From assembly GCA_950295325.1 (NCBI GenBank), contig OX485807.1, positions 39,276,440 to 39,340,439 on the forward strand: DNA of 64,000 nt, in the 5' to 3' direction. This DNA is from Polytrichum commune. Its lineage: Eukaryota; Streptophyta; Polytrichopsida; Polytrichales; Polytrichaceae. The notes below the pieces were generated by a model, which ran no database searches, had not been told where the DNA came from, and worked only from the letters and a program-made list of their open reading frames with translations. Made by a program: the position numbers and the translations under genes. Shown here in pieces: positions 1-64,000 of the stretch (position 1 is the first letter of the stretch; each line of letters begins with the position of its first letter).

Positions 1-510
1 CCAAGGCCATGATCAAGTGTTCGAACAAATGTGACAAACTCTCCAACAAAATCATCATAACATCTTTGTTTCACACAAGTACCTCCAAGCAAGCAAGTTG
101 ATCTACAAGTGCCTTGACCTGGTTGATGTGGTGTATCAAGTCATCATTTTTGTACATCTTGCATGTGAAGAACTTGTGGCGAACGAAGAGAATGTTCGAC
201 AAGTTCTTTGTCTCGTGGATGTTGCAAAGGGTTTTCATGCCTATACTGGTCATTTGCAACTCCTTATGTGCGCAACTTGATTGTCCGTCAAGTTGAGCAC
301 AATGATAGACATTCCTTTTTATACATGCCTTTGGTATTCCTTTTTCACTTTCTGATCGACGTTGAAAAATGGAGTTGCCTAATATTTGTTCACAATGCCC
401 CAAAGGTTCACAAAAGCCAATCCCATCTCCAATTTAAACCTCTAAATATTAAAGTTCTCTCCATTGAACTTGTCAATAACTCTAGCACCGTCACCCTCAA
501 ATGATGCCAT
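1..510 (-). pseudogene. Ty1/copia retrotransposon gag relic (UBN2-type), broken
   Basis: Read on the minus strand from an ATG at 510-508, the product starts MASFEGDGARVIDKFNGENF and continues into a copia-type gag pattern. A tryptophan codon expected in the N-terminal block (F-K-L-E-M-G-L-A follows it) is a TAG stop. Further on come the typical KLFxxxMxxxDxxxxHIxxxKxLVDQLA stretch (about 190-100) and, after another frame break near 75, a block resembling the vMxLLxSLP segment. This is the capsid/nucleocapsid precursor of a copia element, whose later ORFs would lie left of the window. No LTR or primer binding site was recognised at 510-560. Stops and frame breaks show it is dead. The element type is fairly sure; the exact limits are not. 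Confidence 0.6.
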
Positions 511-559
511 CTTACGCTCAATAATTGGGAATATAATTTCTATGAACTCAGATTAACCT

Positions 560-1720
560 TTCCCAAAACTTATATATGCACCCAATGGCTTTACAAACCT
601 CAATCAACCCATTTAAAGCTCAAAGAATTCCTTGTCCTCAACCCATTCAAGTCAAATATTTTTGCTCTCAATCCACTCAAGCTGGATTAAATTGCATTTA
701 GATGAACCCTTGAACATTCAATCCACTCAATTCAAGTTCTTTTGCTTTCCAATATGCCTTTTCACACTCATTCTGCTTAAGTAAGATGCTTTTGAGCTAT
801 AATGAACCCCCTTGCTCTCAAAAATACCTTTGCACCATCAATCCACTCAAATTGGATCCATTTGAACTCAAATGAACAATTTTGGTCTCAAATGTCCCCT
901 TGCACCTTTAATCAAATCAACTTAGCCCTCATGGTCTCAAATGTGCCTTTACGCCCTCTATCCACGCAAACAAAGTCCTTAAATCAAACGTGCCTATGCA
1001 TCCTCTAATCAATCAAATCAAGTCCTTTTGAACCCAAATGTTCCTATATAGCCTCAAACCACTCAAACTAAATCATGCCCTCTTCAACGTTAATGTGTTT
1101 TTCCACTCCAATTGAGTCATCTTCAACTCAAATGTACTTTTGCACCCACTTTAACTCTATCGTTCCTTTACACCTTCAACCACTCAAATCAGGCCCTTCT
1201 CAATTCACATATGTTTCCAACATCAAGCCACTCAAATTAATCCTTTTCCAACTCAAATGTGCTTTGGCAACTTCAAATTATTCAATGGAAGCCATCTTCA
1301 ACTCAAGTGTGCCTTCCCAACTTCAAACCACTCAAATCAAGTTTTTTCCAACTCACATGTGTTTTTGCACCCTCAAGTCACTCAAATATGTACAATCGCA
1401 CTCACCGACCTCAAATCATGTCCTCTTCACCTCGAATGACCTTAATACTCTCAAATGTATACAAGTTGCACTCAATACCCTCAAATCATGACCTCTTGAA
1501 CTCAAATGACGTTAATATGGTCAAATGTGCACAACATGCACTCAACATCCTCAATTCATGCTTTCTTACTCTCAAATGAACACAATACCCTCAAATGTGC
1601 ACATTTGCACTCCACAAATTAAACCCTCTTACACTCAAATGACCTTCAATTACACAAATGCAATCAACCAACTCAAATCAACACTTACAACCTCCAAAAC
1701 TCCTTTGAGCATTAAAACCT
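560..1720. repeat. Degenerate minisatellite with CTCAAAT core
   Basis: About 1.15 kb of diverged tandem units of roughly 50-60 bp. Each unit alternates phrases such as CCACTCAAATCAAGTC, CAACTCAAATGTGC and TTTGCACC. The unit is clearest at 1140-1420 and decays to both sides. Strongly T/C/A-biased with few G on the plus strand. The long ORFs in it follow from the bias and look non-coding. Confidence 0.6.
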
Positions 1721-3108
1721 CTCAAGATCCACTCCCTAACCAACAATCAATCAAATCTCTAATTCTGGAACTTGCGTAAGTGGACCCATGACCTATTGAA
1801 ACATAATAAAACCAGAGATTAGATTGTACAAGCAAATACACATACACATAGGCACATGAACAATGCTTAGAGCGAGATGAACACCTCCACCCTTTGTTTT
1901 GCCCTTTATTGCATTTTTCCTCCTTGTCCCATACAATGAATATGGGATATCTCAACTCCCACTTCTCCACAAACCATATGGGTTTATTCAAACCTTATTC
2001 ACTTTTAAACCTCTAACAAACACTATCCTATGACTACGAGCAAGCTAATGCTCTACCTTAAAAAATGTATTGTGGATCCCAAGCCTATTAGCTTTCAAAC
2101 AATCCTTGTCTCGTTCGTCCAATTTTATAGTACTTTACACCTTGGTATGTTCGTTGTTATTTATCATTTTCTGCACTGCCGTATTACTTGACTTGGAGTT
2201 TGTGTGGAGTACTCAAACTTTTGATATTTTCTAATGTATAAGCTTGTGTCTTAAATTAGATTTTGCTAGCTAGATCTATTTCTTTAAAAAATTATAGGTC
2301 GTTGCTTAAATCAAGTTCCATGTGTAATGAGGGCCTAACTCATAATATTTCTAAGCAACTAGATGATGGCCACTTCCCAAAGGGAGAATCATAACCTCTA
2401 AATTTGTAGCTATTTGTTGAAAACTCTACATTACACAACTTGAGTGTTCCCCATAAATGGTGAATCTCAAAATGAAAGGAGGATTTTTTTTTCTCTCCTA
2501 ATACTTGGGCCCACATAATGCAATTAAAGATTTGAGTAATGTTATGTAGATTCCTTTCAAGGCTCATATCATTATTTTCATTTTTCATTTTTCATTTAAA
2601 AAAATCCCCCCCTTTTACAATCCTCACAATCTTATATATTGTGGTTTAATATAGGTTTGAGATTCACATGCATTCAATATTTAGCGTATCTAGTACACAT
2701 TCCATGCGACAAAACTCAACATTATCCACATTATCCACATTGACCTAAAATATTACCTATTATCTTTAGGTATATTCACGACATTCTTGTCAACCTTGTT
2801 CTTCGTTTCGATGTGGGGTTGTCAACGTACAATTGTTGCGGATTGAAGTCAAGGTGAATCTCATAGGGCGTAAATATGGTCCATAGTCATTGAGATTAGG
2901 TTTGAAATTACAAACTAGATTTGGGGTTTTGTATATTTTGGGCCCCGCGCGCGGGGGGGGGGGGATCCATGTGATCTCAACTAGAAGAAAATGAAAAAGG
3001 AACGTTTGTGTCTTTTACCCATGACATAAGATGTCCATTCACTGTCTCCCTCCCATGCTGCATGGGCATGGGAGTGGGGGCGGCTTAGTGCCTATTTTCC
3101 TAGGTGAA
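1721..3108. other. Intergenic, nothing recognised
   Basis: AT-rich DNA without a supportable gene. It contains a GCGCGCGGGGGGGGGGG run at 2946-2964 next to GGGCCCCGCG, which is the only GC-rich spot. Confidence 0.4.
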
Positions 3109-4443
3109 TTATGTGGTTAGTACTAGGGCTATGTGTTCTATGTTATTTTGGGGTTTTATTATTAATAAGTGCATTTGGTCAAGTGGGACCATGGCTTGTT
3201 CTTTTCTAATTTTGTTGTTGTTTAGGATTATGTGTGTTAGGTGCCTTATAGCAATTTGGGAGAAGGATTCCATGAGTTTATGATTTGGAGTTAGGGATTT
3301 GTAGGTCTTGGAGGAGTTTAATAGTTCTTGTCTATATAATGGCTCTTTATTCTTATCATGATTATAGTGGGTGGTAGCACTACCCACCCTAGTTGGGAGA
3401 TTGGCGTTTTTATCAAGTTCATGGTTGGTAGCTTTTGTGGGGAATCTATCGCTGAAGTAAGTGAATTCAAATATTTGTGCTTTGAGGTTTGAGTTCAGTG
3501 TTAAGGGTGGTTAATCTGTAGGTGGGGCTCCTAAGATGCATAATATATAGGGTCTAAGTCAAGCTGGGCATTTACATATTGGTAGATAGCATGTGCATGG
3601 GAGTAGCCACGAGGGTATGGTGTTGCCAAGTGTGCAGTCTTTAATTTTACCGACGTTGATTAGGGTAAAGCAATGGGTTGTGGGGTGGGCTAGTAGTGTG
3701 TTTGCTAGTGTGTGTATTGCTTTATTGTGTTGGTTTGTTCTTAAATTGTTTATGTGTTTATTGATGCAAGATGATAGTGAGTATAGGGATGTGTTATTCT
3801 GGTGGGATGTGCATAGATTACATGTTGAGGATATATCTTGTTTGAGGACGTGTATGTGTGTGTGCCCCCCCCCCACACAGTAGTTCCCTAAATGTCCAAC
3901 ATATCTAAATTTGAGGGTTAGTGTTATTTGTGCATTAGTAATCCAGGGTTCAACCCATAATGTATTTGACCATTTTATGTCTATGTATGTGTGGGAGAGC
4001 CATTTGTTTATAGTAGGTATTGTATTTTTTGGATGGAAGATGAGTGCGCTTACATATTCTTTCTCTATGTAGTTTTTGAGGTTGTGGATTGAGCTGTCAT
4101 GTTGCATGGATGTCAGGGCAATAGATGGCCAATACTATGTCTAATAGCCAATGAGGTGGAAAGGGGTTTTTACAATGCAACGGGGTTATTCTACTCATTG
4201 TTTGGCCAATTTATCAACCTCATCATTTTCAACAATGTTTATGGGCTCTGACTTTTGCGAATGATGATATTGTGGTGGGACTTTCTTTAGCATATATCCT
4301 ATTCGGGTTATGAGGAGCTTACATGGGTGGTTATAATAGGAGGATGGGTTTCTTATGTGATTAAGAAGATATATGATGTTGAGGCTATATGTGAATATGA
4401 ATGTGTTTGTTGGGAGCGTTTTGGTGTGTTCTACGGCTATCAT
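3109..4443 (-). pseudogene. LINE retrotransposon relic: RNase H domain and C-terminal Cys/His region
   Basis: On the minus strand, 4443-4195 encodes the second half of a ribonuclease H domain: a SLNxIYLLNHIRNPSS block, then HPCKLLITRI, and finally a NDEVDKLAK block matching the GNExADxLAK end of LINE RNase H. The catalytic aspartate expected in T-D-S-L is tyrosine. After stops, 4107-3559 continues with a LINE C-terminal region: CNLC, a second Cys/His stretch, LRTNQHNKA and an IPSWLL-C-x-C block. 3387-3109 is a possible tail. Many stops and frame changes show it is long dead. The strongly G/T-rich plus strand (A/C-rich coding strand) continues to about 5950 and again at 6750-7390, so the body of the element probably extends there, but I could not read a reverse transcriptase domain. 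Confidence 0.6.
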
Positions 4444-6301
4444 GAGTGTGTATAATTATGCTATGGAAATATTGGGAAATATGGGTAGGCAAACATTGAT
4501 ACGGACTTGTAGTAGTCCACTAAAACCTCTGGCTCATGCAACATAGCATTTTCCTTCTCCATCATGTGGTGTGAAGGAATTGTCCGTATAGTAGGATTGG
4601 GCTGGTGGGAAGCATAGGCGAATATTGATGTTATAGTTGGTGGGTTGGATTGGGCTATGTGCCATGCTTTAGGGATTTTGATGTATATTCTGTTTGTTGG
4701 GGGGTGAGTGTGGTGGGGTAGGTGGTGCAAGTGGGGAATAGTGCTCTAGGGAGTTGTTGGAGGAAGGTGGGTATTTGTGGTGTGGTGGGTGTGTGGGAGA
4801 ATAATGAAATGGAGGTGATGCATGGAATGTATCTTTGTTGTTGTAGTATGTGGGGAAGGGAAATGTTTTGGTATATTGTAGAGTGAATGGTGGGATAGTA
4901 AGTGTACAAGTTACATGTGGTTGTTGAAGTGAGTTGGTTGGATTGTTTGTCTAATCATCGTGTGTGATAGTAATAATTGTATTGGAGTTGTGATTGGTGT
5001 GTGCAACTAGTCGTGCCCATTTGATAAATTTTGGGAGTAGATCTAGGGTTGTTATATGGGCGTACCCACATCCTATACATTGAGTGGAGAAGGATGAGCC
5101 TAGTCAGCCAAATATTACATTTCTTTCATATGGGAAGTGGTAATGTGATAATGGCATGAGACATGTGAGTGGATTGGAGAAGTATGAGTGTGTGATTTGG
5201 AAAGGTTTGTATGAATTAGTCTAGCATTGATGATGGTAATGTGTGGTGGTTATGGATGAAGGGGATGGTGGGTGGTTTGCGTCTTGCAAGCTTTTATGTA
5301 TTGGTTAATGAGGAGAAGAATTTACGTGGCAAAGTCTTATATAGGTGGGAAGAGGGTGTGGTTCACGATGGGTTTATAGGTTGAGTGTCTTTCCCATAGC
5401 ATGTTAATTTGTCAAGTGGTATAGCGGTTTGGTAGTTTCCCATGTTGTCATGTATTCGGGCCAAAAGGGGGGGGGGTGTATTTGTATTGTAGGTAATGCA
5501 CCAATGATGTCTTTGTCTTGGTTACATTGTTAAGTATGCAGGGTAAGGTGTGGGATGTTCAGGTGGGGGTGAACATTTCGTCTGTTGCATGATTATTGGG
5601 GTTTTAGGCTGTTGATTTTGTTTTTTGTTCTTGTTCTTGTTGTCTTGTTATTTTCTTGTGCAAGTTTTGTGATGACTAGTAGGTTGTGTTTATAGAGGAT
5701 GGTGTTTAGAAAGAAAAAAAACTTTGTGCGGTTTGATGGGTGACTAAGAATAAAGGATAGGGGTATAGAAAGAAAGAACTTGTTTAAGAATTGTGTTTGT
5801 GTGATCCATTTGGAATGGTTGGTGCGTGGGATTTGCCAATGATAGTGAAATGTATGTGTATGTTGCAAGATTTATTTATTTATTTATATTTTATTCTTGG
5901 GTGGGGGATTTAATGATGGAGATGCATGGGGGTGGAGGTAGGAGGTGGTGGTGTGTGTTGTGTGGGGGGTGGTGTGTGGTGTGTATTTGGTGGGAAGATG
6001 GCAATGCTTTGTAAAAGTGCACTTTTCAATATTCTAGATTTGGTATGATATTTACCTTGAAATTCTTTAATGATGAGTATGCATGTGTTGGTGCGGTCTT
6101 GAATTTGGGGTAAGGATGGCAATGTTGAAGGAGGAGAGTTTTTTTTTTAAGGAACTTCTCCGTTTTGGATCTTTGTTGTGGAATGAGAGTGGGATGAAAT
6201 GGGCTTTTGTACCAATCTTTCGATGGCGGGTAGTTGTTGAGAGGAAAGGTGATGTCAATGGAGTCTATATGGATGTGAAAGTGTTTTTATTAGTATGTAG
6301 A
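4444..6301. other. Intergenic, G/T-biased plus strand, probable extension of the LINE relic
   Basis: No gene supported. The compositional bias of the neighbouring LINE relic continues to about 5950. The ORFs here are low-complexity products of that bias. A short G run lies at 5467-5476. Confidence 0.35.
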
Positions 6302-6726
6302 GGGATTTACACGGGGAGGTCACTTCATTGTCAAGTTGACACCACGTGCGGACAAAGTTTGCTACCCCTATATTACATGCCATATATAATTTTAAAATTT
6401 ATGATATTTTTTCTACATATACATAACCATTGATAGTATCTTTTGTATAATTATTTGAAATTTTTAGTCATCTTTATTTTTTTAGTAATTGTTTTAGTTC
6501 AATTCAGTGTCATTCTAGTTAGAAATGGTATGTTTTATGAAAAAAACAAATCATCAAATTTAGTTACCACTTTTAACTATGTCATAGGTATTGTGTATAT
6601 CTACTCATGAAAAAAATTTGATAAAATTTTGACCCATTTTGGTGGTGCAACTTACCAAAAGAAGATTTTTTTTGGCCACACGTGGTGTTCAACTTGACAA
6701 TGGAGTGATCTACCCGTGGGGATTTA
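6302..6726. mobile_element. hAT-type MITE with perfect 8-bp target site duplication
   Basis: A 409-bp element at 6310-6718 is flanked by identical GGGATTTA octamers (6302-6309 and 6719-6726). The ends are inverted: the left starts CACGGGGAGGTCACTTC and the right, read inward, starts CACGGGTAGATCACTCC. Similarity continues for about 40 bp through ATTGTCAAGTTGA(A)CACCACGTG. An 8-bp duplication with CA-starting ends is the signature of hAT transposons. The inside is AT-rich and non-coding, so it would need a transposase from elsewhere. The exact duplication suggests a fairly recent insertion. Confidence 0.85.
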
Positions 6727-7083
6727 GTGGTTGGTGATCTAGAGCATGCTTGGTATTTTAATTATGGGAGGTGTTGAACTCTGACAAGTAATGTTCATAC
6801 TCTGGAGTAGATGACATTTGTAATGATATATGGATATGTGACCAGGTTTCCATCTTTATTTAATTATGAGACAATCAAGCAGTGTGGACTTTTGATGGTT
6901 GAAAATTCTTTTGTGAATTGTTTGTGGTTTTTTTTAGTAGTGTCCTAAAATGTTTTATTGCTCATTTGCAATTACGGGGAGTTTTTGTAGTGGTTATTTT
7001 TTGGGCTTCTGCCTTGACATCTATTGTTGTGTTAGCTATGTTGTCCAACCAATCCTATGTTTCCAATAGGTCATAAGTGGTGG

Positions 7084-7118
<35 letters not shown>

Positions 7119-8037
7119 AATTCATGGTTTAAGATGTCAGTTAGGGGTAATTGCAAATGTGGTGGCTCTAATGTTTTTTTTTTTAATTTATGAGATGGTA
7201 GGTGTTAAGTTGTTTTTTTTCCCATTGTTTTTGTATTTTATGGGGCAGGAAATCCCCTTGACGTTTTGTTTGTGGGGTGAGGGAGAGGGTGGAGGTGTGG
7301 CACGTGTGTATATGGCACATTCACTTATGGAGCTTATGATGGTTTGTGTTAATTTTTGTGCTTTGCCCCCTTCTTTTTTTAATCTCACCTAGTAGATTTC
7401 CAATTTATATTCATAGATTTAAAAGCCGCCCAGTGGAAGAGAACCAATGGTAAGGAACCGCAACTCATGTTGTGAAGGTTGTGATCCGTGTTATACAAAT
7501 GAATACCACTAGAAGAAAATATACTTCAAACTCCATATTTTTATAAAAATGTCCATCTTTAAATAACATTCAACAAATTATATATTTCAATATATATTAA
7601 CCCATGTACATTCATAGTATGGCAATTGAACATAACAACACTTAGTTGTAGGCTGATGCATCATGGGACTATAATTCTTTTGGGCATTATGCCCCTCTTA
7701 TTATGGGCCTCTCTTACAAAATGAACAAGTCTCAGTATGAGTGATTTTCACAACAATGTTTTCAATTGATAGATAGCCAAACATGGGCTTTACCAAGCTT
7801 GTTTAAAATAAATAAATAAATAAATAAATAAAGTTATTGATGCATGGTGGTTGCATACACTTGGCCCCATATTGAAGGTGACACATGCCATGCACGTTGC
7901 CCGAAAACACATCAAAGACCAAGAATAAAGTAGCGAGAATTAATGGCCGGGAATAATTGTGGGGTTGACAACTTCAAATTGTGCATTCCCTATTTAGAAA
8001 GGAAACAACAACTTCATTTTGTGTAATGTTATGATTG
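6727..8037. other. AT-rich intergenic DNA with two microsatellites
   Basis: No gene supported. An (ATT)n run lies at about 7087-7115 and an (AAAT)n run at about 7806-7832. 6750-7390 has the G/T bias seen in the LINE region. Confidence 0.4.
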
Positions 8038-8607
8038 TTGAGGGGTTGTTTACACCATGGACCATGAAGTTGTCCCAAGGTCATGTAGAATCGGTGATTG
8101 GTTGTTGAGCATGTCTGGGGACCACTTCGGTTTACACCAAGGAAAGAATGTCAAAGTCACCATGGAGTTTGAAGTCCCCAAAATACATATATTAAGATCT
8201 ACATTATCCACTGACATGGTCCAATGAGTTTTGCAGTGGGAGAGGCAAAAGAGGTGCTCCGGTAGAAAAAGGCAAGGGCCATGGCAAAGAAATATTGTTA
8301 TAATAAAAATTGAATGAATATTTTTGTCGGGGAAGAGAAGACGAGACAAGAGAGGACAAAGGAATGGTCAAACTTGAATTTTTTTCAAAATTATATTTTT
8401 TGGTCATATACTAAGAAAATCAACACATTCTCTTTTTTGTTTGGTGCATGGTCATTCCTCTTGGTCCACATCCGGTTTACACCTAGTGAGGGGTCCAAAG
8501 GCTTTGTAAATTGTTATTATGAAGAAACCAAACCATGGAAGTTGAACCTTCAAATCAGACCATGGAAAAGGCTATCTTTCATGGTCCATGATGTAAACTG
8601 GCCTTGA
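8038..8607. mobile_element. Harbinger-like MITE, full length
   Basis: A 562-bp element (8042-8603) whose ends are inverted copies: the left reads ..GTTTACACCATGGACCATG and the right, read inward, GGCCAGTTTACATCATGG. TTGA occurs on both sides (8038-8041 and 8604-8607). The inside is homologous, in the opposite orientation, to the element at 52298-52877, including CGGTTTACACCAAGG and GGTCCAATG blocks. It is non-coding. The family assignment rests on related elements in this window that have TAA/TTA duplications and the same end motif. Confidence 0.7.
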
Positions 8608-9000
8608 ATAAAGACAACTTCTTACAATTTTTTTATTTTTACTTTTTGTTTGTATTAAATATTTTAAAAAACTCTTCTTCAAGTGTTGAAATCCAACAAA
8701 TTGGAGGTACCGAAGAAACCACATGGACACCAATGGTTACATAAGCATTCCGGTTGATGGCATACGCAAAGCCAATGAGAGGACGATGAATGCACCCCAA
8801 ACTTGCAAGAAGGCTAATGATTCCATTTTCCTTCAATGAAGGGCATCACACAAGACGCAAACAAGGGGGCTAGATTACGTTGAAGATAGGATTGAATTTG
8901 AGCATCTCCTCCATGACACCATCCTAAATTTACTGGACTCCCAAATTAGCTCATGGAATAGAATAAAAAGTTAATTAAAAAAGAGAAAAGAACACAATAG
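8608..9000. other. Upstream region of XDH
   Basis: No gene seen. This is the distal promoter region of the xanthine dehydrogenase gene. Confidence 0.3.
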
Positions 9001-9008
9001 CAAGGGAA

Positions 9009-9071
9009 TATATATATTAAAAGAATCATTGAGGGGGCGGGGTGGGGCCCTACCCACCCGCCCCCTCAATG
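9009..9071 (+). promoter_or_regulatory. Probable XDH core promoter: TATA box and GC-rich hairpin
   Basis: TATATATATTAA at 9009-9020 is followed 7 bp later by a near-perfect inverted repeat. The left arm CATTGAGGGGGCGGG starts at 9028 and the right arm ends at 9071, with about 20 bp per arm and a loop around GGCCCT. At this distance from a TATA box the hairpin would sit at the transcription start and in the first bases of the leader. The arms also contain GGGGCGGGG GC-box-like sequence. The promoter assignment is inferred from position only. Confidence 0.4.
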
Positions 9072-10089
9072 CTCATCGTCATCCCCAAACCTCTCCTCCT
9101 CCGAACTCTTGACGAACCGCCTCCGAAAACTAAAACAAAAAGCAAAAAGCGACACGAACCCACATCAAAATCGCTCCTAAAAAAGTTGAAAATCGCTCTC
9201 AATTCGCCCGATCGCTTAACCAGAAGTTGGGTTTCGCCGAGAACCGCAAAAAAATCCCCAGCATTTCGAGGTACTAGCATTTGACTTCGATTGACAAAAC
9301 AATTGTTAGAATTTTCGAGGGTGGGTTGGTGGGTGGTGAGTTTTCGCGAAGGAAAGAAAAGAAGATCTTGTGGGCGGTGGGTTCCTAGATCCCGATGAAA
9401 AATTTCCACCTGAGAAAAAGGCTTTGGGAATGGTTTTGAAGTTGGTTTGTTGCTGCGGGTGAAGGTAGGCCGGACGGCGAGATTTTGTTTTTCGTTGTTG
9501 TTTTGGTTTTTGGGTAGGTTGCACTGTTGGATTGCTGTTCTTGTGGTGAAGAAACGTGCAAATATGTTAAATTGCCACCTGGAAAACAAGTTTCTAGTAT
9601 GGATTTGAAGTTGGGAATCGCTGGAATGAGGTTCGAAGTTGGTTCGCATTGGATTGGTGAGGTTGAAGTTTGTATTTCGGTTGCACTAGATTTGCTGTTA
9701 AACCTTCAAAACCTGTTGTGGGTCGGATCCAGATTCTGAGCCTGAGTGGGGTTTTTGCTGGGGAATTGGAGTTGGGTTTTTCGGTTGGGTACTGAATCAA
9801 AGGCTGAGCTTTTGATGATGTGTTTTGTGGTTTTGATATTTTGGTAGAGGGCCGGAGTGTTTGATCCTTGTAAGCGAATTTTAGAGCGTTTTGGATCGAA
9901 TCGACAGACAGCCATCGAGTGGATTAGTTTTTCTCAGATTGGGTCCCGGCAGCTTCAAAAGCTGTGGAATTCAGACTTCAAGCAGGTTGGCGAGGATTTG
10001 GATGTTTGGGCGAAGAAGAAGAAGCAGAAGCAGAAGCAGAAGCAGGTGTTTGGTGGTGGGTTTTGAGGTGAAAATTGGTGACTTAACTG
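9045..10089 (+). other. Probable XDH 5' leader, possibly with a leader intron
   Basis: About 1 kb between the putative start site and the ATG at 10090. It is G-rich in its second half and contains several upstream ATGs. A possible donor lies at about 9270 (TTCGAG then GTACTA) and acceptor-like AGs lie at about 9848 and 9936, so the leader may be spliced. TAA at 10084-10086 is in frame just before the start codon. Confidence 0.35.
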
Positions 10090-13000
10090 ATGGGGTCTCT
10101 GGATGAACGTAAGCTTAGCGAGACTGGTGTTGCCACCGACTTCAGCAAAGAAGATGCGATTCTTTACGTGAATGGAAAACGTTATGTGCTGCCTCCGGAT
10201 GCCGCACACCGCACTCTCCTCGAGTATCTGCGAGGTTGGTTTCATTCCATTCATTTTGCCTCCCGATTCAGAAATAATATTTTCCCTGTTCTCTACCCTC
10301 TGTCAATGCTCTCGTGTCAAACCTTTGCTCTTGGTTCCATTGGTTTTGATAATGTTGCGGTGCTCTTGAACAATATGTGTGGTTGGGGCGTAACTAGTTT
10401 GATGAAGGATGTCCATAATACTAGTAGTAGTAGTAGTAGTGCCCCTCAAACTATTCGGAGAGAGCCGATGAGGCTGAGTTCCTCAAGTGCATTTTGAGAG
10501 ACCGCTGTACCCAAAATCCATTGCATTCATCTTCCAAATCTTCGTGAAGAGTGAACTTTAATGTCAACCCTTTGGCCTTATTTCCTTTTGTTTTGGTGTC
10601 GCGGTGTCATGTAATGTTGTCGTGAACAATTTGGATGTTCGGGGCGTATTAAGTAGTTTGAAGGATGCCAATAATACTAGTAGAGTAGTGGCTCTCAAGC
10701 TGTTCGGAGAGAGCCAATGAGGCTAAGTTGTTATTAAGCACACTCTTGACTTCGCTATACCCAAAATCTATTGCATTCATCTTTGCAATCCAGCCGCACA
10801 CCGCACTCTCCTTGAGTATCTGCGAGGTTGATCGCTTCCCATTTCAGAGAGAATCCCTGCCTCTGTCGAGGCTCTCATGTCAAAGCCCTTTGATCTTATT
10901 TCCATCAGTTTTGATGATGTTGCGGTGTCGTATGTGACATTCTAACACCACTCATCAATATTTGGGGGATCGCGCTGTCGTCACCCAATTTCTGGTTGAT
11001 TCTTTCCTTGCCTTGTGACGGATCCACCATTCGGATCGGATCAAACCTTCAAGAATACCCCTACCGCCTCGAAGGCACCAAACTTTTCGAAGTGGGTTTG
11101 GTTGGGAAATCATTCAATTTTTCTTCAGGGTTAACCCAATAATGCTCATTGTTCGATTTATCAGAACCGGATGATTATGGTTTCAATATGTCGAAGGCGC
11201 ACTATAGCATTCACTCTCCATTCAATCTTCATCCAATTTTTTTCAGTTCTTGAGCAATCTTCTCTTAATCTTTATCAATCCTCATTTATTCTTCGGGCGT
11301 TTGTTGTTCGTTTTGGTATGTGGCTTTGGGAAATCATTCAATCCTTCAAGGGTTAACTCAACAATTCCCCTTATTCGATTTACCAGAACCGAATGATTAC
11401 GATTCTGGTTCCAATGTGTTGATGAAGGTGCACTATCGCATCCACTCTCCATTCCGTCTTCATCTGGTCCTCCACAATCTTCATCACCAATCTTCGGTGG
11501 GGTTGGGGTTGGGGTTGGGGTTGGTATATCGTGTCACTTCTCTTGAAAATGCTTGTTTTTCGTTGTGGTATGAGGGGTTTGGTAGGTCAGGTTGATTCTT
11601 ATGAGGTTTTCGGTGTGCACACTGCACAGGGATCGGTCTCACAGGAACGAAACTGGGATGCGGAGAGGGCGGGTGTGGAGCATGCACTGTCATGCTCTCG
11701 CATTACGACACAAATAGACGCTCTATTGTGTAAGACTTACTCCTCACCAGTTTTGTGCGCCTTACTAGACATTAATCAATTTTGATGGAATGTTTTGAAA
11801 TCTCTTCTCTGTTGGAAATATTGGTGTAATTTGGATACTGGTGTCCTTCGGATAATGCCGACTCCCTTTCTGAAGTATGATCTTATTCGACTACCGTGTA
11901 TCAGGAACCGCGCCATCAATGCATGTTTGGCACCCATTTATTCTGTGGAGGGAATGCATGTGGTGACAGTGGAAGGAATTGGAAATCGTCGTTTCGGATT
12001 GCACCGAGTGCAGGTATGTCGAAGAAGGTGTTTGATGATCTAGTGCACTTTCAGTTTCCGAGTTGAAGTTCTCCATCTGATAATAGTTTGTAACCACTTG
12101 CACGGATGGTCATAGTCCGTGAGTGTAGGTTCCGAGGTATTAGATGATCTGGTTCACTTTCTTGAAATTCTCGATTTGACATTCACAACATTCTTAAGTA
12201 GAGATTCCAAAGCAAATGGACCAGTTTGCAAATAATCCGGAGTCATAACTTAAGAATGATCCCATTGGGGCTTCATACACTTCTTCAATTGAATTTAGTA
12301 GATGGAAGATAGCTTGTCTCCGAAGATAGGCATCAACAATGAGGGCTCTTTCAATTCTAGCTTGCCACGCGACTATGCATGTACTCAAGGACCTTGATTC
12401 TTGATGATTCTTTCCTTTTGAAGCTAGAATTGAAAGAGGACATCCTTACATACATCTTAAGGATGCAATGGATATTGTGTAAACATTCGGAGATATTTTC
12501 CATAATTGCTCTTCGCATTCTTTGATTGTATGAAGCGTTAGCCATTGCACATGCTTAAGAATGTTAGTGATGTTCTGTAATCACTAAAAGGATCTCTAAT
12601 GCTTTGATTTTTTGATTCTTTGATTTTAGGAAGCGTTAGCCAGCGCACATGGCTCCCAATGCGGATTTTGCACCCCAGGGTTTATTATGTCGATGTACTC
12701 ACTTCTCCGAACCAAGAAGAAAGCACCAACACAGCAAGAGATCGAAGAGAGCTTGGCAGGAAATCTATGCAGATGCACAGGTTACCGTCCCATTCTTGAC
12801 GCATTTCGAGTTTTTGCAAAGTCAGAAGCATCGATGTACACCGACGAGGCAATCACAGCAGCCGGAGGCTCACCAGTGAAGAAAATTGGCGCCAATTTAG
12901 AGAATGGCGCCTCAATTTGCCCATCGACAGGTATTCCCTGTGACTGTGGGAAGTCATCGTCCTGCCAAGGCTCACAGAATGGGTTCACCAAACGAAGCTC

Positions 13001-16000
13001 ATCTTTCCCAGCAAACAAGACCATTCCACAGGAACCACAAAACAGTGATGATAGAAGTGTAAGTTTGCACAAATTAGGTAAAGACAATGTTGCAGTTCCG
13101 AGAGCGGAGCCAATTTTTCCTCCAGAGTTGGTGAAGAGAGCCACCCGCCCTTTGTTTCTCCGTGGCACCAAGGGATTGAAATGGTACCGGCCAACAACGC
13201 TTCTGGATCTTTTGGACTTGAAGCTCAAGTATCCAGATGCAAAGCTAGTGGGAGGAAACACCGAAGTGGGGATTGAAACCAGATTCAAAGCCCTCCATTA
13301 CCCAGTTCTCATTGCAACGACTCACGTCCCTGAGCTTCTCACCTTGAAGGTTAGGGATTTCCCCCGAACTTTAAATACTTCTCTTAGAGCCGATTCTGTA
13401 GTATTTAAGTAAAGTTATGGATAAAGGACTTGTCCCAAATAATAAGGCATCTGAGAGTATTGTTTGTGTGTCGTCAAGACAGATTGTCTGAGGAAGACAC
13501 TAGAAGATCATGGATACCCTAATTATACATGCTTTGAGAACAAGCAATGTGGTTAAATATTGACTCTAGATGTATATTTCTCACAAATAGTGTGATGCAT
13601 GCAACGAAAACGTGTCTACAACAAGAGATGCAGTTCACATGTAAGACTAGTTTCTGCCATTTCTATCATAGGTCCACCCATAAACAATTTCATCATGTCC
13701 AAAATTCACATAAATCTAGATTTGCCTGAAACCTCTCTGGAGAGAGAGATTGGCTTGTCGTCTAGGATTGTTTTGAATTTGTGCTAGATTGATGAAACAC
13801 CATTTTTTCTTTTGTCACTTATGATCTTACATATTCTGAAGGAGAGTAAAATTTTGCCACGACTTGAAAAGGCCACTTCATGTCCCAATACCCATCCCTG
13901 CCTGACGACTTCATTCAGAACTCCATTGAGTTTCTACATTTTGTTTTTGTTTTTGTTTTGTGTTTGTTTTTGTTTTCCTTTTCTTGATGAATCTGTGCTA
14001 AATTGTTGAGGAGTGTTGCATTTCTTTGTCTTCGACAGGTTACAGAAGACGGTGTTGAAATTGGTGCATCTGTCACCCTGACCGACCTTTTGGAGTTTCT
14101 AACGGAAGTCGTGACAGAGGAGAAGGAGCACAAGACCATGGGATGCAAGGCGATCATTGAACAGCTGCGGTGGTTTGCGGGCGCGCAGATACGAAATGTG
14201 TCGAGTGTCGGAGGGAACATCGTGACAGCTAGCCCGATTTCTGATCTGAATCCTCTTTGGATTGCTACGAGGGCTGTGTTCACCGTGGTCGGCCATGCGG
14301 GTGCTCTGCGCAAGGTGGAGGCGAAAGACTTCTTTGTTGGCTACCGCAAGGTCGATTTGAAGAAAGACGAAATTCTTGCGTGCATATCTTTGCCATGGAC
14401 GCAACAGTATGAGTACGTGAAGGAGTTCAAACAAGCGCACCGAAGAGATGATGACATTGCTCTGGTCAATGCAGGTTAGCAACACAATTCTTCTGTCTCT
14501 AATTCTTGTTCATTCTTATCTGCTCTTCAAGTTAAGGTGGATGGGTCAGTCATAAATGGTTGCTTTTCCAAGTAGACTAGCCCAATCCCTAGGATATGAA
14601 ACACATGATCGTATCAGTATGAGATGATTAGCAAATCCAAATCGAGACTGTAGCCACTTCCCTCAAAAATTTTGGAGCTCATATGAATATATTATTCATT
14701 ATCAAAGTGAAGATTCTCATGCTCATTAAATAATCATATAGGTCCCGCAAGTTATGTACACCACAGAGGCTAGAATGGTTATTATATTTATAACGCGTTG
14801 TCCAATCTCTTTTGGACACACTTCTTTTTGGTATCCGTTCTTGGAGCTAGACCAAACCACAAACAACTCAAATATAGGTGACCGATCAAGATAAGTAACC
14901 GAGTAAGGCACATCTACTCTAGATATGTGTTAATCCAACCTCCAACAATGGAACCCTACTTCAAGGTTGGATTGTGGCAGTCAACATCATCATGAAGTGG
15001 TCAAAATCGTAATCAACCTAGAATATGACCAAATTAGCCGACTCTATTATGCAACTAATGTCACGAAGTAATGTAACATGATGTGAAAGTGGATGCACCC
15101 ACCAATCGCACAAGTTTCTCATATGGTCTGTGGGATGAATGATAGCGCCCGAAATACAGTTTTCGGTGCGGCTCAACATGGGAGTGGTAGGTAGGGAGTA
15201 TACGTTTAAGCAGCAGCGTTTTCTAAGGGGAGGCCAACATGTCTAATAATCTATGTGCAGAAGAATCTTGTCTTCACATATTCAAAGAAATTTCTCCGGA
15301 AAGAACTCTTGCTATCTTCTGTCCTCCACACACGAAATTTGCAAGTACCTCAAAAATCTCCCACAAGAAGAAGGTTTCATGCTCAGAAGAAGTGTCCACT
15401 TTAGACACGTCTACCTTACATGAATTTTATGAATGTACATTGCATTAGAATCATTTGTACAATTGAGTGTACATGATTGGATTCATCGAATTTTCTGCTT
15501 TCACCATATCGAATGACAGAGATTGAATGCTTCTGCACCGATTGCTGTAACTCTTGCAGGTATGAGGGTTGCCCTCACCAAAACGAATGGAGCTTGGGTT
15601 GTGCGGGACTCATGTCTTACTTATGGTGGAGTGGCAGCCATAGCTGTGTCTGCGAAGAAGACACAGGATTTCTTGAAAGGCAAAGCATGGAACCGACAGA
15701 CTCTGGATGAAGCCCTCTCCCTGTTGCAGGCCGAGATTTCCATGGTACCGAATGCCCCCGGTGGGATGGTGGAGTTTCGAAGCTCCCTCATCTCCAGCTT
15801 CTTCTTCAAATTCTTTCTGTACACTAACTACAGGCTGGAGGCAGATGCAAAGTTTGAGCATGGACTTCCGGAGACTTATCGGTCTGCTGTGGCTCAGTAT
15901 GTGCGGGAGCCCTCTCGAGGCATTCAGATGTTCCAAACATTGGCCAATGGTACCGGCGTTGGCCTTCCTATCCAGCACCAATCTGCAAACCTTCAGGTGT

Positions 16001-19000
16001 GTCTGGCATCATCTTTTCCTTAAGGAACTCATTCTGCGTCGGTGTTTGATGGTTGTAGTTTACTTTCTTTGGCTCTAATGTTGATGGATAAGTAGGGAAA
16101 AGGTGCATAGATGACACCCGTTACAACCACAGCCGCTCTTACTTGCCAACTACAATTCAAGGTGTAGTTGGGAGTAGTTACGATGATGTTTGTAGTTTAC
16201 TTTCTTTGCCTCTATTTTGTTTGTGTTTGTAGTTACTATGTGGCACCGGGAGAGAACTATGTTTACCTTAAAGAAACTCATTTTTTTTTGCAAACCTACC
16301 TGTTTGAATTTCGGTCTCTTTGAATAGAAAATCTACTTGAAGGTTGAACTGTGGCGGTCAACTTTATTCAGGGGTCAGACACCTTTGAAATCGTATTCAA
16401 CCTAGAATTTCACTGAAATAGCTCTACCATGCAACTAACTTCATGAAGGCATGTAACACGATTTGAAAGTGGATGCATGCACCCACCAATCGCACAAGTT
16501 TCCATTATGGTCTGTTTGGGGTGAATTAGGGCCCAAAACACGGTTTCGGTGTGGCTCAACATGGGAGTGGTAGGGAGCTACATGACTATTTTATGGGCAG
16601 AAGAATCTTGTGTTTATAAATTCACAGAAAAACACAGCAAAATCCCACAAATTCCGAATTAGTTACTGGATTTTTGCTATTGCCTCCACTTACTATCTTT
16701 ACAAGTACCTCAAAAAACTGAGTGTTTAAGATCTCCCACGAGAAGGCTTCAATATCAGAAAAGTGTCCACTTAGGACTCGTCTACCTTCGCAGTGTTTGA
16801 TGTTTACGCTTTGAGATTGCAGGTGACTGGAGAGGCGGAGTATGTCGACGACATAGCAATGCCGCCGCACGGTTTGCATGCAGGATTAGTCCTCAGCACC
16901 AAACCGCATGCCAGGATCATTTCGATCGACACTTCGGAAGCAGAGATGCAAGCAGGATTTGAAGGATTTTTCTCCGCCAAAGATATACCAGGGTCGAACG
17001 ACATCGGCGCTATAATACACGATGAGGAAGTCTTTGCGACCGAAACAGTAACCTGCGTCGGTCAGGTACATATTTCTGTTTCATTAAAATCTCTCAAAAC
17101 CAAAGTCGGCCACTCCTCCCTCCGTTTTCGAAGTGAATTGAATATCGGTCACTTTGAAACGTGGAGATTGTGTCCACTTCAGTTTACGAGATTTTTGGGT
17201 CAGAATCTCTTGAACCGAACACTCCTCCCTCCAAAATCTTCGAAGTGAATTTCATACTAGTCGTTCTGAAATGCAAGAGATTTTGCCTATTCCGAACCTT
17301 CTGACTTAGGTTAATATAATTCTGTCTTTTCAGGTGATAGGCATCGTAGTTGCGGACACACACGAGAACGCCAAAGATGCTGCAAGGAAGGTGAAGATCA
17401 CATACGAAGAGCTACCAGCAGTGCTGGACATGGACCAAGCACTGGCAGAAGGCAAGTTCCACCCTGGATCGGAGCGGATTCTGGAAATGGGAGACGTGGA
17501 TGCATTCTTCTCCCAAGCATCCAAATCACCTGACATTCATGTTCTGGAAGGCGAAGTGCGCATGGGGGGTCAAGAGCACTTCTACTTGGAGCCCAACAGT
17601 ACATTGATCTGGACCACCGATGCAGGCAACGAAGTTCACATGGTGTCATCCACCCAGGCACCGCAAAAACACCAACGCTATGTGTCACATGTGCTTGGAA
17701 TTCCACAAAACAAAGTGGTGTGCAAGCTAAAGCGTATTGGGGGTGGGTTCGGAGGCAAAGAAACTAGGTCTGCGTTCATTGCTGCGGCTGCGGCCGTCCC
17801 GGCTTACTTGCTGCAACGGCCGGTGCGAATCACTCTGGACAGGGACATGGATATGGCCATCACTGGTCAAAGGCATGCGTTCATCGGTAGATACAAGGTC
17901 AGTGCAGAATTTTCTTTTCATCAACTGACGAAACTTTGTATGAATGTTGGCAAATGAGGATACCCTTTTGGGTACCAGTAGGGAATGGGTGTTCAATGGA
18001 ATTTTTGTTTTCGATAACATTCGGGTCTATATATCATGCAAAACCTTCATACCTTGGCAGAATTGTCCTATTATCAATATGGAGTATGGACAATGGTATT
18101 GACCCAAATAATCACTCGGGTATACAAAGATTCTCTTACCTTGACATACCCACCAAATATCTATATTTTACTGATATTACAATTTTGATACCCACAGGTA
18201 GGTTCTTTGATACCATGCATTCACCTATCTTATATACCAGACCAACATTGGTAATTACCAATCTTGGACTTCGAAATTCTTCAACTCATACATTGGACCA
18301 GTATACAGGTGAAGATGATCTTGATCTTGATATACCAATCCAGTATATGAGTTAAAAAATATATGAGTGATCAACCTATGGACTGGTATATAGATGAAGA
18401 TGATCAATCTTTATCGGTATTAATCTTCAACTCCGAAATTCTACATGGATGTTTTAAAATACAACATAAGTGCACAATTTATCTTTTCAACTTCATAATT
18501 TGAATCAAGAGTGTTGGTAAATACAAGGTGAGTGCACAATTGATCTCTTCCAATTCTGAAACTCTGCAAGAATGGCCAAAAAGATGCCAAAATGATAATT
18601 ACAAGGAAACTTGTGTAAGAAAATCTAGAGTGCAAAACTGACAGCTGCTTGTTTGATTGAAATGAAGGTGGGATTCAATAAGGAAGGTAAGACTCTGGCA
18701 CTAGATGTTGACATCTACAACAACGGTGGAAACTCGTTGGACCTCTCTGCTTCAGTTTTGGAGAGAGCAATGTTCCACTCTGACAATTGTTACAGTCTTA
18801 AAGACATGAGAGTTCGAGGCCAGGTTTGTTTCACCAACCAATCAAGTAATACTGCGTTCCGAGGTTTTGGCGGTCCCCAGGGTATGTTGATTGTCGAAAA
18901 TTGGATCGAGAGAATTGCACACGAACTCGGACGTCGCCCAGAAGAGATTAGGGTTTGTTCTTTACTCTCTAGCCCTTTGTTTTCAGGGTGCTTTTTCTTC

Positions 19001-22000
19001 TCATGTTTGGATTTGTTTTCTCCTCACTTTTTGTGAAAAAGTTGTTGGGTTAACTTGATTCACTAACTCTAAGTTAGAGCCCCTCTCCTATGCCAAAATG
19101 ATTCGGCAATAGGAGAAAAAAAAACGAGGGGTCCACGTCATGACAGACCGAAGTATTCCCTGGCCACATGGCTCGAGTTGAAACTTGTGATGCACATAAG
19201 TTGAAAGTTGTGATGATTATAATAGTGCACAGAGAAGTCCTCTTTGAAGAAGGTTGCTCTCTTATATGTGTGCACACAACCACCTTCCACTTCTCAAGCA
19301 TTCAAGTGTTGTAATGACTAAGGGTGGGTTTAGATTAAGGTCCAAAACCCAAGAAACTTCAAAATCGAGCAATCTTATTGGTCAAGAGTAAAATTTTAAT
19401 CCCAAGGAGTTTACACTTTGGCCCGAGTCTAAAGTATGAGAAACAGATATGGCACTAATGTGGTGCCGCTTTCTTGCCAAATTTTGTTGGTCCCACCTCA
19501 AGAAAATACTCTACCCAATATGAGAAACCAAACTTTAAGCTTGGGTCAATCTTGAGTCCAAAAGTAAGGTTCATTTAATGGGTGTTTTGGACTGCAAGTT
19601 TCTTGGACCCAAACCTTAATGTATTCCCCCCCTCCCCCAACCTACCTACTTGAGATTCATTTTACCAACTCGCTATGGGTAACTATCCACATTTCAATTC
19701 TAGTTCACCTACAAGTCTCACTTCCTCCCTGCAGTTTACATGGTTAAATGAACCTACAATCAATAGGAGACTGTTTTTTTCTCTGCTTCTATTGCCCCCA
19801 TTTAAAATACTTCCCATCTCACATCGGGACCCGTTATGTTCTTTCTTGCATCATGAAATTGCAACAGTTATGGTCACTGAAACTACTGTTTTTAACATGT
19901 TTTCCAGGAGCTCAATTTTCAAAAGGAAGGCCATGTGCTGCACTTTGGGCAGGTTCTGGAAGCATCTCGAATTGACCATTGTTGGAACGAGTTGAAGAAA
20001 TCCTGTGAGTTTGAAAAGCGGTGTGCTGAAGTTGAAGCCTTCAATTCGCAGCACCGCTGGAAGAAGCGGGGGTTGGCTATGATACCAACGAAATTCGGAA
20101 TTTCATTCACCACAAAATTCCTGAATCAGGTATTTTGGCTCACCATGTGAAGGAAATTTAATTCTTTTAAGCTCTATATCAGAACTGGGATGTAGAAACA
20201 GCATCTGCAATTTTCTCAAATTTTTTGTAGAGAATGGGCTTTCTTCAATAGAGTTATCCTTTAAATTAGGGCGACTTTTGGTTGGGAGTTGGTTGCATTG
20301 CAAACAACACCTTCCATGTTCGGTAATTTTTTGGTTTAGGGTTTTAACATAGTATGGAGGTCTGAACGAAGAACAGTCTATTCAGGTTTATTGAGGGTCA
20401 AAATCATTTTGGCATGCCAAGATGTGCTAAATGAGTTTCACCCTCAATGGACAAAAGAAAGGTTGCTCTTCATTCAGAATAAAACACTTATACCAAGCGT
20501 CCACCACAAATGGAAAGAAATGATTGATTTTGCTTGCAAAACAACAAACGAAAAATCATAGGAGATAAACTCCCAACGAAAAATTCCATTGAGTTAAAAG
20601 GATGACTTGACTAATACATTTACAGTTTTTGGGTATTGAGTGGATTTCAAGCAAGTCGTATATAACCGGACTTTTTCTATCAGGCGGGAGCACTTGTGCA
20701 AGTCTACACAGATGGAACGGTGCTTGTCACGCATGGAGGTGTGGAAATGGGCCAGGGCCTTCACACAAAGATGGCGCAAATTGCAGCGTCTGAATTTGGC
20801 ATATCCCCCAATGATGTGTTCATCTCTGAGACTGCGACTGACAAGGTATTGACCTTGTCCTTCTGTTCCATTCTTCTCATAATTTAACACCAGCCCAGAT
20901 TTATTGCGCTAAAGCCTACTTGCACCAAACCAGGATTGGTTGCCATGAAAATATTGTGTTTTGAAAGAAATGGGGGTTAGGTGGAGGTCACTTGGCGTCC
21001 ACCTGGTGCCCCTTGCACTTGCACATTTGTTGCCTGTTGCCAAAATTTTACTGCCCAAGCAGACAGGGCTTAGTGTTTCACTTGATCCAGACAACCCAAA
21101 CCTCGGGGTTGCCAAATTTAGACTGTGGATGGTGAGGCGGCTACATCTATTGGTTGGCAACTGGCAGTTGCCAGGTGGTGCCCCCGACTCTAGCCCCTCC
21201 TTTGCCCGTCCTCCTGCCTGTCCTCCTGCCCGTCCTACTGCATAACTCTCCAGTAACCATCTCAGCTTCATTTTTAAACTGAAGAAGTTTTGGGCTGTCC
21301 TGTTTCATTTTTGTTGCACCCCACCACCATAGTTTGTAGAAAATATACATATCCAGAAATTTTTCACGTGTAATTCATGAATGCTGAACCATTTTCAATA
21401 CCCATACTGTATCAGACACATTTCTGTCCGAGTAAGGGAATCCACAAGAATTGTCGGTTCCAGTGTACTAAATAAACTTCTTAATCCTAGTGCACCCTGA
21501 ATCCTGACTGATTGAGTACTTGTGAGGTACCCTACTTTTGAAAGATTCATTTGCACAAAGTACCCCTCTCCCATGCCAAAAATTTCACCAAAAGGGCAAA
21601 AGAAGGGATCCACGTTATGACAAAGGTGAAGTACTCTCCGGCCACATGGCTCAAGTGCAGACTTGTGATTGCACTCGTGCAAAGGACAAGTCCCCGAGTT
21701 TAAATGAACTGACAATCAATAGACAATTGTGTTTTTCTCTGCTTCTAGTGCACCTATTGATCAGCATAAATACTAATGTCTTGGTTGGTACAGGTACCAA
21801 ATTCATCACCGACAGCTGCCTCAGCAAGTTCTGACATGTATGGAGGAGCTGTGCTTGATGCTTGTCAACAAATCAAGGGCCGCATGAAGGAAATCGCAGA
21901 GAAGGCGAATTTTGCCACTTTTGCAGAGGTGACAAATTGTTGCTACATCTCTGTTTTGCAAGCCTGGTCTTTTCCTTTTTTAAAATTTTATTTATTTTTA

Positions 22001-25000
22001 CCATACAGCTCTTCCAGGTTGAATGCTAACTTTGAATAGATTGAACGACATGCTCCAAATTTATTAACTAATTCTAGGTTCAATAGTCAACTTAATCACG
22101 GGGACCTACATGATCATTAAAGAACAAATATAATACACTTTGATAAGGGATATGATACTTATATGAGCTCTGAAATATACGAGGAAAAAGGCTATAGCCC
22201 TCATTTGTCTTTGCTAATCATCTTGTGCTAATCGTGTGTTTTTAATTCAAGGAGAAGTGGGTGCAGAGTTAAGAGTGTCTGTTTTAGGCCCACTTATTTT
22301 ACCCGGTACAGCTATCACGTCTCCAAAAGCTAATAAACATTGTTAATTAGCCCTGACAGCTAGGAAGTCCTAATTCCAATTTGAAACTGCAGTCTTCTCA
22401 TCGTTCTGTGTTTGTCACATTGTCTGTACAGTTGGTGACGGCTTGCTATTTGGAGCGCATCGATCTGTCTGCACATGGTTTCTACATCACCCCCGACATT
22501 GGCATGAATTGGGATACTGGAAAGGGAAATGCCTTCAGTTACTTCACATTTGGAGCCGCATTTGCCATGGCTGAAATTGACAGCTTGACTGGAGACTTCC
22601 ATTTACCACGAGTGGATGTGATCATGGACTTGGGGAATTCTTTGAATCCAGCAATCGACATTGGACAGGTGCAATTGCAGACCTTTTACACCATGCCCCT
22701 TTTATCATGGTTTGAGTATTAAGTGTAGGGTTAAAGATGTAAGCTTTATTCTTGTGGTACCCACTAGATTCTGCTGGTCATCTTTGTCACTGCTTTTGCA
22801 AAAGCCTATTATCTGATCTTAATCCTTAAATGACAACTATAAGGCTTTAGAGTTCAGTATTGTGGTGCACTTGAATTCATCACTACTGTTGTGGAATTAC
22901 GCTCTCTCGCGTTAACCCTTTAAAGTCTGAAAGGCCCATCCTGCACCTCAAGGTGACATAAGGAGGGGTTTAAGTTTACTCCTTGATATTTAAAGCTAAA
23001 AGTGTCAAACGTGGTCCTATCTAATATGGATAATTTAATCAGAGGATAGAGATATGTAAAATGAACTATAGGGAGATTTGAACTCGTATAAGTGACCTAG
23101 ACTCAAGCACATACCACATATGTCTAATCACCATTGTCACATTTGACTTCAATTTCACTCCTTTTTTTTAAGGTTGTGCTAAATATGGTTTCAATACCAT
23201 AGATCAAATCAAATTATTATTTTAATATTGGTTGGGGGGTTTGTAAAAATTGTGATGTATCCTATATAAACACACGCCCCAGTCGTTTTAGGGTTAATGG
23301 GCGTTTTGCCCTTTTGGTATGCCTCAAATTCTCACTAACATTGTTCCATTCATCAGGTGGAAGGAGGGTTTGTACAAGGTTTAGGGTGGGCAATTTTGGA
23401 AGAGCTAAAATGGGGAGACTCTGCCCATCCTTGGGTTAGGCCAGGCCATCTCTTCACTCAAGGCCCTGGAAACTACAAAATTCCCACTGTCAATGATATA
23501 CCAATCGACTTCAGGGTTTCTTTGTTGAAGGTATGCTCTCTCTCTCCCAACTCTTGTAAGGTTTCAGATCTTGTTGACATACTCTCGAGAAAAATTTGTT
23601 AACACACGAGGGCCGTGTTTCCAACTTGGTACTAATGAAACAAACACTACATTTTTATTTATTAAGAATGTCTAGATTGTGCCCAAGGTATGTGCAATTA
23701 TAGAAGTAAGGTCACTTTGTAGTGGCTAGAGATAGCCTTGAGGTTTGTAGACGCTCAAGGTTATGGCTACACTGTGCCTCAAGGGAGGGGCAAAACTAAG
23801 AAACTCACTATGTTTTGCTAGTAATATTCTTAAGGTTGTAAAACTCAAGGTAAGAGCAAGTAGTAATTTCATTAGGTGGTGGAACTCACTAAAGCTAAAG
23901 GTCAAGGCCAAAACACCAAAGTGGATGTGGTGACTAACCTTAAGGCATGACACTTAAGTCACTTTGTACCAAACGGCTTGAGATAGCCTTGAGGTTGTAT
24001 AGGCTCAAAGGGAATGATTAGCCTATGCTTCAAGGTAGGAAAAACTTGGACAAGAATGGAACGCACTAGGATGTTATGACCAGTACGTAGGGGCCTTGGT
24101 CAAAGAACAAACTACTACATAGAATCTAGTGCTGTGTGCATATATGGGGTCAACTACATATGATGCAATGGTATTCGAGAACATTCCCATCTGGTATCAT
24201 GATTCATATTTCCATGCATGGATTGATACCCACCTGCCATCACAAGACACTAGACTTAAAACCTGGGTCAACTCCATATTGTTATTGTTGTGTGTGTAAT
24301 TTGACTAAGTACTGAGATTATTGCATCGGACATAGACTCAGTTGGTATCAAAAACCTTAATTCTCTTGAAATGCATGTACCCAAATTGGTATCAAGGGAA
24401 AGAAATATCCATCTACGTAGACCTGGCTGCTATCAAATATGATGATACCCGCATATCACTAGTTAGTTCAATGTGCAATGGAACCCATGAAGACCAAGTG
24501 CTAAGGAGCAACCACCAAAGTGGATGTGATGACCTGCCTTGCAGGATGCTCAATCATTTTCTATAAAAATATTGGATGGAATCCACACAGTATTACATGG
24601 GATTTTTTCAGGTGCAACACAGCCAGCATTGGTTGTGATTGTTCCCAATGTTTGAAAATTTAGAAAATTGATGGAGCTCGGTATGTGGAGGTTGAAACTA
24701 CTGTCAAATTGGTATCATCTTCTGTTGATAACAATCGGGGTGTCTATAATGATGATTTCACATATTTTTCTACCACTAGGGTATGAGTTTTTAATGGTAT
24801 TTGTGTTTTAGATACCATTTGGGTCTAAATACCATGCAAGGACCTTCATATCTTGGTAAAACCGTCTTAGTATCAATATGGTTAGAATGGTATTGACCCA
24901 AATAATAACTTGGGTATAGGAAGATTCTCTCACCTTGACATACCAACCAAATATCCATATTAGCTGGCACTACAATTTTGATACCCATGGATAGGTTCTT

Positions 25001-25372
25001 TGATACCATTATTGATGTTGATTATTGATACCATCCATTCGCCTATATACCAGACCAACACTGGTTGAAATACGGAATGGACATGTAGCTGAGAAATGAA
25101 CTATGTTCACCATGTTTTGGTGGATGCAGGATGCTCCAAATATCAAAGCAGTTCATTCATCAAAGGCTGTGGGAGAGCCACCCTTGTTTCTTGCGTCTTC
25201 TGCGCTATTTGCTATCAAAGATGCCATAGCCGCTGCGAGGAGGGATAGTGGACACAACGGGTGGTTTGTGCTTGACACGCCCGCAACTCCTGAACGAATT
25301 CGCATGGCCTGTGCCGATGAGTTCACTAAACCCTTTGCAGAGCCCAATATGCGGCCCAAGCTCAGCACATAA
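10090..25372 (+). CDS. XDH: Xanthine dehydrogenase, complete, 15 exons, 1403 aa
   Basis: Oxidises hypoxanthine and xanthine to uric acid with NAD+ in purine breakdown. Exons: 10090-10234, 11630-11729, 11905-12013, 12630-13349, 14039-14474, 15560-15996, 16823-17065, 17334-17897, 18668-18952, 19908-20129, 20684-20845, 21794-21928, 22432-22668, 23357-23530, 25130-25372. All junctions are GT-AG and in phase. Domains in order: the N-terminal [2Fe-2S] site with Cys59, Cys64 and Cys67 (exon 2) and a second cluster with CGFCTPG and CRCTGYRP (exon 4); the FAD domain ([11 protein letters not shown], then ASPISDLNP in exon 5); the molybdopterin domain from [10 protein letters not shown] (exon 7), with [28 protein letters not shown] and GGVEMGQG. 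The catalytic glutamate lies in KAVGEPP (exon 15). It is about 40 residues longer than flowering-plant XDH; exon 4, in the linker before the FAD domain, looks expanded. The start is fixed by an in-frame TAA 3 bp upstream. Acceptors of exons 2 and 9 have weak pyrimidine tracts. Confidence 0.93.
10190..10960 (+). repeat. Imperfect tandem repeat covering the exon 1 end and intron 1 of XDH
   Basis: Three diverged units of roughly 300 bp. Shared blocks are GCCGCACACCGCACTCTCCT (10201 and 10793), GATAATGTTGCGGTG-type (10349, 10592, 10912), AATACTAGTAG (10417, 10671), GGAGAGAGCC with GATGAGGCT (10457, 10705) and TACCCAAAATC (10507, 10757). The 10793 copy repeats 37 of 38 bases of 10201-10238, including the exon 1 splice donor. 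Confidence 0.75.
10794..10826 (+). other. Candidate cryptic microexon: in-phase copy of the exon 1 end
   Basis: 33 nt in intron 1 flanked by an AG (CTTTGCAATCCAG) and by the same GT donor as exon 1. Both borders have phase 1, so inclusion would insert 11 residues repeating [10 protein letters not shown] without a frameshift. Whether it is ever spliced in is unknown. The acceptor is weak. Confidence 0.3.
11105..11480 (+). repeat. Direct duplication in intron 1 of XDH
   Basis: 11105-11245 and 11325-11470 share GGGAAATCATTCAAT, a GGTTAAC block, CGATTTA-CAGAACCG, ATGATTA and CACTCTCCATTC. A (GGGGTT)n run, GGTTGGGGTTGGGG, follows at 11500-11522. Confidence 0.6.
12346..12552. repeat. Perfect 18-bp inverted repeat and decoy copy of the exon 4 edge
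   Basis: CTCTTTCAATTCTAGCTT at 12346-12363 is matched exactly in inverted form at 12421-12438. At 12521-12552 a copy of the exon 4 acceptor region appears: TTTGATTGTATGAAGCGTTAG against TTTGATTTTAGGAAGCGTTAG at 12619. The splice AG is mutated to TG, so it is a dead decoy. Confidence 0.6.
13583..13735 (+). repeat. Dispersed repeat, copy 1 (XDH intron 4)
   Basis: Homologous to 54955-55110: both share GCATGCAAC, ACAACAAG-GA-GCAGTTCACAT, CATTTCTATCATA and AAATCTAGATTT-type blocks. Element type unknown. Confidence 0.5.
14594..14925 (+). repeat. Approx. 350-bp dispersed repeat family (XDH intron 5 copy)
   Basis: Shared blocks: GGATATGAAACA, ATGATTAGCAAATCCAAAT, GAGCTCATATGAATAT, ATTATCAAAGTGAAGATTCTC, TTTTGGACACAC, GTATCCGTTCTTGGAG, ACTCAAATATAGGTG, AAGTAACCGA-TAAGG. 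Other copies are at about 27424-27750, 33880-34345, 35630-35790, 36395-36545, 37080-37235 and 53270-53475 in the same orientation, and at about 22030-22240, 26470-26680 and 31930-32240 inverted. Unclassified; likely a non-autonomous mobile element. Confidence 0.65.
14941..15425 (+). repeat. Repeat shared between XDH introns 5 and 6, copy 1
   Basis: Homologous to 16330-16790 in the next intron. Shared blocks: CACCCACCAATCGCACAAGT, GGCTCAACATGGGAGTGGTA, AGTACCTCAAAAA, TCTCCCAC-AGAAG, GTGTCCACTT and CGTCTACCTT, in the same order. The two copies flank exon 6. Confidence 0.7.
16330..16790 (+). repeat. Repeat shared between XDH introns 5 and 6, copy 2
   Basis: Second copy of the element at 14941-15425, same orientation, ending just before exon 7. 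Intron 6 also has a small internal duplication of GTAGTTTACTTTCTTT (16053 and 16191). Confidence 0.7.
17955..18300 (+). repeat. Repeat shared between XDH introns 8 and 14, copy 1
   Basis: Homologous to 24770-25070 in intron 14. Shared blocks: GACCCAAATAAT, AAGATTCTCT, ACCTTGACATACC, AATTTTGATACCCA, TAGGTTCTTTGATACCAT and TATACCAGACCAACA. Confidence 0.7.
19078..19830 (+). repeat. Repeat shared between XDH introns 9 and 11, copy 1, split by a possible MITE
   Basis: 19078-19200 and 19740-19830 match 21560-21780 in intron 11 (CCATGCCAAAA, GGTCCACGT-ATGAC, GGCCACATGGCTC, ACTTGTGAT, AATCAATAG, TTTCTCTGCTTCTA). Between them, about 19323-19616 has inverted ends (GGGTGGGTTTAG-TTAAGG against GGTTTGGGTCCAAGAAAC read inward), bordered by TAA and TTA. 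It looks like a MITE inserted into the older repeat. Confidence 0.5.
20245..20607. mobile_element. MITE of the ATCCTTTAACTCAA family, copy 1 (XDH intron 10)
   Basis: Inverted ends: the left reads GTTATCCTTTAAATTAGGGC and GGTTGGGAGTTGG, the right read inward GTCATCCTTTTAACTCAATG and GTTGGGAGTTTATC. Inside are TGCTCTTCATTCA and CTTTTGGCATGCCAA-type blocks shared with copies at 28086-28425 and 29443-29803. Non-coding. Confidence 0.55.
21560..21780 (+). repeat. Repeat shared between XDH introns 9 and 11, copy 2
   Basis: Uninterrupted partner of 19078-19830, ending just before exon 12. Confidence 0.6.
22030..22240 (-). repeat. Inverted copy of the 350-bp dispersed repeat (XDH intron 12)
   Basis: Contains inverted GAGCTCATAT, AAAGTG and GATTAGCAAA-type blocks (ATATGAGCTC at about 22162; TTTGCTAATCATCTTG at about 22211). 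Strongly diverged. Confidence 0.45.
23055..23135 (-). mobile_element. tRNA-like SINE head in XDH intron 13
   Basis: On the minus strand, GGTGATTAGACATATGTGG fits the RNA polymerase III A box. About 40 bp later, CGAGTTCAAATCTCCC fits the B box/T arm of a tRNA. The downstream body would run towards 22900. No cloverleaf or clear end was found, so this is a candidate only. Confidence 0.35.
24770..25070 (+). repeat. Repeat shared between XDH introns 8 and 14, copy 2
   Basis: Partner of 17955-18300, lying just before the last exon. Confidence 0.7.
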
Positions 25373-25860
25373 ATCCAGCATGATTTTGTGGAACATAAGC
25401 TGAGTTAGTTTCTGTTTCTCTTGCAAACAGGAAACGATGGTATCAGCATCACAAAACCAAAGGTAACCATTGTTATAGGTAGTGAAGTTGAAAGATTTCT
25501 TCGAAATTTCGAGAGAGCATTTTAAGCCATTGCAAAACCACCGTCCTTAATCAAGCCAGCTGTGGAGATGTAGGAATTTACCTTGAAGCTCGGAAGTCAA
25601 GGAAGAGATAGTGGTCATCATCAAGGCCGATTGTACATTATGGGTTAGGTAGACGTTATAGGTATAAGCATGTTGATAACTGTAGTTAGACAGATGTATG
25701 CATACCTACATATTTATACATAGAGTCCATTTTGCTGAGAAAGGTTTTGGTTGCCAATTTAGTAGGTCAGGCCCACATCCACCCAGCAATGGTGTTACTT
25801 AAATTGATAGCATCATGAGATATGATTAATAAAAAGCTGCTGGTATGAAATTGTTGTTGA
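25373..25860 (+). other. XDH 3' untranslated region
   Basis: Follows the stop codon. AATAAA at 25828-25833 is a good polyadenylation signal, so the transcript probably ends at about 25850. Confidence 0.5.
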
Positions 25861-26916
25861 CCTTGTACGATGTTTCTCCTTGGGTGCTCTGTGACAAAGA
25901 ACATTTGGAAACATAATGTTTTTGCAACATTTGACTCAACTTTGCATTGGTAACAACTTCACTTGTTTTAAGCAAATGTTGAGTTTCTTTACATCTGTTC
26001 ACAACTTAGTGTTCCTATACCTGGGGAGCACTTTCATCAAATATTGGTACCCCAAATCTGCAATCACAATATATGTTCTAAGATATGTGGGTGTTATTTG
26101 GTTACTTATTCAGATAACTATATTTGATTGGTGTGGTTAGGCTAGGATCAAGGAATATACACCATAGAGACCAATGTTTAAAAGAGACTGGACTATATCT
26201 TCAAAGTTCATCCACACTCAATATTGGACACAATTGGGAGGATCTATGTTACAGAATCAACAAACATGCACTTCCGATAACCTTAATATAAAGTTAGAGG
26301 ACATTTGATTTTGTTGATGATTCATTGTAGATTCGCCAATGCAACACAAGTTTTGTTGTGTTAATCTAATCGGTAGAAGTTGAAGCACATGAAAACAAAC
26401 TGAATAACACCCCACATTTCTTAATATGTGACAATATGGGTGATACACATGTGCCTCCTAGAAGCAAATCTAGCAGACCTTTTTGGCAAGGTAATAGGGT
26501 TTGTGGGTCTAATTTGGTCAATCTTCTTAATTGGACACTTATATTGGTTGGTGTATTGCAAGGCATGTAGTCAAGAATGGACACCAAGAAGACATTTGTG
26601 GTGGGATGGACTATGTGCTTAGATTATATCAACTATTTTAGCTTCGATTGTCAACAAAAACTGGGAGAGCCTATGTGAACACTTAGTGTGAGAAACCTTG
26701 CTTCAACCTCTTTATAATTTGTGCATCTCAACTCCAATTCTGAAACTTGAACCAACAACACAAGCAATTCATTAATCGCAATTGCTAACTGGCTGAGACA
26801 ATTCTGAGCCGAGCCAATGGTCAGAATTGTTTGTGAAATTGAAAGTGCCCACAATAGGGCCGCCACATAGCTTAAAATGGAAAGTTACCTCCATTGTTTA
26901 ACTGGTCACCTGGCCT
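25861..26916. repeat. Convergent intergenic region with inverted dispersed repeat copies
   Basis: Between the 3' ends of XDH and the transaldolase gene. About 26085-26240 and 26470-26680 carry inverted pieces of the 350-bp dispersed repeat (AATTGGACACTTATATTGG, GGACACCAAGAAGACA). The part next to 26916 is probably the transaldolase 3' UTR. Confidence 0.4.
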
Positions 26917-29900
26917 TCACATGGTTTTGGATCTCCAATACTCTCCCTTAGTACCTTTGTTTTGAGAAACAGCTTCTTCAAACTGTTTGGCAATATTGTC
27001 TGTGTGGGGGTCTTGGAGAAGCTGTTTAATAATTTCTTCTTTGATAGCAAAGGAGTTCACACCACAGGCTGCAAGCTCTGTCACTTGTTTCACATCTTTG
27101 ATGCTGGCCACAAGCAACCTCATGTCACTTTTCATAGCTCCTATTATAGTCTGCACAAAGGTTGCAGCATGTCAGTGTACGTTTTTTTTTTCAAGAAAAA
27201 GAAAAGAACAGAAAGCATTGTGACTATACCAGTCCCAGACTGGATCAAAATTCCCGCGCAAGAATGTGGTGGTTGGAATGTTGTGGAATACGTCAAAGCT
27301 TCTGTTGTAGCTGAATGTACAATGAGAATTGTAAGGACAACAATGAGGTTTAAAACAAACCAACAACCAGTCATCTGAGGTAGACAACCGTTCAATGATT
27401 ACTGTTTCCACCTTACTCACTTCTCCTAGGATATGAAACATGCGATTAATAATTAGCAAATCCAATCGAGCCTGTACCAACTTTCCTCATTATTTTGAGA
27501 GCTCATATGAATATTTCATGAATTTTCAAAGTGAAGATTTTTGTGCTCCTTAATTTGTCATGTATGTCCCCCCAATAATGTTGACTATGGAGTCTAGAAT
27601 GAGGATCATATTCTGGGCTTGTAGTTTCAATCTCTTAAAAACACACCTCTTTTAAGTATCCGTTCTTGGAGATACACCTAACCACATACCACTCAAATAT
27701 AAGTGCCCTAATAAGAAAAGTAACCGAATAAGGGTTGTCTGCCTTAAGCTTGATTTGAAATCAGATTTCTGGGATGCTCACATCTAGTTCATACCAAAGT
27801 ACATGACCCAAAATGATGGCCAAATGCCAAGACTGGATTCTGAGCTGCTTATTCAGAAGCCTTACAAGTGAGGCTAAGGTTACACTGTAGTACACATTCG
27901 AGTTTCAGATTTCAAGTGCTTAAAGTGCTCAAAGTGCCACAGGTGGTGCAGAGAAATCTTCTAGAGATTTCTACTCATCTGAGGAACGCTCAAGAAACAA
28001 CTTCAAGCAACCATGATTTGTGGTCTCTGTAGTCGAGTTCTTTTTGCAGGGACCCTTCTTGAAGCTAAAAACTTTTTGATCATATTGGAGTAATCCTTCA
28101 ACTCAATGGGACTTCTCGTTGGGAGTTCGTCTGTTATGCCTTTCCAGGAGTTATTTTGCATAGAGAATCAGTAATTTCTTTCCAATTATGATGCATGATT
28201 GGTGGTAGTGTCTGAATTTGAACGAAGAGCAACCTAATGTTCAACATGGAGGCAACATGGAAGGTAACATGGAGGCAACATGGAGGTAACATGGAGGCAA
28301 CATGGAAGGCAACATGGAGGCAACATGGAGTCAACATGGAGGCAACATGGAAGGTGTTGTATGCAAAACAACAAACTCCCCAACCACAAGTCATGCCAAG
28401 TTAGAGGATAACTCTATTAAATCCCTGAATTTCTATGGTTTTGTGGGGCGATTGGAATGTAAGGAAGGGGAACCCTACCCAATGAATCGCCTGGCACAAT
28501 GATTGGAATTTAGGAAATGTTGACCCTAGATAAACCAAGCACAAGAGGCATCTTCACTATACCTGCATTTCCTTGATATTAGCCATTCCATGCTTGCCAA
28601 CTGAGTCCATCCGTCCAAGGTAAGGGGCTGCATATGTGGCCCCCACTCCTATAGCCAGTAGTACCTGCATTCACTCCCCTTCCCAGTTTTTTGAACTTCT
28701 GACATACTAAGATAGAATCGCCTATAATGGACACTTTGAGCACCTGAAACAAAACTCTCCAAAATTTAGGGATTAAAAAGGATAATGCAATTGAGTTCAT
28801 GAAATTTTGACATTGTACGATCTAGATATGAGTACCCGAGAGGTCCCTTCTTTCTAAGATATCAAGAACCACATGCAAAAAAAATTATAGGGTGGAATGA
28901 ATCCAAAGGACTAAAGGTTATTAAACAATTAACATAAATACAGGGTGCTAGAAACCATTTTGTGAAATATATTAGGTGTATTCCAAGAAGACTTATCAAC
29001 TGTATATCCAATGAATATGCACATTACTCTTTAAAAGTGCCCCTTTATCACACGTAATTCATATCCCTAGAAGGGAGTTGGCCCCCTTGGGTATGGGCAA
29101 CAAAAATCAAGGTTTCTTTGCGATCTAAAGTGCGTCTAAAGTGGTTACATAGGCCCCCAGAAAGCGGATGGTGTTGAGTGTCTCTCACGCAACTAATCAG
29201 CTGCATTTTGGATCCTTTGAATCGTATCATTAGTTTTTGTTTTGAAGTGCGTAGTTGCCCACTTTAGGACAAAAAAAGTAAGCTCTTCTACTTTTTGCTT
29301 CTTCTGTCCTAGCTTTAGAGCAGCCTTCAAGCAAATAAATAAACTTGAGACTGGCTTGAGACTAATGTTGGAAGCTGGAGTCTGTAGAACTGCTTCCATC
29401 ACGAAGCACTTCCCTTCTCACACGTGCTGATTTATGAAATTAGAGTCATCCTTTAACTCAATTGGACTCTTAATCGGGAGTTGGTCCCCTACAATTATCC
29501 ATTGGTTGTTTTGCATACATAGTCCATAATTTCTTCCTACTTGCTGTGCATGCTCGGTGATAAGAGTTTGAATTTGAATGAAGAGCAACCTATTTTGGTT
29601 CATCACGAGCCAAACTCATTTTAGCACCTCTTGGCATGCCAAAATGAGTTTGACCCTTGATAAACTGATATACAACGTTCTTTGTACAAATCTCCACACT
29701 ACCTCCAAGCTAGCTTGCACCGAAAACTTACTGAACATGGAAGGTCTTGTATGCAAATTAACCAATTCCCAACCAAAAGTCGTGTTAAGTTAGGAGGATA
29801 ACACTATTGCATCGAGCAAATCTATACGTAATCTAGCTGTGGAGAGGAAGCATGCCTATACATGTCTCTAGTTCAGACATTTGCAATTTGTAAAACTCTG

Positions 29901-32900
29901 AAACATAATCAAATGAAAGAAACTCCAATTTGAGCTCAAGAGCTGTGTGTACCTGGTGAACTGAAAACAAGCCCGTCATGGTGACACGAATATTTTCTTG
30001 AACCAGATATTTTGCTGCCTTCAGTCCATCCTCTGTACAAGGTACCTTTACCTGGTCAAAGAAACCATGACAAAAATTTGAATCCATTGTTTATGTGAAT
30101 TTATTAGTTACAATAATCAGGAGCAGCTAAGCCACCCATTGTAGCATATGCAAGCCACTTCTAAGGATGGACATCACCTCCTGAGGTTGCACAATGTCCA
30201 TCAGTTGCGACTCAAGAGTTTCAATGGGAAAATATTCAATGACCAGCAGGAATACTTAGGGCCGGTTTACACCATGGACCATGAAGTCGGGCCATGGAAG
30301 ATGGCCTTTTTCCATGGTCCGACTTGATGGTCCAACTTCCGATTCCTTAAAAAAATCAATTTACAGAGCCTTTGGGCCCCTCACTAGGTGTAAACCGAAT
30401 GTGGACCAAGAAGACTGACCGTGCATCAAAAAGTGAATGTGCTGATTTTTTTTTTAAATATGCCCAAAAAGGGCATTTTTGAAAAAAAATCAAGTTTGAT
30501 CATTCTCTTGTTAAATGTGTCGAAGATATGGCTTCAAATCTTCTCACAACATTTTTTTTTTTTAAAAATAAAAAAAGAGCGATTTAATTTGTACATGTTC
30601 AATGTAATTTACATGTGACATGTACCTTGTGTTGTACATTGAGTGATCAAGATTTACGCCCAAGACTGTATTGCGTAAATATTACATTAAAATTACACCT
30701 AGTAGTGTATAATTTAATCATCTTATAATGTATGTATTATTCTTAGGCAGCAATTTACTTCATAGTAGCGGATTGTGGCACATATGAGAAATTAAGAATC
30801 TCTGCAATTATGAAGCATTCATCAGAGATTTATGATGATATTTCAACATTTCATTGTTTCTAAATAACAATTTTGCCTCTGGAAGCTTGTGATGAATGTT
30901 CAGCAGGCTTTCAAAATATATCATTCAACCAAATGTGGAATTGACGTCAAGATCTCATAAAACCTATGAAATCTTCTTTATGCTTTCTGCTATTCCTTGT
31001 CAAAAGCACGATGTTCCAAGTGCTTGTTGCAGAAATAAACCAAACTCTGTACTTACCACAATGCTACCGCCAGGACAGTCAAAGAAAGCCAAATCCCGGC
31101 CATGGTTGAACATTTCATCTGCATCCTTACCCCACGTTTGCAGTTGTAACTCTGTGGCTCCCTGTAAAACATATTCTCAAATGTGAACCATATATTGAGG
31201 TCCCTCATTGTAGGAAATCTTGTCAAAGCAGATGTACATCCTCTCAAGCATTGTTCACAACTTACCCCTGAATGCATCAAAGGTAATCAAATTCCCAACA
31301 ATGCACTAACATCACAAATTTCCAAGGGTGGTATATAATAAAGTTATTATGTATAGAAATCATAGTGTACAATATAATTATCTTATAACATAGGCATTTA
31401 TCTTACATAACAAATTTCTTTGTAGTAGTATAATGTGGCACATATTAAAGGAAAATAAGAGAATCATGCAATTATCACAACACAAACTGGAAAGTGATCA
31501 TGTTGTTTTAACAATTTTTTGATTTCTTTTACATGATAAATTTTGCCTCGGAAATTTGTGATGTAATTGTAAGCACCTGTTGGATTTCATCACAGCTACA
31601 TCATACAAGCTAGTATCAGTAACCTGTTACCTGCTATAGCAATAAAGTCATTGATATCATCCGCACAGTCACATTGAGCAATTCCTCTCTCAAATATTCT
31701 CCCAAACCTAAATTTAAAATCCAGATAAAAGGTTGTGAGGACAAGAGCAGGGAGGACACACAACCTGTGTGAAGGCATTGCATGCATACTCTTTTAGCGA
31801 TTCAATGTTGCAAGTAACTTGTGCTTCCTTCAGTAGGAATGGGTTTGTTGTTACGCCTGCATTGTCATCATTTTATTTCAAAATTTCATGTTGCTGATAC
31901 CATGTGTCAAGAATCTTGAACAAATGACATACCAAGGACATACCTAAGGTTAGCGGGCCTAATTCGGTTACTTATCTTAATCAGACACCTATATTAGAGT
32001 GGTGTGTGGTTAAGTGTGGATCTAAGATCGGACACCAATAAGACATCATGTGTTCAAAAAGAGATGGGAATACATGCTCAAAATTTACTAGCTATTCTAG
32101 GTTCAAGAGTGGTTGAGCGGACCTATAATGAACATTTGAGAAGAGTATCTTCACTTTGATAATGAATAAGACCTTCATACGAACTTCAAAAATCATGAGG
32201 AAAATGGCTACGACCTCAATTTGCATTCACTAATTTATTTCGTATTCATCATCTGTTTAATATCCTAAAGGAAGTAGGCTAATTGAAAAAGTGTCCATCT
32301 CAGGCCCACTTTCCTTGTGGCTTTGATCCCCACTTAGATTACTAACAACCATGTGATTGCCTCATTGGTAAGAAGAAGAACTAGGCATAAATGAATGCAC
32401 TCTTGACTAAAAGATATCGAACATGCTACAAAAGGTGTATATGCATCCACATAAAGGCCTCAGGATGTTTACGAAAGACTCACCATAAAAAGTACCGGAG
32501 GGCAGAAACTGTTTCCAATCCTCTAGTTTTGCAGAGTCAACGAAAAGCCTTAAATTTCGATAGTTCACACCCTGCACACCTTGCGGATGGTGAAGGTCAA
32601 CCTTTGAGGCCCGGATGCTGGTTTCCCTGCACACATTTACCACCGCTACTTTTACTGTCCAGCAACAAACTGAGAACCCTAACCTTCCAGGTAAGAGAGA
32701 GAGAGAGAGAGAGATGACTTCAATGTGATGTTTACAATGCTAAAACAAAAGGAAAAAACCAAGTAGGTCAATCATCGCAACACTTAGACACTTGAGGATT
32801 GGATGGCGATTGTGTGCTCGCATGGAAGAGAGCTCTCAACCTCCTTCAAGAGGATTAAGAGTTGCATAAATTGTTTAAAAAGAAGCATTGAAGCAACTAG

Positions 32901-33367
32901 AAGTTGTCATACCATAAAGACCTACTCTCCACAAAGTAGAAGGATTTTGAACCCCAAAAAAGGTATCAAGTCAAAAAGAGCACTGTTAAAACCAAGTAGG
33001 TTAATCATCACAACACTTGGACACTTGAGAAATAAAAAGCGGTTGTGTGCGCACATGTAAGAGAGTGCTCAACTTTCTCCGAGAAGAGGATTGAGAGTTG
33101 CATAAAATTGTTAACAATGAGCATTGAAGCAACAAAAATTGTCCTACTTAAACAAACCTACACTCCACATAGTAGAAGGTTGTTGACATCAAAGAAAAAA
33201 ACGCAGCAAATAAGGAAAGGCCATGCTCAAACCAACCGAAAAACTGACCTGAAGCAGGAGAAGCCTCTCCGACTACTCGATTCCTTGAATGGTGACGAAA
33301 CTGCGACCTGGAACTTCGATGCGAGAGAGTGAGGCCCCATAGCTACTCCGAAGCTCAAAACTCTCAT
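26917..33367 (-). CDS. Plastid-targeted transaldolase / fructose-6-phosphate aldolase-type protein, 7 exons, 297 aa
   Basis: Exons on the minus strand: 33367-33249, 32626-32484, 31856-31765, 31161-31057, 30051-29953, 28664-28563, 27150-26917. All junctions are in phase. The first ~50 residues are Ser/Arg-rich (SLASKFQVAVSS, SSSRRGFSC), as expected of a chloroplast transit peptide. The mature part is a TIM-barrel of the small transaldolase/FSA (MipB) family: LRLFVDSAKLEDWKQF with the active-site Asp, GTFYGVTTNP, GATELQLQTWG, Schiff-base Lys155 in VKVPCTEDG, VTMTGLFSVHQ, GATYAAPYLGRM and ELAACGVNSFAI. By family it would transfer or cleave dihydroxyacetone units of sugar phosphates; the exact reaction is not decided by sequence. 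The start is the first in-frame ATG; ATG at 33340 is an alternative 9 codons downstream. The exon 3 donor is an unusual GTTGTG. It is convergent with XDH. Confidence 0.88.
28086..28425. mobile_element. MITE of the ATCCTTTAACTCAA family, copy 2, with internal minisatellite
   Basis: The left end reads TAATCCTTCAACTCAATGGG and GTTGGGAGTT. The right end read inward is GTTATCCTCTAACTTGG and GGTTGGGGAGTTTGTTG. At 28241-28352 about ten copies of an 11-12 bp unit, AACATGGAGGC, have expanded inside it. It lies in the intron between transaldolase exons 6 and 5. Confidence 0.6.
29443..29803. mobile_element. MITE of the ATCCTTTAACTCAA family, copy 3
   Basis: The left end reads GTCATCCTTTAACTCAATTG and the right end read inward GTTATCCTCCTAACTTAAC, GGTTGGGAATTGG. 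It shares TTTGAATTTGAATGAAGAGC and CTTGGCATGCCAA with the other copies. It lies in the intron between transaldolase exons 6 and 5. Confidence 0.6.
30256..30512 (+). mobile_element. 3'-truncated copy of the Harbinger-like MITE
   Basis: Starts TTA-GGGCCGGTTTACACCATGG at 30256 and matches 52298-52563 through AAAAAGTGAATGTGCTGATT and TATGCCCAAAAA, then stops. It lies between transaldolase exons 5 and 4. Confidence 0.6.
31930..32300 (-). repeat. Inverted copy of the 350-bp dispersed repeat in the transaldolase gene
   Basis: Inverted blocks: GGTTACTTATCTTAATC, AGACACCTATATTAGAGTGG, GGTTAAGTGTGGATCTAAGA and ATCTTCACTTTGATAATGAA. It lies between exons 3 and 2. A short (AG)n run is at 32696-32714. 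Confidence 0.55.
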
Positions 33368-34357
33368 CTCCAAATACTGCCAACCACAAGCTTGTACTAC
33401 AAGATCAGAGCAAACAGGTTGTACTAATGCGAGAGAGTGCGATTTCTGTCTCCGGATCGGTATCGGAGTAGACTGACAAATGCCTGGAAGGTATTAACCA
33501 TGATGTAAGTGGGCCTCAAATCCACACTTTTATCCCCCACAATCCACTTCACCATCTAAACTTCGAATCATTCGGATATGAAACATGCAAAGAGTGAGAG
33601 ACGATTCGCTTTAACTTATACTCACGGAGGGCGGACTCGAAGGGGTCGTATGACTCGTATCGAGTCCCAATACTGATGTTGACTTTTGAGTCTAAAATAG
33701 TTAATATGTTTTGCACATGTATTTTTGGTGTCTGTTCTTAAGATTCACACCTAACCATGCATCATGCGACCACTCAAATATGGATGTCCATTTAGAAATA
33801 GTGACCATGAGAGGCATGCTCAAGTTTAGAATATTTAAATCGTGTCCATAATCATTGTCCTCGATCCCTTGCAATTTATGGAGTTTGTATGCATTTTTTA
33901 TTCATTGTCAAAGTGAAGATTCTCTTTCTTATTGAATTATCATAGAGTAGGTCTCCGACAACTAAGTTGGCTCGCTTTTGAGCCTGGAATGGTTAACAAA
34001 ATGTGCTTGTATAGTCCCATGTCTTGTCATTGATAGTTTTTAGATCCATGCACCATGTGACCACTCAAATTTAGTTTTCTAATTTTTTTAAATTGACTAT
34101 GAAATGTCTGCTTTTCTTAGCACATGCAAGTTTTTTTTTTTCTGAGACAGAAGGCCAACCGCCAACGCCAAAATGAATAAACCAAGAAGAAAGGACACCC
34201 CCACGCCCACACCGAGGGGGGGCGGGGCCCCTCGGGCGCAAGCACATCCAAGTTTTGTATGTAGCCATTGTCCTCGTAATATATGGAGCTCATATGAATA
34301 TTTTACTTATTATCAATGTGAAGATTCTCTTTCTTATTGAATGATCATAAAGCTTGT
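33368..34357. other. Transaldolase upstream region and dispersed repeat copies
   Basis: 33368-33500 is the probable promoter and leader side of the transaldolase gene. 33560-34345 holds copies of the 350-bp dispersed repeat (TTGTCAAAGTGAAGATTCTC, CATATGAATATTTTACTTA). GGGGGGGCGGGGCCCC-like sequence at 34215-34235 interrupts it. Confidence 0.4.
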
Positions 34358-35634
34358 TAAGGGCCACTTTACACTATGGTGGAGAAGTCCACCGGTCATG
34401 AATTCTAGGGGAATTCTAAAATTTGATTGGCCGAGAGTGATACTCTTGTCCATTGGTGGTTAACACTACAACCAAGAGTCCTCTTGTGGAGAACATTGTA
34501 CATGGATGAAAAAATGACATGGTTGCCAACATGGCGACACTTTTTTGAAGGGGAGCTTAAAAATATATACAACGAGTTTACGCCATATAGATGGTATGAA
34601 ATAATAACTTATAACTCCAAACAAATACAAATATTCTCAAGAAGTTTTGAAATAAGAGTCCAAAGATCTTTGATGTTGCCTACCCAAGTTAGCAACTTCC
34701 ATCTAATCTAAATTCCCAACTAACTTTTGGAAACTAATAATCTCATTAACACCAAAATACAAAGAGGTCTCCGATAAGAAACTAGACAACAATGATGCAT
34801 GACATTTAGCATCAATATAGTGGTGATACTATATCACCCATGTACAAGGCAACATACTAGGCCAGAGGCCACTCTAAGTCTAACCATGTCCATTCTACAC
34901 AAGTAACCCTAATTATCATTAAGTTCCCAACAATAAGTGAAGTTCCCAAGTAGTTTCCAAGTGAAAATGGATGTATTTTAGGTGTACATAATATAGATGA
35001 AAGGAATTTTAGCATTAACTACCTCTTTGATATGACAAAACAAAGATTCTAAATATCACATTACCGATTGTTGTAGTCTTATAAAAGAGGGAGTTTTGAA
35101 CTAAAAAGTTTGGTCTTGCAAAAATGTGTCATAATATCGAGGGTGTCATATAAACAAGTGTCGTATTAACGAGGTTAGAATGTACCAACATGTAATTTCT
35201 TTAATCAATAAGAAAACAATGTTACCTACTTATTTACCTTAATTTGGATGTATTATAAATGTGAAACATTTTCAAATAAATTCTTGTCATGAAAGAAGCT
35301 CTAAAACATTGCCATATATATTTCATATTTTGATCAATGCCAGTGTAAAAATTTATTCAATACAATGGTCATTTAGGGGGTAAGGTTTCTACTATGGCCA
35401 GCTATGACCATTTTGTGAAGTTGTCTTGTGGGCTTCTGCTCTTGCTAAAGTTGTCCGATACACTTCTCCTTTAGGTGGTTACACTACAGCCAGTCAAGAC
35501 TTCTTAAGGCATTTTTTTTTTATTGTCTTTTCATCTTCTCCGGCATACCATCCCTCGCCTCAAATAACCATGTCTTGGGCTTAAATTCTTGATTGACTAG
35601 TGCACTTCTCCACTGTAGTGTAAAGCGGCCCTAA
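34358..35634. mobile_element. Harbinger-like non-autonomous element, 1271 bp, with TAA target duplication
   Basis: 34361-35631 is flanked by TAA on both sides (34358-34360, 35632-35634). Terminal inverted repeats of about 45 bp: the left starts GGGCCACTTTACACTATGG and the right read inward GGGCCGCTTTACACTACAG, both followed by TGGAGAAGT. A 3-bp TAA/TTA duplication with G-rich ends is typical of the PIF/Harbinger superfamily. No transposase was found inside. A second, similar end motif inside (about 35371-35500) suggests a nested or composite element. Confidence 0.75.
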
Positions 35635-37297
35635 GTACCCATCAGTAATGTTGACTTTGAGTTTAGAATTGATAACAAGATTTGCACTTGTAGTCCGATC
35701 ATTTTTGTAACACATGTCGTTTTGGTGTCCCACCTTAGATCCACAATCTATATCACACACCACTCAAATATAACATAATTGCACCTATTATGGACACTTC
35801 AGCGAGTCTAGGCACTCAGAGCAAACCAACATAATATATCCCAATTATCTCATTGGATTTGAAGTGGATTTGGAAGCCATTGAACTTGAATTTATTGAAC
35901 CATGTCTCAATTTTGTTTGGAATTTCAAGTGAAATTTTGTCATGACCCATGGTTGTCACATAGGGGCATCCACTTGTGCTACCCATCATGGCAGTGCCCG
36001 CATCTTTTGCCTGGAATGAAGTGTTTCTTGAATAGCATGTTATGATCTTAGTGCCTATCACCTCACGATCCTCATAATGTGGCGCCACAAATTACATGCC
36101 ACGCTTGCTTCTAATGACATATACCTTTATAGTTCATTGAAGTGTAAAATTGACAAATCCATGGGCAGCCATGTAATTGGAGCCTCCACTCATTTATATC
36201 ATGTCACAATATGCTACACAATTGACTTTGTCATGCGTGCACATATGTCATATTATACACCTATTGTACGTGGCTTTTAGTTTCTGGAGGACCACTAAGC
36301 GTTTGCTTCGTGTCCACTTCACCCTTAAGATTTAGGTATCTATAATAGATCACAAACCAAAATAGGTGCACTTACATTAGCCCCCCCCCCCACCCTTTAA
36401 GAATGGTTAACACATTTAAACACGTCATCTATCCTCTTTTAGACAACTGTGTTTTTCGTGTCCATTCTTAGATCCACATCTAACCATACACCACTCAAAT
36501 ATAGGTGTCCAATTAAGACAATAAATTAGGCCGACTTACTTTACATAGTGTATGTTTTCCCATTTTGATATAAGGCATATGGAACTAATGAACATACACT
36601 AAATAGCAAGTCGGTACTTACAACTAATTCCCTCAACCAACCAAAATGACTAGATTCATGGAACTATGAGAAAATATGACCCATCCATATCCATGTATCC
36701 GTTAAGCCTCACTTTTTCCCACAAGTGCAAGGATCCCCAACCATATTGTGTAGACTGAAAGTTTAGAAGGTAGAAAGAGAGAGAATATTTTTTTAATAAA
36801 AAATAAAATCAATATTGGTGTTCTTAGCAACATGAATGTGAGCTCACATTTGCCCAACTACGGCCAAGGGATCCCCTTGTTAAGGTATGTGAGTGTTATT
36901 TGGTTCATATTTCATGTTTTTAACTTCTACCGATTAGATTCACACAACAAACTCGTGTTGCATTAGCAAATCTATGATCAAACATATGCAAAAATCATAT
37001 TGAAAATCGGACTTCCTCTTATTTAGTTATGGTTCTTAGAAGTGCATGTTTGTTGATTTCTTTACTACCAGTTGTGTTCACTATTGAGTATAGAGTAGTA
37101 ACTAATATTTAAAGACGTAGTCCGACCTCTTTTAAACACACGACTTTATGATGATTGCTCTTTGATCCTTACCAAACCACATACCAATCAAGAAACCAAC
37201 CACTTAAGATCCATCTACCTTATAAGGCATGGTGTTGTGCTCAACTTTTGGTAGGTGGCCTCATGGGGATGTGGGGGTGGGGGAGGAGGTTGTAAAG
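35635..37297. other. Intergenic DNA rich in fragments of the 350-bp dispersed repeat
   Basis: Fragments at about 35635-35790, 36395-36545 and 37080-37235 (ACACCACTCAAATATAGGTG, GATCCACATCTAACC). No gene supported. Confidence 0.4.
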
Positions 37298-37587
37298 TAA
37301 GGGTCGGTTTAGATTATTATGAAGAATTGCCTTGGTCAATTACAAATTGCAGCCCAAGACAAGGTTCTTCAAGGCATTTGTTGGTATGGCGGACAAGATG
37401 GAAAAGCAAATTTTTCATTAAAAGAACCTCAAGTTGGAGTTCTCCAAAGGGTTGAAGTTGCCCAAGAAATTGAACCTCTAGAGATTTCCCCTAGCAACAA
37501 GTGATGCCATGTTGCTAGCCATGTCATTTTTTCATCCATGCTTGAAGTTATCCATCATATATGTTTTTGCCATAGTGTAAACCCTAG
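37298..37587. mobile_element. Short Harbinger-like MITE, 284 bp
   Basis: 37301-37584 starts GGGTCGGTTTAGATTAT and, read inward from the right, GGGTTTACACTATGGC. It is flanked by TAA on the left and TAG on the right (one mismatch). Confidence 0.55.
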
Positions 37588-37671
37588 CTGATGTAGAACC
37601 CATTTTGTAGCCAATCATATTGCTCCATTGCCCCAAAAGTATTGACCGGTACACTTCTTCACCCCATAGTC

Positions 37672-38188
37672 TAAGGGTCACTTCACATAAGATATTGAGT
37701 GCCCATGACCATTGCACTTGAAGCACTCCCATTGGTGGAAAAGATGGAGCTGGTCCAAGTTCGCTTCACACTACACTTGATGGACCAACGGGGTAAGTGA
37801 ATGCAAGATGGATGTAAAGTCTACATGGATTCATGCATGGCATCAAGTGGATCATGTTTCATGGTCACTTGGATTATTTTCAAAAACCACCTCTTGGAGG
37901 TAGGCCTAACACAAAACAAGAAGACCTTGACACTCCGAAATCTCTCAACCATTGGTTTATTCTAATCTATCATGTGTGAGGACCCCACATGAATAGAAAT
38001 TCGTTGTAGTAGCATTTGGTTGAAGGCCCGGTTACATGTGACTAAACAATGTACTTGAGGGCCCATGACCACACTACATGATTTTGGAGTTGTCTTGGGA
38101 CAACCTTTGGACACAATCTTTTGGGCTCTCACAATTTCATGGTCACGGCTCTTGGATCATGTGTGAAGTGGCCTTAAACCGGCCCTAA
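37672..38188. mobile_element. Harbinger-like MITE family B, copy 1, with TAA target duplication
   Basis: 37675-38185 (511 bp) is flanked by TAA at 37672-37674 and 38186-38188. The left end reads GGGTCACTTCACATAAG; the right read inward is GGGCCGGTTTAAGGCCACTT followed by CACAC. Internal blocks (CCAATGGTGGAAAAG-type, CACACTACACTTGA, AAACCACCTCTTGGAGGTAG) are shared with 47403-47879 (inverted) and 40562-41133. Confidence 0.7.
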
Positions 38189-40561
38189 GGATCTATGGGT
38201 TGTAAAAGGGAAGGAGGGGAGCAAAGTCATGAGCACTGAGCAATGCGCGGTAACATACAAGCAATCAAGTCAAATGTAGTAAATTTTCACAACTATAGGG
38301 GTCATACCTCAAAGTTGGTACTATGTTTGTTAATATTATTCAATCTAGAGTATTGACATTTCAAACATTTCAAACATAAGGGGGCCTATTACTGTGATCT
38401 ACCATTTTAAAGATTAAGCTTTAGCCACTTCCTAATATCTATATTTCACGAACATTTAACTGTTAATGTAGTTATTCAGAACTACTTTTAAAGTCTATTT
38501 CTTTAAGTCTATGGGTCTTGAGTGATTTCCAAGACCGAGGTCTTTATTAATTCCAAGGTTGGGATCTTCGTGTGCTCTCAAGACCCGGGGTCTTTGTCTG
38601 TCCTTAAGTCGGGGGGTCTTCATGTACGTTCCCGTAGGCCTCCTTGTGTTCCCAATGCTTTTGATGCATTCCCCGGTGTTCCCGTGGCTTCTCAAGGTCT
38701 GCCACGTGGCGATTTCTCAAGCCTAGTTCCCTCGCCGTTCCCCTTAGTTTGGGAACTTCGTCTCTCTCATTCATAGCTCAACTCAACTAGCTATCTCTTT
38801 TGTTCCTCCTTCTTGCTCCTTTAGTGATGTCCTCGGTGTTGCTCCTCAATCTTCCCATGATTACCCTAATTCCTCTTGATCGTGGCCTTTGCTAGGTGTC
38901 TCAACATGTATAGGAGAGTGATCCTTCTTGTGAAGTAAATTTACCCTATACTATGATTGTTAGTAGAATCACAATTGAAAATGATTATTCACTCCATTAT
39001 CTTCTCACTCATTTTATTGTTTGTGTGTACGATTGAGAGCCTTCAATTGGGTTGAACCTTGTCATCTTTGTATGCCTGATTTTGTGTGTAAGTCTGGGGT
39101 CTTTGAACCCTTTTGTGAATTTGATTTATGAATGCCTTGAGAGACTGAGATTGACTATGAATGTAATTGATTGCAGACGGATTGTATGTGTATGGCCTAT
39201 GAGTCTAAGTATTCTTAGTTAAAGGAATTAATACCAATGATTGAAGAGGAAACATCAAGAAAGGTTGGGCTTGTTAGTCTATTGTCTTGTGTAGATCATG
39301 TGAAGGATTCACAAGAGTGGTCATATCTCTGGTATGAGATTAAATATGAAATCGATAGCCTCTCGTCGGGAAGAGTACTAGGGAGTGTACACCGAATGTG
39401 AGATAATCTAGGGTCTTTATGAGAAGGGAACTTTTAGAGAGACTGATTTTTCATGGAGCAATAATCTAAGATAAGAAAAAACAATTGACTGTTGATGGGA
39501 GCAGTTCTACATTACATTGTAGGATAATTTGAAAGAATGATAGGACGACTCATTCATTCATAAGAATGATTCTTAGGTGATTGTTATAAGTGAGAAAGAT
39601 CTTACTATATTCAATTGTCTACATGAACAAATTATGAGTGTTTTTTAAGGAATTGCACCATTGAATTGAGTTGTTGAATGAGTGAAGGCAAATTCTAAAG
39701 AAGGAATAAGTTCATACCACAAATAAAAGTCAATTACATGATTTCGATTGAGAGCATTGTCATTGTAGTATGTGAATGATTTATGCCGAGTGTAGAATTG
39801 AAAGTGACTTAAGGAGATGAGTACTTCGGAATTCAAGAGGCCATAGTCATGTGTTAGTTGGATACCTTGGATGTTCTTGATGTTTGTTTGCATGATTGGA
39901 GTTTCGGAAGGACAATGAGCTGAGTCCATTGAATATCTAAAGAAGTCGAAGTCAAAAGGATAATAGTAGGGGAATATAACAATTATATATTAGTGACTTT
40001 TGGAATACGAATTGAATACTTTGGTGGCACCTCGACAAAGACCATGGTTTGACAATACTATATCATTTAAGAATTAATTAGAAAATATAGGTACTTTGAA
40101 TCAATGACTGTACAAACCTTTTAAGTAAAACTAAAAAGTTTTTAATTAACATGAGACAATTGACTATACCAAAATGCCCTTGGCATTGGTAAAAAGACTA
40201 AAATGAATTACTAAATGCAAGATTATTGACTATGGTTGTGCCTATGCTTGAGCACCGCAATTGGTCCAATTAAAATGAACTCACTAACATACTATTGCCT
40301 AGGTACATAGCGTGAGTTGAATAACTGCCACAATTATATGTATTGTTGTGAGAGTTTATGAACTTTTCCCTATAAATCATTATTCAATTATCAATTCAAA
40401 TATGAAATAACCATGTGATTGTCCTAATAAAACTTGTTTGTGACACCTAGATGTTATATGAACCACCTTTTAAATCTACCCTGATTTCCTTGGTTTTTGT
40501 TATGTCCAAAACCTAACTACAGTGGGCATGATGCAAATTCCGGCATACCATGCACCCTTAT
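38189..40561. other. Intergenic, no gene recognised
   Basis: 2.4 kb with no supportable coding region. 38495-38780 is GC-richer, with repeated GGTCTT and TTCCC phrases (CAAGACCGAGGTCTT, CAAGACCCGGGGTCTT). Confidence 0.4.
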
Positions 40562-41136
40562 TCACAACCTGCCATGTAGGACTCATTAGACTTTTCATCC
40601 ACAAACTTTTCTTTGGACCTTTAAGCCTTCACCTCCTAGTGTGAAGTGAACTTGAACAATCTCTATCTTTTTCAACCAATGAGAGCTCTTAGAGCATCCT
40701 CAGTCGGTCTAGGTAAAGCTCACTGCAAACCAAAACCTATCTTCTGACTGACCTAAAATTAGAAACTGAAATTACCATCATCAGAAGCACACCTAAATAA
40801 ACGTGAGATATTTCTCAAGAAAAAAGAATTGTAAAAATTTGACGTAGGTGAAATCCCTCATTGAAAACACCACATTTTCAAAATTTAGAGGGAGTGCACC
40901 AAATCTTGCTTAAAAATGGAAAGATCCTCCCACACTCCCTCCAAATATTTGACATTTAGAGGGAGTGTGGGAGGATCTGTCCATTTTAAGCAAGATTTGG
41001 TGCACTCCCTCTAAATTTTGAGCAATTTTAAGCAAGATAGGTCTTGGTTTGCAGTGAGCTTTACCTAGACCGACTGAGGATGCTCTTACATTGCAATGGT
41101 CATGGGCCTTCAGTCTTGTGTGTGAAGTGGCCCTTA
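40562..41136. mobile_element. Family B MITE, truncated, interrupted by another MITE
   Basis: 40562-40688 and 41089-41133 align with family B elements (GCCATGTAGGA, AGTGTGAAGTGAACTTG, ACCAATGAGAG, then CAATGGTCATGGGC and TGTGTGTGAAGTGGCCC). It ends in TTA at 41134-41136. The two parts are separated by the 394-bp element at 40692-41085. Confidence 0.65.
40689..41088. mobile_element. Nested hairpin-forming MITE, 394 bp, TTA target duplication
   Basis: 40692-41085 is flanked by TTA at 40689-40691 and 41086-41088. The ends are an almost perfect inverted repeat of about 50 bp starting GAGCATCCTCAGTCGGTCTA. A second, internal inverted repeat of about 60 bp per arm (GAGGGAGTGCACCAAATCTT and GATCCTCCCACACTCCCTC) surrounds a short loop at about 40950. 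Read-through RNA would fold into long hairpins. Tourist/Harbinger type by duplication and ends. Confidence 0.8.
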
Positions 41137-41310
41137 GTGTCTCAAAACCCCAAATTCAATTGGTGTTTGCCTTATATTGACACGTGTCCACCTCACATTG
41201 GGTTTCGGACCAAATATATGAGGTCTCCTCTCATAGCTGAACTAAGAAGTACTCGAAGTGCTCGTGGTGGCAGTGGGTGGATTAGGGTTGGTCATTAGGG
41301 TTTGGGGGCC
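41137..41310 (+). promoter_or_regulatory. Upstream region of the DUS2 gene
   Basis: Short interval between the MITE and the ATG. It contains GACACGTGTCC (41180-41190), which has a CACGTG G-box core. No clear TATA box. Function is inferred from position. Confidence 0.3.
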
Positions 41311-42327
41311 ATGGCGATGGCGAACGAGATGGAATATCGCGGCAAGCACATCTTGGCGCCCATGGTGCGAGTCGGCGGCCTGCCGTTCCGCATGCTTGCT
41401 GCCGAATACGGGGCCGACATAACCTACGGTGAAGAAATCATCGACCACAAGGTACTGCGCTCCAAACGAGTCGTGAACGAAACCCTAGGCACCGTGGATT
41501 TGGTGGAGAGTGGAAGTAATGAGGTCATCTTTCGCACTTGCGAGGAGGAGAAAGGGCGAGTTGTGTTTCAAGTCGGTACTTCCGATGCTGTGCGGGCTGT
41601 GAAGGCTGCCAACATGGTGGCTGGTGACATCGCAGCGTTCGATGTAAACATGGGGTGTCCGAAGATGTTTTCAGTGAGCGGAGGCATGGGGTCTGCGCTT
41701 CTTAGCAAGCCAGAGCTCATTCACGACATATTAACGATGTTAAAGAGAAATCTGAGCATTCCCGTGACATGTAAAATTAGATTGCTGAAGACGTATGCGG
41801 ATACGGTTGAGCTGGCTCGAAGGATCGAGAAGACAGGGGTTTCGGCCATAGCGGTCCACGGGAGGAGAGTGGCAGATAGGCCGAGGGATCCGGCCCAGTG
41901 GGACGGTATCGCGGAAGTTGTGTCAGCTCTTTCCATCCCGGTAATTGCAAATGGTGATGTGTTTGAGTACGCTGATTTCCAGCGTATTAAAGATGCAACC
42001 GGTGCGGCGTCGGTGATGGTTGCCAGAGGGGCTGCTTGGAATGCGTCGGTGTTTAGACCCGATGGCATGTTGTCATGGGAGCATGTGAAGAGGGAGTATG
42101 TCAAGAAGTGTGTTGACTGGGATAATGATGTGAAGAGCACCAAGCATACATTGAAGGAGATGCTGATGCACTACTCTTGCTTGGAGTTTCCTGAGGGCAA
42201 ATCTATCAATCGTTGCCGATCCATCAAGGACCTCGCTGATATGTACGAGCTTGAAAGCTACTACAATAGTGTTGTGGCCTCTCGGGGATCAGGAGTGACA
42301 GATTATACATACGATCATGGCTTTTAG
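41311..42327 (+). CDS. DUS2: tRNA-dihydrouridine synthase, DUS2-like, single exon, 338 aa
   Basis: A flavoenzyme that reduces a uridine in the tRNA D-loop to dihydrouridine (position 20 in the DUS2 group) using NAD(P)H and FMN. The ORF is intact. It shows LAPMVRVGGLPFR (FMN phosphate side), YGADITYGEEIIDHKV, the catalytic Cys116 in FDVNMGCPK, a CKIRLL block, AVHGRR (His183), IPVIANGDV and SVMVARGAAWN. The true start is ATG at 41311, giving MAMANEME; the in-frame TTG at 41302 is not a plausible start. It lacks the C-terminal double-stranded RNA-binding domain of animal DUS2. Intronless, unlike the other enzymes here, which could mean retrocopy origin or normal family structure. Its 3' end is repeated downstream. 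Confidence 0.92.
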   Translation: MAMANEMEYRGKHILAPMVRVGGLPFRMLAAEYGADITYGEEIIDHKVLRSKRVVNETLGTVDLVESGSNEVIFRTCEEEKGRVVFQVGTSDAVRAVKAANMVAGDIAAFDVNMGCPKMFSVSGGMGSALLSKPELIHDILTMLKRNLSIPVTCKIRLLKTYADTVELARRIEKTGVSAIAVHGRRVADRPRDPAQWDGIAEVVSALSIPVIANGDVFEYADFQRIKDATGAASVMVARGAAWNASVFRPDGMLSWEHVKREYVKKCVDWDNDVKSTKHTLKEMLMHYSCLEFPEGKSINRCRSIKDLADMYELESYYNSVVASRGSGVTDYTYDHGF

Positions 42328-42351
42328 GACCCTTGTGACATCTTCATATAC

Positions 42352-42795
42352 ACAATGGATGAATGTTTGGACCCGATGAGATGTTGTCGTGGGAGCATGC
42401 GAAGAAGTGTGTTGACTGGGATAATGACGTGAAGAGAACCAAACATACATTGGAAGGAGGTGCTAATGCATTGCTCTTATTTGGAGTTTGCTGAGGGAAA
42501 ATCTGCCAATCGTTGCCGATCCATTAAGGACCTTGCTGATATATTTGAGCTTGAAGCTACTACAGCTGTGTTGTGGCCTTTCGGGGATCAGGAGAGACAG
42601 ATACATTCCATTATGGCTACTTGGTCTCTTATCATGTCTTACAAACAAAATGGATGTATGCAAGAATGGATGAATGTTTAGACCGGATGGCATGTTGTCA
42701 TGGGTGCATGTGAAGAGGGAATATGTGATCAAGTGTATTGACTTGGGAGAATGATGTGAAGAACACCACGCATACCTTGAAAGAGATTCCCAGGG
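42352..42795 (+). pseudogene. Two broken tandem copies of the DUS2 3' end
   Basis: 42352-42615 repeats about 42040-42310 of the DUS2 gene (GACTGGGATAATGACGTGAA, TGCCAATCGTTGCCGATCCA) with deletions and frameshifts. 42658-42795 is a third, shorter copy (GGATGGCATGTTGTCATGGG, GAATGATGTGAAGAACACCA) that departs from the gene after the HTLKE codons. Together with the gene this is a triplication of roughly 310-bp units. None can encode a DUS domain alone. Confidence 0.75.
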
Positions 42796-45378
42796 CTGGG
42801 CTCTACATAGGTGGATTGTCTCCAAAGGCAGAGGCAAATTTTCTTTTGTGCCTTGCAACGGTAAGCTCCACTCACACAATTGTCTGTTGCTGATTGATTT
42901 GTTTTGGTTCTTACTCTGTGTGGTTTTAAGTGCCTAGATATTCTAGCCTTATGAGAGGGGCCCTCTTAGGGTCGCTATTCGCTTGCACAAGATTCCATGT
43001 CCTTTTTATTTCATCTCTCTAGAATTAGAAGGTTATGGTAATCCGTTAGGGGTGCTTGCAGTGGAATGAAGAGTAATGTATTCTGACCATGTGATGGATA
43101 TAAATCAATCAAATGTCTTCAAAGTTTTCTGATCACTCGGAAGCACCCAAGCTTAGTTCATCTTTGTGTAGTTCAGTGGTGGAACTGAAAAGGACAGTAT
43201 CAGTGGAGGGTGGATTGTTTCTTTGTGGGAATCTCGTTTGTGATATTTTTGTTTTGAAAAGATAATGCACTGCTTTCAACGGTCGAGCACTGACCATAGA
43301 CTCACGGACAGTGTTCAACATTATTTGGTAAGCTAGAGCAATTCGTTCTACTGCACATTTTTGTATGGTCTTGATTTATTTGAGATCGTCAATGGGCAGT
43401 TGTACACTCGTTTGATGTGCTTGTGACCGACTAGTCATGCCGAAGTATTATTTTGTATTTTGTGAAACAGTACTGAACGCATTCAAGGTCAGGACCTGAC
43501 TGAGTCCATGATATGTTGTGTTCTATGTTGGAGCACACCATTTAGGTTTGTTGTTATCTGCTGTGGCATGCAAGCATTATTCTGGAAATGTTCCATCCCC
43601 TTTTTATCTGATTGTGCATGTTCTGGTGTTATCTAAAGGGCTTACCTCTTCTTTGTAGTTGCGTTGTTGATAGCAGTGATAAACAAGTCGGGAGAATCTA
43701 GATGCAAACTGGAAAGGAGATGATATTCTTGCCATTAGGGCACCAAATGATGAGTGAATCCCATATGAAATGCCCTAATCTTTCATTGTTGCATTTCTGA
43801 TGTATCATCTTAAATGCGACTGTTAAAACTGATGTTTATTATTTTACCAGTTTTTTTGAGACTCTAGTTGTAATAATGATTGGTTAAAAGTGTTATGAAA
43901 GATCCGTGGTTGGTTTTTACGATGCAGGTAGGTTGTGCTTTTAGTTCTGCAAATGCTTGGAAGGCTAAGGCCTTTGATTTTTGAGTCTCTTTTTCATTTT
44001 CTGTTCATTGATTCTTTTGCCTGAAAATTTTGTGTCCTTCTCTAAAGAAACATATTGGATCAAACGATATTGTCTTTAGAATGTGCACCAGATAGCCCCC
44101 TATTTGCTGAGCCTTGGCATCGAGGGAAGATCGAGAGGGTAAATAGGTGCTAAATTACTTCGGGGATGTTGTCTGAACCTCTCTGCAGCTTTTTAAGCAT
44201 TTTAGTTGTGGACTGATGCCCTGTACATTTCACTAGAACAACTACTTACATGACACGATGCCAATTTGGACTTCCATTTTATTGCAATGAGTGAAGTACC
44301 TGTTGCTTTTAAAGCATTTGATTCCCATGTTATTTCAAGTTGTCTTCACATATGAGTCCTGATCATATATTTTACCTCTGACTACAATATGTAATGGGCT
44401 GTGTACATTTTCTCCCTGGCTTAGGCTTTGAGGGGTGAGTGATGCAGCTTGTTTTGGAGTTTGAGAAGAGGGAAACTTGAGATATCGTTTCAGTGCTTCT
44501 GGCTGGCAAAGCCTATGAGTAACTGATTGTTGCTCAAGGACATACTATTGAGTGTAATATCCTAGTTCTTAGTTGTTTGTCAATCTGTCACTCATCTTGG
44601 TTAGCTTATTTAACTGCTTCGTCATTCCATAAATGTCACCATTAATGTATGTTTATTGGTGTGCAGGAACCTAGATACAGACGTGGCCTGAATCTTCTAA
44701 GAGCAAATATGAACTCCCAAGTTGCCAGTGGTGGTGCACAAGCATAGTAGAACTAAATTTGCTAGCGAAAGACTCTGGGCTTGGAAAGTTTTTTTGTTTC
44801 TGTACTACCTACCATGACAAGTCTTTCAACAGACTCAAGAACACGAGGTTTTGCACTGAAGGTAATAACAAACCTTCTCCAGACTGCCCAAGCTCCAGTT
44901 CGATCTGCATCAATTTTCAACACCGATCACTGTCCCCACTCAGGAGTTGTTACAGATCCTCTTGTGGTAACACATGCAAAGTGTTCCATGCAACATGTAC
45001 GATAATCAATTAAGTTACTCTGCACCTTTGAATGAAGGGATTTGGACATGTCATAGTGCGATATTATGAATGTCTAGGGTGGACGAATGTCTGGGTTAGT
45101 ATCCTTGGTTGGAAATTCTGAAATGTTGTCCAAAACCTACAAAAATTCTGTACTCTACATTTTTAAAGTGAGTCCACTATTGAAAGTAGAGGTTAGCCTG
45201 AATGTAATTAGAGGTTAACTTGAAAGAAATTCGAGATGCACTGACGAGTTGCAAACCCACAGTATCAACACTTAAATGTTAGTATCAAAGGTATTAACAT
45301 TAATATTTATATCGGACTTGTAACAAGTTAAATGGTCCTTAAGTGGCTCGTTTTCTTAATCCGATCCCTATGTTTTGA
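42796..45378 (+). other. Region downstream of DUS2; candidate exons only
   Basis: 42788-42859 is an open stretch (RAGLYIGGLSPKAEANFLLC) followed by a good donor GTAAGC at 42860. 44666-44745, after the acceptor GTGTGCAG, is open as EPRYRRGLNLLRANMNSQVA and ends at TAG. The phases fit, but I recognise no family. They may be exons of a DUS2 3' splice variant, of an unknown gene, or chance. 44820-45005 is another short open frame (RGFALKVITNLLQTA). Confidence 0.25.
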
Positions 45379-45829
45379 TTGCTACATGGTTCAGTGAGGA
45401 TCAAAGACACATATGTAAAGAGATTGGACTACACTTTCCGGGAGATTGTCAGTGTTTGTGATCACAAACAAGAGTACAACATAGATTTTGGTTTGGATAG
45501 AAATATCACTTTACATATTTTTACACATGTAAATAGATTGATATTTCAACAATTGGATCCACCTTATATTCATCAATTTCTATTTTGAAGAGACATTTTT
45601 AATGTGGTCATGGACGTAACTTTGGATGACCAATCAAGAACTTGGATCCACTTCTGTTTCTAGCTTGAGTGGATGGTGTGTTAAGATGGAGGGCAAATGA
45701 TGTTGTTGAAAGCACATATCATGCTATCATCATGAATGAATCTTTGATTGGGAGGACACATTAAAAGAATGCAAGATGATGGGGAGCTATGTATGTGCAA
45801 GCATTTGTGAATAGCTTGAACAAAACATT

Positions 45830-46064
45830 TCTTGATTTACTCATTTTCAATGCATCAAAACTTTTTGGTCCAAGATATTATCCAAGTGATGAAGAAGTTT
45901 GAATAACTGCTCAGAGCAATGGAGAGATAGATCATAAAATCTGGATTGATGGCAGTTGAATGCGATGCAAGTAGAGCCATGTTGCTTGAGTTTGTAGAAA
46001 CTTTCAGGCATGAATGTGAAAAAAATGTGATTGCATGAGGCATGGCAATTTTGTGGGGGCATTA
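45830..46064 (+). pseudogene. hAT transposase relic, upstream part
   Basis: Shows LFNASKLFGPRYYPSDEE (from 45843), then frame changes, then RAMLLEFVETFRHECEKN and GMAILWGH near 46050, which fits the region before the hAT dimerisation domain. It breaks off at the MITE inserted at 46066. Confidence 0.5.
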
Positions 46065-46065
46065 A

Positions 46066-46388
46066 CTACACTAAATAGGATATTTCTTGTTTGATTATAT
46101 TTAATGTTGTTACCACCCTACCTTGCTCAACACTAATTCTAAATTCCTTGAAATTAGTGCTAGACATAAATGTGTTGCTACCTTCCCTACTGCCACCTCC
46201 CTTATTATATCATTTTTTTTCATATCCTTACTAACACTAAATTCAAACATGTAACCTCTACATATTACCATAGTTGATATTTAGTGTGAGTTTACATTTA
46301 ATGTTACGTACTTTCATAGGGTTATTGATATTTAGTGTATGCATTTGTATTTAGTGTATCAAACACTAAATATCCTATTTAGTGTAGT
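46066..46388. mobile_element. MITE with TACACTAAATAGGATATTT-type inverted ends
   Basis: ACTACACTAAATAGGATATT at the left is matched exactly in inverted orientation at 46368-46388. About 320 bp, AT-rich and non-coding. It splits the hAT relic. No clear target duplication. A related pair of ends lies at 46864-47208. Confidence 0.65.
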
Positions 46389-46623
46389 GGTATACCAATT
46401 GGACACCTCATGAAACTTTGGAAGAAAATACTTGTCATTCCATCAAGTATTGCAATTTGTGAAAGGAGATTCTCAAAGAGAAAATGCTAACGAGAGCCAC
46501 TTGTGAGATTCATTGAAGTTGGACACTTTGGATGCTTTGATGCAAGTATTATTATGTAGGATAGAGTTGGAGAATATGGATTTGAGGGCAGTATTTGAGT
46601 TATGGTGCAACATGAGGAAGTAG
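46389..46623 (+). pseudogene. hAT transposase relic, C-terminal dimerisation domain
   Basis: Reads PIGHLMKLWKKILVIPSSIA then ICERRFSK. After a frameshift and a stop it continues SLKLDTLDALMQVLLCRIEL and RAVFELWCN, ending at TAG. The CERxFSK motif and the LDTLDALMQV block are hallmarks of the hAT C-terminal domain. Dead, and a continuation of 45830-46064. Confidence 0.7.
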
Positions 46624-46863
46624 AGTTTTTTTAGTTTGGACTAAATATTGTAAAATTTCAAAATTCTCAATTTTTTTTGAAAGAATGTACTTCGATCTTC
46701 AATTTAGTGTGAAAGATTAAAATTTTCTCAACTTGTCATTTGTAAGGTAGTTTTTGATGTTGTCTTTCACTTTGAAAGGCAGAAAAAAAAACCATGTCGT
46801 ACAAAATGAAAATGGACCCGTAGAAAATGAGCGCTAGTGGAGGTCATTTGTTTTCTTCCACAA

Positions 46864-47208
46864 AATACACTAAATAGCCCTATAAATGTGGGATAGTGTG
46901 AAAATTAATTAGTGTGGGCCACACTAATTTTCTAATCAAGGTGAAATTAACATGGGTCCAAGACCTTGGTCTTCCCTTAAGTCTTCATGAACACATGAAT
47001 ATTAGCTATAGAACAAAAGTAGAATCAAATAATATAATCACCAACATTAATTTTCTAGAAATGCAATTAATGTGGTCCATGTTAATTTTCTACTAGAAAT
47101 TTAGCGTGGGTTGAACATTAATGTGGTACACAATAATTCTCGTTATGAGAATTAGCGTGGGTCTAGAAAAATATTGTGGCTCAAACTAATAGGACTGTTT
47201 AGTGTACC
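46864..47208. mobile_element. Probable MITE related to 46066-46388
   Basis: The left end is TACACTAAATAGCCCTATAA and the right end read inward TACACTAAACAGTCCTATTA. An internal segment at 46918-46990 is repeated at 47290-47360 (TCAAGGTGAAATTAACATGG). Boundaries are approximate. Confidence 0.45.
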
Positions 47209-47402
47209 ATCTTGGTTTTGAGATGCTACTCTAAATAGTCCTATTAGTATGGGTGGGAAATTAGCGTGGAGATAATTACTATGTGCCACATTCATTTTCT
47301 AGTCAAGGTGAAATTAACATGGGTCCAACACCTTGGATCTTTCTTTAAGTCTTCATGAAGTCTTCCAACCAACACATTGAATAGTAGTTATAAGAAGAAA
47401 AG

Positions 47403-47882
47403 AAGCCTGTGACCTTGAAATTGTGAGAACCCAAAAGAAAGTGTCCAAAGGCTGTCCCAACACACCTCCAAAGTCGTGGAGTGTGGTCACGGATACTCAA
47501 GTGTATTGTGAAGTCATATGTGACTGGGCCCTCAACCAAATGCTATTTCAATGAATTTCTATTCATGCGGGTCCTCACACATGATAAAATAGAATAAATC
47601 AACGGTTGTGAGCGTTCAAAGTGCCATGGTCTCTTGGTTTTTTGTTAGGCCTAGCTCCAAGAGGTGGTTTTTGAAAATAGTCTAAGTGACCATGAAACAC
47701 GATCCATTCAATGCCATGTAGGAATCCATGTAGACTTTACATCCATCTTGCATTCACATACTCTGTTGGTCCCTCAAGTGTAGTGTGAAGTGAACTTGGA
47801 CCGGCTCCGCCTTTTCCACCAATGAGAGTGCTTGAAGTGTAATGGTCACGGGCTCTCAATCTTGTGTGTGAAGTAGCCCTTA
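47403..47882. mobile_element. Harbinger-like MITE family B, copy 2, inverted
   Basis: The reverse complement aligns with 37675-38185. The right end is GTGTGTGAAGTAGCCC followed by TTA (47880-47882). The left end is less clear. Confidence 0.6.
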
Positions 47883-49152
47883 GAATGGAGATCACTTAGG
47901 AATTTCGAAGGGGAATACTTTTTCTTCTTTAAACTACATAACATTATTCAGATCCATAACAATGTTATGTGGGATTGACATTATTCCATAGAATATCCCC
48001 AGATATTTTCCACATTCTTTTGGAACATCGGGCATATCTATCTATCTATCTATCTATCTATGTATCTATCTACTTACTCTTTATCCTTCATTTTGTCATG
48101 GTTTCAATTTGGTTGAAGTATCCACACTTAGTTTGCGGTGTTGCTTTCTTCCAAGTTTCAAGCGGATGTCGCCTTGATTAATAAATAGGTGTTATTCAAC
48201 TCCACCCACTATTGGAATCCAATGGATTTAATGTCATATTCATTTGTTAGTTTTGTGACATTCTTAATTTCCACTAAGAGAAAGTGTTATATTTGTGACA
48301 TTGTTGTGCTCAATAAGTTGACATTAATGTAGTCAAAACACATTAGTGACCTGGCGAGCCTATATAAATGAATATTGGCATTTCGAGATCAAGCATGTAA
48401 AGAATATAACCTAACAATCTGTTACTAGAGAGAAATTTTGTTGCGTAATCTTCTCAAGCACAAGATGTCCTTAAGATTCCAAATCCGAACAGGAAACTGT
48501 CACGCACCCAGAATTCTACTTCAACAATCACACAAATATATTGTGAGCCTCAGCAAATACACTGTAATTTGAAGATCAGTATGCTTCCCAGTTTCTTTCA
48601 GACTCGAATGGCCATCCAAAACAGTGGATCATGAAGTAATCATGAATTTGAGCATAGATTTGACATAGGGATTTATGAAAAAGAATTCAGTGGCCTGGGT
48701 GGGACTTAAGAATCCGTCGACTTCTAGGTGATCACCAAGTAGATTCAGAGTCCCTGAAGCATGTGGCAATCACACTAGATAATATGTCCATGTACAAAAT
48801 GCGCAGGACTAAGGGAATTCGTTCACTTGCTGGGCAGAATGTGTAAACATTTTCTTTATTGGATTTACCAAGCTGCGGTTCAACTTGATTAAACTTCCGA
48901 GCACGACAGATTCAATTTTAATTTCTGGATCTCGAGGAATCGAGCTTCTTTCACTCACTAATCTCATAACTAAAGAAATACACGCCAAGTTAGCGTGTCA
49001 TGGCAATTAATCCAGGAAGCTTAGTAGGTCTGTAAGCATGCTTAGTCGTTTTATCCGCCACAATTTTTAATTCTTATAGATTTTAGTTGCAAATGGCCAC
49101 GTTTGTCCGGGATGTTGGTAAAGACAGGATTTCTCCATCTAGAGATCTCTAC
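47883..49152. other. Intergenic with a TCTA microsatellite
   Basis: No gene supported. (TATC)n at about 48036-48074. The last few hundred bases are probably the 3' UTR of the glucanase gene. Confidence 0.4.
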
Positions 49153-50214
49153 CTAGGGAGAGAAGTTGATGTCGTAAACCGGTGTCTCGTCCGCGTTGTA
49201 GAGGCCAAAGTGTTGTTCGATAGCCGCGCCTGTCTTTTTGTCCTCGTTGAATAGGGCGAAGATGTAGGTGTCCATGTTGACGCTGGGGCGGGCGGGCGTG
49301 CCCGCCCCGCTCAGAACATGCTTCACTAGGTTGTTGTTGTAAGTTTGTGCATTCACAACGCTTGCACCGGTGCTGCTGCTGGGCCCCGATGGCCAACCCG
49401 ACTCGGTGATCATAATCGGCACGCTTTCATATGAGCCGACACGGCCCATGGCCGCAACGACGGCGTCCACTGTTGCGTCGAACAGGTTGGTATATGTCTT
49501 TCCGTTGCCGGAGTCGGTCACCGTTGGCGCGCCGGTGTTGAAGAGCGCGTAGTCGAGGTTGATGTCGTTGCTGGGGTTGGCGTACGCGGTGTAGGGGTAG
49601 ACGTTCACCGTCATCGGAGACCCGTGCTGCACGCAGAAATCAAGGTATGACTGTAGGATCGTCGCGTATGCGTCCTGGAACGTACCATTTGATGGCGGGT
49701 ACGACGTGGCCAGGATCCCTGTCTGGTGCGGTGTGACGACCTTCACGCTGCTGGCCAAGCCCGCGTTCTGGACGGCCGTTTGCACATTCTCGATCGCGGG
49801 CATCAACTTCGACGAATCGTATGCTGAGTTTCCCAGGTACTCGTTGCCCACACCGATGTACGTGATCGTTGTGGACGCGTACGCCTGGACGTTGCTCGAC
49901 ACCCACGTTGTTGCCGCGGACTGATCGTCGGCCATGCTCGCGACTTGGTCGTTCGGGATAGTCACAAACACGTCGATCCCCGAGTTCGCAAACGCATTCA
50001 ACACGTCACTATTCGCGTCAAAGATCTTCACGTGCTTCACCCCACGCCCTTGCAGCAGCGTCACAACGTCCGTGGCTGCCGGCAAGTTGTCTCCATTGAG
50101 CCCGTAGTTTACTCCAACTGCGGCTTGAACTCTGGGCAATATCAACGTGAGTGCCACCGCAACCAAAGTCACCGCGAAACTTGTCAAATTGGTTATTGGA
50201 TTGCGCCGTGCCAT
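49153..50214 (-). CDS. Secreted GH17 beta-1,3-glucanase, single exon, 353 aa
   Basis: Endo-beta-1,3-glucanase-type glycoside hydrolase family 17, acting on callose or fungal glucans outside the cell. It begins with a hydrophobic signal peptide (about residues 11-31) and likely cleavage at VQA-A; the mature N-terminus is AVGVNYGLNGDNLP. A TIM-barrel follows, with the acid/base Glu125 in ITYIGVGNE and the nucleophile Glu271 in IMITESGWPS. VNVYPYTAY and FALFNEDKK are further GH17 hallmarks. It ends shortly after the catalytic domain, without an X8/CBM43 module or an obvious GPI-anchor tail, so a soluble secreted enzyme is likely. No intron is seen. The third codon positions are strongly GC-rich, unlike the AT-rich surroundings and the XDH gene. 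Start ATG at 50214-50212. Confidence 0.93.
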   Translation of the reverse strand: MARRNPITNLTSFAVTLVAVALTLILPRVQAAVGVNYGLNGDNLPAATDVVTLLQGRGVKHVKIFDANSDVLNAFANSGIDVFVTIPNDQVASMADDQSAATTWVSSNVQAYASTTITYIGVGNEYLGNSAYDSSKLMPAIENVQTAVQNAGLASSVKVVTPHQTGILATSYPPSNGTFQDAYATILQSYLDFCVQHGSPMTVNVYPYTAYANPSNDINLDYALFNTGAPTVTDSGNGKTYTNLFDATVDAVVAAMGRVGSYESVPIMITESGWPSGPSSSTGASVVNAQTYNNNLVKHVLSGAGTPARPSVNMDTYIFALFNEDKKTGAAIEQHFGLYNADETPVYDINFSP

Positions 50215-51079
50215 AACTATTGCTGCTAGTTACTATGAACAGCTCGTAGGAGAATCAACTGCTGCTTGGAGGTGGTAATTGTATCTGGGCCGGGGGCTGA
50301 TCCCAGAAGACTACCTTCTTGATCTCGTGGCCTGCATTTCAGAGATTCCAAATTGAATTACCAGAGCATATGATCTGCCGACCTGGATGGTCCTTCTCCA
50401 AATCTCAACATTGATATATAATCGTCAGCCCGACATTGGATCAAATGCCATTAGAGCTGTAATTTGCGTGATGACATCTTCCGCATGTGTGGACGGTTGT
50501 ATGTTATTCATGCAACTAATTGAAGAGACAGTATGCACTGATATGAATCTTGTGTCTTTTGCTTCATCAATCTAAATATGATCATCATTTAGTTTCGTAG
50601 TGTCCTGGAAATATATCTATGAGTCCCTAAACAGTCTCTAGGTTGCATATATATCCTAAGAGCATGAATCAAGTACACTAGTAGTAAAAACATAGATGGA
50701 TGGATTTAAATGTTGGCTCTTAAAAGAGCAAGCATTTGACTGGAGAGCCTCTTCGCCTGCAAACTACTGTCCCCTTTCGTGGAGGTGCGTTGCTGTAAGC
50801 CCTGTGCACTCCACTATTGTGTAGTCTACATGGAGATGGACTTCTTTCTGAACCTGATTTGAAGGATCTCCCTCAAAGTTTCTTTTTCTCACAACACATG
50901 ACCCGATTTACGAAAGGAAGAAATTAAAAGAAATCATCAATTTATCCCTTGGTCACCATTTTGAGCGGGCAAGCCTCCTGTGTAAGTCGTGTATTATCAA
51001 AGGGACACATGGACACGACAACAACACTGAATCTCTTTTGCACAAAAACCATTAAAGAGTATCACTTTCCTTCAATGTC

Positions 51080-51120
<41 letters not shown>

Positions 51121-52297
51121 TAAATTCATATAATACGAACTGTATCTGTACCTGAACAACCTCCAAATTTCATATAAAGGCAGCGTTCCAGAACCATGCA
51201 GATCTTGAGATTTTCCGGTCTATCAGTACACTATCTTGACAGGCATATATGTGAAGATTCATGTGCACTGACCTTATAACCAAATCTTGCACACTCCAGG
51301 TCAGCATATATACTACGTGGTAATCATGGTACAAATTGGCTTCTGGTTTCAACCTCACCTGAAGAAAGTCAAGACCACTCTCTTCCATTTCCTTCCGCAC
51401 AACATCATCACATACAAACAGTTACAGACAACTAGCTAGCTGGTATGTCACTCTATAATTCGCTGGTCAAGTCTCAAGCAGGTTTTGAATTTTGGAGCCA
51501 TGTACAGTCACCATGCAACAACAACAGCAACATACTAGCTTGTTACATACTTTTCGTAATTTACACGCGCACAACATGAATTTTAGGTATTTGTACGTCT
51601 GGAAAGCACAAAGCTTTTACGACCTTTTTAGAGGAAGCTAGCCACCCGCTAGCCTGCACAAGTAATGGCGTGGGTTTCAAGGTTCCAACAGACAAAATTA
51701 TTAATTGATATCTAGTGACTCACTCAGAACATAACATTACTTAGCGACGTGGGTCCTTAAAATGTAATAGTGAGATGTTAGGAGTTTAGTCTGAATTTGA
51801 ATATATGTGTGCAGTTTTTGGAACGTCTCATTGTTATATTTTGAGTGTCCACGGAACGAGAGCTTTACGCTAAGTAACGTCATGAACTGCGTCCAGACGT
51901 ATGTTTATACACGACTAATATAACTACGACGGGCCATGCATGCATTAATTAGTCAGTCACAAATGTGAATTGTTCTTTTAAAAAAATGGGTTGAACCTTT
52001 TGTAAGCCTCCTCACAAAGACAAGCTTCAAACAATGCTTGCAATGCCATACAATCTCCTCCATCATAAACTGAACTTTAAGATTATGTGGAGCAACCAAA
52101 CGTCTAATGTTGGCTTAATTAACTATCCTTGAGATGTTCACCTTTATGGAGGTTGTGTGATTCCACCAGGTGCATCCAAGAGAATTTCTCCTCTCTCTTG
52201 TGAGTCCCCATGGCCCAATACTTTTTTGGGGCAATTGAATACAACTTATTTCATTTTTCTTATATTTTAAAGAAAAACTAAAAAAGAAGAAGATTTA
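50215..52297. other. Intergenic, glucanase upstream region and microsatellite
   Basis: The first part is the glucanase promoter side. (CA)n at about 51079-51112. At 51735-51890 a weak inverted repeat (TTACTTAGCG at both ends) may mark a small MITE. No gene supported. Confidence 0.4.
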
Positions 52298-52880
52298 GGG
52301 CCGGTTTACACTATGGACCATGAAGTCAAACCATGGAAGATGACCTTTTTTCATGGTCCGACTTGATAGTCCAACTTTCATGGTCTGATTTAAACAAATA
52401 AAATCAATTTACAAAGTATGTGTTTTCCTACTGGGTGTAAACCAAATATGGATCAAGAAGAATAACCATGCACCAAAAAGTGAATGTGCTGATTTTTTAA
52501 ATATATGCCCAAAAAAGGCAATTTTGAGAAAAAATAAAAATTGAGTTTGACCATTCTTTTGTCTTCTCTTGTCTTTATCTTCTTTTCCCCAAAAAATATT
52601 TCATCAAAATTTTATTATAAAAATATTTCTCTGCCATGGGTCCTTGCCCTTTTAAACCATACCTCCTTTTTGGCCTCTCCCACCACAAAACCCATTGGAC
52701 CATGTCATTGGATAATGTAGACCTCAAAATATGTCTTTTGAAGACCTCGAACTCCATGATCACTTTGACATTTTTTCCTTGGTGTAAACCAAAGTGATCC
52801 CAAGACAAGTTCAAGAGCCAATCACAAGTTTTACATGGCCTTGGGACGACTTCATGGTCCATGGTGTGAACAGTCCCTCA
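52295..52880. mobile_element. Harbinger-like MITE, 580 bp, full length
   Basis: 52298-52877 has inverted ends GGGCCGGTTTACACTATGG and, read inward from the right, GGGACTGTTCACACCATGG, followed by ACCATGAAGTC on both sides. It is flanked by TTA and TCA. It is homologous in inverse orientation to 8042-8603 and to the fragment 30259-30512. Confidence 0.7.
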
Positions 52881-53558
52881 TGTCAAAAGTAATGAAGGAT
52901 GCAGACCTAAAAACTTTGCATGTAAGGACATTTACCCAACCTCGAGACGTATGATTTAAGAGCGTGTTTAATTACACAGTCTAGTATACATTCCATTAGT
53001 CAGCCACCATGAGCAGGAACCATATTCAGGTTGGAAAGTATTGAGCAGTGCAAAATCTATGCACTTTAGGTCGATGCATTTGACAGCCCTTCAAATTTAG
53101 TCCTCTACCCTATCGATGATGGGTGTTTGAAATATGACATTTCATGTCTGAACAACTTATGGTGCTGATACAGACACAGATGCAAATTGTCAGTGCGCAC
53201 ACGATTCTCAGATTGTATTTGCCATGCTTCTCGACATCTAAGGTGGATGTGTGTCATTCGGATACTTCTCGTAGGATATGAAAAAACACAAATAGTGCAA
53301 GATGATTAGCAAAATCCAAATCTTGCATGTAGCCATTTGCCTCATAATTTTCAGAGCTCATGTGAATATCTTTATTTATTATCAAAGTGAAGATCCTCAT
53401 GCTCATTAAGTGGAGAAATATATAGGTCCTCCCAATCATGTTGATTATAGAATTTACAATGGTTAGCACATTTCGAGCAATGTCAGTTTCTTTTTTCTTC
53501 TATTTAAGACAACCGAAACGCTTTATTTCATTGTCAAAAACTCGTCCAAAGTCACCGG

Positions 53559-53606
<48 letters not shown>

Positions 53607-54954
53607 CTTTGGGTGCATAGTATGGTTTTGCCTTTAACATGACATTGATGTGACTTTTTGGTCTATGTAATATACAATGAAATAGTGGTGGTGGTTGCCA
53701 TCGCCCCCATCATTGCCCACAAAGATGGGGGGACCACAAATTTAAAGTGATGCGTCATATCCACGGGTGCAAAGGGCCGAAACATCATGCCTCAACAAGT
53801 ATCCTTCTACGTTATTGTCAAATTTGACTAAAACAATCTAAACCATGTGTCCAAATTGACTACATAGATTATGATAAATGTTGTGGATCACACAATTAAC
53901 AACATATCCACACCAAAAGCATTAGGGATATTACCATGGGTGCAAGCTATCTACCAACTCCCACTCTATAACATCAGAGGTCCAAGAAACAAATTCAAAT
54001 GACATCTCCTTCAAATCTTGGTTGTTTTCCACACACAAATAATCTATCTTCTAGAGCTTCTTTGGATTCACATCCTTTATTACTTTCAATTGATACCTTG
54101 GTACCCTTAATTAAAAGTGAAAGTTTGAGATGATAGTAACTAGGATCTAAGTAAATATGAACAAATGGCTTGTCAAAAATTAATAAGGCATATGGGAGCA
54201 AGCATGGTCAAGTATATGAAAAAAGTGATCCGGTACATTAAAACCATAATTTTTTTGGTCAAACGCCCAAAAGTAGTAGCAAAGTGTTGTTTAAATTGGA
54301 TTGTTTTATGGTGCCCTCTATTGTTGTGTTAGGTACTCAAATATAGAATATCAAGATTGGATCTTCAAAACTTATCATTAAAATTACTGCTCAAATGTAA
54401 ATGATTAGATCGGGTTTTGGACATAGATTTCATGACCTTAAATATTTTGAAGTTGGATTTTTTTTTCATACTCCTTGAAATCACTATAAACTTGAGGTCA
54501 TCACCACAAAAATCTATAGAAAAACATAAAATTAATCTAATTTTATCATTAAATTTTTTTTTAGACAATTACATCTTCAATATATCTATTTGCATACTAC
54601 TTGCATTGTCTTCTAAAATATGTAGACTTTTCTTGAAAAAAAAATCAACATAAATTGCTTGGCTTTATAGATTAGTGTGGTCTCAATTGTTTATAAATTT
54701 TCCCTTCACAAAACTCAAAGTTGGTATATATTTTTAAATCACTTTAACTTATACCTATGTAGGGTAATGGAGTTGTGTACTTGACCGTGCTTGTGGCATT
54801 TGAGAGTATTTTTTTGCACAATTAACACATTCACATCGCACAAACAAATTATTTGATGGAAGAAACATAAGAATATGATGAAAATCTCAATGATGCATAT
54901 TTTGAGAATCAATATGATCAAATATTTCCTCTAAATGTCTATTATTCACAAATG
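52881..54954. other. Intergenic with dispersed repeat and AG microsatellite
   Basis: 53270-53475 is a copy of the 350-bp dispersed repeat (ATGATTAGCAAAATCC, TTATCAAAGTGAAGATCCTC). (AG)n at 53561-53604. No gene supported. Confidence 0.45.
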
Positions 54955-55110
54955 ACACAATGTGCATGCAACTAACATGAGCTACAACAAGGGACGCAGT
55001 TCACATCTAGAAGTACTTTCTGTCATTTCTATCATAAACTCCACAAATAGAAGTGCACATATAAAATTGTTATTTTGTCCATAACTCATAAATAAGTCTA
55101 GATTTACTTA
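54955..55110 (+). repeat. Dispersed repeat, copy 2
   Basis: Homologous to 13583-13735 in XDH intron 4 (CATGCAACTAACATG-type, GGACGCAGTTCACATCTA, CATTTCTATCATAAACTCCA). Confidence 0.5.
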
Positions 55111-58100
55111 CAACATAGTTTAGTATGGTGGTTGAAGATTTGAAAATGTAATTTGTGTTGCACACTCTTTTTTTTTGGGTGATGATATATGTTGTGGGCC
55201 ACATTGTAGGGATGTGAAGAGTATATCACATCATGATTATACCCACAATATTTACCATAAAGAATCTATAGTGCTCACTCATGTCATGCCATTGTTGGTA
55301 AGACGAGCAATCGAATCTTATGGTGACCAACTAAAAAACTATTTACATTTCTATTGCACACCAACTTAGGTGTTGATTAGTAGGCAAAGGTTACACGTTT
55401 TTCCTTTGACTACCTTTTGAAGTTGATCCAATCTTTAAATTGGCATTAAAGACTCTAATTTAAATAGAGAAACCCAACTGGAATTAATGAACATAAATTT
55501 AAATACTTATAAAGCAACGAAGAAAGTTAGTGGGGTCAAGAAGGTACACTAAATATGATATGTACTATCATATGATGTTTTATGTTATTGCAGTAACTGA
55601 TTTAGTGACTATGAATAAATTTACAAATATTGTCATCCCAACTTACTTTCAGTGCATCCAAATGCAAATTATTGAAACAAAGTTTGATATAATCTGCACC
55701 CCAACAAATATGTGATGAAATATTGTCATGGGTGATTGAAATCTGGATGAAAAATCACTTAGTAAGTGACAATACTTGCAACACTGTAAATCTATAAATC
55801 CAAAATGTTTTACAAGGATTGACAAATATTGTTAGGTTATCATTTATTGTTGGTGAAACTACACCTCAATTTACAATTAGTAGTAAGCAAGACAATTAGA
55901 ATTAGTGACACTAAATATTGTTTTTAGTGTAGTTGTTGTAGGTTGATAGCCAGTTTTGACAAAGATGTGTCAAATGATTATTTAAAATGCCAAAAGTCCA
56001 AAATTTTTTTTTTGAAAATTCTAGTATTTTCCTATGACTTCTTGAAATTTTGTCTAGTGCACATATACCTAATCAATAGGTATGAGGTATTCACATTACA
56101 CATTCCATGAGTAGTTTTTTGTTTGTTTGTTATATAAGTCCTTCCCATAAGGTGTCCACACCCCATGTGGGATATGTAAACTTGAGAGAGGAAGCCTTGG
56201 TACTCTTGTATGTAATTGTTTGTATCTTTTGTATAAAAACTTTGAATTGTATGTTTTGTTGTTGGAGGTGGTACTATGGTTGATTGTCTAAGTTTTCCTT
56301 GCTAAACACAACACCAAGAAAAGTTTTCTTCTTGGCATAATCAAGCTCCGAAAATCTATTCATGACACATGTTCTCTTCAAACCTCCTTACTTCTATGAA
56401 AATGCTTGCTAAAATTTGTTCATATCTTTTGCACAAAATTTTCAAATCACAAACTTATTCTTGGATGTAGTGCTTAATTCCATGTACCAACTTTCACTAG
56501 TTGGACACAATTCCAAATAAGTGCATCTCCTATGTGGAATTGAGGTCCAAAAATATATTAAGGAGATTGACCAAGTTCTTAGCACATAGTCTTGCAATTT
56601 CATGTTAACCCATATTCTTTGCGATGACTACACTACATAAGCTTGTGTAGAGTGAGAGTTTACCATATTTTGGCAAAAATGTAAGGTGAAGTAAAGCAAT
56701 TCCAACAAATTGTATCTATTATTTTCAATACAGTTCAACATTTTTGTGTTTAGAATTATTTTGTGTCGGACCGGCTATCAACCTATAGTACAACTCTTGG
56801 GAAACTCTTGGGAAACCCACTCTAGAAACCTTTTTGACACCTTTTTGACACCTTTTTGAAGTTACTATTTATTATCAATTCCCCACTCATTCGCAAGCTT
56901 TACCCTTCTTGTTGAGGTAATATTGCAGGTTCTCAAAGGGCACCCTGCTAACATTTGATGCACCCCGTGGGTCGTTCCCTTGCAATTTAGCTCAAGAATA
57001 CTCACGGTGAGACATCACGTAAATTTATATTCGCTTGAGAACTACCGTGCCTCATTAATATGTTCGGTCTCGAATTAATAATCCCTCTCTTCTCCTTATG
57101 ATATGAATATAATTATTGGAGTGAACACAATCTCATTATCTTAATTCTTACTCTCAATGTAAGGCATCATTGATAATAAGAACCATTAGATTTTAAGAAA
57201 GCTTCAAGAGGTGTAATAATATCCTTGATAATAATATAGTTTTCAATAAGTTATATGAATATTTAAGGTTCGTAATTCCTAAACATCAATCACACAAATG
57301 ATAGTAATTTTATAATGATGAAGAAGATCTAATATTCTTGAATCTTCCTTTTTAAGCTCAAGTGTTACTAATTATAATATTGTAACTTGACATGTATGCA
57401 TATAATAGTTGTAATTTTATGAACACATCATTGATTGTTTTGCAATGTCACGTTTAACTTCAAAGTGTTTCTTAATGACGATAGTAATTATAACTCTCTT
57501 GAGTTTTACTCAAGAGAGAGAACTCTTCTCTTTGATAGTTGATCCTTCTCTTTTAATGACATCCAACAACTCACAAAATATCTTAAGAGAAGAAGCACTT
57601 TTACTACAAAGTATTTCTTGATGACGAGAAGATTAGAACATCATTCTTACATTACTCTCTTGAGTGTTTGTTCAAGAGAGTCAGAGAACTCTTTCAACTT
57701 ATAATGACATCCAACAACTCACAAAGAATCTTGAAAGAGAAAGAAGTTCCAATTGGATATCAATTGTTATAAGTAGTTTATCAATATTACTTCATTCATA
57801 TAGATTCAAACTTTGATGTAAATTTATGTCTTCATCATTCTTGTTAATCATAAAATAAGTTCGATACTCAAACATATGTTATATAATATAATATGCATAA
57901 TAATTGTAAGTCAATTATGTAGTTTATGATAATAAGTTCCTCCTCTTTTGAAGGAGTTTGTAATCGTTAAGAAGTTTCACTTAAATCATCCATAACATGC
58001 ATATAATTCTTCAATCATACATTCACATGTATATTTATAATTCCCTTTTGAGGAGATTAATGATAAGTTCCTCTTTGAGAGATAATCTAGCTTCCTTCAC

Positions 58101-58864
58101 TCAAGTTGTATAAATTGATAATTGCTTTCTCATATCGGTCTCTCTCAAAGTTTTATTGATTCTCCAAAATGTCTTGAGCGCTTTGTTCTCACCCTCACAC
58201 TATCTTTTGAGTTCTTTCTCAAAAGAGTCTACTCAATCTACTCTACTCTTGGTTGCTCAATCACTTTAAGTTTCAAGTACCGCTTAACAAACTTGTAAGA
58301 TAATTTGAGAGAGAGGTAGAAAGATCACACATATTTGTAGAAAAGATAATGTATTGCAAAAGTGCTCCGAGAGGAGAGGTACAAAGAAACTCAAGTGTTT
58401 TTGACACTCAAATTTAAGATAACTTCGTTGTGTAGAAAATGAGGTATAGGTCTCCTAAAATGCTTCCCTTATATAGTCTTTCCTTCCTATAACACTATAT
58501 TCGTTAATTAGAGACTTTTAGATGATTTTGAGACTATTTAAGGACGCACATTTCAAATAAGAACTAGTAATTACGAACTAAAACTCGGAAATGTATAGGG
58601 TTAGAAACAATAATAAGACATAAAAACATGGAATTGAACGAAAATGTGAAGCATACATGAAAATATTGGCGTATGAAATGAGAAATGGGCATGAATGGAA
58701 GGGAAGATACGGATGATGAATGGAAATTGAATTAATTCAATTGGAATGAAATACAAGGATAATGGAAAAACCATCAATGTCTTGGAGAACACGAAATAAA
58801 ATCTAAAGTCATAGATAATATCTAATAGCCTTGAACCTATTTTTAGTTTAGGGAGTCCGTCCCA
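55111..58864. other. AT-rich intergenic DNA, no gene recognised
   Basis: Mostly 30-35% GC. At 56820-56860 there are three short direct repeats of CACCTTTTTGA. 56935-56995 (GCACCCTGCTAACATTTGAT, CACCCCGTGGGTCG) resembles the primer-binding area of some LTR elements, but no LTR was recognised. 57490-57570 and 57655-57730 are a diverged direct duplication with CTCTTGAG/CTCAAGAG inverted repeats and the shared phrase AATGACATCCAACAACTCAC. Confidence 0.4.
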
Positions 58865-59829
58865 CTATTTTTTTGTCGCGGCCATTTCTTTTTTTTTGGC
58901 AGCCTCCATGGCCCTAAAAATCTCCGGCCCGCGGCTATAACCATTACTGTTGACAGACCCGGAATATGTGCCGTTCTTCCATATAATATTATCCGGACGC
59001 GCTCCCGAATTGTACGAAGTGGTATGGTGAGTGGAATACGATTGCGTTTGGGAGACGGATTGTCTCGTGGTTCGCCGGACGGCCAAACAACGATCGGACT
59101 CGGAGGACGTGGCCTTTGGTGCCAGCCTATCCAAGGACGACGTCGAGGAGGGATGGGCACCCATCGAGCGAGTAGCCACCTGCGAAAGAAGGCAAATTTA
59201 GTGGGATTAAATCAAAGGCTTGAACGGAGTGGGGGAAACGACGGCGGTTTGGGATGTACGTTCGTAAACATCGCGGCCACAAGGGAATGTAAACATGGGA
59301 GACAAGTAAACCAACGGCGGGAAATGTGTTAGGGGAGTAAAAGAAATTGCACCTTGGCTTTCGGGCCGTTGACGGGGGGATCAATGCAAGGGGGACAAGC
59401 AACGTGGGAGGAGTTGGCAGGGGGAGGAGCGGAGGCGGAGGGGAGGGCTTCCATGCGGAGACGCCGGCTCGGACCGCGACGAGGGACACCGTCCTCCCTT
59501 GACGTCGTAGCCAAACGAACGAGAGTTCGTTTCTCTTTGGAGAGGGGAGAGGGCGAGGGTGCGCGCGTGCGCGAGTGGAGTTTGGGGGGAGGACTATTGA
59601 CGACGCCGTCTTCGATCCCGACGTCACGGGAGTAATCCACGGCCGACGCCGCGTCCACCGCCGAGAATTGGTAGAGGGATGGCATTCGGAAGTTCGACGC
59701 GTCGCGCGAGGGGGAGGGAGGGGCCGAGCGGGGAATGAAAGGGCCATCGAGGAGGGGGGCGTCGCAAGGCGGGGCAAACTGTGAACAACAACAACAACAA
59801 CAACAACAACAAACACGACCAAAAGGCAT
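58865..59829 (-). CDS. Hypothetical Pro/Ser-rich protein, at least two exons, or 3' part of the neighbouring gene
   Basis: Exon A, 59778 (or 59829) down to 59353, ends PPVNGPKAK before a GTGCAA donor. Exon B, 59179-58865, follows the acceptor TTTCGCAG in phase (VATRSMGAHPSSTSSLDRLA) and ends at TAA. Together they give about 246 residues rich in Ser, Pro, Arg and Ala, probably disordered, with a basic end (AMEAAKKKEMAATKK). The GC-rich coding bias matches the phosphatase gene upstream. An AG at 59779 sits right after a (TTG)n tract, so exon A may begin at 59778; if translation starts at ATG 59829 the tract would encode nine cysteines, which is unlikely. It lies only 64 nt after the phosphatase stop, so it may be an alternative end of that gene. 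No family recognised. Confidence 0.45.
59782..59812. repeat. (CAA)n microsatellite serving as pyrimidine-rich tract
   Basis: About ten CAA triplets on the plus strand. On the minus strand, (TTG)n runs directly into a CACAG acceptor, so the microsatellite forms the tract before a predicted splice site. Confidence 0.6.
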
Positions 59830-59892
59830 CCAAAAAAGGAATTAGAAATGTGATCCACATGGAAACAAACAAATACACGGTGGCAATTCAAA

Positions 59893-60651
59893 TCAATTTA
59901 TTTTTGCAAGCCGCACGATGCTCTTATATACATTGTCGCGGGGACTAAGCGCGGCGTTGCCGATGGGGTTGGACCTAACAAAATCGGGGATGCTCCCGGG
60001 GTGGAGCACTAGCATTCTAAGATAAGGTGCTAGCCTATCGACCAAAAAGGTATCTTTCCTATCGCCGGTCCAAGTGTCGGGGAAGACGACGGTGCCCGGG
60101 GGATTGAGGACACTCTTCGTTGGGTTGTCGTCGACGAGGAGGGTGTTCTCCGGCGTCGGCCAGTGTCCGTGGGGGACCCCCTCGAGAATGGGGATGCCTT
60201 GCCACAACCTGGACCGGAGGACCTTGAGGAACTGTTGTCCCCCTCCTCGACCGCCGAACTTGGGCACGGGAAACCCCTTCTCGTCCACTAGATCGTTGCA
60301 CGCATCTTGGCCGAGGACGAGGCATGGTCTCGGGAAGCCACGAAAGAGGAAGTCGACGATGGCCTCCGTGTTCTCCATGATCATGGAGCTCCAGACGACC
60401 ACGTGAAAGAGGTCGAGCACCTCTCGAAGGAAGTCCCGCACGCCTGGACGGGCGCGGACGGCCTTGCGGTTTATCAGAGTGTCGAGCTGGCCGTCGTAGT
60501 CCATCTCGTCGGGTTGGCGGAAGGAACGGGTGGGGACCTTGGGGATGTGTTGGGTGTGACACAACACCCCGTTAAGGTCAAGAACCAGGAAGGGCTTGTG
60601 ACGGGTCTGAGGCCCATTCGCCGACGGGTTGCGATTTAACTTCGTGGGGTC
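59893..60651 (-). CDS. FCP1/SCP-like HAD phosphatase domain protein, 5' exon not found
   Basis: One 759-nt exon encoding 252 residues plus stop, entered by an acceptor TTAATCACAG at 60661-60652. The FCP1 homology (NIF) domain shows motif I as FLVLDLNGVLCHT (about 60588-60550), where the second aspartate of the usual DxDxT is asparagine. It continues with RPGVRDFLREVLDLFHVVVW, SSMIMENTEAIVDFLF, a region around GGRGGGQQFLK, and the acidic motif TLLVDDNPTKS. Such proteins dephosphorylate phosphoserine or, in the FCP1 case, the RNA polymerase II tail. The D-to-N change occurs in other plant NIF-domain proteins and may reduce or abolish catalysis. No ATG-containing upstream exon could be assigned; the frame before the acceptor has a stop. 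A GC-rich codon bias is evident. Confidence 0.75.
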   Translation of the reverse strand, partial: DPTKLNRNPSANGPQTRHKPFLVLDLNGVLCHTQHIPKVPTRSFRQPDEMDYDGQLDTLINRKAVRARPGVRDFLREVLDLFHVVVWSSMIMENTEAIVDFLFRGFPRPCLVLGQDACNDLVDEKGFPVPKFGGRGGGQQFLKVLRSRLWQGIPILEGVPHGHWPTPENTLLVDDNPTKSVLNPPGTVVFPDTWTGDRKDTFLVDRLAPYLRMLVLHPGSIPDFVRSNPIGNAALSPRDNVYKSIVRLAKIN

Positions 60652-60771
60652 CTGTGATTAACAATTTAACTAGTTCAATGATATGATCCAATAAATAAAT
60701 TAAGATTGCATTAAGGTAATGACGAGGGAGCGAGGGTTTAGAGTGCAATGCGAATGCGCTCAGAGGCACAC

Positions 60772-60933
60772 TTCCGAACGCGTGTTCATGAATGAGGGCT
60801 GCGGGTGGCGGCGCGCGTCATTTACGAACATTCGTTCATGAGTGAGATTACAGGCATAATCTACGAACGCTCGTTCGTGAAGGAGGTGGACACGGGGTCG
60901 CACACATTTACGAACGAACGTTCGTGATTGAGG
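60772..60933. repeat. Four spaced palindromic CGAAC..GTTCG repeats
   Basis: Four similar units: CCGAACGCGTGTTCATGAAT (60773), TTACGAACATTCGTTCATGA (60822), CTACGAACGCTCGTTCGTGA (60871) and TTACGAACGAACGTTCGTGA (60908). Spacing is about 49, 49 and 37 bp. Each is a CGAAC-n-GTTCG inverted repeat followed by TGA-rich sequence. They lie between a TATA box and the phosphatase exon. Confidence 0.7.
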
Positions 60934-60949
60934 AAGGGGCATGCAAGAG

Positions 60950-60955
60950 TTTATA
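60950..60955 (-). promoter_or_regulatory. Candidate TATA box of the phosphatase gene
   Basis: TATAAA on the minus strand (TTTATA on plus). Transcription would begin near 60920 and pass through the palindromic repeats into an intron ending at 60652. Positional inference only. Confidence 0.3.
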
Positions 60956-61399
60956 GAGACGCCAGACCATTCACAACACAGGGATTGAATAGACGATGCA
61001 CAAAATTGGGAAAATCCGATGCAGAGATAAACTGCTCATATATTAAATCCGTTGAATATTTACAAATGTCTCACGTGATAATCTATCACAATTTCCGTGT
61101 CCTACAAAATTGTCCTACAAAACTGGCAGGCCTAGGGTGTCACGCAGAAAAGGCTCGCGTGGGCCTCCTCAGGAATGCTACGATGTGAGCGGTGAGCAGA
61201 TCTCGTGAGCAGAAAATCGAAATTTAAAACTCCATTTAACGAAAGTTAGGACCCTTATGACCGTGGATTTTGCACATATTTCAAGTTTAATTTTGGAATT
61301 ATGAGGCCGATATTTATGGAGTGCCTAATTTTTAGGACCAAAAGTTTCTAAAAATTACCAACGAGGCCCTATGGCCGTGGGAAAAGTCAGTGTGGTTGA

Positions 61400-61930
61400 G
61401 AAGATGGTGGACCTATGGGAAGAGGCCTCGGATCCGAGGCCTCTTAGTTGTGGGTAGCTTATGCTTGAAAATCAAAATGTTATGTATATTTGAGTTGGCT
61501 ACTTGTCTTTGCATTCGGCCATTTCTTGTATGTGTAGTGCATGAGGAGGACCTATAGGAAGAGGCCTCGGATCCGAGGCCTCGTAGTTGTGGGTAGCTTA
61601 TGCTTGAAAATCAAAATGTTATGTATATTTGAGTTGGCTACTTGTCTTTGCATTTGGCCATTTCTTGTATGTTCTAGCATGAGGAGGACCTATAGGAAGA
61701 GGCCTCGGAACCGAGGCCTCTTAGTTGTGGGTAGCTTATGCTTGAAAATCAAAATGTTATGTATATTTGAGTTGGCTACTTGTCTTTGCATTTGGCCATT
61801 TCTTGTATGTTCTAGCATGAGGAGGAGGTTTGGAAAGAGGCCTCGGATCCGAGGCCTCTTTTTTGTGGGTAGGATATGCTTGAGAAATCAAAATGTTATG
61901 TGTATTTGGTTTGGCTACTTGTCTTTAGAT
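61400..61930. repeat. 138-bp tandem repeat, four copies, each with a 24-26 nt palindrome
   Basis: Palindromes start at 61420, 61559, 61697 and 61835, a period of 138-139 bp. Each has the arms AAGAGGCCTCGG / CCGAGGCCTCTT around a GATC centre (perfect in copies 1 and 4, one or two changes in 2 and 3). Units 1-3 are over 95% alike by eye; unit 4 is diverged and loses its end. Because 138 is a multiple of three, an ORF of 46-residue repeats stays open on the plus strand, but its content gives no sign of a real protein. Confidence 0.85.
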
Positions 61931-62064
61931 TGTCTACTAGTTGACAACCACAAAAGTGTAGTGTTATTTGAGAACAACGACAAGATGCATTCAACAAGAT
62001 AATTGGAATATTGAAAACCACACCACACTTTATAAATCCAAATACCAATCAATCAAACCAAAAA

Positions 62065-64000
62065 TCAATCAACAATGACGTTGTCACTACTAGATTCCCT
62101 ACTTCCAAAGATACTCCCCTCATGGCCGCCCTCATCTGAAGAGGAATCTAAGGTATGGCATTCATTATCCACCTCTGCAAGAACATCGAAGAAGTCTAAG
62201 GCACGGGGGTCATAACGTGGAGACGGGGTACTAGCTTTGCTAGGAGAAGGTTGTGCCACTAGTACCATCGCCATATCATGGGCATAGATTGGCAAAGAGA
62301 ATCCCTTGGTAGGCGTACCAAACACATCCGCTCCAAGGCAAAGTCTGAAAACAAGCATGAAAATTGTAAGAAAAAGGATGGAAAATGTAAAAGCTAAGTG
62401 GACAAGGAAAAGAAGCAACTTAGAAGGTCATCATACTCACTTACTGCGAGGACTTTGGCCTCGATCGCTTCAAGGCCGGCGGCCTCTTCTGCGTGCCTTG
62501 TGAAGCCTGCGTGGAAGCAACAACAATGGATGGAGCCTTCACCGCAGGCTTAACACTCTTAAGTGGCTTAAGGACACGGTTGAAGGTGTCCTCGTCCTCC
62601 TCAAGAGCAATGATATGGCGCCCAAGCTGCATGCATGCATGGATAGAAGTCCCTGTTGCGGAGGAAATGTTAGCAAAGGAAAAAAAAAAAAAAAACTTAG
62701 AAATTGAAAACTTGGATATGATGGCAAGTGAAGTAGGACATACCAACGCCCGCATTAACGTCCACCACAACCTGTCCAATGTCCGTAGTGGCCATTATCA
62801 AGGAGGACATGAAAGAAATATCTTTCTCCTGGGGACCACGCCAAGCTTTGGAGCTGTCCATGAGAGGAGTTACGGTATAATTCATAATCGCATCATCCAT
62901 ATCGAGCTCAATGCCAAGAGCCTTGAGCTCATTGGCATCGCGAAGGCGGAATGACGAGTGCCGGGGCCGCTTATCAAGGTCGAATCCAATTGTTTTGGTG
63001 GCACGAACAAGTAAAACAACCTGGAAGAGGTTGGTGGTCTTGTCCACATGTTTAGCTGAATGAAGGCGAAGACGGTTGACTCCCAGCCACTCCTTAAAGA
63101 TCGTGAACCCAAAAGCAGCGAAGTGGTCTTGAATGCTCTCCTTGAAGTCACCATTGTCATCTGCATGAAAGAGGAGGAGAGCTCCATCGTCATGCAGGAT
63201 CTCATCCGCAAAATCGAAGAGCTCACCTAGAAAATCGGTATCCAATGCATTCCAGGAAGGTACACTATAGGAAGGATCGGAGACATTGGGTACAGGCAGG
63301 TTCTCCGGGATGTCGGCAATGACAAGATCAGCCATGCCCACATCTGACCTCGCAACGCCTAGAGCTCTCCGCGGATAGGAGGGTGGAAGAGAAAGAATGA
63401 AGTTGGAAACCTCCTGAAAATGACGACGTTGATGAAGGATAGAGGCATTCAAGATGCATTCTAAAACAACGGGAGGACGCCTAGCAGATGAAAGAATGGG
63501 CGGAGGAGGTGGCCTGGATAGAGTAGGAACTTCACTAAGAGATGGAGTAGATGCAACTGCCGCCTCAGGTGAAGCAGGGGGAGGGGGATTATCCTCCACA
63601 GTCTTGAGCTTCCTCGCGCGCTTCTTGAGTGATGATTCGTCTTGAGTTGCACGTTTCCTCCTCTTGGACTTCTGTGTGTTGGCCTCATCGACAGTCGCAA
63701 CAACCTCATCCGCCTCCGGAAGTTGACTGTCAAGGAGAACAACCTCATCGCTTTGAGCAGGAGGCAGGGAAGGCTCTCCACCGGAGAGCCGAATCTTCAA
63801 CTCCGCCTCCTCATCCGGTTGCCACGTCCTCTTACATTCCAAGTACCAACAACACTCGCGGAGATGCGGGAGGGAGAAGTTGCGCTTTTGAGCCGGGGAA
63901 AATATGAAGGTAGGTGAAGAGGAATCAGACCATGCATCAAGAAACGGAGGGAGCTTCTTCAAAGCCTTCTTCTTGAAGAGCTCGTGCTTGATGTACCTTG
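62065..64000 (-). CDS. DNA N4/N6-methyltransferase-like protein, degenerate catalytic motif, 5' end outside window
   Basis: Exons: 64000-62744 (open to the edge), 62652-62445, 62344-62065. The junctions are in phase (GTATGT donor; GTAAGT donor at 62444 just before what would otherwise be a TAA). The order of motifs is that of permuted beta-class methyltransferases. First comes motif IV, ADLVIADIPEN (63332-63300), where the catalytic DPPY is DIPE. Then a helix and strand (FDFADEILHDDGALLLFHAD). At the C-terminal side is the SAM-binding motif I, QVVVDVNAGVGTSIHACMQL then GRHIIALEEDEDTF, matching DxFxGxGTTxxAxxxxxR..xGxExdexy. Before the domain lie a Cys-containing segment (CCWYLECKRTW), a basic stretch like a nuclear signal (KSKRRKRA, KKRARKLK) and a Pro/Ser linker. 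The tail has an acidic Ser-rich patch (DSSSDEGGHEG). By family it would bind SAM; methylation activity is doubtful with motif IV altered. Confidence 0.7.

Follow-up and report, generated by a model that had tools for sequence, protein, structure and literature searches.

The window, as we call the whole 64,000-nucleotide stretch of Polytrichum commune DNA analyzed here, ends within a gene. The analysis confirmed that positions 62065-64000 (minus strand) make up the 3′ portion of this gene, which contains introns and encodes a beta-class methyltransferase (MTase) domain with permuted motifs (Table 1). Three exons (E, F and G) join in phase into a single open frame, as a preliminary description of this DNA had stated, and their borders are GT/AG. 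In the encoded protein motif IV (ADLVIADIPENL) is followed by WRGPQEK...DVNAGVGTSIHAC...GRHIIALEEDED, and motif IV precedes motif I. The start of the gene is outside the window, and a ParB-like frame lies 2.0-2.8 kb past the window end. A tail like that of exon G was also found, on reading by eye, in loci L033 and L034. Elsewhere in the window, an intronless open reading frame for an NLI-interacting-factor-like (HAD) phosphatase (PF03031; 59896-60657, minus strand) lies ~0.5 kb from the 3′ end of the element described below, and ordinary genes encode molybdopterin-dehydrogenase-type 2Fe-2S/FAD domains (12630-13409, plus strand), a dihydrouridine synthase (41299-42324, plus strand) and a glycosyl hydrolase 17 (49156-50229, minus strand).

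Table 1. Features of the gene and of the element that carries it (window positions).
Feature	Position	Strand	Remarks
DNA transposon, 3′ part	61170..64000	-	runs past the window end (C5:39340440 onward)
3′ terminal inverted repeat CAGGAATGCTACGATGTGAGCGGTG	61170..61194	-	pairs imperfectly with the 5′ end CAAYGACGCTACCGTGTGAGCG... of other copies
Tandem array	61409..61926	.	138-bp unit, 3.7 copies, near the element 3′ end (TRF)
22-bp perfect palindrome GAGGCCTCGGATCCGAGGCCTC (core TCGGATCCGA)	61422..61443	.	more at 61561-61582, 61699-61720 (one mismatch) and 61837-61858
Exon G (last)	62065..62344	-	LPIYAHDM-type stretch, acidic tail, stop codon
Exon F	62445..62652	-	end of motif I and next strand (TSIHACMQLGRHIIALEEDEDTF), then basic stretch
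Exon E	62744..63998	-	5′ end at or past the window end; linker (basic/acidic), then MTase domain, motif IV through first half of motif I
Motif I	62744..62762	-	DVNAGV-G, last codon split by intron; position of DPFxGxGT of beta-class enzymes
Motif IV	63303..63314	-	DIPE; beta-class enzymes have DPPY there

The MTase-like gene is an accessory gene of a large, many-copy terminal inverted repeat (TIR) DNA transposon. An alignment with four other copies breaks off at window 61169/61170, and the 3′ end of the window copy is the same as in complete copies. Four complete elements, E10, E11, E12 and E13, measured 14,681, 16,417, 14,219 and 14,697 bases (14-16 kb); all four were flanked by perfect 10-bp target-site duplications, and their inverted ends were imperfect (CAAYGACGCTACCGTGTGAG.../CAGGAATGCTACGATGTGAG...). 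Independent copies of the element thus combine inverted ends with a target-site duplication, as TIR DNA transposons do. A search for the 5′ end of the window copy by the expected duplication and inverted end, with 2 mismatches allowed, did not find it, so the duplication is known from E10-E13 and not from the window copy. The genome (~408 Mb, 64 contigs) contained at least 103 matches to exon E, with 97 of 1,988 first-look candidates scored; at least 44 of the matches were near-full-length, extending from residue 1 to residue 428 or beyond with 88-100% identity, and other families showed 28-50% identity. The 10-bp duplications, together with near-identical copies at different sites, show that the element is mobile. 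The window copy itself looks damaged, with a ParB-like exon that departs from the frame of the other F1 copies compared and a transposase match that stops at residue 688 of 751. Its PQEK is a further sign, since [PA]REK occupies this position in all nine of the other aligned domains.

The transposase gene is located on the strand opposite to the accessory gene (E10 5252-8963, two overlapping frames), and its matches at two other copies lie in open frames of 1,241 and 1,234 aa. Two Asp strands followed by CxxH, the glutamate of SETVHN and a SWIM-like CTC...CKH (CxCx(n)CxH) were recognized by eye. The transposase frames matched no Pfam family (including PF10551) or PDB entry, and a search for PF18758 (KDZ transposase) gave no match, as did its control. 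Mutator-like elements (MULEs) have target-site duplications of 8-11 bp, SWIM domains and accessory open reading frames, some of them antisense, according to the portions of PMC6446971 that describe them. The present element resembles MULEs in its 10-bp duplication, SWIM-like motif, D/D/CxxH/E residues (read by eye) and antisense second gene; it differs in that no PF10551 match was listed at the E10 transposase and in that an hhalign comparison with one MULE of the same genome detected no significant similarity. As profile comparisons do not recognize the transposase, the label is based on the 10-bp duplication and the residues read by eye, and we consider the transposon probably Mutator-like.

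Homology of the MTase domain to the beta-class N4/N6 family (PF01555) is secure at the level of sequence comparison. A profile of ten family domains (A1; some lacked exon F) aligned with CcrMI (PDB 6pbd) at E 1.3e-4 over positions 5-196 of 196, i.e., nearly end to end, with motif IV placed opposite ADPPYNL. CcrMI differs at both motifs, its DPPY corresponding to D-[ILV]-P-E and its DPFxGxG to D......G with other residues between. Two scores of the sister family F7 against PF01555 (N6_N4_Mtase), 32.4 and 35.3 bits, were above the Pfam cutoff of 26.7, and in blastp with the database size set to 1e6, F7 matched the remaining families at E 5e-7 to 2e-24. In addition, hhalign with three phage MTases gave E 6.6e-9 over 54 columns around motif I. 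These comparisons bear out the earlier proposal of a permuted beta-class homolog; the PF01555 search suggested along with it was successful for F7 and gave no match, to this or any other Pfam family, for window exon E alone. A genome search with PF01555 yielded 83 matches at E ≤1, of which five reached the cutoff: two in F7 and three on small contigs (C10/C12) whose genes look bacterial or phage-like. Below the cutoff, two matches that were checked fall in family F5 loci (L033 and L034), at motif I. When viral contigs were scanned with A1, 38 stretches fit the pattern and none was confirmed; no relative of the F7 protein was found among phages. A single-sequence AlphaFold2 model had a mean pLDDT of 35.5, too poor for comparison with the class I MTase fold. 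Since motif IV departs from the catalytic (D/N/S)PP(Y/F/W), we classify the domain as a homolog and not as an active member of PF01555.

The change in motif IV to D-[ILV]-P-E is old, family-wide and under purifying selection. In A-D-[ILV]-P-E, the A-D, P and E were invariant across the ten A1 domains. At the codon level, the pattern A-D-x-P-x-x-L-P-V-P occurred at 280 genome sites, compared to one for the reversed pattern. Among 100 listed of these 280 sites, position 4 of the motif was Glu in 93, Lys in three, Asp in two and a stop in two, and was never Tyr, Phe or Trp; position 2 was Ile in 76, Leu in 21 and Val in three, with eight codons in use. The 93 Glu codons were divided between GAG (55) and GAA (38). 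Of three F7 copies read, L040 had DIPY, and L041 and L042 had DIPD. Values of dN/dS between subfamilies were 0.14-0.18 for exon E and 0.08-0.20 for the MTase part alone. Young copies gave 0.23-0.51 for exon E, and values for their MTase part alone scattered from 0 to 1.18 on at most nine changes, too few for any inference. It is the turnover of synonymous codons, together with low dN/dS between subfamilies, that marks the altered motif as both old and kept. The preliminary description was right that motif IV is changed, and the change is shared across the family. Its view of the gene as maintained holds for the family (dN/dS ~0.15 between subfamilies, codon turnover) and not for the window copy, which looks damaged. 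The opposite case it had named, a decayed transposon open reading frame with random substitutions, proved correct as to the transposon and wrong as to the decay, given the conserved motif and the low dN/dS of the family. In (D/N/S)PP(Y/F/W) of motif IV, the aromatic residue is the base-stacking one. Because Glu replaces this aromatic of DPPY, the domain is less likely to be a normal methylase, and a DNA- or SAM-binding module or an enzyme of altered activity is favored over a normal adenine or cytosine methylase.

The exon upstream of exon E carries ...IPLCRLIHMPLVRPTLRSDV..L...F..GY... plus MFFVYDGNHRLLAW. An alignment of eight copies from families F1-F7 had 25 invariant columns, GNH among them; read by eye, the sequences have [DE]GNHR in F1-F6 and DGNHP in F7, and an upstream P...R...L...G pattern was also present. 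The ParB/Srx signature consists of a GxHR/GERR motif and an upstream P...R...L...G pattern. On the basis of this motif and of weak matches, the exon reads like a ParB/Srx-like domain. Phrog_1033 matched at the position of the motif with E 0.4, and hhalign of the ParB-like part placed GNHRLLAW against phage GGRRYVAC in an alignment that was not significant. A genome search with PF02195 (ParB_N) gave four matches, none in these elements, and no ParB was among the matches of PDB searches.

Palindromes recur in the noncoding DNA of these elements. The 22-bp palindrome of the window array had four matches, compared to 0.00 expected in shuffles, and the element also contains 128-bp arrays between its two genes. 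Each of five F1 copies, one of them the partial window copy, contained repeated perfect palindromes of at least 14 bp, (C)TGTCGGATCCGACA(G) and AGGCCTCGGATCCGAGGCCT; the 61,169 window bases outside the element contained 11 palindromes of this size, none of them repeated. The F1 16-mer recurs amid unrelated flanks, as seen by eye at E11 sites. Across 12 units of an array in L016, identity was 99.5% at the palindrome and 90.7% outside, which is only suggestive, since 7% of flank windows score as well. Other families have palindromes of their own: TGGTCGGACCCGACCA in an F2 element (20 copies within 2 mismatches), GTTTCGGTCCCGAAAC in an F5b element (13 copies within 2 mismatches) and GTCTCGGTCCCGAGAC in two F5 loci (6 and 4 copies).

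These palindromes have a common form. Of the 29 element loci searched, 17 contained the 16-bp pattern NNNTCGGNNCCGANNN, at 151 sites altogether; at 114 of these, each of the three arm pairs was complementary. It was absent from a 94-kb control composed of the 61,169 window bases outside the element, 19.6 kb of flanks and 13.1 kb of MULE loci, and from eight bacterial or phage loci. The 12 element loci without it (L022, L024, L026, L027, L036 and L040-L046) cover mainly genes for the most part, and several are genes only; all F4, F6 and F7 loci read are among them. In L035, an F5-type locus, none of the six core sites had complementary arms. The complementary arms observed were CTG/CAG, TGG/CCA, GTT/AAC, GGT/ACC, GTC/GAC, GCC/GGC and one CTC/GAG; as the sites of any one array duplicate each other, the independent evidence amounts to this handful of different arms. 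Many element loci thus have 16-bp palindromes that recur with one fixed TCGGNNCCGA core and with arms that are mostly complementary and specific to the family. The 11 core sites of E10 are distributed between the divergent genes (six), a presumed intron (one) and the 3′ end (four nearby). Two loci, L015 (C4:39563114-39573013) and L016 (C7:11389877-11399776), have an F1-type gene adjoining a long array of ~170-bp units with one CTGTCGGATCCGACAG each; no transposase was nearby among the matches listed, and these are perhaps non-autonomous. A second recurrent palindrome, GGGCGCTGTCCCGGGACAGCGCCC or its core, was observed at L016:2900, L036:2138, L014:5899, E11 11537 and in one E10 flank, and may mark another repeat family.

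Accessory genes are exchanged between elements with nearly the same transposase. We identified at least 55 transposase copies with at least 87% identity to that of E10 (60 scored of 2,552 candidates). Among the best 150 of 1,128 ParB candidates, a divergently oriented ParB exon was present within 15 kb of 28 of these 55 copies; the remaining 27 had none within this distance among the same 150. At this distance and among the matches listed, 15 of the 28 linked exons were at least 80% identical to F1 and 13 at most 45%, and the identities of their transposases overlapped (90-100% in the F1-like group, 91-96% in the other). Among the matches listed, limits of 10 kb and 20 kb gave 26 linked copies (14 and 12) and 30 (15 and 15), respectively. 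In a shifted-position control at 15 kb, the mean was 0.135 and the maximum 2 in 200 trials. This pairing of very different accessory genes with nearly one transposase constitutes cassette swapping. The F5b element provided one clear test of whether palindromes move with the gene. Its transposase is 94% like that of E10, its 5,839 intergenic bases contain no F1 site within 4 mismatches, and its 3′ region (L028) carries a GCC/GGC palindrome as F1 elements do. In this one element, then, the arms of the internal sites follow the accessory gene, and the palindrome near the end follows the transposase or the element ends, in a comparison that covers few independent families.

The best reading of these features is that the accessory protein is a self-recognition protein, probably non-methylating, acting on the candidate palindrome sites. 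With a probability of roughly 60%, we propose that it binds the palindromes of its own transposon family for marking, shielding or control, its MTase part likely not being a normal methylase. The ParB-like/MTase-like protein would bind its family's palindromes (for F1, the candidate site CTGTCGGATCCGACAG) and load onto the noncoding DNA of the element, like ParB, which loads on DNA at parS, or like VANC on VANDAL repeats. Once bound, it may mark or shield the element against host silencing, or control its expression and transposition. The palindromes could also be read by another protein or fold into hairpins. A more detailed version, to which we give somewhat less than even odds, is a eukaryotic parS-like self-recognition system, in which the ParB-like and altered MTase domains read family-specific 16-bp palindromes and specificity is switched by swapping gene and arrays while the transposase is kept. 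Each arm would then confer specificity through its three outer bases, with the TCGGNNCCGA core fixed.

Other explanations were considered. The protein could be an active methyltransferase: with D-[ILV]-P-E it would still flip an adenine or cytosine and methylate it, and the transposon would label itself with 6mA or 4mC at or near the palindromes. Binding and modification of their own transposon by such proteins has been proposed in the passages of PMC12477816 devoted to them; the Asp and following Pro of motif IV and the Asp and Gly of motif I are invariant in A1, the domain is under purifying selection, and DIPY in one of three F7 copies and DFPY in one phage ParB-MTase indicate that relatives tolerate loss of the first Pro. 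The Glu that occupies the aromatic position at nearly all listed sites, with Tyr, Phe or Trp at none, speaks against this activity, which we judge unlikely. Similarly improbable in our estimation is an account in which the transposase binds the palindromes, or these act as structural hairpins, and the ParB/MTase-like protein has a role unrelated to them. Transposases often bind internal or subterminal repeats, and a shared transposase would fit the GCC/GGC palindromes located 278-693 bases from the E10 3′ end and present in both F1 and F5b elements; against this, elements sharing 94% transposase identity have different internal sites (CTG/CAG versus GTT/AAC). A host gene with a chromatin role, as the preliminary description had suggested, domesticated from an old MTase and functional at this locus, would agree with the intact window exons and the purifying selection on the family, but is all but ruled out by copy number and element ends, given many near-identical dispersed copies with target-site duplications and a window copy whose ParB-like exon does not keep the common frame and whose transposase is truncated.

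Self-recognition by a palindrome-binding accessory protein would have parallels in known systems. Sola elements duplicate 4 bp of their target site. ParB-MTase accessory proteins have been reported in algal transposons, e.g., Sola1-1_Ec32 of Ectocarpus, whose accessory gene is, according to the account of these proteins in PMC12477816, likewise opposite to the transposase strand and encodes ParB-like and N4/N6 MTase domains. The present elements differ from it in the 10-bp duplication, SWIM-like transposase and D-[ILV]-P-E, and the likeness between the two is one of description. The same account of ParB-MTase proteins makes no mention of palindrome arrays or cassette swapping, and its proposal of self-binding and marking names no sites, while explicit candidate sites are available here. 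In Arabidopsis, the VANC anti-silencing proteins of VANDAL MULEs recognize short motifs that lie in tandem repeats within the introns and the intergenic and terminal noncoding regions of their own VANDALs, and cause loss of methylation, binding of VANC21 having been demonstrated by ChIP-seq and EMSA, as described in the main text of PMC5735166. They too are transposon accessory proteins, and motifs and proteins change between related elements; binding is inferred here from repeat and palindrome anatomy, and a methyltransferase is unmentioned in that main text.

Phages often fuse ParB folds to N6_N4_Mtase, as noted in the relevant part of PMC12704722. Three such fusions (L039, L048 and L053) share the domain order of the transposon protein, with an N-terminal ParB followed by a beta-class MTase, and differ in being single open frames with DPPY (L039 and L053) or DFPY (L048) in motif IV. 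The one of the three that was scanned for ParB_N, L039, scored 2.1e-11. Given the algal ParB-MTase, phage-fusion and VANC precedents, this kind of protein is already known; as far as our searches go, the altered motif, the swapping and the family-specific palindromes appear to be new, and the literature search found no earlier report of the altered motif IV, the palindromes or cassette swapping. Because the candidate sites are explicit, family-specific and located beside genes of known sequence, specificity is directly testable. In addition, its conserved non-canonical motif IV makes the family a natural case for asking whether the fold of an amino-MTase can be converted to targeting or shielding, and, if the proposed model is true, cassette exchange on a near-constant transposase would illustrate how transposons change their self-label. 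The small contigs C10, C12 and C23, on which L038 and L039 are located, carry bacterial or phage genes (PF01555, ParB_N), including the L039 ParB+MTase fusion with DPPY, and are likely contamination or symbiont or phage DNA.
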